NCBI RefSeq assembly: GCF_001699815.1
Contig: NZ_MCGB01000098.1
Location: 1 to 42,377 of the forward strand
Source: Ralstonia pickettii
Lineage (GTDB): Bacteria; Pseudomonadota; Gammaproteobacteria; Burkholderiales; Burkholderiaceae
Direction of reading: 5' to 3'
DNA: 42,377 bases
Shown here: positions 1-42,377 of the stretch, one piece after another
Layout of the letters: every line of letters starts with the position of its first letter
How positions within the stretch are numbered: position 1 is the first letter of the stretch
Position numbers and translations under genes: made by a program
Notes under the pieces: model-generated
Told to the model about the DNA's origin: nothing
The model's database searches: none
What the model saw: the letters and a program-made list of their open reading frames with translations, nothing else

Positions 1-34
1 GGGACGATACGCGGGATGGACCAGCAACACACCT

Positions 35-2308
35 TTAAGCCGGCGCCCCCGCAGCGGGTGGCTCGGCCGTAGGCGGCACCTTCCGCTCATCCGGCCCACC
101 AACCCGCGCCATCCACTCCTCCAACGCCGCCGAAGTCCGCAACACCGTCCCCGGCGCCGCCAGCGGCACGTGCGCCTTGTCGAACGCATCCTTGAGCACA
201 ACGTTGAAGGCCCGCAACACATCCGCCTGCTTCTGCGGACGCGTCTTGAACCGCCCCTTGACGATCATCGCGCCCCCTTCAAAGCGATCCAGCCCGAAGA
301 TTTCCGCACCGCCGAGCAACGTGTAGCCAAAGCGCGGCTCACCCGCAATCTGGTCAGCCGCCGCGCGCACGAGATCGATCGCCTGCTGGGGCTCGGCCTC
401 CATCGCCACGCGCACTTCAAAGTCGGCAAACGAGTAATCGCGCGAGAGGTTGCGCACGGTCTTGATCTGGCTGAACGGAATCGACAGCACCGCGCCCGTG
501 CCATCGCGCAGCCGCACCGTCCGGATAGTCAGGTTGATGACGGAGCCCGTGGCCACGCCCACGTCCACCACATCGCCTACGCTGATCGTGTCTTCCATCA
601 GGATGAAGATGCCGGTGATGAAGTCCTGCGCCAGCGACTGCGCGCCAAAGCCGACCGCCAGGCCGATCACGCCGGCGCCGGCCACCAGCGGCGTCACGTT
701 CACGCCCAGGTTGGCCAGCACGCCAATGCTGGCCGTCACCACCAGCGTCACCTTCAGGCCATTGCGCAGCAGCGGGAGGATGGTCAGTGCACGCGTGCTG
801 GGCTGCGCCCGCGCGGAGGCCGGCGACAGCGCCCGCAGGATCGCCGTGTCGAGCAGGATCCAGACGAGCCAGGTGGCAAACACGGTGCCGATCAGGCCCA
901 CCAAGGCATCGGCGATGCGCTTGCCGTTGACCGAACTGTGTGTGACCTCCACCAGCGTATGGCCCCACACGCGCAGCACCAGCTCTAGGAAGGCGATCCA
1001 GATGACGAGCTTGATCAGCGCGCCAACAAAATGCTTGAGCCGCTCGAGATAAGGCGAGCTGCGCGTCAGACGCAGGTGCGCGCGCCAATTCGCGCGGGGG
1101 CGGACCAGCGCCGACAGGAAGAAGGCGGCCACCAGCAGCAGCGACGTCATCACCGCGCGGCGCGCCACGACGTCAACGTTGTCGGGCATCGTCAGCGTGG
1201 CCATGACGGTGGCGCCCGCCAGCACCACCACCGGCACTGGCCAGAACGCCGCCAGCAGGCGACGGATCTGATTGCCCGTGTGTTCGCCGCTGCGCAGCTC
1301 CAGCGGACGATTGGCGATCAACTGGCCGATGGGCCGCCGCGCCCACAACGCGCCCACCGCCAGCATCAATGAAGACACCACGTTGCACACCGTGGCCAGC
1401 AGCAGACTGAGCGAGCCGCCCAGCACCAACGCGACGCGCGGGTCCACCAGCGCATCGCCGCAGGCGCCCAGACTGGCCGTCAGAAAGATCGGCCACATGC
1501 CATGCTTGAACAGGTATTCCACTGCCACGCGCCGATGCGCGCTGCCGGAAAACAGCGAGAACAGCATCGCCACGCCCGCCGTGATGATCGCGCCCCATAC
1601 GATGGCGTAGGCCAGCACCAGCGCCAGGACGAAGCCCGGCGAGGCGTCGTGGTCGAGCCGCATGATGACGGCAAAGGAAATCGCCCACGGGCCGATCTTG
1701 CGCAGCGCGTCGATCAATAGCGCGCGCGTCGTCGGGTGCGGCCCGAGGCCCACGGTGAGGCCAAACACGCGGCGGATCAACCAGCCCAGGCCCAGCAGGC
1801 CAGCGGCGATGGCGGCCCAGATGCCAACGGTGCTCGCAAGGTCGGCAAGCAGCGGCATGCGCTTCTCGGGCGCGACGAGCAGGCTCGCGTTCCCGCTGGC
1901 GGCCTCGATGCGGCGCAGCCAGTAGCGCGGCGCACCGGCTTCCACATCGGCCTGCAACGAGCCGTTCTCGATGAGCGAAGCCACCGCGCCCAGCAGGCCC
2001 GGCGCCTGTTCGGCCTGCACCTTCTGCTGCGCGCTCATGCCGTCTCGCAACTGCTTCAGTTCATTGACGAGGGCGGTGCGTTGCTGGTCGTTGTTGAGCA
2101 GCGTGATGACGGTGTCGAGCGACTGGCGCGTCTGCGCAGGGTCCGCCGCGGGCGCCGATGCGCTGGCGGTGGAAGTCGGCAGCCCGGCCAGCTTGGCAAA
2201 CGACACCGGCGCGGCATCGGCCATGTTGGCGACGCACGCCATCAGCAAGAGCAGGAGCGATGCGAGCGGCCACAGTCGCCGCGTGCAAAACAGGGAATGA
2301 GTACGCAT
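35..2308 (-). CDS. MscS-family mechanosensitive channel, large periplasmic N-terminus
   Basis: Predicted inner-membrane small-conductance mechanosensitive channel that would release solutes on hypo-osmotic shock. The 757-residue product starts with a signal peptide (RRLWPLASLLLLLMACVANMADAAP), has a periplasmic region of about 150 residues, then roughly ten hydrophobic segments. The family core follows at about residues 530-720: a Gly/Ala-rich pore helix (LVAGAGVIGLAVGFGAQSLA) and then the beta domain with FILMEDTISVGDVV. This pore helix and the following QDFITGIFIL segment are the MscS signature. The length places it with the larger YbiO/MscM-like members, not the minimal 286-residue MscS. 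The ATG at 2308 was chosen because it directly precedes the signal peptide; an in-frame upstream ATG at 2341 would add 11 residues before it. The next gene upstream is the MFS transporter on the same strand, about 66 bases away. Family assignment is firm; gating properties are unknown. Confidence 0.9.
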   Translation of the reverse strand: MRTHSLFCTRRLWPLASLLLLLMACVANMADAAPVSFAKLAGLPTSTASASAPAADPAQTRQSLDTVITLLNNDQQRTALVNELKQLRDGMSAQQKVQAEQAPGLLGAVASLIENGSLQADVEAGAPRYWLRRIEAASGNASLLVAPEKRMPLLADLASTVGIWAAIAAGLLGLGWLIRRVFGLTVGLGPHPTTRALLIDALRKIGPWAISFAVIMRLDHDASPGFVLALVLAYAIVWGAIITAGVAMLFSLFSGSAHRRVAVEYLFKHGMWPIFLTASLGACGDALVDPRVALVLGGSLSLLLATVCNVVSSLMLAVGALWARRPIGQLIANRPLELRSGEHTGNQIRRLLAAFWPVPVVVLAGATVMATLTMPDNVDVVARRAVMTSLLLVAAFFLSALVRPRANWRAHLRLTRSSPYLERLKHFVGALIKLVIWIAFLELVLRVWGHTLVEVTHSSVNGKRIADALVGLIGTVFATWLVWILLDTAILRALSPASARAQPSTRALTILPLLRNGLKVTLVVTASIGVLANLGVNVTPLVAGAGVIGLAVGFGAQSLAQDFITGIFILMEDTISVGDVVDVGVATGSVINLTIRTVRLRDGTGAVLSIPFSQIKTVRNLSRDYSFADFEVRVAMEAEPQQAIDLVRAAADQIAGEPRFGYTLLGGAEIFGLDRFEGGAMIVKGRFKTRPQKQADVLRAFNVVLKDAFDKAHVPLAAPGTVLRTSAALEEWMARVGGPDERKVPPTAEPPAAGAPA

Positions 2309-2374
2309 GACAGGGAAAGCGATCGTGCAGACATCGATCACGGCACGATACGCGAATTCCCCGGGCGTACAACC

Positions 2375-3664
2375 TCAGCGCTTGGCGCCCGGTGGCAGCG
2401 GGGCGCGCCGCCAGAGCCAGACGGCCGTGCCCAGCGCACATGCCATGCAGCCCATCACCAGCGTCACGACGCCCGGCCAGCCCCACGGCGCGTAGAGCTT
2501 GCCGCCTGTCGTGCCGATCAGGCTGGAGCCCAGGTAGTACGCCAGCAAATACAGCGCTGCCGCCTGCCCCTTGGCACGCTGCGCGCGGCGCCCGACCCAG
2601 CCGCTGGCCACCGCGTGCGCACCGAAAAAACCAAAGGTGAGCAGCGCGATGCCGCCAATCACCAGCAGCAGCGGCCCCGCCAAGGTCAGCAGCACACCCG
2701 CCGACATCAGCACCGTGCCCGCCAGCAGCATGCGGCCCCGGCCATGGCGATCCGCCAATCGGCCGAACCATGCAGAGGCACCAATGCCGAGCAGGTACAC
2801 CATGAAGATGCCGCCCACCGCCGTCTGGCTGAGAGCATACGGCGCATCGAGCAAGTGAAAACTCGCGTAGTTGTAGATCGTGACGAAGCCGCCCATCAGC
2901 AAGAAGCCCATGGCGAACAGCGCGCGCAGACCCGGCTCGCGCAGATGGGCGCCCAGCGTGTCGAACAGATCGGCCAGCGCCACACCCTTGCGCGGCACAA
3001 AGCGGCGCGACGGCGGCAGCAGCCACAGGAAGGCCATTGCCGCGAGCAAACCCAGCATGCCGGTAAAACCGATGGCGGCGCGCCAACCGAAATGGTCCGC
3101 CACGGCGCCGGTCATCACACGCCCCGCCATCCCGCCGAACGCCGTCCCGCCGACGTACAGGCCCATCGCCATGCCCAGCCCTTGCGGATGCACCTCCTCG
3201 GCCAGATACGCCATGGCCACCGCAGGCACGCCACCCAGCACCACGCCGAGCAACGCCCGCGTGGCCAGCAACCCGTGCCAGCCTGGCAACACCGCCGCCG
3301 CCAGCGTGAGCACCGACGACAGCACCAGTGACACGCCCATCAGCGTCTTGCGATGGATCGACTCCGACAGCAGCCCCGCAAACAGGATCGCAAACGCCAG
3401 CAGCAGCGTGGACACCGACAGCACCAAGCTCGTCTGCGCGGGGGTGAGGCCAAAGTCGTGCGCCAGCAGCGGCATTAGCGGCTGCACGCAATACAGCAGC
3501 GAGAACGTGGAAAATCCCGCCGCGAACAGCGCCAGATTGGCGCGCAGATAGCCAGGATGGCCCCGGACCAGCCAGCGGGAATGATCAGCGGGTTCGATGG
3601 CGGGTAGAGGGGACGGCGGCGGAGACGGCGAATGGGTCGGCGAAGGCGGAAGCGGAGCGTTCAC
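2375..3664 (-). CDS. MFS transporter (drug/sugar efflux type)
   Basis: Predicted 429-residue inner-membrane major facilitator protein with about 12 hydrophobic segments. After a Pro/Ser-rich cytoplasmic N-terminus (about 45 residues) the first helix begins near NLALFAAGFSTFSLLYCVQP, which is typical of the AraJ/YnfM-like efflux branch. The loop between helices 2 and 3 carries AGLLSESIHRKTLMG, and the second half repeats it as WFGRLADRHGRGRMLLAG, the usual MFS loop motif (GxLaDrxGrr). The start is a GTG at 3664; no better ATG lies upstream. It shares a short divergent region with the GST-like gene at 3784, where an AT-rich stretch near 3699-3705 could supply -10 boxes for either direction. The substrate cannot be inferred from sequence. 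Confidence 0.88.
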   Translation of the reverse strand: MNAPLPPSPTHSPSPPPSPLPAIEPADHSRWLVRGHPGYLRANLALFAAGFSTFSLLYCVQPLMPLLAHDFGLTPAQTSLVLSVSTLLLAFAILFAGLLSESIHRKTLMGVSLVLSSVLTLAAAVLPGWHGLLATRALLGVVLGGVPAVAMAYLAEEVHPQGLGMAMGLYVGGTAFGGMAGRVMTGAVADHFGWRAAIGFTGMLGLLAAMAFLWLLPPSRRFVPRKGVALADLFDTLGAHLREPGLRALFAMGFLLMGGFVTIYNYASFHLLDAPYALSQTAVGGIFMVYLLGIGASAWFGRLADRHGRGRMLLAGTVLMSAGVLLTLAGPLLLVIGGIALLTFGFFGAHAVASGWVGRRAQRAKGQAAALYLLAYYLGSSLIGTTGGKLYAPWGWPGVVTLVMGCMACALGTAVWLWRRAPLPPGAKR

Positions 3665-3783
3665 GGCGGGCGGGTTGAAACAAGCGCAGGGGCGGGCGCC
3701 TATTATCGTTCGCAGGCACCGTTCCTGCTGCGATGCGACATCGACCTTGCTGCGCAGCCTCCATCTCGCTCATCTGCCCGATC

Positions 3784-4500
3784 ATGGAAACCACGCTCTA
3801 CTACTGGCCCGAAATCCAGGGCCGCGGCGAATTCGTCCGGCTCGCGCTGGAGCAGGCCGCCGTGCCCTATACCGACCTCGGCCGCGAAGATGCATCCGCC
3901 ATCGAAGCGTTTCTCGACGATGCCGGCATTCCGACACCGCCGTTCGCGCCACCGTTCCTGGTGTCCGGCCCGCTGGTGATCGCACAGACGGCCAACATCC
4001 TGCTTTACCTGGGCCAGCACTACGGCCTGGCCCCGCAGGACGAAGCCGGTGGCCTGTGGACGCACGGCCTGCAACTGACGATTGCCGATTTCGTGGTGGA
4101 AATTCACGACACGCACCATCCCATTGCGTCATGCGAGTACTACGAAGATCAGCGCGCCGAAGCCAAACGCCGCACACAGGATTTTTTGGATAATCGCGCG
4201 CCCAAGTTCCTGCACTACTTCGAGCGCGTGCTCGACCGCAACCCCGCCGGCCCGACATGGGCCGTGCGCGATGCGCTGACGTATGTGGACTTGTCGCTAT
4301 TCCAGATCGTGGCCGGGCTGCGCTACGCGTTTCCACGCCACATGCAGCGCTACGAGCGCGCGTTGCCGCATCTGGTGGCACTGCATGATCGCGTGGCGGC
4401 ACAGCCGAACATCGCGGCCTATCTGGAATCGCCGCGTCGCATTCCGTTCAACACGATGGGCATCTTCCGCCACTATCCGGAACTCGATGCACTGAAATGA
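3784..4500 (+). CDS. Glutathione S-transferase-like protein
   Basis: A 238-residue cytosolic protein with an N-terminal thioredoxin-like domain (residues 1-80: TLYYWPEIQGRGEFVRLALE, with the PFLVSGPLVIAQTANILLYL segment containing the usual cis-Pro-like turn and glutathione gamma-Glu-binding strand). An all-helical C-terminal domain follows, including the conserved N-capping and hydrophobic-staple region TYVDLSLFQIVAGLRYAF. The layout fits the sigma/alpha/mu-like GST class rather than the beta class. It probably conjugates or reduces electrophiles with glutathione, but the substrate is unknown. The ATG at 3784 is chosen because it starts the thioredoxin fold; the in-frame ATG at 3733 would add 17 Cys-rich residues that do not resemble the family. 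It stands alone on the plus strand between two minus-strand blocks and is followed by a short hairpin. Confidence 0.87.
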   Translation: METTLYYWPEIQGRGEFVRLALEQAAVPYTDLGREDASAIEAFLDDAGIPTPPFAPPFLVSGPLVIAQTANILLYLGQHYGLAPQDEAGGLWTHGLQLTIADFVVEIHDTHHPIASCEYYEDQRAEAKRRTQDFLDNRAPKFLHYFERVLDRNPAGPTWAVRDALTYVDLSLFQIVAGLRYAFPRHMQRYERALPHLVALHDRVAAQPNIAAYLESPRRIPFNTMGIFRHYPELDALK

Positions 4501-4503
4501 CAA

Positions 4504-4524
4504 AACCCGGCGCAAGGCCGGGTT
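4504..4524. terminator. Hairpin between convergent genes
   Basis: Eight-base arms AACCCGGC and GCCGGGTT enclose a short loop just after the GST-like stop codon. There is no clear T-run on the plus strand, so termination efficiency is uncertain. A TTTTG tract lies on the minus-strand side, so it might serve the convergent gene ending at 4544. Confidence 0.45.
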
Positions 4525-4543
4525 CGCATGGAGGTTGAATCGC

Positions 4544-4933
4544 TCAGGCCGCCAGCGGCGTAGCGGGCAACCGGCGGCGGATGTCTTCCAGCGCGGCGGG
4601 CCAGCTTTCGATGGCCGCCAGATCATGGATGTCCTGCAGATCGATCAGCAGATCGACCACCTGATCGTCGTCGACATTCACGCCGGAGCAGCGCAGCGCA
4701 CGCGCGAGCGGATCCTCGCTCGGCACACGCAGCAGGCTCACGCCCAAGCGCTCGATGGCGCTGCAATAGAACGCATCATCGATGAGAATCCCGACGCCGC
4801 ATCGGCGGTTATCGAGTCCGCGATAACGCGGCTCGCCGTCGGCGTCTTCGGAGCGGCATTGCTGTGCGAGCAGGTGCGCGCGCACGCGGTCAAAAATGTC
4901 CTCGATGGCGAGGAACGTCCCCTTCCCTTTCAT
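4544..4933 (-). CDS. Hypothetical protein, tandem paralogue of the gene upstream
   Basis: A 129-residue predicted cytoplasmic protein with no signal peptide or membrane segment. I do not recognise a named domain. It shares an organisation with the gene immediately upstream (4975-5397): an N-terminal helix with I-x-D-x-V/A-x-x-HL, a middle segment with a Cys-Gly-(V/I)-G turn (RRCGVGILIDDAFY versus RCCPIGNLIGVRDY), then A-L-(R/K) followed by (I/V)-DVDD, LL-x-(D/K)-LQ-(D/N)-(I/A)-HD and a Trp before the last helix. The ATG at 4933 has a strong site (GAAGGTGACGCC before ATG); longer in-frame starts run through the intergenic palindrome and are unlikely. Both genes are co-directional and 41 bases apart, so probably one transcript. 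Function unknown; a structural or regulatory binding role would be a guess. Confidence 0.75.
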   Translation of the reverse strand: MKGKGTFLAIEDIFDRVRAHLLAQQCRSEDADGEPRYRGLDNRRCGVGILIDDAFYCSAIERLGVSLLRVPSEDPLARALRCSGVNVDDDQVVDLLIDLQDIHDLAAIESWPAALEDIRRRLPATPLAA

Positions 4934-4960
4934 GGCGTCACCTTCTGTAGGGTGATCTGT

Positions 4961-4972
4961 GACCGGCCGGTC
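4961..4972. promoter_or_regulatory. Perfect 12-bp palindrome between the two paralogues
   Basis: GACCGGCCGGTC lies in the 41-base gap between the two tandem small genes, flanked by near-matching TCTG and CAGA. It could be a repressor site or an attenuating hairpin that lowers expression of the second gene. No T-run follows, so a standard terminator is unlikely. Confidence 0.35.
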
Positions 4973-4974
4973 GG

Positions 4975-5397
4975 TCAGAATGTATCGACGAGAGCGCCGC
5001 TCAGGCCGAATTGGCGCGCAATCGACTGCAGGCGTTCCTTCCACTCCCACGTGCCGAAGACGTCGTGCGCGTTCTGCAGCTTGGAGAGCAACTCGACGGT
5101 GTCGCGGTCATCCACATCGATGCGCGCACGCTTGAGCGCGCGGCGCAATGCGATGACGCCGGCGTCCATGTAACGCGGAATCTCGTTGGTCGGCTTGAGG
5201 ATGTAACGCACCGGCACGCTTTCCATCGACGTGGTGTAGTCGCGCACGCCGATCAGGTTGCCGATCGGGCAGCAGCGGCCGCCCTGGCCATGGTACGCAG
5301 CGCCGCCGCGCGGCAGGATGGCAGCGCCGCCCTGACCGAACAGATGACGGACTGCGCCGTCGTAGATTTCTTGTTTGCTGAGATATTGCGTCTTCAT
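4975..5397 (-). CDS. Hypothetical protein, first of a tandem paralogous pair
   Basis: A 140-residue predicted cytoplasmic protein. The N-terminus (YLSKQEIYDGAVRHLFGQG) is followed by a Gly/Cys-rich loop (GGRCCPIGNLIGVRDY), a basic stretch (ALRRALKRARIDVDD) and a C-terminal helix with LLSKLQNAHD and WEWKERL. The same blocks recur in the downstream gene, where the Cys-Cys pair is reduced to one Cys. The ATG at 5397 follows GGGGAAAGAAC, an acceptable ribosome-binding site, and no upstream in-frame start fits. About 335 bases without a gene precede it, which must hold its promoter. I do not know the family; similar short proteins with a CPIG loop occur as hypothetical proteins in proteobacteria (recollection, not checked). 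Confidence 0.75.
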   Translation of the reverse strand: MKTQYLSKQEIYDGAVRHLFGQGGAAILPRGGAAYHGQGGRCCPIGNLIGVRDYTTSMESVPVRYILKPTNEIPRYMDAGVIALRRALKRARIDVDDRDTVELLSKLQNAHDVFGTWEWKERLQSIARQFGLSGALVDTF

Positions 5398-5733
5398 GTT
5401 CTTTCCCCTGACCCCAGATTGCAGGCGTCGCCGATTCGATTCACTTCCGACTTCCGGCCTGACGTTTGCGTCCGACGTCGCACATCTGCCATCCGTGCGA
5501 TCTATCTTGGTTCAGGATGCACCAGAACCATGGGCCGAAAAAGGACCGGAATGTAAGTCATTTTTACCGTTTGCTTTTTGGCAACGAATTGCCCGCAAAG
5601 GTGCGCCAGTCAACGCTTTATAGGTGCCTTTCACACCACGCGATCACACTGTTTTCGGATGTCGTGATGCACGTTCGCAACAGCGTGTGCGCAAGGCTGC
5701 GCGCACGTGGCGCATGGGTCGTAGGCGCGGCGC
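5398..5733. other. Gene-free gap
   Basis: This stretch holds only short unsupported reading frames with no ribosome-binding site. It is more AT-rich than its surroundings, particularly 5545-5660, as expected for the promoter region of the minus-strand pair that starts at 5397. I found no convincing repeat or RNA gene. Confidence 0.5.
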
Positions 5734-5961
5734 TTACATCCCGATGATCTGGTCTGCGTGGCCGAGGCAAAAACCACGTCGGTCATGGTGCCCGCAGGTG
5801 GGCATCACCTCGTAGCCGGCGGCGCGCAGCAATACCGCACGCGCGGCAACTTCCACCGGAGGCAGGGGCTGCCCCGAGTGCTCATCGCGCACCAGCCGGC
5901 CGAGTTGGGCAAACGGCTGGTGCAGCAGATGGTCCAGATCCAGCGAACCGCAGTACCGCAT
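5734..5961 (-). CDS. Small hypothetical protein
   Basis: A 75-residue predicted cytoplasmic protein of unknown function. It contains RLVRDEHSGQPLPPVEVAARA and a C-terminal cluster of potential metal ligands (PTCGHHDRRGFCLGHADQI: two Cys and three His in about 16 residues), so metal binding is possible but unproven. The ATG at 5961 is set by the site AAGAAGGTGATGTG just upstream; longer in-frame forms run through an Arg/Cys-rich stretch that does not look coding. It follows the next small gene by 43 bases on the same strand and is likely co-transcribed. Confidence 0.6.
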   Translation of the reverse strand: MRYCGSLDLDHLLHQPFAQLGRLVRDEHSGQPLPPVEVAARAVLLRAAGYEVMPTCGHHDRRGFCLGHADQIIGM

Positions 5962-6004
5962 CACATCACCTTCTTGAAAACAGCGGCGGCACCGGGGCAC
6001 GCCG

Positions 6005-6214
6005 TTACATCGATTCGTCTGCCAGCTCAGGACACGGAACCAGCGTCTGGCGCACACGCGCATACGCGCCACGCTGTGCCCAGATCGCGTCGGTCAGAGC
6101 GGCGATCAGCGCGTCGCGCGGCAGGCTTTGTGGTGCCACGCCGAACTGCGCCTCCACGGTACGTAGAGCCTCCGTCACTTCGCTTCGCCATCGGGCGTCG
6201 AGTCGCTGGGTCAT
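6005..6214 (-). CDS. Small hypothetical protein
   Basis: A 69-residue protein with no recognised domain. The predicted fold is mostly helical (TQRLDARWRSEVTEALRTVE, then LPRDALIAALTDAIW). The ATG at 6214 is preceded by GCGAGAACCAC, a modest ribosome-binding site. The downstream 75-residue gene lies 43 bases away on the same strand, so the two probably form a small operon. Longer in-frame starts exist but extend into sequence that overlaps the upstream region of the plus-strand secreted-protein gene and are less likely. Confidence 0.55.
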   Translation of the reverse strand: MTQRLDARWRSEVTEALRTVEAQFGVAPQSLPRDALIAALTDAIWAQRGAYARVRQTLVPCPELADESM

Positions 6215-6509
6215 GTGGTTCTCGCTGGGTCGGTTCTGGCGCGGTGGGCGGCGGGCTGGTGCCCACTCTGGCCGCGCTGGGAAGGGATTGGCGGAATGGG
6301 TTCCGCTCTTGTTTGTGAAGAACGGCACACGGGGCCGAAACTTGATTGCCGCAGCGGGGGGTAACCGGTGCTCCGTCGTGCTTGGCAACACCCGGCGCCA
6401 CTCCGCCAAACGGGTTCCCCCATTCGCGCAGCAACTTCGGCGCGCTACCGTGGCCCAATCGGTTCCGAAACCGCCCACCCCCTACCCACCGATGAAGATG
6501 GAGCGTCAC

Positions 6510-7706
6510 GTGTCCCGACTGTCTTTCCTGCGCCGTACCGTCCTCGCCCTTGCGTGCGTGCTGGCCGTGCCCGCCGTTGCTACGGCCGGCGCGCCCGATC
6601 CGCGTCAATACATGCACGGCATCAGCGCGGTGCCTGGCGCAACGGCCAACACCTTCAACGTATTCTTCAGTAGCTCGGGCCTGCCCCCGCGCGGTGCCGA
6701 TCGCAGTGGCAGCTGGCCGCACGATGTCTATGTCGCGCAATGGCATGCCGACACGGGCGTGCTCGATGCCCCGCGCATCTTCATCCAGAAGCCGGAAGCG
6801 CAGGAGCCCGTGACGGTGGCGCGCAACCGTGCTGGCCAGGTGATGGTGTCGTTTGAAGACGGCTGGAATGCGCCGGAAAACGTCAACCAGCGCTTCGGGA
6901 TCTACGACACCGCGCTGCGGCCCATCAAGCCGTATCCGCAACTGGTGGAATCCGGTAGCCATTCGGGCCATATCACGGCCGTGGGCGAGCGCTTCGTGGT
7001 GTTCTATTCCGACGGCTGGATCACCGGCGGCGGCGTCGACAACCTCGGCAGCGGGAACGGCGTCTACCTGAAGGTCTACGACGGGCGCGGCCGTCGCCTG
7101 CACAACGTCGATGTTGCCGATGGCCGGCGCGAATGGTGGCCCATGGTGGCGGGCGGCAGCACCAATGCGCTGCTGGCCTGGCAGCAGTTCGTACCAGGGC
7201 AGACCGAAGCCAATCTGAAGATCGCCGTCTTTGATCCGGTCAGCGGGCGCGTGACGGGCGAGCAGCTTCTGCACAAGCATCTGCAGTACTACACCTACAA
7301 CGTCACGTGGATGCCGGCGATCGAGCGGTACCTGCTGGTCGGCGTGGCCAAGGGTAACGGCTTTGCCGATCTGATCGACACCACGGGCAAGGTGCGCGCG
7401 TCCATTTCATGCATGCCGGCAACGGTGCGCGAGGCAGGCATCACCGTCAACCAGAGCACCGCCTATACGCCCGCCGCCGATGGCCGCCTGCTGCAACTGC
7501 AGGCGGGGCCGGATTCGCTCACGCTATCTGCCACGCTGCTGAACACCGATGGCAAGCGCGTGCAATGGCGCCCGGTGGGCAGCACCGGTTTGCTGCGCAC
7601 GTCCGGGGCAATCGACTGGATGTCGCTGACGGAAAAAGGGTTGGAGCAGCTGCATTTCGACCCCGCCAAGACGCAGCCGGCCAACGCGGTCGATCAATGC
7701 CGCTAG
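6510..7706 (+). CDS. Exported protein of unknown function
   Basis: A 398-residue protein with a clear Sec signal peptide (SRLSFLRRTVLALACVLAVP, cleavage near ATAG-AP). The mature part is rich in short beta-strand-like segments with recurrent Asp-Gly turns and aromatic residues (for example YDTALRPIKPYPQ, VFYSDGWITGGGVDN, WQQFVPGQTEANLKIAVFDP), suggesting a beta-propeller-like repeat fold. No catalytic motif stands out. The GTG at 6510 was chosen because GGAG lies six bases before it; ATG codons at 6492 and 6498 are in frame but lack a ribosome-binding site. It is monocistronic, facing away from the small minus-strand genes and convergent with the CDF transporter 15 bases further on. Confidence 0.8.
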   Translation: MSRLSFLRRTVLALACVLAVPAVATAGAPDPRQYMHGISAVPGATANTFNVFFSSSGLPPRGADRSGSWPHDVYVAQWHADTGVLDAPRIFIQKPEAQEPVTVARNRAGQVMVSFEDGWNAPENVNQRFGIYDTALRPIKPYPQLVESGSHSGHITAVGERFVVFYSDGWITGGGVDNLGSGNGVYLKVYDGRGRRLHNVDVADGRREWWPMVAGGSTNALLAWQQFVPGQTEANLKIAVFDPVSGRVTGEQLLHKHLQYYTYNVTWMPAIERYLLVGVAKGNGFADLIDTTGKVRASISCMPATVREAGITVNQSTAYTPAADGRLLQLQAGPDSLTLSATLLNTDGKRVQWRPVGSTGLLRTSGAIDWMSLTEKGLEQLHFDPAKTQPANAVDQCR

Positions 7707-7721
7707 CGCGACAGGCTTAGG

Positions 7722-8870
7722 CTAGGCGTCTGTGACGAGCACGCGCAGGCGCACAAGACCATCCCACCGCGCGTGGACGGCATCGGCAATGCGCGCGAGT
7801 TCGCCAGCCAGCGCGGGCGGCAAGACCAGGTCAACTTCCACCGCCCCATCAACGTAATGCAGCACGCAGTGGCGCGCGTCGAGCGGCGTGCCGGGCGGCA
7901 GCAGTTGTGCCAGCACGGCGCGCAGCGCCTCGCGGTCGGGCAGCGGCACGGGGTCGGTCGCGATATGCTCGCGAGGGTCGACGTGAATTTGCACGTCGAG
8001 CACCGCCATCGCCGTATGCGCCGTCAGCACGTTGGTGCGGGCCCGGACAGCAATCGCATGGCCCTCGCTCACGGAGACGCGCGGATCCACCTCGATATGC
8101 GCGTCGACCAATGCCTGGTCTCCTGTCACACGCGTACGCAGGTCGTGCACGTTGATCACGCCCGGCGTGGCTTCCAGGCTGGCACGAATCGCCTCCACCT
8201 GGGGGGGCGGCAAGGCCCGGTCCATCAGGTCATTGAGCGCTTCCCAACCAAAGCGCACGCCCACACGGCCAATCATCAACCCGACAACGCAGGCGGCCAC
8301 CGGGTCGAGCCAGTGATAGCCCATCAGGTTGCCCGCCACGCCGACGGCCGCCACCAACGACGACACCGCGTCGGAACGCGCATGCCACGCATTTGCAATC
8401 AGCATGCGTGAGTTGATGCGCTTGGCCATGGCCAGCATGTAGCGAAAGAGCCCCTCCTTGGCCGCCAGCGCGATCAACGCCACCACTAGCGCCGGACCAT
8501 GCACCGGCGCCGGCCCCTGCGGCGAGCGCAGGCTCTCCACCGCAGCCCAGATCATGCCCGCACCCGCCCCGACCAGCAGCAACCCCAGCCCCAGCGACGC
8601 GGCGTTCTCGTAGCGCGCGTGGCCGTACTGGTGGTCTTCGTCCGGTCCCTTGTGGCTGTTGCGGTTGGCAATGAAGACGATGCCATCGGCGATCAAGTCG
8701 GACAACGTATGCAGCCCGTCGGCCACCAAGCCCTGCGAGTGCGACCACAGCCCCGCCGCAATCTGCCCCGCCGAGAGCACGCAATTGACGCCCGCACTCA
8801 CCAGGGTGGAGCGTTCGGCGCTCTGCTGGCGCGCGGCCGCGGAAGGTGCTGTCGAGGATGTGGGCGTCAT
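7722..8870 (-). CDS. Cation diffusion facilitator (CDF) family metal exporter
   Basis: A 382-residue inner-membrane protein of the cation diffusion facilitator family, which exports Zn, Fe, Co, Mn or similar divalent ions in exchange for protons. About six membrane helices occupy residues 25-225. Helix 2 carries VADGLHTLSDLIADG with the H/D metal site pattern, and helix 5 has ANAWHARSDAVSSLVA, giving the HxxxD site typical of FieF/ZitB-type members. The C-terminal cytoplasmic domain (LPPPQVEAIRASLEATPGVI onward) is followed by an additional stretch of about 100 residues. The ATG at 8870 is chosen as the start nearest the first helix; there is no strong ribosome-binding site, so a longer form from 8921 is possible. 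The metal cannot be told from sequence. Confidence 0.9.
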   Translation of the reverse strand: MTPTSSTAPSAAARQQSAERSTLVSAGVNCVLSAGQIAAGLWSHSQGLVADGLHTLSDLIADGIVFIANRNSHKGPDEDHQYGHARYENAASLGLGLLLVGAGAGMIWAAVESLRSPQGPAPVHGPALVVALIALAAKEGLFRYMLAMAKRINSRMLIANAWHARSDAVSSLVAAVGVAGNLMGYHWLDPVAACVVGLMIGRVGVRFGWEALNDLMDRALPPPQVEAIRASLEATPGVINVHDLRTRVTGDQALVDAHIEVDPRVSVSEGHAIAVRARTNVLTAHTAMAVLDVQIHVDPREHIATDPVPLPDREALRAVLAQLLPPGTPLDARHCVLHYVDGAVEVDLVLPPALAGELARIADAVHARWDGLVRLRVLVTDA

Positions 8871-9112
8871 GGGAAATCGGTGCAATTGAAGCGTGCGAAG
8901 CAATCGCGAGCATTGTGCCACGCACCAACGCGCCGCCTGAGTCAGATCTCATCGCCGCAATCACAACACGTTGCGACAAATTTGCACCAGAAGGGCGCGG
9001 ATCGGGGGGGCACGAATAGGACTTTTCCGATGTTCCACGCTGGCGGCTTCGGCGATTCTCAGCAATGCGGCAAACACGTTGCCGCACGTTACACGCTCGG
9101 AGATACGTCGAC

Positions 9113-9781
9113 ATGCAGCCTCCCATCCAACTCGTCATTGCAGATGACCACCCCGGTGTGGTGGCGGCCGTGCGGCGCCTCGTGTCCGGCGTCCACGGCT
9201 TCGAGGTGGTTGGCGAAGCCAGCAACGCCGATGAGCTGCTCGCCGTGCTTGCGCGCGTGCGCTGCGACCTCGCCATCACCGACTACGCCATGCCCGGCAG
9301 CCGCTATGGCGACGGCATCATCCTGCTCGAATTTCTCATGCGTCGCCACCCGGACCTGCGCGTGATGGTGCTCACCATGCTTGAGACCCGCGCGCTGATG
9401 AGCAACATTCTGCGCGCGGGCATCAAGGTCATCGTCAGCAAATCCGACGAGCCGCAGCACATCCTCGAAGGCATGCAGGCGGCGGTGGATGGTCGCATCT
9501 ATCTCTCGCCGCTGCTCAATGCCAAGCTGCTCTGCCGCAACGGCGAGCCGCAGCCCGCCCACGACGACCCGGTCGCCAAGCTCGGCAAGCGCGAGCTGGA
9601 AGTGCTGCGCATGTACGTAACCGGCAAGACGGTCAGCGAGATCGCCCAGCAGCTCAACCGCAGCGTCAAGACCATCAGTTCGCAGAAGCAGACGGCCATG
9701 CGCAAGCTCGAGCTTGGTAACGAAGCGGCGCTGTTCGACTTTGCCGTGCGTCACGGCCTGCTTGGCAGCGGCGAGGGCTGA
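9113..9781 (+). CDS. LuxR-family (BvgA/RcsB-like) response regulator
   Basis: A 222-residue two-component response regulator. The receiver domain (residues 5-125) has the acidic pair in LVIADDHPG, the phospho-acceptor Asp57 in AITDYAMPG, and the conserved Lys in VIVSKSDE. A LuxR/FixJ-type helix-turn-helix follows (LGKRELEVLRMYVTGKTVSE, then IAQQLNRSVKTISSQKQTAM). The start at 9113 follows GGAGATA; an earlier ATG at 9065 would place a Cys/Arg-rich stretch before the receiver fold. It is followed after four bases by the BvgS-like kinase gene, so this is the cognate pair, and the kinase's C-terminal phosphotransfer domain would pass phosphate to Asp57. Target genes are not visible in the window. 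Confidence 0.92.
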   Translation: MQPPIQLVIADDHPGVVAAVRRLVSGVHGFEVVGEASNADELLAVLARVRCDLAITDYAMPGSRYGDGIILLEFLMRRHPDLRVMVLTMLETRALMSNILRAGIKVIVSKSDEPQHILEGMQAAVDGRIYLSPLLNAKLLCRNGEPQPAHDDPVAKLGKRELEVLRMYVTGKTVSEIAQQLNRSVKTISSQKQTAMRKLELGNEAALFDFAVRHGLLGSGEG

Positions 9782-9785
9782 GCCG

Positions 9786-14096
<4,311 letters not shown>

Positions 14097-14110
14097 GGGA
14101 AAACCGTTTC

Positions 14111-14130
14111 AAGCGGTGCATGCACCGCTT
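14111..14130. terminator. Perfect 20-bp palindrome after the kinase gene
   Basis: AAGCGGTGCATGCACCGCTT is a perfect self-complementary 20-mer, followed by TTAGATT. As RNA it would form a hairpin with a 4-base loop and a weak U-rich tail. It is most simply read as the terminator of the two-component operon, although a protein-binding site is possible. Confidence 0.5.
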
Positions 14131-14146
14131 TTAGATTAACCGTTCC

Positions 14147-14158
14147 AATCGGCCGATT
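14147..14158. promoter_or_regulatory. Palindrome overlapping the -35 box of the monooxygenase operon
   Basis: AATCGGCCGATT is a perfect 12-bp palindrome whose last two bases overlap the TTGACT -35 element. Its position suits an activator or repressor site; the convergent MerR-family regulator is a candidate ligand protein by inference only. Confidence 0.4.
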
Positions 14159-14185
14159 GACTCGGTCGGGGCAGCCTCCTACGAT
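14157..14185 (+). promoter_or_regulatory. Sigma-70-type promoter of the monooxygenase operon
   Basis: TTGACT (14157-14162), a 17-base spacer and TACGAT (14180-14185) give a good match to the housekeeping promoter. The predicted transcript begins near 14192, shortly before the monooxygenase start. MerR-family activators usually act on spacers of 19-20 bases, so a 17-base spacer does not show the classic MerR geometry. Confidence 0.55.
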
Positions 14186-14202
14186 GACATCGATCAATGT
14201 CA
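14185..14202. promoter_or_regulatory. Dyad TGACAT-N6-ATGTCA at the transcription start
   Basis: Perfect six-base arms separated by CGATCA overlap the end of the -10 box and the predicted start point. A bound protein here would block the promoter, so this looks like a repressor operator. Which protein binds is not shown by the sequence. Confidence 0.5.
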
Positions 14203-14241
14203 CATTAAGAGGCGCCCATGTGGTGCCCACGGAGACACCAC

Positions 14242-15864
14242 GTGAACGCACGGACCGACTTTCCGCGCGCCGACGCCTTTGCGTCGGCCCCGCACAGCGC
14301 TGACGCCCCGCCCCTGATCGATGCCGCCATCATCGGGACGGGCTTTGCCGGCCTGGGCATGGCGATCCAGCTCAAGCAGCACGGCATCGACAACTTCCTC
14401 GTCTTTGAAAAGGCGGGCTCCGTCGGGGGCACGTGGCGCGACAACCATTACCCCGGCTGCGCGTGCGATGTGCAATCGCACCTGTATTCGTTTTCGTTCG
14501 CGCCCAATCCGGACTGGTCGCGCATGTATTCGCCGCAACCGGAAATCCGCGCGTATCTGGAGCGCTGCACGGATGAATTTGGCGTGCGCCCGCATGTGCG
14601 CTTTCATCACGAGCTGGCGCGTGCGGCCTTCGACGACGCTGCAGGCGTGTGGAACCTGGAGATGGCCGACGGCCGCCGGTATCGTGCCCGCACGCTGATC
14701 TCCGGCATGGGCGGCCTGAGCCGTCCGGCCTGGCCGAACATCCCCGGCATCGAGACCTTCCAGGGCAAGGCCTTCCACTCGCAGCTCTGGGAACACGATT
14801 ACGACCTGCGCGGCAAGCGCGTCGCCGTGATCGGCACCGGCGCTTCGGCCATCCAGTTCGTGCCGCAGATTGCGCCGAAGGTCGGCCGGCTCGACCTGTA
14901 TCAGCGCACGCCGCCGTGGATCCTGCCCAAGCCCGACCGCAAGGTGTCGCGCGCAGAGCACTGGCTGTTCCGCCACCTGCCGTTCACGCAAAAGCTGATG
15001 CGCACCGGCATCTACTGGATGCTGGAGTCGCGCGTGCTCGGCTTTGTGATCCATCCGAAGCTGATGAAGGCGGTGGAGCGCATGGCGCGCGGCCACATCA
15101 AGCGCCGCATTGCCGACCCCGTGCTGCGCGAGAAGGTCACGCCGGACTACACCATCGGCTGCAAGCGCATCCTGATCTCGAATGACTATTACCCGGCGCT
15201 CACGCGCAAGAACGTCGACGTGATCACGTCCGGTATCGCTCGCGTTGAGCCCAACGCCATCGTCACCACCGACGGCACGCGGCGCGAAGTCGATTGCCTG
15301 ATCTTCGGCACGGGCTTTCATGCAACGGACCCGTTCCCGCGTGGCGTGCTGCTCGGCAGCCAGGGCGTGGACATTGTCGACATGTGGGACAAGCACGGCG
15401 CCGAGGCCTACCTGGGCACCACCGTGTCGGGCTTCCCGAATTTCTTCATGGTGGTGGGCCCGAACACGGGGCTCGGCCACTCGTCGATGGTGTTCATGAT
15501 CGAGTCGCAGGTGGCGTACATCGTCGACGCGCTCAAGTCGATGCGTGCGCACAACGTGGCGGCCATCGACGTACGCCCCGACGTGCAGCGCCGCTTCAAC
15601 GACGGCATCCAGAAGCGGCTGTCGCATGCAATCTGGTCTGCCGGCGGCTGCGTGAGCTGGTACCTCGATCCGAAGACCGGCAAGAACACGACGCTGTGGC
15701 CGGGATTCACGTGGCAGTTCCGTCGCGCCACCGCGCATTTCCGGCTGGCCGATTACCGCACGCGCCCGATGGCGGTGCCCAAGGGTGTGCCGCTGCGCGT
15801 ACCCGCCCGCACAGTGCCGGCCGCTCAAAACACCCCCAACGAAGAAGCGCTCGACCGCGTCTGA
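14242..15864 (+). CDS. Flavin-containing monooxygenase, Baeyer-Villiger type
   Basis: A 540-residue FAD- and NADPH-dependent monooxygenase. The N-terminal FAD Rossmann motif is AAIIGTGFAGLGMAI, the Baeyer-Villiger fingerprint FxGxxxHxxxW is present as FQGKAFHSQLW, and the NADPH Rossmann motif is VAVIGTGASAIQ. The later FGTGFHATDPF is also typical of the family. Such enzymes insert oxygen next to a ketone to give an ester, or oxidise soft heteroatoms. It heads a four-gene operon with a dehydrogenase (alcohol to ketone) and an alpha/beta hydrolase (ester cleavage), which suggests a short alcohol-ketone-ester-acid route for a hydrophobic substrate. The GTG at 14242 follows GGAGA with six-base spacing; an in-frame ATG at 14218 with AGAGG is an equally possible start and adds eight residues. 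Confidence 0.92.
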   Translation: MNARTDFPRADAFASAPHSADAPPLIDAAIIGTGFAGLGMAIQLKQHGIDNFLVFEKAGSVGGTWRDNHYPGCACDVQSHLYSFSFAPNPDWSRMYSPQPEIRAYLERCTDEFGVRPHVRFHHELARAAFDDAAGVWNLEMADGRRYRARTLISGMGGLSRPAWPNIPGIETFQGKAFHSQLWEHDYDLRGKRVAVIGTGASAIQFVPQIAPKVGRLDLYQRTPPWILPKPDRKVSRAEHWLFRHLPFTQKLMRTGIYWMLESRVLGFVIHPKLMKAVERMARGHIKRRIADPVLREKVTPDYTIGCKRILISNDYYPALTRKNVDVITSGIARVEPNAIVTTDGTRREVDCLIFGTGFHATDPFPRGVLLGSQGVDIVDMWDKHGAEAYLGTTVSGFPNFFMVVGPNTGLGHSSMVFMIESQVAYIVDALKSMRAHNVAAIDVRPDVQRRFNDGIQKRLSHAIWSAGGCVSWYLDPKTGKNTTLWPGFTWQFRRATAHFRLADYRTRPMAVPKGVPLRVPARTVPAAQNTPNEEALDRV

Positions 15865-15892
15865 TGCGCGTCAGCCCCACGGAGACCCCGCC

Positions 15893-16783
15893 ATGAAGTC
15901 ATTCAACAACCAGGTTGCCGCCATCACCGGTGCTGCGTCGGGCATGGGCCGCTCGCTGGCGCTGCGGCTGGCACGCGAAGGCTGCCACCTTGCGCTGGCC
16001 GATCGCAATGAAGCGGCGCTCGCGCAGACGCTGCAACTGGTGCGTGCGCATGAAGGCGACCGCATCCGCGTGACCACGCATGCCGTCGACGTGGCCGACC
16101 GCGCCGCGGTGTACCGCTGGGCCGAAGAAGCGGCCGCCGCGCACGGCAAGGTCAACCTGATCTTCAACAACGCGGGTGTGGCGCTGTCCAGCACGATCGA
16201 AGGCATGGAAGACGACGAGCTGGCCTGGATCATGAACATCAACTTCTGGGGCGTCGTACACGGTACCAAGGCGTTCCTGCCGCTGCTCAAGGCAACGGGC
16301 AACGGCCACATCATCAATACGTCGAGCATCTTCGGCATCTTCGCGCAGCCGGGTATGGGCGCCTACAACGCCAGCAAGTACGCCGTGCGCGGCTACACCG
16401 AAGCGCTGCGCCAGGAACTCGATCTGATGGACTGCGGCGTGTCGGCCACGTGTGTCCACCCGGGCGGCATCAAGACCAACATTGCCAAGTCGAGCCGCGT
16501 CTCGCCGAGCATGAACGGCTTCCTGGTGCGCGACGAACAGCAGGGCAAGGCCGAGTTCGAGAAATTCTTCATCACCTCGGCGGACAAGGCTGCGGAGGTG
16601 ATCCTGGACGGCGTGCGCAAGAACAAGCGCCGCGTGCTGATCGGCCCCGACGCGCACGCTGCAGACGTGATGGCCCGCGTGCTGCCTGCCGCGTATCAGG
16701 CGCTGGTCGTGCGCGAAGCGCGCCGCACGCGCAAGAAGGCACTGCGCGACGATGCGGCGCCGGCCACCGCGCGCGCCAAGTAG
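15893..16783 (+). CDS. Short-chain dehydrogenase/reductase
   Basis: A 296-residue classical SDR. It has the cofactor motif TGAASGMG near residue 15, NNAG (in FNNAGVALSS), the catalytic Ser in NTSSIFG and the YxxxK pair in YNASKYAVRG. The C-terminal extension after residue 230 is basic and Ala-rich (for example EARRTRKKALRDDAA), somewhat longer than the minimal fold. It likely interconverts an alcohol and a ketone or aldehyde that feeds or follows the monooxygenase. The start is set by GGAGACCCCGCC before the ATG. It lies 28 bases after the monooxygenase and nine bases before the hydrolase start, so it is part of the operon. Confidence 0.92.
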   Translation: MKSFNNQVAAITGAASGMGRSLALRLAREGCHLALADRNEAALAQTLQLVRAHEGDRIRVTTHAVDVADRAAVYRWAEEAAAAHGKVNLIFNNAGVALSSTIEGMEDDELAWIMNINFWGVVHGTKAFLPLLKATGNGHIINTSSIFGIFAQPGMGAYNASKYAVRGYTEALRQELDLMDCGVSATCVHPGGIKTNIAKSSRVSPSMNGFLVRDEQQGKAEFEKFFITSADKAAEVILDGVRKNKRRVLIGPDAHAADVMARVLPAAYQALVVREARRTRKKALRDDAAPATARAK

Positions 16784-16792
16784 GAGGTGCCG

Positions 16793-17815
16793 ATGACCAC
16801 GGCCACCACCGGCGAACTGTTTGCCAGTCCCCCGCGCGCGAATCTGCTCAACGTTGCACGCGCCATGCTGCGCCCGGGCCGCATCGGCTTGCGCAGCATC
16901 GGCCGCGATGTGCTGATCGCGCGCTACGCCAAGCCGCAATCGCGCTACCTGCCACTGATGGGCACGCGCGTCCATTACACCGATGAAGGTGCCGCCAATT
17001 CCGAAGGCACGTTGCTGCTGATCCACGGCTTTGGCGCATCGCTGCACACGTGGGATGGCGTGCTACCGCAGCTCACGCGGCGCTACCGCGTGATCCGGCT
17101 CGACCTGCCGCCCTTCGGCATCACCGGCCCCCTGCGTGATGCGCAAGGCCGCCCGCGCGCAATGGAGCTGCCGCTGTACCGCGACTTCATCGACGCGTTT
17201 GTCGACACACTCGGCCTGTCGAAACTCACGCTGATCGGCAACTCGCTCGGCGGCATGGTGTCGTGGGACTTTGCCGTGCGGCACCCGGGCCGCGTCGAAA
17301 AGCTCGTGCTGATCGACTCGGCAGGCTTTCCGATGAAGCTGCCGATCTACATCGATCTGTTCAATCACCTGGGCGTGCGGCTGACGTCGCCGTGGATGCT
17401 GCCCGAGGGGATCATCCGCGCCGCCACGCGCGATGTATATGGCGACCCGTCGCGCGTGTCCGAACCGACGCTGCGCCGCTACGCCGATTTCTTCTATGCC
17501 GACGGTGCACGACAGGCCATCGGCAAGATGGTGCCGAAGTTCCGCTTTGACGATGTCGATACCAGCGGGCTGGCCTCGATCCGAGTGCCCACGCTCATCC
17601 TCTGGGGCCAGCGCGACCGGTGGATCCCGCCCGCGCACGCCGGCGAATTCGCCCGCCGCATTCCCGGCGCCACGCTGCGCATGTATCCGGCGCTCGGCCA
17701 TATCCCGATGGAGGAAGACCCCGTACGCGTGGGGACCGACCTCTGTGCATTCCTCGATCAAGGGCGCGCATCGACGCGCCTCGCCGCAACCACATTCCAG
17801 GAGAACCGCCCATGA
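16793..17815 (+). CDS. Alpha/beta hydrolase
   Basis: A 340-residue alpha/beta-hydrolase-fold enzyme. The oxyanion-hole motif HGFG (LLLIHGFGASLHTWD) is followed by the nucleophile elbow GNSLGG, an acid in WGQRDRWIPP and the catalytic His in ALGHIPMEEDP. About 60 N-terminal residues precede the fold and contain a hydrophobic, basic stretch (ARAMLRPGRIGLRSIG), possibly for membrane contact. It could hydrolyse the ester made by the Baeyer-Villiger enzyme, but this is inference from position. AGGAGG ends five bases before the ATG at 16793 and overlaps the stop codon of the dehydrogenase gene. The stop overlaps the next start (ATGA), which indicates translational coupling. Confidence 0.9.
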   Translation: MTTATTGELFASPPRANLLNVARAMLRPGRIGLRSIGRDVLIARYAKPQSRYLPLMGTRVHYTDEGAANSEGTLLLIHGFGASLHTWDGVLPQLTRRYRVIRLDLPPFGITGPLRDAQGRPRAMELPLYRDFIDAFVDTLGLSKLTLIGNSLGGMVSWDFAVRHPGRVEKLVLIDSAGFPMKLPIYIDLFNHLGVRLTSPWMLPEGIIRAATRDVYGDPSRVSEPTLRRYADFFYADGARQAIGKMVPKFRFDDVDTSGLASIRVPTLILWGQRDRWIPPAHAGEFARRIPGATLRMYPALGHIPMEEDPVRVGTDLCAFLDQGRASTRLAATTFQENRP

Positions 17816-18708
17816 TGCCAGTCCGCCGCGACGTGCATCCTCACCTGCCGGCTGATCGCATCAGCAACTGGCACGAGCGAGGCACGCACGTCACCCACTT
17901 CCTGAACGCGCTGTCGATCTTCTTCCCGACCGGCGAGCGCTTCTTCATGGACAGCGTGCGCAACTACCGTCATCTGGTGACCGACCCCGAGCTCAAGCAG
18001 GCCGTGGCCGGCTTCATCGGCCAGGAAGCCATGCATACGCGCGAGCACGTGTTGTACAACGACCTCCTCGATCGCGCCGGCCTGCCCGCCACGCGCATCG
18101 ACCGCTTTGTCGGCAAGTTCCTGAACGTGCTGCGCAAGTGGACCCCGAAGTCGCACCAACTGGCCGTGACCGTGGCGCTGGAACACTACACCGCCATGCT
18201 GGCCGGCCAAGTGCTTTCACATGAAGATGGCCTGGGCCGCAACTCGGAGCCCGGCTACCGCCAGGTCTGGCTGTGGCACGCCATGGAAGAGACCGAACAC
18301 AAGGCCGTCAGCTACGACGTGTGGAATCTCGCCATCAAGCCGGGCCTGCGCCGCTACATCCTGCGCACATCGACGATGCTGCTGACCACGCTGCTGTTCT
18401 GGTCGATGGTGTTCTACGTGCATCTGCGGCTGATCTTTGCCGATCGCACCTGCAAGAACATGTTCTTCGGTCTGGGCAAGGCATTCCACTTCCTGTGGAT
18501 TCACCCGGCGCCGCTGCGCAAGATCATCCCGGAATTCTTCGACTTTTTCCGGCCTTCATTCCACCCGTGGGATGAAGACAACCGTGACGCACTTGAACGC
18601 CTGCCCAAGCTGATCTCGGAAATCGAAGCGTATGCGGCAGCGAACGGCGAAGCGCCGTCGCCGTCGATCCGCCGCAAGCTGTCGACGGCGGGTGCAGCGG
18701 GATCTTGA
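17812..18708 (+). CDS. PF10118-family predicted metal-dependent hydrolase
   Basis: A 298-residue protein of the family annotated as predicted metal-dependent hydrolase (PF10118 by recollection). Likely metal ligands are spread over helices: GQEAMHTREHVLYN, ALEHYTA and WHAMEETEHKAVSYD, a set of Glu and His pairs (ExxxH-type) reminiscent of di-iron helical-bundle proteins. A hydrophobic helix (TSTMLLTTLLFWSMVFYVHL) suggests membrane association. The ATGA overlap with the alpha/beta hydrolase and AGGAGA before the start make it the last gene of the operon. The real activity of the family is poorly known; hydroxylase or desaturase-like chemistry is as plausible as hydrolysis given the ligand pattern. 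Confidence 0.82.
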   Translation: MMPVRRDVHPHLPADRISNWHERGTHVTHFLNALSIFFPTGERFFMDSVRNYRHLVTDPELKQAVAGFIGQEAMHTREHVLYNDLLDRAGLPATRIDRFVGKFLNVLRKWTPKSHQLAVTVALEHYTAMLAGQVLSHEDGLGRNSEPGYRQVWLWHAMEETEHKAVSYDVWNLAIKPGLRRYILRTSTMLLTTLLFWSMVFYVHLRLIFADRTCKNMFFGLGKAFHFLWIHPAPLRKIIPEFFDFFRPSFHPWDEDNRDALERLPKLISEIEAYAAANGEAPSPSIRRKLSTAGAAGS

Positions 18709-18768
18709 GCAGGCATTCAAAACGCCTGCAGCACCCGTCGTATCGGGATCAAACTAGAAATAGATCAG

Positions 18769-18791
18769 GCGCGCCCCACGCATGGGCGCGC
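18769..18791. terminator. Hairpin between the operon and the convergent regulator
   Basis: GCGCGCCCCA and TGGGCGCGC form an imperfect stem with one bulged base around a short loop. It lies between two convergent stops. There is no strong T-run on either strand, so it is only a probable terminator. Confidence 0.4.
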
Positions 18792-18799
18792 TGGAGACA

Positions 18800-19618
18800 C
18801 TAGCCTTTGTCCGGCCCGGGCGCGCTGCCCGGCGGTTCGTGCATGTGCTCGATGACCTGCGCCACGCGGTCGCCCAGGTATTTGTTGGCGGCCGTCTCAA
18901 GTGCGCGCATCAGCTCGGCTTCGACTGCCACCAGCGCCAGCGGACGGATGCGCCAGATCACGTCGACCAGACGCGGCACGTCTTCGACCGGCGGCAGATC
19001 GCTGCCGTACTTGTCGAGTTCGCGCACGACCATGGAGACAAGATCGTCGGCCACCGCCTGCGTATGCGGCCGGGCACGCTCGATGATGTCGAGCACCTCA
19101 ACAAGCGGGAAACCGGCCTTTGCCATCTGCGCGCCGGCCAGCAGCGCCTTCGGGCTGCGCGCCAGATAGCCGAGGCCATCGGGCTCAAGCAGGCCGAGCG
19201 AGATGGCCCGCGCCAGCGCCTGACGCGACATGGCACGGCCAAACAGCTTGGCAAGCGCCAGGAGCGAGTAGTGCTTGGGCGACTCGTCCGACCAGGGGCT
19301 CGCGATGGCCGATTCGAGCCCGAGGATGGAGCGCAGGTCATGGCCTTCGACGATGGCCTTGAGCAGCTCCTGGATGTTGGAGAGCGTGTAGCCGCGCCCG
19401 AGCAGGTGATTGATGAGCTTGAGCCGCCCCAGATGCGCCTGCGTGTAGATGCCCACGCGTCCGCGCCGCTCGGGCGGATCGATCAGGCCGCGGTCCTGAT
19501 ACGAACGGACGTTGCGGACAGTGGTTTCGGCCGCGCGCGCCAGTTCGTCGATGGTGAACTCGCGGGCGGGCGGAATGGCAGGCGGACCGGCGTCGCCGGT
19601 TGGTTTGCGGGCGGGCAT
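18800..19618 (-). CDS. MerR-family transcriptional regulator
   Basis: A 272-residue regulator. After a Pro/Ala-rich leader of about 20 residues comes the MerR winged helix (FTIDELARAAETTVRNVRSY, then QDRGLIDPPERRGRVGIYTQ and HLGRLKLINHLLGRGYTLSN). The long C-terminal region (residues 95-272) is helical and lacks the Cys ligands of metal-sensing members, so it may bind an organic ligand. It is convergent with the monooxygenase operon and is its most likely regulator; divergent control of the exported-protein pair at 19705 is also possible. No ribosome-binding site precedes the ATG. Instead TAGAAT lies seven bases before it, which suggests a leaderless transcript. Confidence 0.9.
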   Translation of the reverse strand: MPARKPTGDAGPPAIPPAREFTIDELARAAETTVRNVRSYQDRGLIDPPERRGRVGIYTQAHLGRLKLINHLLGRGYTLSNIQELLKAIVEGHDLRSILGLESAIASPWSDESPKHYSLLALAKLFGRAMSRQALARAISLGLLEPDGLGYLARSPKALLAGAQMAKAGFPLVEVLDIIERARPHTQAVADDLVSMVVRELDKYGSDLPPVEDVPRLVDVIWRIRPLALVAVEAELMRALETAANKYLGDRVAQVIEHMHEPPGSAPGPDKG

Positions 19619-19625
19619 ACAAAAA

Positions 19626-19631
19626 ATTCTA
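19626..19631 (-). promoter_or_regulatory. -10 box of the MerR gene, leaderless geometry
   Basis: On the minus strand TAGAAT is followed by TTTTTGT and then the ATG at 19618. The seven-base gap places the transcription start at or next to the A of the start codon. A clear -35 element is not visible. Confidence 0.5.
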
Positions 19632-19661
19632 CACGAGCGCGGCGACAGACCGCGTCGGTTG

Positions 19662-19676
19662 CCGGAACGTTTCCGG
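19662..19676. promoter_or_regulatory. Dyad CCGGAA-N3-TTCCGG in a divergent promoter region
   Basis: Perfect six-base arms flank a CGT centre in the 86-base space between the MerR gene and the divergent exported-protein gene. It is a candidate operator, perhaps for MerR autoregulation; nothing direct supports that. Confidence 0.35.
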
Positions 19677-19704
19677 TGCGTTTCTCACGACGAGGAGACC
19701 GTCG

Positions 19705-20862
19705 ATGTGGGACTTGACCTTGCGTCATCGAAATAGCGCGCTGCGGGCTGCGGGCGCAGTGGTGGCGGCGCTGCTGCTGCAAAGCTGCGCCACCGCCGGC
19801 GACGGATACGGCGCCATCGAAGCCGACAAAGCCAAACAGCTTGAAGATGCACGGGCCCAGGCGCGCGCGCCGTTCCAGGTGGGCAATCTCGCCACGCGCG
19901 AGGTGCGGCCCGCCACGCTGCGCGATTCGGGCCAGCCCGATGCGATCTCGTATCTGCGGCATGTCGATTTTCGTTTCGATGGCGGCGTCGGCTTCCTGGT
20001 CGACCAGCTCGCGCTGCGCATGGTGCCGCGTGCACCGGGCGATCCGGTGTGGCTCGACGATGTGTCGTCGTACACGCTGCAGCCGGTGAGCGGTTCGGTG
20101 CGCGTTACGGCCGAGAGCATGGCCGCGCTCTTCAACACCGTGGTGTTTGCGCGCGGGCCGGGTGAAGATCCGCCGCTGCGCGGCTTCAGCTTCTCGCTTG
20201 ATGACGGCACGCTCGACATGCGCGCCGAGATGCACCGGCGCGGCGCCTGGGTGCCGATCGAGCTGCGCGGCCCGCTGGTGTTGCGCGATCCGCAGACCAT
20301 CGTGTTCCACCCCAACGTGGTCAAGGTGCGCGGGCAGGACGCCGGCGCGCTGATGGGCGCGGCGCATATCGAACTGGCCGATCTGTTGCCGGTATCGACG
20401 CCTGCCGTGCAGCTGACTGGCAGCGAAATCGTCATGCAGGTGCCCAAGCTGTTTCCGCCGCCCGCGCTGGAGTTGAAGCTCTCCGCCATTCGCGTCACGC
20501 GCGACGGGCTGCTCATGCAGATCGGCGATGGCAACCCGCAGATGCCGCCGCTGGCCAACGCCGCCGACGCGCAGCGCCCGTACATCCTCTTCCGCGGCGG
20601 TGACATCCGCTTCATGCGCTCGATGCCGATGAACGCGCGCATCGATATCGTCGTGGCCGACCCGGCCAAACCCTTCGTGTTCAACCTGTACCGCTATCGC
20701 GACCAGCTTGTCGCGGGGTCGCTGCGCTTCTCGCCGGATGGCGGCATTCGCGTGCTGATGCCGTCGTTCGACACCCTCGCCGCTGCCAAAGCCGCCAAGG
20801 CAACAGCAATTGCCAAAGCAGGCAAGCCTGCCCTGCAACTCGCCAAGAGGACCGCGCCATGA
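19705..20862 (+). CDS. Putative lipoprotein, first of a tandem paralogous pair
   Basis: A 385-residue exported protein. The N-terminus has a hydrophobic signal ending in LLLQSCATAG, a plausible lipobox with Cys about residue 25. The mature part starts with a charged helix and then a beta-rich region that matches the next gene block for block: VDFRFDGGVGFLVDQL, PVWLDDVSSYTL, ESMAALFN, GTLDMRAEM, GAWVPIELRGPLVL and FPPPALELKLSAIRVTRDGL. The pattern of amphipathic strands suggests a lipid- or hydrophobe-binding fold of the DUF2993/LmeA kind, but this is a guess. The ATG at 19705 follows GAGGAGACC. Its stop overlaps the next ATG (ATGA). The C-terminal tail is Ala/Lys-rich. Confidence 0.8.
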   Translation: MWDLTLRHRNSALRAAGAVVAALLLQSCATAGDGYGAIEADKAKQLEDARAQARAPFQVGNLATREVRPATLRDSGQPDAISYLRHVDFRFDGGVGFLVDQLALRMVPRAPGDPVWLDDVSSYTLQPVSGSVRVTAESMAALFNTVVFARGPGEDPPLRGFSFSLDDGTLDMRAEMHRRGAWVPIELRGPLVLRDPQTIVFHPNVVKVRGQDAGALMGAAHIELADLLPVSTPAVQLTGSEIVMQVPKLFPPPALELKLSAIRVTRDGLLMQIGDGNPQMPPLANAADAQRPYILFRGGDIRFMRSMPMNARIDIVVADPAKPFVFNLYRYRDQLVAGSLRFSPDGGIRVLMPSFDTLAAAKAAKATAIAKAGKPALQLAKRTAP

Positions 20863-21932
20863 TCGCCCCCGCCTTCGCTCTCGCCGCTGTGATGTTGCGC
20901 CTGGCGCTGGTGACGCTTGGCTTGGCCGGGCTGCTCGCCAGCGCACTCGCCCGCGCCGCCGAGCCGCCGATGGCCAACGCCCAACGCAAGGAGTTGACGA
21001 CGGTACGCCAGCAATGGGCGCAGCGCTGCGATCCGTCCTCCGGCGCGCCCAATGCCAGCGGCCCCGCCGTCGCGCGCGACTCCGGCACCGCACCGCCCGT
21101 CGTGCAGATGCGGGATGTGGATTTCCGCATCACCGGCGACATCGGTTTCCACGTGCATCAACTGACCGCGCAGCTCGTGCCGCACAAGCCGGGGCAGCCC
21201 GTCGACATGGACGACCCGGGGCAGTTCGACATCCGCATCCTCGGCGGGGAAGTGACGGTGCCCAAGGATTCGCTCGACGCGCTGTTCAACCGGTATCTGC
21301 TCGACTATTCACCGCGCTCACTCAATGCGCTGTCGCTGACACCCGGCGACGGCGTGCTCGACGTGTCGGGGGGGCTGAAGCTACGCAATCATTTTCCCGG
21401 CGTGTGGCTGCCGTTCGGCATGCGCGGCACCTTGGCGCTCAAGGAATCGCGCTTTCTCGTCTACACGCCCACCGAGGCACGCGTGATGGGCATCCAGACG
21501 CTGGCGCTGCTCAAAGGGATGGGGCTGGAGCTGTCGCAGCTTGCGCCGCTCAATCGCACCGGCGCCAAGCTGGATGGCAACGACATGGTGCTGGACCAAT
21601 ACACGGTCTTCCCGCCGCCGCGCCTGGTCGGTCAGATGAAGACGGCGCGTGTCACGCCGGACGGGCTGGTGCTCGGGTTCGGCCCCGCGCCCGCCATGTG
21701 TGCGCCGGCGCCAACCGACGCCGCGAGCCGCATCTGGATCCAGTCCGGCGACCTGAAGATGTACAACGTGCTGGTGGCCAACAGCCGCGTGCTCGTGACC
21801 GATACATCAACGCGCGGGCCGCTGCGCTTCGACCTGTACCACTACCGCGAGGCCGCCGCGCGCGGCACCACGCGCATGGATGCCGATGGCACGCTGCGTG
21901 TGGACCTCGCGCCGGCAGGGGCCGCTCAATAG
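20859..21932 (+). CDS. Exported protein, second of a tandem paralogous pair
   Basis: A 357-residue protein with a Sec signal peptide (LVTLGLAGLLASALARAAEP, cleavage near ARA-AE) and no lipobox. It parallels the preceding gene over about 300 residues: VDFRITGDIGFHVHQL, PVDMDDPGQFDI, DSLDALFN, GVLDVSGGL, GVWLPFGMRGTLAL and FPPPRLVGQMKTARVTPDGL, with the same order and spacing. One copy therefore appears to be membrane-anchored and the other soluble in the periplasm. Four-base overlap with the upstream gene points to coupled, stoichiometric synthesis and perhaps a hetero-oligomer. I do not recognise a named family with certainty. Confidence 0.8.
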   Translation: MIAPAFALAAVMLRLALVTLGLAGLLASALARAAEPPMANAQRKELTTVRQQWAQRCDPSSGAPNASGPAVARDSGTAPPVVQMRDVDFRITGDIGFHVHQLTAQLVPHKPGQPVDMDDPGQFDIRILGGEVTVPKDSLDALFNRYLLDYSPRSLNALSLTPGDGVLDVSGGLKLRNHFPGVWLPFGMRGTLALKESRFLVYTPTEARVMGIQTLALLKGMGLELSQLAPLNRTGAKLDGNDMVLDQYTVFPPPRLVGQMKTARVTPDGLVLGFGPAPAMCAPAPTDAASRIWIQSGDLKMYNVLVANSRVLVTDTSTRGPLRFDLYHYREAAARGTTRMDADGTLRVDLAPAGAAQ

Positions 21933-21950
21933 CGCCATCGTCACAGCGCA

Positions 21951-22364
21951 TTACTTCTGGCAGACGGCATGCAGGATCGCCTCGCCCTCTGAGCGCGGCA
22001 CGACGGCCTCCCAGCGCGGGCCGTCGATGGTCTTGGTGAGCACCGTGCCGTGCTGGCTGTCCTGGATCAGCGCACTGACCGGCAGGATACGCCCCTCCTT
22101 GCAGTCGTAGACGGACGTGCGCGTATCGTATTGATACGCCTTGCCGTCCGAGAGCTTGCGCGGCGCGTCATAGGCGTCGCGCGTCGTGGCGCGCACAGTG
22201 CCATCCTTGTTGCGCTCGATGGAGTCTTTGTCCAGATAGAGCGAGCCGCCGTTGTCGGCCAGCGGGGCCAGCTTGACCCAGTTGTCGGCCGCCGTGGCCG
22301 TCGAGCTACCGATTGCCAGCGCAGCAGCTACCCAGTAGATCAGCGTCGTTCGTTCCGTTCGCAT
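21951..22364 (-). CDS. Surface-adhesin protein E-like exported protein
   Basis: A 137-residue exported protein with a signal peptide (TTLIYWVAAALAIGSSTATA, cleavage before ADNWV). The mature domain of about 115 residues (NWVKLAPLADNGGSLYLDKD, then a basic turn, YDCKEGRILPVSALIQDSQ and a C-terminal Cys) resembles the surface-adhesin protein E/CNP1-like family common in beta-proteobacteria. The two Cys residues (YDCKE and HAVCQK) could form a disulfide. The ATG at 22364 follows GGAGGTTGCG, a strong site, so the longer in-frame forms are rejected. It is convergent with the exported paralogue pair and 18 bases from it. Adhesion is a family label, not shown here. Confidence 0.75.
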   Translation of the reverse strand: MRTERTTLIYWVAAALAIGSSTATAADNWVKLAPLADNGGSLYLDKDSIERNKDGTVRATTRDAYDAPRKLSDGKAYQYDTRTSVYDCKEGRILPVSALIQDSQHGTVLTKTIDGPRWEAVVPRSEGEAILHAVCQK

Positions 22365-22493
22365 CGCAACCTCCGTTTGCCTCATTGCACAGACGTATGC
22401 GGGGCGCAGCAGCATGGCTGCATCGTTCTCCGCACATCAAAAAATGCGTAGCAAACGGCATGCCCCGCGCGTGACACTGCCGCGGCAGGCAAC

Positions 22494-22520
22494 AAAAAAA
22501 AGCCCGCTCGGGGCGGGCTT
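22494..22520 (-). terminator. Rho-independent terminator of the cytochrome gene
   Basis: On the minus strand AGCCCGCCCCGAGCGGGCT forms a GC-rich stem-loop followed directly by a run of eight T. It sits 22 bases past the cytochrome stop codon and is a textbook terminator. Confidence 0.9.
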
Positions 22521-22541
22521 CTTCGGGAATGCAAGGGCGGC

Positions 22542-23435
22542 TTACTTGGCAGCAGCGGCCATGTAGTCGACGGCGGCTTTCACGTCGTCATCGGAGCCGG
22601 CATAGGTGCCCTTGGGCGGCATCGCGCCCTTGCCGTGCAGCGCGGAGTCATACAACTTGGCCTTGCCTTGGGCGAGGCGCGGCGCCCAGGCGGCCTTGTC
22701 GCCAAACTTCGGCGCACCGGCCACACCGGCGGCGTGGCACATCTGGCAAGTCGACTCATAAACCTTCTTGCCAACTTCCCCCGCCGAGGCTTGCGGTGCG
22801 GCGGCTGCAGCCGGCGCGACCGGTGCTGCTGCCGGTGCCGGCGCAGCAGCGGCCGGAGCCTGTGCTGCCGCCGGTGCGGATGCATCCGGCGCTGCTGCCT
22901 GAGCCGGTGCTGCGCCCGCGCCTGCCGGGGCGGCCGGTTCCTGCAGCTTCCCACCGGCGGAGTTGGCCATGTAGACGATGGCACGCTCGATTTCGTAGTC
23001 GCTCACATCATCGGGCGACGTGCCGCCGCGTGCGGGCATGCCACCCTTGCCGGCCAGTGCCACCTTCGTCAGGCCATCGAGTCCCTGCGACAGGCGCGGA
23101 CCCCAGCTTGCCGCATCGCCAAATTTCGGCGCGCCGGCCACGCCTGCAGCGTGGCAGGTCGCGCAGACTTCCTTGTAGAGCTGCTCGCCGGTCTTGAAAA
23201 CGCGCGGTGCGTTCGGGTCTTTCAGTTCGAGCTGCGCAACGGGCTTGATGCGATCGTTGACGGCCTCTTCCGACATGCCGGAACCGCCTGCGCCTTCCCG
23301 GGCGCCCAGGCCAACGTAATTGGCCAGCAGGATGATGATGAGGATGGGAACGGCAAAGGCGGCGATGACCGCGATGATCAGCTGCTTGGGGGTCTTGATC
23401 AGAGGCTCGTGTTCGTCGTGTTGCGCGTCGCTCAT
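22542..23435 (-). CDS. Di-haem c-type cytochrome (cytochrome c5-like)
   Basis: A 297-residue membrane-anchored electron carrier. An N-terminal helix (QLIIAVIAAFAVPILIIILL) anchors it, with both haem domains in the periplasm. Domain 1 has CATCH and domain 2 CQMCH, each followed by the same run (AAGVAGAPKFGD) and a Met ligand candidate (GGMPARGG and GAMPPKG). An Ala/Pro linker of about 60 residues joins them. The duplicated cytochrome c5 arrangement is known in beta-proteobacteria, where such proteins pass electrons towards terminal oxidases. The ATG at 23435 follows GAGAG; a TTG two codons earlier is in frame but unlikely. Single-gene transcript, ending at a strong terminator. Confidence 0.93.
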   Translation of the reverse strand: MSDAQHDEHEPLIKTPKQLIIAVIAAFAVPILIIILLANYVGLGAREGAGGSGMSEEAVNDRIKPVAQLELKDPNAPRVFKTGEQLYKEVCATCHAAGVAGAPKFGDAASWGPRLSQGLDGLTKVALAGKGGMPARGGTSPDDVSDYEIERAIVYMANSAGGKLQEPAAPAGAGAAPAQAAAPDASAPAAAQAPAAAAPAPAAAPVAPAAAAAPQASAGEVGKKVYESTCQMCHAAGVAGAPKFGDKAAWAPRLAQGKAKLYDSALHGKGAMPPKGTYAGSDDDVKAAVDYMAAAAK

Positions 23436-23816
23436 GCTCAACTCTCAGGATGGTGGAACCGCTCTTGGAGCCCTCGGAGCGCCGCCGGCAAGGTCACGAG
23501 CATCGCCGGCAGTGCGTGGGGGCCGCATTGGATCGCGATGAGGGCAGGAAGACCATGGCGATTGAATCGCCGCGTCGGCCCAGACAGACCTGTCCCCGTC
23601 TTTCTTTTGGCAAATAACGCGCGATTATATCCGCAATGCTTGGGCCTTTGACACGCGGGACAGCCCTAGGCGCCGCTTTTCGACCTGCGTCAAAAACCCA
23701 ACGAAACGTTGCAGCAGCCCGCCTCGTACCGGGCCGTTCACGGGTCTGCGATGGACGCTTGCGCCCAAATGCGCTATCCTGCGGGGCTTCTCTTTCGGTG
23801 CGTTCTGTGCCGATAT

Positions 23817-23892
23817 GCGCCCGTAGCTCAATGGATAGAGTACTGCCCTCCGAAGGCAGGGGTTGCTGGTTCGATCCCAGCCGGGCGCGCCA
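23817..23892 (+). tRNA. tRNA-Arg (anticodon CCG)
   Basis: A 76-base cloverleaf with encoded CCA. The acceptor stem is GCGCCCG with CGGGCGC, discriminator G. The anticodon stem CTGCC/GGCAG encloses CTCCGAA, with anticodon CCG at 23850-23852, which reads CGG. The T arm GCTGG-TTCGATC-CCAGC is standard. No intron and no integrated element was seen directly after its 3' end. Confidence 0.96.
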
Positions 23893-24063
23893 AAAATCAA
23901 AGATTTACGCAACTTGTACGGTTTTCCGACGCCAGAACCGCGCTTCTGCCGCAACGTGCAGGCCTGCCTATTCCCGAACCTTATTCAGCTTCCCAGCCTT
24001 TTTCGATTCATCGATCGCGCTGCGGGCACGCTAGAAAATAGTCACCTCATCAGGAGTCGAGTC

Positions 24064-25131
24064 GTGAGCCGTTACTGGAGCGATATCGTTCAGCAACTTG
24101 TGCCCTATGTCCCGGGCGAACAGCCGGCCATCGCGCGGCCCATCAAGCTGAACACCAACGAGAACCCGTACCCGCCGTCGCCGCGCGTGGTGGCCGCGAT
24201 CGCTGCAGAGCTGGGAGAGACGGGCGAGAATCTGCGCCGCTATCCCGATCCGCTCTCGCGCCGCCTGCGCGAGACGGTCGCCGCGCATGTCGGCCTCAAG
24301 CCGGAACAGGTTTTTGCCGGCAACGGGTCGGACGAAGTGTTGGCGCACGTCTTCCAGGCGCTGCTCAAGCACGACAAGCCGCTGCGCTTTCCGGACATCT
24401 CGTACAGCTTCTATCCGACCTACGCGCGGCTTTACGGCGTGCAGTGCGAGGTGGTACCGCTGGCGGACGACTTCTCCATCCGCGCCGATGACTATCTTGG
24501 CGACGCAGGCGGCGTGCTGTTCCCGAATCCGAACGCGCCGACCGGCCACGCGCTGCCGCTGGCAGAGATCGAACGGATCGTCGCTGCGAACCCGTCGTCG
24601 GTCGTCGTGGTGGATGAGGCCTATGTGGATTTCGGCGCGGAGTCTGCCATTGCGCTCATCGACCGCTATCCGAATCTGCTGGTTGTGCACACGACTTCGA
24701 AGTCGCGCTCGCTGGCCGGCATGCGCGTGGGCTTCGCGTTCGGGCACGCGGCGCTCGTCGAAGCGCTCAATCGCGTGAAGGACAGCTTCAACTCGTATCC
24801 GCTGGATCGCCTCGCGCAGGCTGCCGCCCAAGCGGCTTACGAAGACGAAGCGTACTTCCGCGCCACGTGTGCGCGCGTGGTGGCAAGCCGCGCGCGGCTG
24901 ACGCAATCGCTGCAATCGCTGGCGTTCGAGGTCGTGCCGTCGATGGCGAACTTCCTGTTCGCACGGCATCCGCACCACGATGCCGCAACGCTGGCAGCAC
25001 GGCTGAAAGAGCGCGCCATCTTCGTGCGCCACTTCAAGCTCGCACGCATCGACCAGCATCTGCGCATCACCGTCGGCACCGACGATGAATGCGACGCATT
25101 CTTAAACGCGTTGCAGGGTCTGCTGAAGTAA
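24064..25131 (+). CDS. hisC: Histidinol-phosphate aminotransferase
   Basis: A 355-residue PLP-dependent class I/II aminotransferase. The substrate-binding and cofactor residues are in [30 protein letters not shown] and DEAYVDF, with the PLP lysine in [15 protein letters not shown] and a phosphate-binding Arg near LRITVGT. These are diagnostic of HisC, which converts imidazole-acetol phosphate and glutamate to histidinol phosphate. The start is GTG 24064 with AGGAG upstream. It is not in a his operon here, and Ralstonia-type genomes carry a second hisC, so this may be the isolated copy (hisC2); that is inference. It follows the tRNA gene by about 170 bases. Confidence 0.93.
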
Positions 25132-25466
25132 GTACACACACGCGTGCGGCAAATTGCCACCGGGGTCAGCCAGCCATTTGGGGGGCGGCGCCCCGCGCTG
25201 ACGGCTGCACGCCCCGATCGCACGGTGCATGTGGGTACTTGCGCGGCATGGCACGGCGCCAATCGAAGGCCACGAACATCCGCGATTGCTGCGCTCAGGT
25301 ATGGGGAACATTGACCGGACGCAGATGCCGCCGCCCGATTGCTGTGCCAGAATGCACAAGCGGGTAAACGGCGCGCCGACGCCGTCCGCTGTCCCCTATG
25401 GCGAGCCTGAGCACTGCGCGGGCGGCACGGGACGCCACACAACACACTCCCACAAAAGGAATCAGC
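25132..25466. other. Gene-free gap before the HiPIP gene
   Basis: No supported gene. A possible extended -10 element (TGTGCCAGAAT) lies near 25342-25352 in front of the HiPIP gene. A G-run near 25180 is notable but has no partner motif. No RNA gene was recognised. Confidence 0.4.
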
Positions 25467-25778
25467 ATGTCCAATCGTCGTCAATTCCTGAAGAGCATCC
25501 CCATCGTGGCCGCCGCGGGCGCCGTCATGTCGATGTCGGACCTCGCACTGGCTGCACCGATGGTGGCGGAAACCGATCCGCAAGCCAAGGCACTGGGCTA
25601 CGTGGCTGACACCACCAAGGCCGACAAGGCCAAGTTCCCGAAGCACACGCCGGATCAGCACTGCGGCAACTGCGCCCTGTACCAAGGCGGTACGGCTGCG
25701 CAAGGCGGTTGCCCGCTGTTCGCCGGCAAGGACGTCGCCAACAAGGGCTGGTGCAGCGCCTGGGCAAAGAAGGCCTGA
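25467..25778 (+). CDS. High-potential iron-sulfur protein (HiPIP), Tat-exported
   Basis: A 103-residue periplasmic electron carrier. The N-terminus is a twin-arginine signal (NRRQFLKSIPIVAAAGAV) with cleavage near LALA-AP. The mature domain of about 75 residues has the four cluster ligands in HCGNCALYQGG, GGCPLFAGK and KGWCSAW, the pattern CxxC-n-C-n-C of [4Fe-4S] HiPIPs. Such proteins shuttle electrons between quinol-oxidising complexes or thiosulfate metabolism and oxidases. The ATG at 25467 follows AAAGGAATCAGC. A good terminator closes the transcript, so it is monocistronic. Confidence 0.95.
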   Translation: MSNRRQFLKSIPIVAAAGAVMSMSDLALAAPMVAETDPQAKALGYVADTTKADKAKFPKHTPDQHCGNCALYQGGTAAQGGCPLFAGKDVANKGWCSAWAKKA

Positions 25779-25805
25779 GCGAAGCGGTATCGCATGCAAG
25801 CAAGA

Positions 25806-25831
25806 CGGACCCTGCGGGGTCCGTTTTTTTT
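25806..25831 (+). terminator. Rho-independent terminator of the HiPIP gene
   Basis: CGGACCC and GGGTCCG arms with a four-base loop are followed by eight T. It lies 27 bases after the HiPIP stop. Confidence 0.92.
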
Positions 25832-25843
25832 ATGGGCGCGCTC

Positions 25844-25849
25844 TACAAT
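25844..25849 (+). promoter_or_regulatory. -10 box of the KdpE-like gene, leaderless geometry
   Basis: TACAAT lies seven bases before the ATG at 25857, so transcription should begin at the start codon itself. No ribosome-binding site is present, in agreement with a leaderless message. A convincing -35 element is not visible. Confidence 0.55.
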
Positions 25850-25856
25850 GCGTGCC

Positions 25857-26552
25857 ATGCCGTTCACATTCACACCCACCGTCCTCGTCATCGACGACGA
25901 GCCGCATATCCGACGCTTCGTCCGCGCTGCACTGGAGGAGGAAGGCTGCGAAGTCCACGAAGCCGACCGCGTCGAGCGCGGCCTGATCGAAGCGGGCACG
26001 CGTCAGCCGGATGCGGTGATTCTCGATCTCGGCCTGCCCGATGGCGACGGCATGCAGTTGATTCGCGAGTTGCGCACCTGGACGGAAGTGCCGGTGCTCG
26101 TGCTTTCGGCCCGCGTGGATGAGCGCGACAAGATCGAAGCGCTCGATGCGGGCGCGGATGATTACCTGACCAAACCCTTCGGCGTGGGCGAACTGGTTGC
26201 GCGCCTGCGCGTGCTGTTGCGGCGACATGCCAAGCGCGGCGAAGACGGCGGCAGCGTCATCCGCTTCGGCGAGGTGGAAGTCGACCTGGCGCGCCGCCTG
26301 GTCAGCCGCAACGGCGAGGCGGTGCATCTCACCCCGATCGAATACCGGCTGCTGGCGGTGCTGCTCGGCCGCCGCGGCACCGTGATGACGCACCGCGAGC
26401 TGCTGCGCGAAGTCTGGGGCCCGGCGCATTCCGACAGCAGCCACTACCTGCGCATCTACATGGGCCATCTGCGCCACAAGCTGGAACGCGATCCGGCGCG
26501 GCCCGAACACCTGCTGACCGAAGTCGGCGTGGGGTACCGGTTTACGGCGTAA
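25857..26552 (+). CDS. KdpE-like OmpR-family response regulator
   Basis: A 231-residue response regulator. The receiver (residues 5-120) has the acidic pair in VIDDEPHIRRF, the phospho-acceptor in VILDLGLPDGDG and the Lys in DDYLTKPFG. The C-terminal OmpR winged helix carries the KdpE-type signature: LTPIEYRLLAVLL, HRELLREVWGP, HYLRIYMGHLRHKLE and a terminal GVGYRFTA. KdpE controls the high-affinity potassium ATPase with its sensor KdpD, but neither kdpD nor kdpFABC lies within this window, so this may be a displaced copy or an orphan. It begins right after the HiPIP terminator and ends six bases from the convergent binding-protein gene. The ATG at 25857 fits the leaderless -10; ATG 25848 lies within that box and is excluded. 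Confidence 0.88.
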   Translation: MPFTFTPTVLVIDDEPHIRRFVRAALEEEGCEVHEADRVERGLIEAGTRQPDAVILDLGLPDGDGMQLIRELRTWTEVPVLVLSARVDERDKIEALDAGADDYLTKPFGVGELVARLRVLLRRHAKRGEDGGSVIRFGEVEVDLARRLVSRNGEAVHLTPIEYRLLAVLLGRRGTVMTHRELLREVWGPAHSDSSHYLRIYMGHLRHKLERDPARPEHLLTEVGVGYRFTA

Positions 26553-26558
26553 GTCGGC

Positions 26559-27557
26559 TTACTGTTCCTTGATGCCGGCGGCGCGCACGATGCGGCCGTT
26601 GCTGTCGTATTCCGCGCGGATGGCCGCGGCAAATTGCTCGGCGGTGCCGCCGGCCGGCACCACGGCGGCCTGCGTAAGACGCTCGCGCAGATCGGGCGCA
26701 GCCAGCGCCTTGTTGATCTCTGCATTCAACCGGGCAATCACGGGGGCTGGCGTCTTGGCCGGCGCGAACACGCCAAAGGTCGACGCCATATTCGCCTTGG
26801 CGTAACCCAGCTCGGTGAAGGTCGGCACATTCGGCAGCGCATCGAGCCGGTGCGGCGCCCCCACCGCCAGCGGGCGCAGCTTGCCGCTGGTGATGTGTTG
26901 CATCAAGGTCGGACCGACGTTGGTCGACATGACTTCCACTTGGCCGCCCAGCGCATCCGTCAATTGCTGGCCACCGCCCTTGTACGGGATGAGCGTGATA
27001 TCGACGTGCGCCTGCGACTTGATCTGCTCCAGCGCGAGATGCCCCACCGTACCCAGGCCCGATGTCGACCAGCGGATCGAGCCCGGTTTGGTGCGCGACT
27101 GGCTCAGCATGTCGGCAAAGCTCTTGCCTGTGAACGACGGCGTGCCCAGCAGGATCATCGGCGCATACATGACATTGGCCACGGGCGCGATGTCTTTCTG
27201 CGGGTCATACGGCAGCTTGCTGAAATGCGGGTTGAGCGTGAGCGGGCTGACCGATGAGAAGCCCAACGTGTAGCCATCGGGGGCCGACTTGGCCACGGCA
27301 TCCATGCCGATGCTGCCGCCGGCACCGGCGCGGTTTTCCACCACCACCGGCTGGCCCAGTTGCGCCGACAGCTTTTCACCCAGTGCACGCGCCACGTTGT
27401 CGGAAATGCCACCAGTCGGATAGGCGACGATGATGCGGATCGGCTTGGCCGGATAGTCCTGCGCTTGCACCGGCGCAGCAGCAAGCAACGGCAGACCGGC
27501 GCACAGTAGCGCAGCAGAAGCAATCAGACGACGGCGGGCAGTACGTGCGGAAGTCAT
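26559..27557 (-). CDS. Bug/TctC-family solute-binding protein
   Basis: A 332-residue periplasmic binding protein of the tripartite tricarboxylate transporter (TctC/Bug) family. The signal peptide (RRRLIASAALLCAGLPLLAA) is followed by YPAKPIRIIVAYPTGG, the family signature at the mature N-terminus, then QPVVVENRAGAGGSIGMDAV and DGYTLGFSS. These proteins bind carboxylates such as citrate or terephthalate; orphan copies without TctA/TctB partners are very abundant in beta-proteobacteria, and no partners lie here. The ATG at 27557 starts the signal peptide; a longer form from ATG 27593 cannot be excluded because TACAAT overlaps it. It lies between the porin and the KdpE-like gene and is separated from the porin by a terminator. 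Confidence 0.92.
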   Translation of the reverse strand: MTSARTARRRLIASAALLCAGLPLLAAAPVQAQDYPAKPIRIIVAYPTGGISDNVARALGEKLSAQLGQPVVVENRAGAGGSIGMDAVAKSAPDGYTLGFSSVSPLTLNPHFSKLPYDPQKDIAPVANVMYAPMILLGTPSFTGKSFADMLSQSRTKPGSIRWSTSGLGTVGHLALEQIKSQAHVDITLIPYKGGGQQLTDALGGQVEVMSTNVGPTLMQHITSGKLRPLAVGAPHRLDALPNVPTFTELGYAKANMASTFGVFAPAKTPAPVIARLNAEINKALAAPDLRERLTQAAVVPAGGTAEQFAAAIRAEYDSNGRIVRAAGIKEQ

Positions 27558-27651
27558 GGCGCAATGTCGGAGGAAAGAAACGGAAAGAAACATTGTAGGC
27601 CGATGCCCAGGCAAGCTCGCCCCGGCGAAATACAAAAACGGCAGGCAAAAG

Positions 27652-27675
27652 AAAAGGCGCCCGAAGGCGCCTTTT
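27652..27675 (-). terminator. Terminator of the porin gene
   Basis: AAAAGGCGCC and GGCGCCTTTT form a perfect ten-base inverted repeat around CGAA. Read on the minus strand, the stem ends in CTTTTCTTTT, giving a T-rich tail after the porin stop. The symmetric A and T arms could also stop plus-strand transcription. Confidence 0.85.
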
Positions 27676-27702
27676 CCGTTCCCAATCGAGTGACAGCGTC
27701 GA

Positions 27703-28833
27703 TTAGAAGATGTGGCGGATACCCACGCCAACGCTCGTCTGGTTCGACTTGCCAACGCCGGTTGCGTTGCCGCCACCCGACAGTTCCGGCAGAGCTGCGT
27801 CCTTGACCTTGTTGTAGTCGACCGTGCCATACACTTGCGTGCGCTTGGACAGGGCGTACTCGGCCAGCAGCACGCCGGTGTAGCGCTTGCCGTCGTTGCC
27901 GGCGGTCAGGGCAGCGTTGTTGATGCTGTCGTAGTAGAACGCGCCCGTCAGAGCCAGGGCCGGGGTGATGTTGTACGTCACGCCCAGGATGCCGACGTGG
28001 TCACGACGCTTCGTGGCGCCCGGGGTCAGGCCAGCGCCCGAGGTGGCGTTGCCGTAGATGTTCAGGCCGAAGGCGCTGCCGCCGACGCAGTTAGCCGAGC
28101 TGTTCACGCAACCCGTGGCGTCGCTGCTGTCGATGTAGCCTGCGAACAGCTTGGCTGCAGCGATGGTGTAGTTACCACCGATACCCCAAACGGTTTGCTT
28201 GTTGCCAGCAATATCCTTGTGCTGCTGTGCGAATGCGCCGATGTAGGCCGGGCCGAATTCATAGGCCACCGTGCCGCCAACGTACGAGTTCTGGCTTGCA
28301 GCACCCGGCACTTCGCCAAAGCCGTAGGCCAGGCCGACCGACAGGCCGTTCCACTTGCCTTCGTACTTCAGCATGTTCGATTCACGCAGACCGGTCAGGC
28401 CGTAGTACATCCACGAATTGCCGTCGTAGTTACCCACGCCCAGCGGGTCGAAGTTGCCGCCCGTCGTGAAGCCGAAGTTGTATTGACGGCCCAGGGTGAT
28501 GGTGCCCAGGTCCTTGTTCGACAGACCCACGAACGATTGACGGTTGAACAGCGTACCCTTGCTGCTCATCGTGCCCGAGTCGGAGTTGAAGCCGCTTTCC
28601 AGCACGAACAGTGCCTTGTTGCCGCCACCCAGGTCTTCCGAGCCCTTCAGGCCCCAGCGGCTGTTCGACACAGCACCGCTTTCCATCTGGGTCACGCTGT
28701 TGCCAGCTTGGTTGGCGTTGTTGATGTAGTGAATGCTGGTATCGACAATACCGTACAGCGTCACGCTCGATTGGGCATAGGCAGAACCTGCGAACAGGGC
28801 GCCAACTGCGACCAGAATGGCAGACTTTTTCAT
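27703..28833 (-). CDS. Gram-negative porin (OmpC/DcaP-type 16-strand barrel)
   Basis: A 376-residue outer-membrane porin. The signal peptide is KKSAILVAVGALFAGSAYAQ, the mature protein starts SSVTLYGIVDTSIHY, and the chain ends in VGVGIRHIF with the terminal Phe required for barrel assembly. The repeated Gly/aromatic strands and the loop FNRQSFVGLSNKDLGTITLG are typical of the beta-proteobacterial general porins. It would allow passive entry of small hydrophilic solutes. The codon use is strongly biased and C-ending, suggesting high expression. Strongest promoter candidate is at 28935-28962, giving a leader of about 95 bases. Monocistronic, ending at a strong terminator. Confidence 0.95.
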   Translation of the reverse strand: MKKSAILVAVGALFAGSAYAQSSVTLYGIVDTSIHYINNANQAGNSVTQMESGAVSNSRWGLKGSEDLGGGNKALFVLESGFNSDSGTMSSKGTLFNRQSFVGLSNKDLGTITLGRQYNFGFTTGGNFDPLGVGNYDGNSWMYYGLTGLRESNMLKYEGKWNGLSVGLAYGFGEVPGAASQNSYVGGTVAYEFGPAYIGAFAQQHKDIAGNKQTVWGIGGNYTIAAAKLFAGYIDSSDATGCVNSSANCVGGSAFGLNIYGNATSGAGLTPGATKRRDHVGILGVTYNITPALALTGAFYYDSINNAALTAGNDGKRYTGVLLAEYALSKRTQVYGTVDYNKVKDAALPELSGGGNATGVGKSNQTSVGVGIRHIF

Positions 28834-28934
28834 GTGGGCTCGTAATAAAAGAGTTGTCTCAAACCGCCCGACCCCGTGTGCATGAGGTTGGGCTCCTCCG
28901 TTTCCTTAACTTCCGTGTCGGAAGTGCCGCGCAA

Positions 28935-28962
28935 ATTTAACAAAAGCCCATATGCGCGGCAA
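28935..28962 (-). promoter_or_regulatory. Candidate porin promoter
   Basis: On the minus strand TTGCCG and TTAAAT are separated by 16 bases and the -10 is preceded by TG. The predicted start lies near 28928 and the leader would be about 95 bases. Plausible but not unique in this AT-richer stretch. Confidence 0.4.
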
Positions 28963-29331
28963 AGCAATTCACGGAATCGTTCTACCAAGTGTGGTAAGCG
29001 CGCATCGCTCTTAATGCGCTGCACCAAATCGGCCTATGGCAAGGCTTGCCGGCTCGGGACGCCCTGCTGTGGTGCATCAACGCCGAGCGCTGGCTTTCAC
29101 CCCATCTCTTGATTAGACAAAAAGGTTGGGAGATTGCCGGTGGCGTTACGCCATTGGCGCGCTTTTCAGCGCCGTTCACGCTGACTTGCATCATTTCGGC
29201 GCCGACAACAAACCGTTCGTCGCTCCACCGTGGATGCGGCATGCCTCCTGACCTAGGCTGTAGACCGTGGCAGGACATCAAATGACCACGCCTAAAACAG
29301 CACCGAAAATCAGTTGAAGAAGGAGTTCGCC
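28963..29331. other. Gene-free gap between porin and small exported protein
   Basis: No supported gene in this stretch. It is AT-richer than neighbouring coding sequence and holds the upstream regions of two divergent genes. Short open frames here have no ribosome-binding site or typical codon use. Confidence 0.45.
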
Positions 29332-29616
29332 ATGCGACTCAAGCAAATGGGGTTGGCCGCCATGTTGGCGGTCGGGGCCCTCGCGGCGGGCAGCGCTTGG
29401 GCGCAGGCCAGCCGCGTGGAAGTGTTCGGCCAGAATGCTCGCGCCGAACGGTTTGACGTCTATAGCGACGGTGCCCGCACCGGCCGCTTCGACACGTATA
29501 CAGAAGGCGCGCGCGCAGGCCGCTTCGATCCCTATTCGGAAGGCATGCGCAGCGACCCGGCCGGCCGCTCCCGCGAGGGCGGCGGCACGGTCTACGGGTA
29601 TCCGGTTCCGAATTGA
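29332..29616 (+). CDS. Small exported protein with three 12-residue repeats
   Basis: A 94-residue protein with a Sec signal peptide (QMGLAAMLAVGALAAGSAWA, cleavage before QASRV). The mature part of about 70 residues contains three tandem 12-residue units: ARAERFDVYSDG, ARTGRFDTYTEG and ARAGRFDPYSEG, then a partial fourth unit (MRSDP) and a Gly-rich tail. The consensus is ARxxRFDxYxEG. The function is unknown; the regular Arg and Asp/Glu spacing suggests a surface or DNA/metal-contacting rod, without evidence. AAGGAG stands before the ATG at 29332. A strong terminator follows, so it is a separate transcript. Confidence 0.75.
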   Translation: MRLKQMGLAAMLAVGALAAGSAWAQASRVEVFGQNARAERFDVYSDGARTGRFDTYTEGARAGRFDPYSEGMRSDPAGRSREGGGTVYGYPVPN

Positions 29617-29721
29617 TGCGCTGAACGGCATTCACCGCGTTCGTCACGCAGCCGTCACGCATTGATCAGTTACGGGCCTGTCTCCAGGCATCCTCCGTTT
29701 TCCGCCTCTTGGCCCACTCTG

Positions 29722-29753
29722 GCCCCGCTGGTGATGCGCCGGCGGGGCTTTTT
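29722..29753 (+). terminator. Rho-independent terminator of the small repeat protein gene
   Basis: GCCCCGC and GCGGGGC arms around a 13-base loop are followed by five T. It ends about ten bases before the convergent oxidoreductase stop codon. Confidence 0.8.
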
Positions 29754-29762
29754 CATGCGCGC

Positions 29763-31961
29763 TCAGATGAGCTTGTCGAGCGTGATCGGCAATTCGCGCA
29801 CGCGCCGGCCGGTGGCGTGATAGACGGCGTTGGCGATGGCCGCCGGCACGCCGGTGATGCCGATCTCGCCGATGCCCTTGGCGCCCAGCGGGTTGATGTG
29901 CGGGTCCGCCTCGTCGAGTACGAGGATGTCGATGTCGGGCACATCGGCGTTGACGGGCACGTGGTACTCCGCCAGGTTGTTGTTGACGATGCGACCGTAA
30001 CGCGGGTCCAGCAGGCTCTCTTCGAACAGCGCCATGCCTATGCCCCAGACGATGCCGCCCATGAGCTGGCTACGGCCCGTCTTGGCGTTGAGCAACCGCC
30101 CGACGCCGTAGCTCCCCACTATGCGCGAGACGCGGATCACGCCCAGGTCCGCGTCGACATGGACCTCGGCAAACACCGCGCCGAACGAGTGCATTGAGAA
30201 CTTCTGCTTCTCTTCGCCCGGCTGCACCTTGGCGGTCACCTCGATGGGGCGACCATAGCGGGCGACTACGGCAGCCGCCGGTTCCCGAGCACCGCTGTGT
30301 GCGCTCAGAACACCATCGGCCACCGTGATGGCGCCCGCGTCCAGCCCATGCAGCGGCGAACTGGCGTCGGCAATGGCCGCGGCAATCAATGCATCGCGTG
30401 CCTGCTGGCCGGCGGCCTGCACCGCGGGCGATACGCTGGCCACGCTCTGCGAGCCGCCCGACACCGGCGCTTCGGGCATGCGCGTATCGCCCAGACTGAA
30501 GAGCACGCGGTCGACGGGCATGCCCATGGCATCGGCCGCCACCTGCGTCATCACCGTGTAAGTGCCGGTGCCCAGATCCTGCGATCCCGATTCGACCTGC
30601 GCCGTACCGTCGGGCAGATAGCGCGCCGTGGCAGCAGCCGCGCTGCGATTGGCTGGGTACGTGGCCGTGGCCATGCCCCAGCCGACGCGCGTAGTGCCCT
30701 CGCGCATGCTGCCCGGCTGCGGGTTGCGGCGCGCCCAGCCGAAGCGCTCGGCGCCCGTCCGGTAGCAGGCAGCCAGGGATTTGCTCGACCACGGGATGCG
30801 TTTTTCCGGGTCTTGGGCGGCATCGTTGCGCAGGCGCAGTTCCACGGGGTCGATGCCAAGCGCGTAGGCCATCTCATCCAGCGCGACTTCCAGCGCGAAC
30901 GTGCCAGTGGCTTCGCCGGGTGCGCGCTGGAAGGTGGGCGTACCGACGTTCAAACGCGCCAGCCGATGCGTCGTCCGCTGGTTGGGCGTGTCGTAAAGCA
31001 TGCGCGTGACGATGGCGCAGGGCTCGGTCCAATCCTCAATCATCGACGTGGTGGTCAGCGAGTCGTGAGAGATGGCGGTGAAGCGGCCATCGCTGGCGGC
31101 GCCCATGGCGATGCGCTGCTCGGTACGCGGGCGCCCGCCGACGGGGCCGAACATCTGCGCCCGCTCCAGAACAAGCTTGACGGGCCGCCCCGCTTGGCGC
31201 GCGGCCATCGCCGCCAGCACCACGTGCGACCACACCGAGCCTTTGCAGCCGAACCCGCCGCCCACGAACGGGCACACCACACGCAGCTTGTCAGGCGACA
31301 GACCTAGCGTCTTGGCGACGGTGCGGCGCACACCCGAGACGTACTGCGTGCTGTCGTACAACGTGAGCGAATCGCCCTCCCACACGGCGATGGTGGCGTG
31401 CGGCTCCATCGGGTTGTGCGCTTCCATGGGCGTCCCGTAGATGGCCTCGATGCGCTGCGCCGCCTGCGCCATGCCGGAGGCCATATCGCCGCGCATGGTA
31501 TCGGCCGATTGCGTCTGCACCTTGCCGGGCGAGTGCGCATCGGCGCGGGCGGTTTCGAAGTCGAGCCGCGCCGGCTGCTGGGCAACCTCTACGCGCACCA
31601 TGCGCGCTGCGGCCTGCGCGTGTTCCAGAGTGTCGCCCACGACGACCGCCACGGGCTGGCCGTTGTAGTGCACCTGATCGTCCTGCAGCAACGAGAGCAC
31701 GCGTCCGGCCGGCGGTTCCAGCGCGGGCTTGCCATCGTTAGGCAAGCGCGGCGCGTTCTCGTGCGTCATCACCAGCAGCACGCCGGGCATGGCCTGCGCA
31801 ACGTGTGTATCCACCCGGGTGATTCGGCCGGCGGGCACCGTGCTTTGCACCAGCACCGCATGCACCAGACGCGGCACCTGAAACTCGGCCGAGTAGCGTG
31901 CCTGGCCCGTGACTTTAAGCAGACCGTCAGTGCGGTCCAGCGGTTGGCCGACGTTGCTCAT
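29763..31961 (-). CDS. paoC: Molybdenum-binding subunit of a PaoABC-type aldehyde oxidoreductase
   Basis: A 732-residue xanthine-dehydrogenase-family catalytic subunit. The N-terminal substrate domain ([19 protein letters not shown]) is followed by the Moco-binding domain with [28 protein letters not shown] and [15 protein letters not shown]. The catalytic Glu lies in [12 protein letters not shown] near the C-terminus. In E. coli PaoABC this subunit uses molybdenum cytosine dinucleotide to oxidise aromatic aldehydes to acids in the periplasm. The ATG at 31961 overlaps the FAD-subunit stop (ATGA), marking it as the third gene of the operon. The dedicated XdhC/PaoD-type maturation factor is not adjacent. 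The substrate may differ from that of the E. coli enzyme. Confidence 0.93.
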
Positions 31962-32962
31962 GCCACGCCTCCAGTCGGGTCGGAAGCCACGGTTAGCGCG
32001 CGCGCCACCGCACGCTGTGCGAGCGGCACCTTGAAGCCGTTGTCGCGCAGTGGCTGTGCGCCCTGCACGGCCAACGCGCCGGCCTGGGCAAACAAGTGCG
32101 CGTCCAGCACCTGCCCCGCCAGCATCTGCTCCGCCGCATGCGCACGCCACGGCTTGTGCGCGACGCCGCCCAGCACGATGCGCGCCTCCCGGATCGTCCG
32201 CCCATCCGCTTGCAACGCCAGCGCCGCAGCCACCGACACCAGCGCAAACGCATAACTGGCACGGTCGCGCACCTTCAGGTAATGCACGTGCGAGCCGAAC
32301 ACGGGCGGCGGCAGATCGATGGCGACGATCAGCTCGCCGGGCCCGAGTGTCGTGTCGATTTCGGGGTGCGCTTCCGGCAGCCGATGGAACGCGTCGATCG
32401 GGATACGCCGCTCACCGCGCGCGCCGTGCACCACCACCGTGGCGTCGAGCGCGGCCAAGGCGACGGCCATGTCGGACGGATGCGTCGCCACGCATGCCTC
32501 GCTCGCACCCAGAATGGCATGCATGCGATTGAAACCCTCGCGCGCGGCACAGCCGGAGCCGGGCTGCCGCTTGTTGCACGCCGGGTACGCCGTGTCGTAG
32601 AAGTAATGGCAGCGCGTGCGCTGCATCAGGTTGCCGCCGTTGGTGGCCATGTTGCGCAGCTGCCCCGACGCACCCGAGACAATCGCCTCGCTCAGGAGCG
32701 GATAGCGCGAGCGCACCAGCGGATGCGCCGCCGTGTCGGCATTGCGCGCCATCGCGCCCAGTCGCAGGCCGCCGTCGGGCAACGCGCGAATCTGCGCCAG
32801 CGGCAGGCGGCTCACGTCCACGAGGCGCTGCGGCTGCTCGATCCCGCCCTTCATCAGGTCCAGCAGATTCGTCCCGCCGCCGATATAGCGCGCGCCCGGC
32901 TCGTTGCCCAGGCGCACGGCAGCCTCGACGGAAGATGCACGGTCATAAGCAATCGATTGCAT
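31958..32962 (-). CDS. paoB: FAD-binding subunit of a PaoABC-type aldehyde oxidoreductase
   Basis: A 334-residue FAD subunit of the xanthine dehydrogenase family. The FAD motifs are [15 protein letters not shown] and [17 protein letters not shown]. The Cys-rich insertion ([21 protein letters not shown]) matches the additional [4Fe-4S] loop that sets PaoB apart from ordinary XdhB proteins. It passes electrons from the molybdenum subunit through the clusters. It lies eight bases after the iron-sulfur subunit gene and overlaps the catalytic-subunit gene by four bases, in the order A-B-C of the E. coli operon. Confidence 0.93.
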
Positions 32963-32970
32963 GAGGCTCC

Positions 32971-33711
32971 TCAGGCACCGTTGCCGGACTTGGCAGCCAC
33001 CACGCGAATCGCCGCCACGATGTTGGGGTACGCGCCGCAGCGGCAGAGGTTGCCGCTCATGCGCTCGCGTATTTCGTCTTCGGTCAGCGCAACGGCGCCG
33101 TCATTACCGAGCGCCGCGGGCGACGTGACGGTGCTCGGCATGCCGCAGCGCGCCTCTTCCAGCACCGCCACCGCCGAGCAGATCTGGCCCGGCGTGCAGT
33201 AGCCGCACTGAAACGCGTCGCGTTCAAGAAACGCGGCCTGCACCGGGTGTAACGCCGCACGGTCGACCACGCCGTCGTGCACGTGCGCCAGGCCTTCGAC
33301 GGTGGTGATGTCCTCGCCTTCGTGCATGATCGCCAGCGTCAGGCAGCTGTTGATGCGCCGGCCATTCACGAGGACGGTGCACGCGCCGCACTGACCGCGG
33401 TCGCAGCCTTTCTTGGTGCCGGTCAGACCCAGCACCTCGCGCAGCGCATCGAGCAACGTGACACGCGGCTCCAGCGACAGCCCATACCGCTTGCCGTTGA
33501 TATTGAGCGACACCGGCCTTGCCGGTGCCAACGCGGCCGGGCGGGCCGCACCTGGCGCCGAAACGCGCGCTGCAGCCGGCTCATGCGGCAGCGCCAAGGC
33601 CGAGGCGGCGGCGGCCGCGCTCTGCAAAAAGCCGCGCCGGCTCGGCCGCGCGGGCGCTCCCTCCGGTTCGCAGGCGGGGTCGTTCGATGCTGCGGCGGGA
33701 TGTTCGGACAT
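32971..33711 (-). CDS. paoA: 2Fe-2S subunit of a PaoABC-type aldehyde oxidoreductase, Tat-exported
   Basis: A 246-residue small subunit with two [2Fe-2S] clusters. The N-terminus has a twin-arginine signal ([20 protein letters not shown]), placing the enzyme in the periplasm. The plant-type ferredoxin domain has [15 protein letters not shown] and SCLTLA, and the second helical domain has [10 protein letters not shown] and [11 protein letters not shown]. It provides the path for electrons from the Mo site. The unusually long N-terminus of about 75 residues includes an Ala/Pro-rich linker after the signal. First gene of the operon; the promoter should lie in 33712-33873. Confidence 0.93.
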
Positions 33712-33834
33712 GGCGCACGCTCCACCGGCCGGGCGGCCGTAGCTGGGGACATGCGTCAGGGGAAAGCAAGCGGAATACCCGGCACCCGGGCGGTGGGAAG
33801 CCGCAGGGCAGCGGCTTCGCGCAAGAGAGCTGCT

Positions 33835-33861
33835 GCGGCGCGTGTAAGGCTTACGCGCCGC
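33835..33861. other. Long hairpin downstream of the M20 peptidase gene
   Basis: GCGGCGC and GCGCCGC form the outer stem, GTAAG and CTTAC the inner stem, with two bulged bases. It lies 12 bases past the peptidase stop on the minus strand and upstream of the oxidoreductase operon. No T-run follows; an attenuating or RNA-stabilising hairpin is likely. Confidence 0.5.
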
Positions 33862-33873
33862 ATTGCAGTGCGG

Positions 33874-35184
33874 TTACTTGGCCGGGCCGACGCGATCGCG
33901 CGACACGTCCATGATCATGCGCGTCAACAGGTACAGGCGCGGCACGATGGAGTTCAGGTCGACATATTCGGCGTCATTCGAGTGCGCGCCAAAGCTCGCC
34001 AGGCCAAAACGCTCGATCACGGGCGCCTTCGTCTTCGACGCGGCAAACGCGGCATCGGTGCCGCCGCCTTCGGCCTTGTCGTCAATCTCCAGCGTCTTGC
34101 CGAGTTCGCCATAGATCTTCTGAGCGTGTTCGGCCAGCGCGCGCGACGCCGGCGTGGCTTCCAGCGGCGGGCGACGGCGCTCGAACTTGGCTGTGACCTG
34201 CGTATCCGGGATCAGTTTGTTCTTGATGCGTTCGTTGACGGTTTCTTCCAACTTGTCGGCGTCGGCTGCGCGCAGCAGGCGCACATCGGCCTGAGCGCTG
34301 GCCGCGGCCGGGATCACGTTGCGGTTCGTGCCTGCCTGCGCCACTGTCCAGTTCACCTTGAGGCCCGTTTCGGGCTTGGACAGATCGCGCATCTGCAGCA
34401 CCTGGTGCGACAGTTCGTACAGCGCGTTGCGGCCCTGCTCCGGCGCGCCGCCGGCGTGCGAAGCCTTGCCCTTCACATCCAGCAGGATCGCGCCGATGCC
34501 GCTGGTGGCCACCGACAGCTTGTCCGACGTCACGCGCGTGCCTTCGCACGAGAACACGGCGTCCTGCTCGGCGCCCAGCTTGGCCTGCATGGCCCGCGCG
34601 CCCGGCGAGCTGATTTCTTCATCGCCGTTGATCAGCACCGTGAGCGTGCCGTATTGCTTGAAATTGACGGCCTGCAGGATCGACACCGTGTGGAGGATGA
34701 CCGCGACGCCGTTCTTGTCGTCGGCAATGCCCAGACCGTAGGCGCGTTCACCGTCGATGCGGAATGGCTGCTGCGCGAGCATGCCCTTGAGATACACGGT
34801 ATCCATGTGCGCAATTAGCATGATGTTGCGCTTGCCATCGCCCTTGAAGCGCGCGAGCACCATCTTGCCGATCTTCTCGGGGGTATCGGCCATGCGGTAA
34901 GCGTGGTCGCTGGGGTCGATGAGCTTGACGTCGCCGCCCATGCCGCGCAGGCGCTCGGCAATCACGCCGGCAATCTTGTCCAGGCCTTCGATGTCCTTGC
35001 TGCCCGATTCGATCGAGACCAAAGTCTTCATGGTGTCGATCAGCGCGGGTTTTTCCTGCTGGGCGCGCTTGTAGATTTCAGCCGGCGGCACGGCGGCAGC
35101 GTGGCCGGCAGCCAGCGCACCGACCAGTGCGACGGCGGCCAGCACTGCAGGGCGCAAACCCTTGGGCAACAACGGGGCTCTCAT
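33874..35184 (-). CDS. Exported M20-family metallopeptidase (carboxypeptidase G2-like)
   Basis: A 436-residue zinc peptidase. A signal peptide (LRPAVLAAVALVGALAAGHA, cleavage near AHA-AV) directs it to the periplasm. The first metal-site motif is IAHMDTVYLKG and the catalytic Glu pair is in GDEEISSPGAR; the lid domain starts after residue 210 with IGAILLDVKGKASHAGG, and a later metal ligand region is near GGGTDAAFAASKTKAPVIE. The layout matches glutamate carboxypeptidase G2, which removes C-terminal Glu from folates and peptides. The ATG at 35184 has an AGGTGAGGAAACATCC upstream region. Single gene with its own promoter. Confidence 0.92.
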   Translation of the reverse strand: MRAPLLPKGLRPAVLAAVALVGALAAGHAAAVPPAEIYKRAQQEKPALIDTMKTLVSIESGSKDIEGLDKIAGVIAERLRGMGGDVKLIDPSDHAYRMADTPEKIGKMVLARFKGDGKRNIMLIAHMDTVYLKGMLAQQPFRIDGERAYGLGIADDKNGVAVILHTVSILQAVNFKQYGTLTVLINGDEEISSPGARAMQAKLGAEQDAVFSCEGTRVTSDKLSVATSGIGAILLDVKGKASHAGGAPEQGRNALYELSHQVLQMRDLSKPETGLKVNWTVAQAGTNRNVIPAAASAQADVRLLRAADADKLEETVNERIKNKLIPDTQVTAKFERRRPPLEATPASRALAEHAQKIYGELGKTLEIDDKAEGGGTDAAFAASKTKAPVIERFGLASFGAHSNDAEYVDLNSIVPRLYLLTRMIMDVSRDRVGPAK

Positions 35185-35354
35185 GGATGTTTCCTCACCT
35201 GTTCTTAGTTATGGTCTGCAACAAAACCGCGATTTTCTCACGCCAGCCTGAGGATTGCCCGAGGGCTATCCCCCCTTCGGATAGGCACATGACACCGCGC
35301 AAAGGAATACTGATAGAGATGCGTAAAACGAAAGCGCGGCGATGACACTCTCGC

Positions 35355-35360
35355 TACAAT
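35355..35360 (+). promoter_or_regulatory. -10 box of the DUF1835 gene, leaderless geometry
   Basis: TACAAT lies seven bases before the ATG at 35368, so the transcript should start at the codon. There is no ribosome-binding site. The same spacing occurs at the KdpE-like and MerR genes. Confidence 0.55.
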
Positions 35361-35367
35361 TGCTGCC

Positions 35368-36162
35368 ATGCAATACATCCATGTCGTCAACGGCGAAGTT
35401 GCCGGCGCCACACTCAAGCAGGCGCTCGCACAGGCTGGCCGCCCCGATTCCGTAGTCGTGCTGCGCGACGATCTCGCCGTCGGGCCGCTGGTCGACGTCG
35501 ACAGCGTCGCCATGGCGCGCTCCGGCTTCTGGCAGCGCGTGGCGCCCAACAGCAACATCGATTTCGCCGCCGAGATGCGGGACGCACTTGCGTCACTCGC
35601 CGACCTGCGCGATGCCACCACGGAAGTCGCCATCTGGCACGGCCAGAGCGCGTCGGATCAGCTCATGCTGCGCCGCGTGGCGTTTCACCTGCATCAATCG
35701 CCCCAGCGCATCAATGAAGTCGGCATGGATGTGCGCGAACTTGAGGCGCCCAACGGTCAGGGCCCGCTAACTACCATCGGCATGTATTCAGGCGCCCGGC
35801 TGGCGCGGCGGTTTTCGACCATCGCGCCGGTGTCGGTGCTGCGCATCGGCCGCCTGGCCTACGAATGGCAACAGACCGTGCGCGAGAACGCCGATACGCG
35901 GCTATGGAAGGGCAACACGCTGGTACCGGTGTCGTACGGCACGGTGGATGAAGTGATCCTGGAGCAGGTTCCCACTGACTGGGCCAGCGCACGGGACGTG
36001 GTCGGCAGCATCATGGGCGCCATCGACGGGCTGCTCGCCAGCGACTGGTTTGTCTTCTGGCGCTGCCGCGAACTGGTCGGCAACGGCCAGTTGCTGTTGC
36101 GCGGCGAGGCCGATTCGCTCAGCACCTGCGAACTGCGGCGCAATGTGAGCGTGGCCGTGTAA
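35368..36162 (+). CDS. DUF1835-domain protein
   Basis: A 264-residue predicted cytoplasmic protein. The N-terminal domain (YIHVVNGEVAGATLKQALA, then VVVLRDDLAVGPLVDVDS and an IWHGQSASDQLMLRR motif) is the DUF1835 pattern, and a C-terminal DUF3658-like region follows from about residue 140 (LGKGN-type WKGNTLVPVSYGTVDE and the last helix). The family has no firm biochemical role. Helices with a conserved HGQSASDQ motif suggest ligand or nucleotide handling, which is unproven. The start has no ribosome-binding site and the -10 spacing implies a leaderless transcript. A clear terminator ends it. Confidence 0.8.
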   Translation: MQYIHVVNGEVAGATLKQALAQAGRPDSVVVLRDDLAVGPLVDVDSVAMARSGFWQRVAPNSNIDFAAEMRDALASLADLRDATTEVAIWHGQSASDQLMLRRVAFHLHQSPQRINEVGMDVRELEAPNGQGPLTTIGMYSGARLARRFSTIAPVSVLRIGRLAYEWQQTVRENADTRLWKGNTLVPVSYGTVDEVILEQVPTDWASARDVVGSIMGAIDGLLASDWFVFWRCRELVGNGQLLLRGEADSLSTCELRRNVSVAV

Positions 36163-36191
36163 GCGCCGCGCAATCCTGCCAGTCTGCCCCG

Positions 36192-36217
36192 AGGAGCGCC
36201 CAAAAGCGCTCCTTTTT
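36192..36217 (+). terminator. Rho-independent terminator of the DUF1835 gene
   Basis: AGGAGCGC and GCGCTCCT arms around a six-base loop, followed by TTTTTGTTTG. It is 30 bases past the stop. Confidence 0.88.
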
Positions 36218-36266
36218 GTTTGTTCACGCTGCTTGCGCCTAGAACGGGGTTCATCACCAGCGCGGG

Positions 36267-38207
36267 TCAGCCGTCGCGTCGGATGCCCGCGCGCGCGGGG
36301 CAATCAATCGGAGCGTCGGCGTCGCCACCGTCACCTTCGTTGGCCAGGTCGCTGTCGGGCTGCATGCCTTCCACGTCGCTGTGGTCGTCGCCCTCGCCCC
36401 AGGGCATGCCGGATTCGCGCAGGCGCTTGCGCTGCATGCGGTCGCGCTGGAACATTTCGGTCAGTTCGTCACGCCCTTGCTGTGCAAGGGAAACGAGCTT
36501 CTTCTGATCGCGGTAAACCGGGTAGACCTGCTCCATTGAATTGAGCGTGTGGCGGCGGAACGTCTGCGCGATGCGGTGCGCTTCGTAGGGCTCCTTGCCC
36601 AGGCCCTCCAGCACCCGGCGGCTAAGCATGAGCGAGCCCTCGAACATCTCGCGCTCGATCACTTCCACGCCGCGGTCGCGCAGTTGGTACACGTGCGACA
36701 CGTTGCGCGCCCGCACGTACAGCTTCAGGTGGGGAAAGCGCTCGCGCACGCGGTCGACCACCTCCAGGTTGGTTTCCATGTCGTCGATGGCGACAACCAT
36801 CATGCTGGCCTTGTCGGCGCCGGCGGTCTCCAGCAGGTCCATGCGCGTGGCATCGCCGTAGAAGACCTTGAAGCCGAAGCGGCGCAGCATGTCGATCTGG
36901 TCGGGGTCGTGATCGAGCACGGTGGCGCTGTAGCCCTGGCTATAGAGCATGCGACCGACAATCTGCCCAAATCGGCCGAAGCCCGCGATGATGACTTCGT
37001 TCTCCTGCGGCTCGATCGTGTCGGGCGCGCGCTTCTTGCCATCCATGAACCGCGGCACCAGCACCTTGTCGTGCAGGAGCAGCAGCAACGGCGTCGCGGC
37101 CATCGAGAGCGCCACCACGAGGTTGAGCGCAGCAGCCGTCTCCGCACCGAGCACGTTGCCCGCCACGCCGGGGCCGAACACCACGAATGCAAATTCACCA
37201 CCCTGCGAGAGCAGGAATGCAAACAGCCACGCCTGCCCGCGCGCAATGCCAAAGCGGTTGGCGAGCAGGCGCAGCGCGCCAATCTTGACCGCCAGGAACA
37301 CCGCAACCAGCCCGATCACAGCCCACGGCTGGCGCATCAGCACGCCAAAGTCGATCGACATGCCGACGGCCAGGAAAAACAGGCCGAGCAGCAGGCCCTT
37401 GAACGGCTCGATGTCGGTTTCGAGCGCGTGACGGTATTCGGAATCGGCGAGCAGCACACCGGCAATGAAGGCGCCCAGCGCCATCGACAGGCCCACGCCG
37501 TGCATCAGCAGCGCAATGCCCACCACCAGCAGCAGCGAGAACGAGGTGAACATCTCGCGCATGTTGGTGCGGGCAATTGCGCGCAGCACGGGCCGCAGCA
37601 GGGTGCGTCCGCCAAAGATCACGGCTGCCACCACGCCCACTGCCTTGGCCGCCGCCACCCAGCTATGGCCGCCGGACGCGTCGCTTGCGTCCGTCGCCAA
37701 CAGTGGCAGCAGCGCGATCATCGGGATGGCCGCAATGTCCTGGAACAGCAGAATGCCGAAGCTGGCCGTGCCAGCGGGCGTGCGCATGAGGTTGCGCTCG
37801 GAAAGCGTGGCCAGCGCAATCGCCGTGGATGACAGCGCCAGGCCCAGCCCCGCCACCACAGCTGAGCGCCACGGATGGCCCACCGCCATGACCGCCAGCC
37901 CGACGGCCAGCGCACACACCACAATCTGCAGCCCGCCGTAGCCGAAGATGCTCCGCCGCAGCGACCACAGCCGCGCCGGCTCCAGCTCCAGGCCAATCAC
38001 AAACATCATCAGTACGACGCCGAATTCAGAGAAATCCAGAATCGACTGCACATTGGTGATGAGCCGCAGGCCCCACGGCCCGACGATCACCCCGGCCAGC
38101 AGATAGCCGAGCACCGAGCCCAGCCCCAGCCGACGCGCCAGCGGCACCGCTGCCACAGCCGCAGCCAGGTAGATGACGAAATTGACGAGCAGATCGTGCG
38201 ATTGCAT
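36267..38207 (-). CDS. kefC: KefC-like glutathione-gated potassium efflux antiporter
   Basis: A 646-residue CPA2-family K+/H+ antiporter. About 12 membrane helices (residues 5-385) contain YLLAGVIVGPWGLRLITN, GVVLMMFVIGLELEP and GNVLGAETAAALNL. A cytoplasmic RCK/TrkA-N domain follows with the NAD-binding motif IIAGFGRFGQIVGRML and VLDHDPDQIDMLRRFG. A charged C-terminal tail of about 100 residues has FQRDRMQRKRLRESGMPW and an acidic Asp-rich end. It would release K+ and acidify the cytosol in response to glutathione adducts of electrophiles. The kefF-type gene sits just upstream (23 bases) as its ancillary subunit. The start ATG at 38207 precedes the first helix. Identification as KefC rather than KefB rests on the KefF partner. 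Confidence 0.88.
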   Translation of the reverse strand: MQSHDLLVNFVIYLAAAVAAVPLARRLGLGSVLGYLLAGVIVGPWGLRLITNVQSILDFSEFGVVLMMFVIGLELEPARLWSLRRSIFGYGGLQIVVCALAVGLAVMAVGHPWRSAVVAGLGLALSSTAIALATLSERNLMRTPAGTASFGILLFQDIAAIPMIALLPLLATDASDASGGHSWVAAAKAVGVVAAVIFGGRTLLRPVLRAIARTNMREMFTSFSLLLVVGIALLMHGVGLSMALGAFIAGVLLADSEYRHALETDIEPFKGLLLGLFFLAVGMSIDFGVLMRQPWAVIGLVAVFLAVKIGALRLLANRFGIARGQAWLFAFLLSQGGEFAFVVFGPGVAGNVLGAETAAALNLVVALSMAATPLLLLLHDKVLVPRFMDGKKRAPDTIEPQENEVIIAGFGRFGQIVGRMLYSQGYSATVLDHDPDQIDMLRRFGFKVFYGDATRMDLLETAGADKASMMVVAIDDMETNLEVVDRVRERFPHLKLYVRARNVSHVYQLRDRGVEVIEREMFEGSLMLSRRVLEGLGKEPYEAHRIAQTFRRHTLNSMEQVYPVYRDQKKLVSLAQQGRDELTEMFQRDRMQRKRLRESGMPWGEGDDHSDVEGMQPDSDLANEGDGGDADAPIDCPARAGIRRDG

Positions 38208-38230
38208 AGGCAGGGAAGAGATCGGAAACG

Positions 38231-38794
38231 TCAGGCGACGGAGTTGGCGTCGGCATCGGCCCGGAGCCAGGGCTGCAGTGCGGCGCGGACCTGCGCGATA
38301 TGGGCGTCGATGACGTCAGCAGACGCATCGTCGGCGTCGTGCAGCACATGCGGCGGCTGCCATTGCATGCCGCACAGCGCGGCGGTCTGCTGCAGCGGCA
38401 GCAGGAACATGTCGAACGTGTGGCCGTGAACGCCATCCGGGTTGTAGGAATGCGCGCGGCCGCCAGTGGTGGCGAGCACCATTAGATGCTTGCCGCGCAA
38501 CGCCGTGCCGCCCGGCCCATAGGCCCAGCCCATCTCCAGCACCACGTCGATCCACTCCTTGAGCAGCGACGGCGTGGCATACCACTGCACCGGAAACTGG
38601 AAGACGATCAGCTCCGCCGCTTCCACCGCTTCCTGCTCGGCACGCACGTCGATGTCGAAATCGGGGTAATGCCAGTACAGGTCGTGCATGGCCACGCCGG
38701 GCAAGCTGGCCAGCGCACGCGCGAGTGGCTTGTTGGCGCGCGACCGGCGCGGCGCAGGATGCGCGTAGATCACAAGAATGCGCGAGGGTGTCAT
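38231..38794 (-). CDS. kefF: KefF-like NAD(P)H oxidoreductase, ancillary subunit of the K+ efflux system
   Basis: A 187-residue flavodoxin-fold quinone reductase of the MdaB/KefF family. The N-terminal strand and FMN/FAD loop are ILVIYAHPAPRRSRANKPLA, and the conserved flavin and partner contacts are in IVFQFPVQWYATPSLLKEWI and GGTALRGKHLMVLATTGG. KefF binds KefC and is needed for full glutathione-adduct gating; it also reduces quinones. It is the first gene of a two-gene operon with kefC 23 bases downstream, the same order as in E. coli. Promoter lies in the divergent region up to 39192. Confidence 0.9.
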   Translation of the reverse strand: MTPSRILVIYAHPAPRRSRANKPLARALASLPGVAMHDLYWHYPDFDIDVRAEQEAVEAAELIVFQFPVQWYATPSLLKEWIDVVLEMGWAYGPGGTALRGKHLMVLATTGGRAHSYNPDGVHGHTFDMFLLPLQQTAALCGMQWQPPHVLHDADDASADVIDAHIAQVRAALQPWLRADADANSVA

Positions 38795-39192
38795 GGAAAA
38801 TCAGGAGGCTGGGGCGTCTTGATGGCGCATCTTCGCACGGCTATTGTTGAGCGGCGTTACAGGCGGCGATCGTACTGCGGGTAGTGATGTAACGCGTGCG
38901 GCACCTGGAAAGCGCACGCCCCATCTCTTTTGCGCGACGCAGCATTTACGTTGTTGCTGCACCACACCGCTGGAGACCTTGCTCAGATGCGCTAAATCAA
39001 TGATTTATCGGGAAATTCTATGGAAAGTCTGACACCAGACTTACGGGGAAACCCTGATTGCACTACAATAGCATGGTGCATTGCACAACACTCAGTTGCC
39101 CCCCCCTGAGTGCCCCGGAGGTGTCATCCGCGCCTCCAACTCATCACTTGCCGCCCTCCACTGAAGGGCGCGATCAGAACAGGAACCGTGTC
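38795..39192. other. Gap between kefF and the GNAT gene
   Basis: The roughly 400-base region contains the two divergent promoter areas. It is clearly AT-richer near 38990-39075 than the genes around it. No further gene is supported; the sequence after 39073 that could be read as the start of the GNAT frame is leader. Confidence 0.45.
39041..39069 (+). promoter_or_regulatory. Promoter of the GNAT gene, with bracketing repeats
   Basis: TTACGG (39041-39046) and TACAAT (39064-39069) are 17 bases apart, giving a start near 39076. ATTGCAC occurs at 39057-39063 and 39080-39086, each followed by TACA or AACA. The second copy forms the dyad GTGCA-T-TGCAC (39076-39086) at the start point, suggesting an operator. 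Confidence 0.5.
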
Positions 39193-39888
39193 GTGAACCC
39201 GCTCGAACTGAGCAAGGCCATCGGCGTCGTCACCCAGGACGACATCGACAAAACGGAAGCCGCGCAAGGTGCGCCGCGTTCCACCGTGCTGGTGCGCGAG
39301 CTTGCTGCGCACCACCGGTCGCGCCTGCTCAAACACCTGCTCGCCCTGGGCGAGGAAGACCGTCTGCTGCGTTTCGGCCAGGTGGTACGGGATCACGTCA
39401 TCGAAGCGTACGTCGACAGCATCGATTTCGACCACGACAAGGTCTTCGGGGTCTACAACGAGCGCCTGGAGCTGACCGGCGTGGGCCACCTCGCCTACCT
39501 GCGCGACAACCCGCAAGGGCGCGTGGCGGAGTTCGGCGTGTCGGTGTCGGAATCGGCGCGCGGCAAGGGCGTAGGCAGTGCGCTGTTCCAGCGTGCCGCC
39601 ATGCACGGCCAGAACACCAAGGTTCGCACGCTGTACATGCATTGCCTGTCGCGCAACGCGGCCATGATGCACATCGCCAAGAAGGCTGGCATGCGCGTGC
39701 AATACGCCTATGGCGAGGCCGATGCCTACCTCGAATTGCCGCCCGCCGACACGATGAGCCTGTTGACCGAAGCCATCGACGAACAGGTCGCCGATCTCGA
39801 CTACATGCTCAAGCGCAACCTGCGCGATGTGCGCCGTTTCGGCCAGCGCTTCTGGCGCTCGCTGGTGCCGCAAAAGCGCGCTGTGTAA
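39193..39888 (+). CDS. GNAT-family N-acetyltransferase
   Basis: A 231-residue acetyltransferase. A N-terminal helical part (residues 1-60) is followed by the GNAT fold (about 60-175) with the strand VAEFGVSVSESARGKGVGSALF; the RGKGVG segment is the acetyl-CoA pyrophosphate-binding motif A. The C-terminal part is helical and basic, ending RDVRRFGQRFWRSLVPQKRAV. The substrate is unknown. The GTG at 39193 follows AGGAACC; an upstream ATG in the same frame lies inside the promoter and is rejected. The leader is about 118 bases. A strong terminator ends the single-gene transcript. Confidence 0.87.
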   Translation: MNPLELSKAIGVVTQDDIDKTEAAQGAPRSTVLVRELAAHHRSRLLKHLLALGEEDRLLRFGQVVRDHVIEAYVDSIDFDHDKVFGVYNERLELTGVGHLAYLRDNPQGRVAEFGVSVSESARGKGVGSALFQRAAMHGQNTKVRTLYMHCLSRNAAMMHIAKKAGMRVQYAYGEADAYLELPPADTMSLLTEAIDEQVADLDYMLKRNLRDVRRFGQRFWRSLVPQKRAV

Positions 39889-39906
39889 GCGCATCGCTCT
39901 GCAACA

Positions 39907-39937
39907 AACGCCCGGCTCACCACCGGGCGTTTTTGTT
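39907..39937 (+). terminator. Rho-independent terminator of the GNAT gene
   Basis: AACGCCCGG and CCGGGCGTT arms around seven bases, then a T-rich tail. It is 18 bases past the stop. Confidence 0.9.
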
Positions 39938-40096
39938 TGGTGTTGGGCGTTGCTCGCCATCTCCCGCCTAGGGCAATTGCGCGCTTGTCAGCCGCGCGGG
40001 TGCTTTCCCTACGATGAGGATGCGGCACCTCTCGCTCTCCAGCGGCGGCCATCAGCGTCGCCCGCGAGCCGATGCCGAGGCAAGAAGGAGACGACG

Positions 40097-40588
40097 ATGA
40101 AGACACCATCCGCGCAATCGATACTGCTGCCAGCGGCCATGCTGCTGTGCCTGGGCGCCGCGCCCGCTGCCGCCCAAGACGCCGCCATGGGCGACATGAC
40201 CATGATCAACCCATCCGCCCTGAAGTGGGTCGACGCGCCGCCCGGCTTGCCCAAAGGCGCCAAGCTTGCCGTGCTCTACGGCGACCCCGGCAAGGACGGC
40301 CCCTACGTCGTACGCCTGAAAACGCCAGGCGGCTACAAGGTGCCGCCGCACTGGCACACCGAGACCGAGAACCTCACGGTGATCTCGGGCACGCTGTACC
40401 TGGGCAGCGGTGACACCATGGACATGGGCGCCGCGCATGCGCTCAAGACCGGCGGTTTTCACAACCTGCCCGGAGGCATGCACCACTACGCCTTCACCAG
40501 GGCGGCGACGGTGGTGCAGATTCATGGCACGGGGCCGCTCGATATCAAATACGTCAACCCGCAGGACGATCCCTCGCCCAAGCAGTGA
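40097..40588 (+). CDS. Exported cupin-domain protein
   Basis: A 163-residue exported protein with a signal peptide (ILLPAAMLLCLGAAPAAA, cleavage before QDAAM). The mature domain is a single cupin: motif 1 PPHWHTETENLTVISGTLYL supplies His, His and Glu metal-ligand candidates, and GGMHHYAF provides the later His. It belongs with the small exported cupins often annotated as DUF4437; the metal-dependent reaction is unknown. The start follows GAAGGAGACGACG. It is a probable single-gene transcript in the gap before the decayed region. Confidence 0.85.
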   Translation: MKTPSAQSILLPAAMLLCLGAAPAAAQDAAMGDMTMINPSALKWVDAPPGLPKGAKLAVLYGDPGKDGPYVVRLKTPGGYKVPPHWHTETENLTVISGTLYLGSGDTMDMGAAHALKTGGFHNLPGGMHHYAFTRAATVVQIHGTGPLDIKYVNPQDDPSPKQ

Positions 40589-40712
40589 AGCCCGGCACGC
40601 CACCGATGCCAATTGCCAGCCACCGGCAAGGTACATCAACAGCCGTTAACACGCCGCCGACGGGCGCTGGCTACCATGCCCCTCCACAGGTCAAGCAACC
40701 ACGGAGGGGCAG

Positions 40713-40847
40713 ATGGTCACCAAGGCCCAGGCCAGACCGAAAACCGATTTCGAGCGCTGGCAGGACCACGGCGACGCCGCGTACATCCGGAAACTCGATT
40801 ACGTGCTCACGCTCATCCCGAAGATCGGAACCGCCGCATGCAAGTAG
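40713..40847 (+). CDS. Short ORF with strong ribosome-binding site
   Basis: A 44-residue product (TKAQARPKTDFERWQDHGDA and then LDYVLTLIPKIG) with no signal or known domain. GGAGGGG precedes the ATG at 40713. Its stop codon overlaps the start of the next gene by ten bases, so it could act as a translational-coupling leader. It may also be a truncated remnant. Confidence 0.4.
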   Translation: MVTKAQARPKTDFERWQDHGDAAYIRKLDYVLTLIPKIGTAACK

Positions 40848-41250
40848 GACGCCTCCTCGTCGCCGTATCGCTGCTGACCGCACAATCGACCATGGCCGCA
40901 GATGCGCTGACCGGAACCTTCCGCGGTGACGGCGTGCCTGCTACGGCGCCTTGTTCCTGCGCTCGAACACCATCGAATGGAATGCCAGCTTCTTCAAGTG
41001 CGGCCCCACGCGCTACAAGGTAATCGAGCAGGACTTGTCCGGCGACCACCCGCACGCGGCCTTCAAGATTGAAGACCATCGCAAGCGCTGCGGCCTGGCC
41101 GTCATCGAGGTCTCGCGCTACAGCGAGTTCTCCTGGAGCGTAAAGGGCTACCAAACAATGGAGGCGTACCAGAAGCGCGAAGAACCCGACTGGAAGGATT
41201 CCGCCGATCCTGCACGCCAGGTCGCCCTGTGCGGCATGCGCAAGGAATAG
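40838..41250 (+). pseudogene. Frameshifted exported-protein gene
   Basis: Frame 1 gives a signal peptide (QVGRLLVAVSLLTAQSTMAA) and DALTGTFRGDGV, then becomes Arg/Ser/Pro-rich non-coding-like sequence. From about 40936 the frame shifted by minus one continues sensibly: ACYGALFLRSNTIEWNASFF, CGPTRYKVIEQDLS, CGLAVIEVSRYSEFSW to the stop at 41250. One missing base between about 40934 and 40939 would restore a 136-residue exported protein with four Cys. It is either a pseudogene, a sequencing error or, less likely, recoding. Function unknown. Confidence 0.6.
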
Positions 41251-41271
41251 CGCAGCCAACGCGCCGCCGCC

Positions 41272-41709
41272 ATGCAGCCGCTCCAACGCTTCGCCCTGGA
41301 GAAACACAGGGGCCCGTATGAGCAATGGCCCATGCGCACGCGCGTGATTGTCGACGGCGTGCCGCACCCGACGCTCACCATCCCCGGCTACGAACTGCTG
41401 CGGCAGTACCAGACCGATCTCGGCTTCGTCCTCATCACCAATTACGACTGCCCGTTTGAAGAGGCCGTCTCCATCACGCTCGTCGCGCCCGACCTTTCAC
41501 GCGCGATCAGCACCGGCACCATCGGTGCGGCGTACTACACGTTCTGGCTGGATGAGGTGGAGTGGATCGATGCGGACCACTTTCGCCTCACCTGCGAAGA
41601 CGCCGTGGGCGATTGGCTGGTCACGCTGCGCGCCCGGCATATCCCGGTGTTATCCCCGGCGGTTTTCATCAAGCGCCGCGTGGCGCCACCGACCCAGCCT
41701 GCGGCGTAG
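41272..41709 (+). CDS. Hypothetical protein
   Basis: A 145-residue protein with no recognised domain. No signal peptide is present. The chain is beta-rich with many aromatic residues (LLRQYQTDLGFVLITNYDCPF, YYTFWLDEVEWIDADHFRL), suggesting a compact sandwich-like domain. It starts 21 bases after the frameshifted gene and may be co-transcribed; the ribosome-binding site is weak. Homologues are not recalled, so the call is limited to a probable gene. Confidence 0.6.
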   Translation: MQPLQRFALEKHRGPYEQWPMRTRVIVDGVPHPTLTIPGYELLRQYQTDLGFVLITNYDCPFEEAVSITLVAPDLSRAISTGTIGAAYYTFWLDEVEWIDADHFRLTCEDAVGDWLVTLRARHIPVLSPAVFIKRRVAPPTQPAA

Positions 41710-41757
41710 AGTGGAACGCCGCCCTATGCTGCTCGCGGCTACCCAATAGACCGCCGA

Positions 41758-41843
41758 GCGCCGCAGTTTTGGCCTCATGTGTCGCGCTCAAACACCTGAA
41801 TTCGCTTGCATGAGAGCGACACCTCGCCGTCAAACTGCGGCGC
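41758..41843. repeat. Imperfect inverted repeat, 12-bp perfect ends
   Basis: GCGCCGCAGTTT (41758-41769) and AAACTGCGGCGC (41832-41843) are perfectly complementary. Further inside, TGTCGCGCTC and GAGAGCGACA pair at nine of ten positions. The region forms a long hairpin in the non-coding stretch before the IS element. Confidence 0.6.
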
Positions 41844-41915
41844 GCGGGGCTCAAAGGTTCGCACTCTGCCCAAAAACATCCCACCCATCGGCCCTCCGAA
41901 GCCCACGCTTCGCCA

Positions 41916-42006
41916 TCAGAGATACGAAGTCATCGAGTCGAGGCTGGCGTTCCGCCGTCAGAGGGTCGAAGCCGTCTGTCAGAGGTCGAAAGTTTCGACC
42001 TCTGAC
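41916..42006. repeat. Degenerate 21-bp-spaced repeats and a 14-bp inverted repeat
   Basis: TCAGAG followed by GA-rich sequence and GAAG begins at 41916, 41958 and 41979, spacings of 42 and 21. Read on the minus strand this gives seven-residue units such as NFRPLTD and GFDPLTA. The last unit is part of a perfect 14-bp inverted repeat (41978-41991 and 41993-42006) with one central base. No coding support. Confidence 0.5.
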
Positions 42007-42109
42007 TGCGGAATGCGAGTATTTGAGACTCGCGTGCCGCCCGCAGCGATTCAGGCTCGAACAAGGAAGGCCCACGATCGGACCGCTGAGGTGCGTCATC
42101 GGCGGTTTA

Positions 42110-42377
42110 GAGCGTGTTATGCACTTTGGACGACAGGTGCGGCGTGAACGAGCATGAGCATGGCAAAGACGACGAAATGCAAGCCGGCGAGTGTTTCAGG
42201 CAAGCGCTCGTAGTCGCGTGCGAGTCTTCGAAACCGATTGAGCCATCCGAAACTGCGCTCGACGACCCATCGGCGTGGCAGCAGGACAAAGCCTTTCTTC
42301 GCCTCTGGCAGTTTGATGACCTGCAATTCGATGCCTTCGTCCCGCGCGGCTTGCGCTGGTTCTTCGCCCGTATAACC
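42110..42377 (-). mobile_element. IS5-family (IS427-group) insertion sequence, partial, one end at 42110
   Basis: The element contains the transposase 3' end and extends beyond the window. Its boundary is set at GAGCGTGTTAT, similar to terminal repeats of the IS427 group, with TTAG at 42107-42110 as a candidate target duplication. The other end cannot be seen. Confidence 0.65.
42117..42377 (-). CDS. IS5-family transposase, C-terminal part
   Basis: The open frame is continuous to the window edge and lacks its start. It has GYTGE near the beginning, [20 protein letters not shown] and the closing [18 protein letters not shown]. The Glu of VVERSFGWL is the third catalytic acid of the DDE fold in this family. 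The stop TAA is seven bases from the presumed end of the element. Probably the second-frame product of a two-frame IS427 element; whether the element is intact is unknown. Confidence 0.85.

Follow-up and report, generated by a model that had tools for sequence, protein, structure and literature searches.

A Baeyer-Villiger-type operon of Ralstonia pickettii with a predicted operator and a putative di-metal oxidase

Subterminal alkane oxidation in Thalassolituus oleivorans MIL-1 has been ascribed to a Baeyer-Villiger monooxygenase (BVMO; TOL_0709), an alcohol dehydrogenase (TOL_2772) and an esterase (TOL_0906), and in the available text no specific subterminal hydroxylase was identified on the C28 alkane (PMC6304351). 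The operon described here follows the same logic of alcohol dehydrogenase, BVMO and esterase. Unlike the operon genes, those of T. oleivorans carry distant locus tags (TOL_0709 being compared by description), and neither 'metal-dependent hydrolase' nor 'MerR' is present in the main text of that paper (PMC6304351).

A second point of comparison is AlmA of Acinetobacter baylyi ADP1, for which the accessible parts of PMC11784139 and PMC12449030 cite Baeyer-Villiger activity towards C10-C16 2-ketones. According to the latter source, flavin enzymes credited with starting long-chain alkane oxidation could not be confirmed in this role, and AlmA may instead serve as a BVMO at a later step (PMC12449030). 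Compared by description, AlmA resembles the BVMO of our locus in being a flavin monooxygenase placed after the first hydroxylation, whereas the almA regulators in these accounts are AlmR and the AraC-type APR1 and not a MerR protein. That Alcanivorax AlmR might be a MerR protein was not borne out: the sources describe an Ig-like domain (PMC11784139) and give its family as 'None' (PMC8784404). On plasmid pMYCCH.01 of Mycolicibacterium chubuense NBB4, a 'metal-dependent hydrolase' similar to the PF10118 protein of our locus (37.5%) lies, as in the window, near a short-chain dehydrogenase and an alpha/beta hydrolase, together with two FAD oxidoreductases, but this cluster has a different gene order and carries TetR and another HTH regulator. 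No description of the operon parts, PF10118 or COG3687 was found among the open-access literature matches listed.

Operon layout, conservation and the flavin monooxygenase

The window, that is the whole stretch of Ralstonia pickettii DNA analysed (42,377 nucleotides), contains four closely packed genes and a facing regulator gene:

14242-15864, + strand: type I Baeyer-Villiger-like flavin monooxygenase, 540 aa; PF00743/PF13738 (FMO-like/Pyr_redox_3), above the Pfam cut-off
15893-16783, + strand: short-chain dehydrogenase/reductase (SDR), 296 aa; PF00106 (adh_short), 2.4e-47, above the Pfam cut-off
16793-17815, + strand: alpha/beta hydrolase, 340 aa; PF00561 (Abhydrolase_1), 1.6e-29, above the Pfam cut-off
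17812-18708, + strand: PF10118 (Metal_hydrol) protein, 298 aa; 5.1e-80, 269.2 bits against a cut-off of 33.2
18800-19618, - strand: MerR-family regulator, convergent, 272 aa; PF13411 (MerR_1), 2.3e-20, 72.9 bits against a cut-off of 21.6

The initial annotation had described a dedicated, regulated operon with overlaps or gaps below 30 bases and a convergent MerR protein, and this picture was borne out: the four genes share one strand and are separated by 28 nt, then 9 nt, with a 4-nt overlap at the last junction, the MerR gene (19618-18800) faces them, one upstream dyad is conserved, and the gene order is kept in 14/14 same-genus loci spanning the operon and, MerR included, in 8/8 loci of the sister genus. 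The BVMO probably starts at GTG 14242 and not at ATG 14218, since GGAGAC stands in front of the former and homologues start with MNA at the same place. The nucleophile elbow of the hydrolase can be read from its sequence as GNSLGG.

Type I BVMOs carry the fingerprint [A/G]GxWxxxx[F/Y]P[G/M]xxxD and a second one, FxGxxxHxxxW[P/D]. In the flavin monooxygenase, claimed to bear a fingerprint, the first pattern is matched by GGTWRDNHYPGCACD (residues 62-76, invariant in 7/7), and cyclohexanone monooxygenase (CHMO) is the top PDB relative (1.7e-71). Of the second pattern, F173, G175, H179 and W183 are invariant, with E in the final position, where relatives have R or N. The protein further contains two Rossmann motifs (GTGFAG and GTGASA) and an invariant K308-R309 that aligns with the KR of CHMO, where the Lys-Arg region has a catalytic role.

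Further afield, among 79 loci picked by PF10118 similarity alone, a BVMO relative of at least 200 bits was present in 51 and absent from the fetched stretch in the other 28. The BVMO operons of Burkholderia, Paraburkholderia and Trinickia do not have the hydrolase of the window, and in 20/22 a different alpha/beta hydrolase lies 3' of PF10118; in three same-genus genomes a homologue of this hydrolase comes with a separate copy of the operator described below (one exact, two with one arm mismatch). The PF10118 family itself is widespread: in the Moraxellaceae group searched, a single genome had as many as 17 matches.

A BVMO-like enzyme may also act on other molecules, by sulfoxidation, N-oxidation or on drug-like compounds in the style of EthA, in which case the operon would detoxify and not feed. 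BVMOs are promiscuous enzymes, and genes for MAPEG, amidohydrolase and SRPBCC proteins adjoin the dyad in some Burkholderia; the constant pairing with the SDR and the presence of an alpha/beta hydrolase in most operons instead fit an alcohol-ketone-ester chain, and we regard this alternative as rather unlikely.

The predicted operator and its candidate regulator

Upstream of the operon, the following elements were distinguished:

14111-14130, + strand: perfect 20-nt palindrome forming a hairpin with TTTTAGA behind it, which probably terminates the upstream hybrid-kinase gene
14132-14135, + strand: conserved TAGA element near -60; Burkholderia/Paraburkholderia relatives have it as one half of TAGA-N8-TCTA
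14147-14158, + strand: first dyad, AATCGGCCGATT, the palindrome named in the initial annotation
14157-14185, + strand: sigma70-like promoter TTGACT-N17-TACGAT, from a promoter scan
14185-14202, + strand: second dyad and predicted operator, TGACATCGATCAATGTCA, overlapping -10/+1

The hairpin region (14097-14142, 46 nt) folds at -13.8 kcal/mol (z -2.19), and a related stem, judged by eye, occurs in most same-genus upstream regions.

With 29 perfect 6-N6-6 dyads and 32 perfect 12-bp palindromes in the window, neither of the two dyads claimed for the promoter would be remarkable by chance alone, and it is conservation that tells them apart. Both are exactly present in the window. The second is intact in 16/16 upstream regions and very probably represents an operator. 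AATCGGCCGATT is exact in only 7/16 and was ruled out as an operator; its portion overlapping the -35 is retained (GATTGAC in 15/16, TTGAC in 16/16), and apart from this -35 the palindrome is probably due to chance. Across 29 BVMO-operon promoters, a -35-like TTG[AC][CG] stands at the expected distance in 26. The second conserved element besides the putative operator is TAGA and not AATCGGCCGATT: it is present in 15/16 of the same upstream regions and lies 49-54 bp upstream of the operator in 27/29 BVMO-operon promoters (background per 90-mer 4.5%), with the full TAGA-N8-TCTA dyad in 17/29 (background per 90-mer 0.2%).

In Burkholderiaceae and some Gammaproteobacteria, related operons are likewise preceded by the motif T[GT]ACAT-N6-ATGT[AC]A, and 35/42 operator sites fall within the 2.6% of the sequence that lies immediately 5' of BVMO or PF10118 genes (binomial 1e-48). 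Under a strict rule the dyad stands at only 35/62 non-Pseudomonas PF10118 loci, and class-wide the motif alone is near background (28/229 genomes, about 20 for the reversed control). Within the genome itself, 61 copies with at most 2 mismatches (one exact) compare with 34 in the reversed control, which is not clearly above noise; sites on contigs 57 (the two closest together), 69 and 113 (one each) were read and then dropped. By eye the two half-sites seemed convincingly to change together, as would have demonstrated a dimer site, but such coupled substitution was not supported (24 symmetric, 18 asymmetric, p = 0.52).

The MerR protein is a candidate binder of this operator. The dyad was found in 49/49 MerR-positive and 2/101 MerR-negative Burkholderiaceae genomes, and within four mixed genera in 21/21 and 1/19, respectively. 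About half of 22 MerR-positive non-Pseudomonas genomes do not have the dyad at the fetched locus, and class-wide it occurs in 2/5 MerR-positive genomes. This linkage is a correlation: both travel with the operon, so another operon-linked binder may account for it. Orthologs of the MerR gene also occur in genomes where it does not adjoin the operon.

With CadR, CueR and GlnR/TnrA the protein shares the N-terminal MerR winged helix (PF13411), but it differs from them in a C-terminal part of about 180 aa that has no Pfam family. A second winged helix is probable within this part; the duplication is visible in the model, with weak profile support (p 0.014; controls 0.04 and 0.35). The Rv1264 regulatory domain, which binds a fatty acid, was dropped as a fold relative of this part, with a Foldseek E of 4e-3 only and no profile match. 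Classical MerR activators use a dyad between -35 and -10 with a spacer of 19-20 bp. Here, assuming that the dyad is the site of the MerR protein and that the promoter is as predicted, the spacer is 17 bp and the dyad starts at the last base of the -10. Since the conserved dyad overlaps -10/+1, repression is favoured over classical MerR action, and the position would suit a repressor site and not a classical MerR activator site.

The dyad might instead be bound by another operon-linked or global repressor, with the MerR protein binding elsewhere (e.g. TAGA-N8-TCTA) or regulating something else. The overlap with -10/+1, unlike classical MerR sites, the second rigidly placed TAGA element and a Limnobacter TetR gene divergent from one dyad all speak for such a binder. 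However, across 23 genomes the close homologues of this TetR were confined to Limnobacter and one MAG (next-best match 30%), and it was rejected as a general regulator; the MerR protein tracks the dyad within genera and has orthologs away from the operon, and the TAGA dyad is missing from most other regulon promoters bearing the TGACAT-type dyad. We consider another binder rather unlikely, and retain MerR as the preferred candidate.

The PF10118 protein and the proposed pathway

Ferritin-like di-metal carboxylate oxidases carry E/ExxH/E/ExxH on four helices, an order found in the R2lox, CmlI, AurF and R2 families. The di-iron-like Glu/His pairs claimed for the PF10118 protein are real: E42, E72xxH75, E124 and E160xxH163 are invariant in 46/46 aligned homologues, all of which match the profile at E 0.001. 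In the predicted structure (pLDDT 92.7) these ligand-like residues lie on helices 38-50, 59-88, 113-136 and 147-174. Foldseek returned no PDB match at E <=1e-3. The top ten Foldseek hits were CmlI and R2lox (best E 0.026; TM to query 0.27-0.46), and the best PDB ranks went to CmlI, R2lox and R2, with AurF and desaturases lower, all at weak scores. The likeness to these families consists of a predicted helical fold with the E/ExxH/E/ExxH order, with weak fold scores and no significant sequence match; PF10118 also differs from them by a long hydrophobic helix (179-210). We read the protein as better described by a ferritin-like di-metal oxidase or oxygenase than by a hydrolase, and the label 'metal-dependent hydrolase' is probably a misnomer. 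GkR2loxI, an R2lox, is reported as an alkane monooxygenase in the available part of PMC10867098.

Were the Pfam name and the database annotation right, PF10118 would be a true metal-dependent hydrolase catalysing a second ester- or lactone-cleaving step. An alpha/beta hydrolase is already in the operon, PF10118 shares its ligand pattern and its helical fold, as predicted, with the di-metal carboxylate oxidases, and the sole hydrolase-named PDB profile match is insignificant (E 1.1); such a role appears distinctly unlikely. Of very little weight is the reading of an ordinary operon with dyads that are chance palindromes, which the abundance of such repeats in the window would allow; it holds for the first dyad and is contradicted for the second by its conservation and positional enrichment.

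On balance, and with somewhat better than even confidence, we posit a repressor-controlled catabolic operon that would oxidise and split a hydrophobic substrate, either a ketone or a secondary alcohol of long-chain, lipid-like or terpenoid kind, by means of SDR, BVMO and hydrolase, with a MerR repressor and PF10118 as a di-metal oxidase or oxygenase. The SDR would turn the secondary alcohol into a ketone. Insertion of oxygen by the BVMO would yield an ester, and the alpha/beta hydrolase would split this ester, while PF10118 would act on the same hydrophobic molecule, its most attractive role being that of a hydroxylase making the alcohol from an unactivated chain. A MerR dimer on TGACAT-N6-ATGTCA may block RNA polymerase and come off the DNA in response to a hydrophobic ligand or metabolite, and we infer inducible control by a hydrophobic substrate. 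The predicted gene content fits a subterminal oxidation pathway (hydroxylase, alcohol dehydrogenase, BVMO, esterase); no ferredoxin or reductase to feed a monooxygenase is found in the operon. More speculatively, and rather unlikely as a whole, PF10118 could be a misnamed di-metal oxygenase family of ferritin-like type, performing the first hydroxylation when long-chain or lipid-like molecules undergo subterminal oxidation by the Baeyer-Villiger route, which SDR, BVMO and hydrolase finish; a MerR repressor with two winged helices, acting at T[GT]ACAT-N6-ATGT[AC]A, would control the whole regulon.

With its putative di-metal ligands and apparent co-transcription with a BVMO, PF10118 represents a concrete hydroxylase candidate. 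The operator-MerR pair, if correct, would define a regulon and permit an inducer screen, and thereby a route to the substrate.

Operon structure and synteny

The operon consists of four forward-strand genes, the first three separated by 28 and 9 nt and the last two overlapping by 4 nt; these as well as the convergent MerR gene passed their Pfam cut-offs:

14242-15864, +, Baeyer-Villiger-like flavin monooxygenase (BVMO) gene
15893-16783, +, short-chain dehydrogenase (SDR) gene
16793-17815, +, alpha/beta hydrolase gene
17812-18708, +, PF10118 ('metal-dependent hydrolase') gene
19618-18800, -, MerR gene, convergent on the operon

GTG 14242 is the likely BVMO start, because GGAGAC lies ahead of it and homologues start with MNA at the same place. 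The protein shows recognisable forms of both BVMO fingerprints, except that the final residue of the second departs from the pattern, and cyclohexanone and phenylacetone monooxygenases are among its closest solved relatives. A short inverted repeat between the convergent operon and MerR gene (GCAGGC..GCCTGC, 18709-18729) is possibly a terminator shared by both. Upstream of the operon lies a large hybrid sensor-kinase-like gene (9714-14096). Downstream of MerR, the gene at 19696-20862 has no Pfam family, and the adjoining stretch at 21063-21902 is related to it (32% identity over 286 residues).

The expectation of the initial annotation that neighbours keep the four families together was borne out in this genus and a sister genus. 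The order kinase-BVMO-SDR-hydrolase-PF10118-MerR was present in 14/14 same-genus loci spanning the whole set (L031-L044), and the four genes with convergent MerR in all eight loci of the sister genus Cupriavidus fetched with flanks (L080-L087). A 15th same-genus locus (G013) is divided over two contigs, each half agreeing with this order; in genome G017, the four genes lie close to a contig end and the MerR gene close to the end of a different contig. PF10118 orthologs were found in 16/16 same-genus genomes searched (G000-G015; 93-100% identity, 99% in G005). The aligned part of the hybrid kinase is 68-92% identical between species, compared with 81-99% for the operon proteins, and its synteny is nonetheless kept.

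Among 79 named loci picked by PF10118 similarity alone, 51 (17 of them Pseudomonas) contained a BVMO relative of at least 200 bits, and none was detected within the fetched stretch of the other 28. The hydrolase type of the window was found between SDR and PF10118 in 0/22 Burkholderia, Paraburkholderia and Trinickia BVMO operons, 20 of which (exceptions L111 and L114) carry a different alpha/beta hydrolase 3' of PF10118.

The promoter and its probable operator dyad

Two elements precede the BVMO gene:

14132-14135, TAGA element at about -60, adjoining a terminator-like hairpin that belongs to the kinase gene upstream
ending at 14185, +, sigma70-like promoter TTGACT-N17-TACGAT, its last base being the first of TGACATCGATCAATGTCA

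Two promoter dyads had been proposed, and upstream alignment upheld one: the TGACATCGATCAATGTCA dyad was intact in 16/16 regions (15 of the same genus including the window, one of the sister genus), while the other (14147-14158) was exact in 7/16. Perfect dyads are frequent by chance (29 and 32 of the two types in the window), so that conservation carries the argument. The general form T[GT]ACAT-N6-ATGT[AC]A occurred at 42 sites in the 1.24 Mb of the 79 loci and at 0 sites in each of two permuted controls; 35 of the 42 fall into the 250-bp stretches preceding BVMO or PF10118, which together make up 2.6% of the sequence (binomial 1e-48). Five further sites directly ahead of the aligned BVMO start (L108, L110, L114, L132, L146) were left out of the 35, because the BVMO start had been extrapolated past them. 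By the strict rule, the dyad was present in 35/62 non-Pseudomonas and 0/17 Pseudomonas loci. With up to three mismatches allowed, the extended pattern CCTANGATGACATCGNNCAATGTCACA occurred in 23 of the 150 Burkholderiaceae (family) genomes, compared with 0 for the reversed control. No co-variation was seen between the two variable half-site positions of the dyad.

A hexamer resembling a -35 box is found at the expected spacing in 26/29 BVMO-operon promoters and in many other regulon promoters. TAGA is rigidly placed, 49-54 bp upstream of the dyad in 27/29 BVMO-operon promoters versus 4.5% of random 90-mers. Its expanded form in Burkholderia and Paraburkholderia operons, TAGA-N8-TCTA, was detected in 17/29 versus 0.2%, outside BVMO operons at L213 only, and in 0/17 Pseudomonas operons.

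MerR as candidate operator binder and the putative regulon

Sequence comparisons make MerR the best candidate binder of the dyad, whose position argues for repression. A MerR profile search of 32 genomes yielded full-length orthologs in 22/22 non-Pseudomonas genomes (E < 1e-68), about half of which had no dyad at the fetched locus, and no match beyond the HTH in the 10 Pseudomonas genomes. The motif TKACATYNNNYRATGTMA was found in 31/32 non-Pseudomonas versus 0/6 Pseudomonas genomes, with the reversed control in 11 of these 38. Of the 150 family genomes, 49 contained a MerR ortholog and 51 the motif, which occurred in 49/49 MerR-positive versus 2/101 MerR-negative genomes (Fisher 1e-37) over a nonzero background (reversed control in about 29/150). 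Within the four genera with both MerR-positive and MerR-negative genomes, the motif was present in 21/21 versus 1/19 (stratified 7e-9). This link is correlative, because MerR and the dyad both travel with the operon. Class-wide, 5 of 229 genomes had MerR, two of these with the motif, and the motif taken by itself occurred in 28 genomes (reversed control in about 20); the link is thus shown only for Burkholderiaceae and individual loci beyond. A TetR gene lying divergently to one of the dyads in Limnobacter was rejected as the general regulator, its close homologues among 23 genomes being confined to Limnobacter and one MAG.

The MerR model (pLDDT 83.4, pTM 0.55) has long C-terminal helices and a probable second winged helix at residues 115-167, and its fold weakly resembles the regulatory domain of Rv1264 adenylyl cyclase; no Pfam family covers the part after the HTH.

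The distribution of sites suggests a putative regulon of lipid- or hydrophobe-related flavour. Each site was linked to the gene with the closest start codon, and some sites have a candidate on either side. Burkholderia singularis has seven sites, strain TSV86 six and one B. multivorans genome four, next to PF10118 paralogs, an SDR/flavin monooxygenase/hydrolase cluster and genes for SRPBCC (Polyketide_cyc2), DUF6670, amidohydrolase and MAPEG proteins, among others. In a Moraxellaceae MAG (G193), a patatin and a DUF1302 gene are nearest. Its family has PF10118 matches in 40/61 genomes (up to 17 per genome), some in tandem (L239, L243); among the 20 loci listed, seven (one fragmented) have PF10118 beside a BVMO relative and five a dyad upstream. 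A homologue of the hydrolase that follows PF10118 in the Burkholderia-type operons stands under its own operator copy in three genomes of the window's genus (exact in one, one arm mismatch in two); the window's genome carries a copy of this hydrolase at 87% identity, without an operator-like site. The same genome has a second PF10118 cluster (G000:C73, L050:4314-7944) with a Peptidase_M24 family gene, an alpha/beta hydrolase-SDR fusion and a PF10118 paralog, and in Paraburkholderia domus (L220) a dyad precedes an M24-type gene followed by a PF10118 relative.

The PF10118 protein and the proposed pathway

The initially suggested di-iron site in PF10118 agrees with the ligand pattern and is less clear from the fold. 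E42, E72, H75, E124, E160 and H163 are invariant in 46/46 aligned homologues and lie one set per helix in the model (pLDDT 92.7). A PDB sequence search gave no significant relative. In Foldseek, CmlI and R2lox filled the ten best ranks, followed by R2, AurF and desaturases amid unrelated helical proteins, with nothing at or below 1e-3. We infer that PF10118 may be a ferritin-like di-metal carboxylate oxidase or oxygenase, and its accepted name is probably wrong.

Judged by family, the SDR would convert an alcohol to a ketone, the BVMO the ketone to an ester, and the hydrolase the ester to acid and alcohol; we posit that PF10118 may perform a hydroxylation step. A weak point of this mechanism is that the operon lacks an electron donor gene. 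On a plasmid of Mycolicibacterium chubuense NBB4, a PF10118-like gene has an SDR, two FAD oxidoreductase genes and a hydrolase in its vicinity. For C28, no specific subterminal hydroxylase was identified in PMC6304351. PMC12449030 doubts flavin enzymes as alkane hydroxylases and cites AlmA as a BVMO, one R2lox is reported as an alkane monooxygenase in PMC10867098, and almA regulators are treated in PMC11784139 and PMC8784404. The operon follows known BVMO logic and comes with a newly traced, putative operator-MerR regulon and a probably misnamed PF10118 protein.
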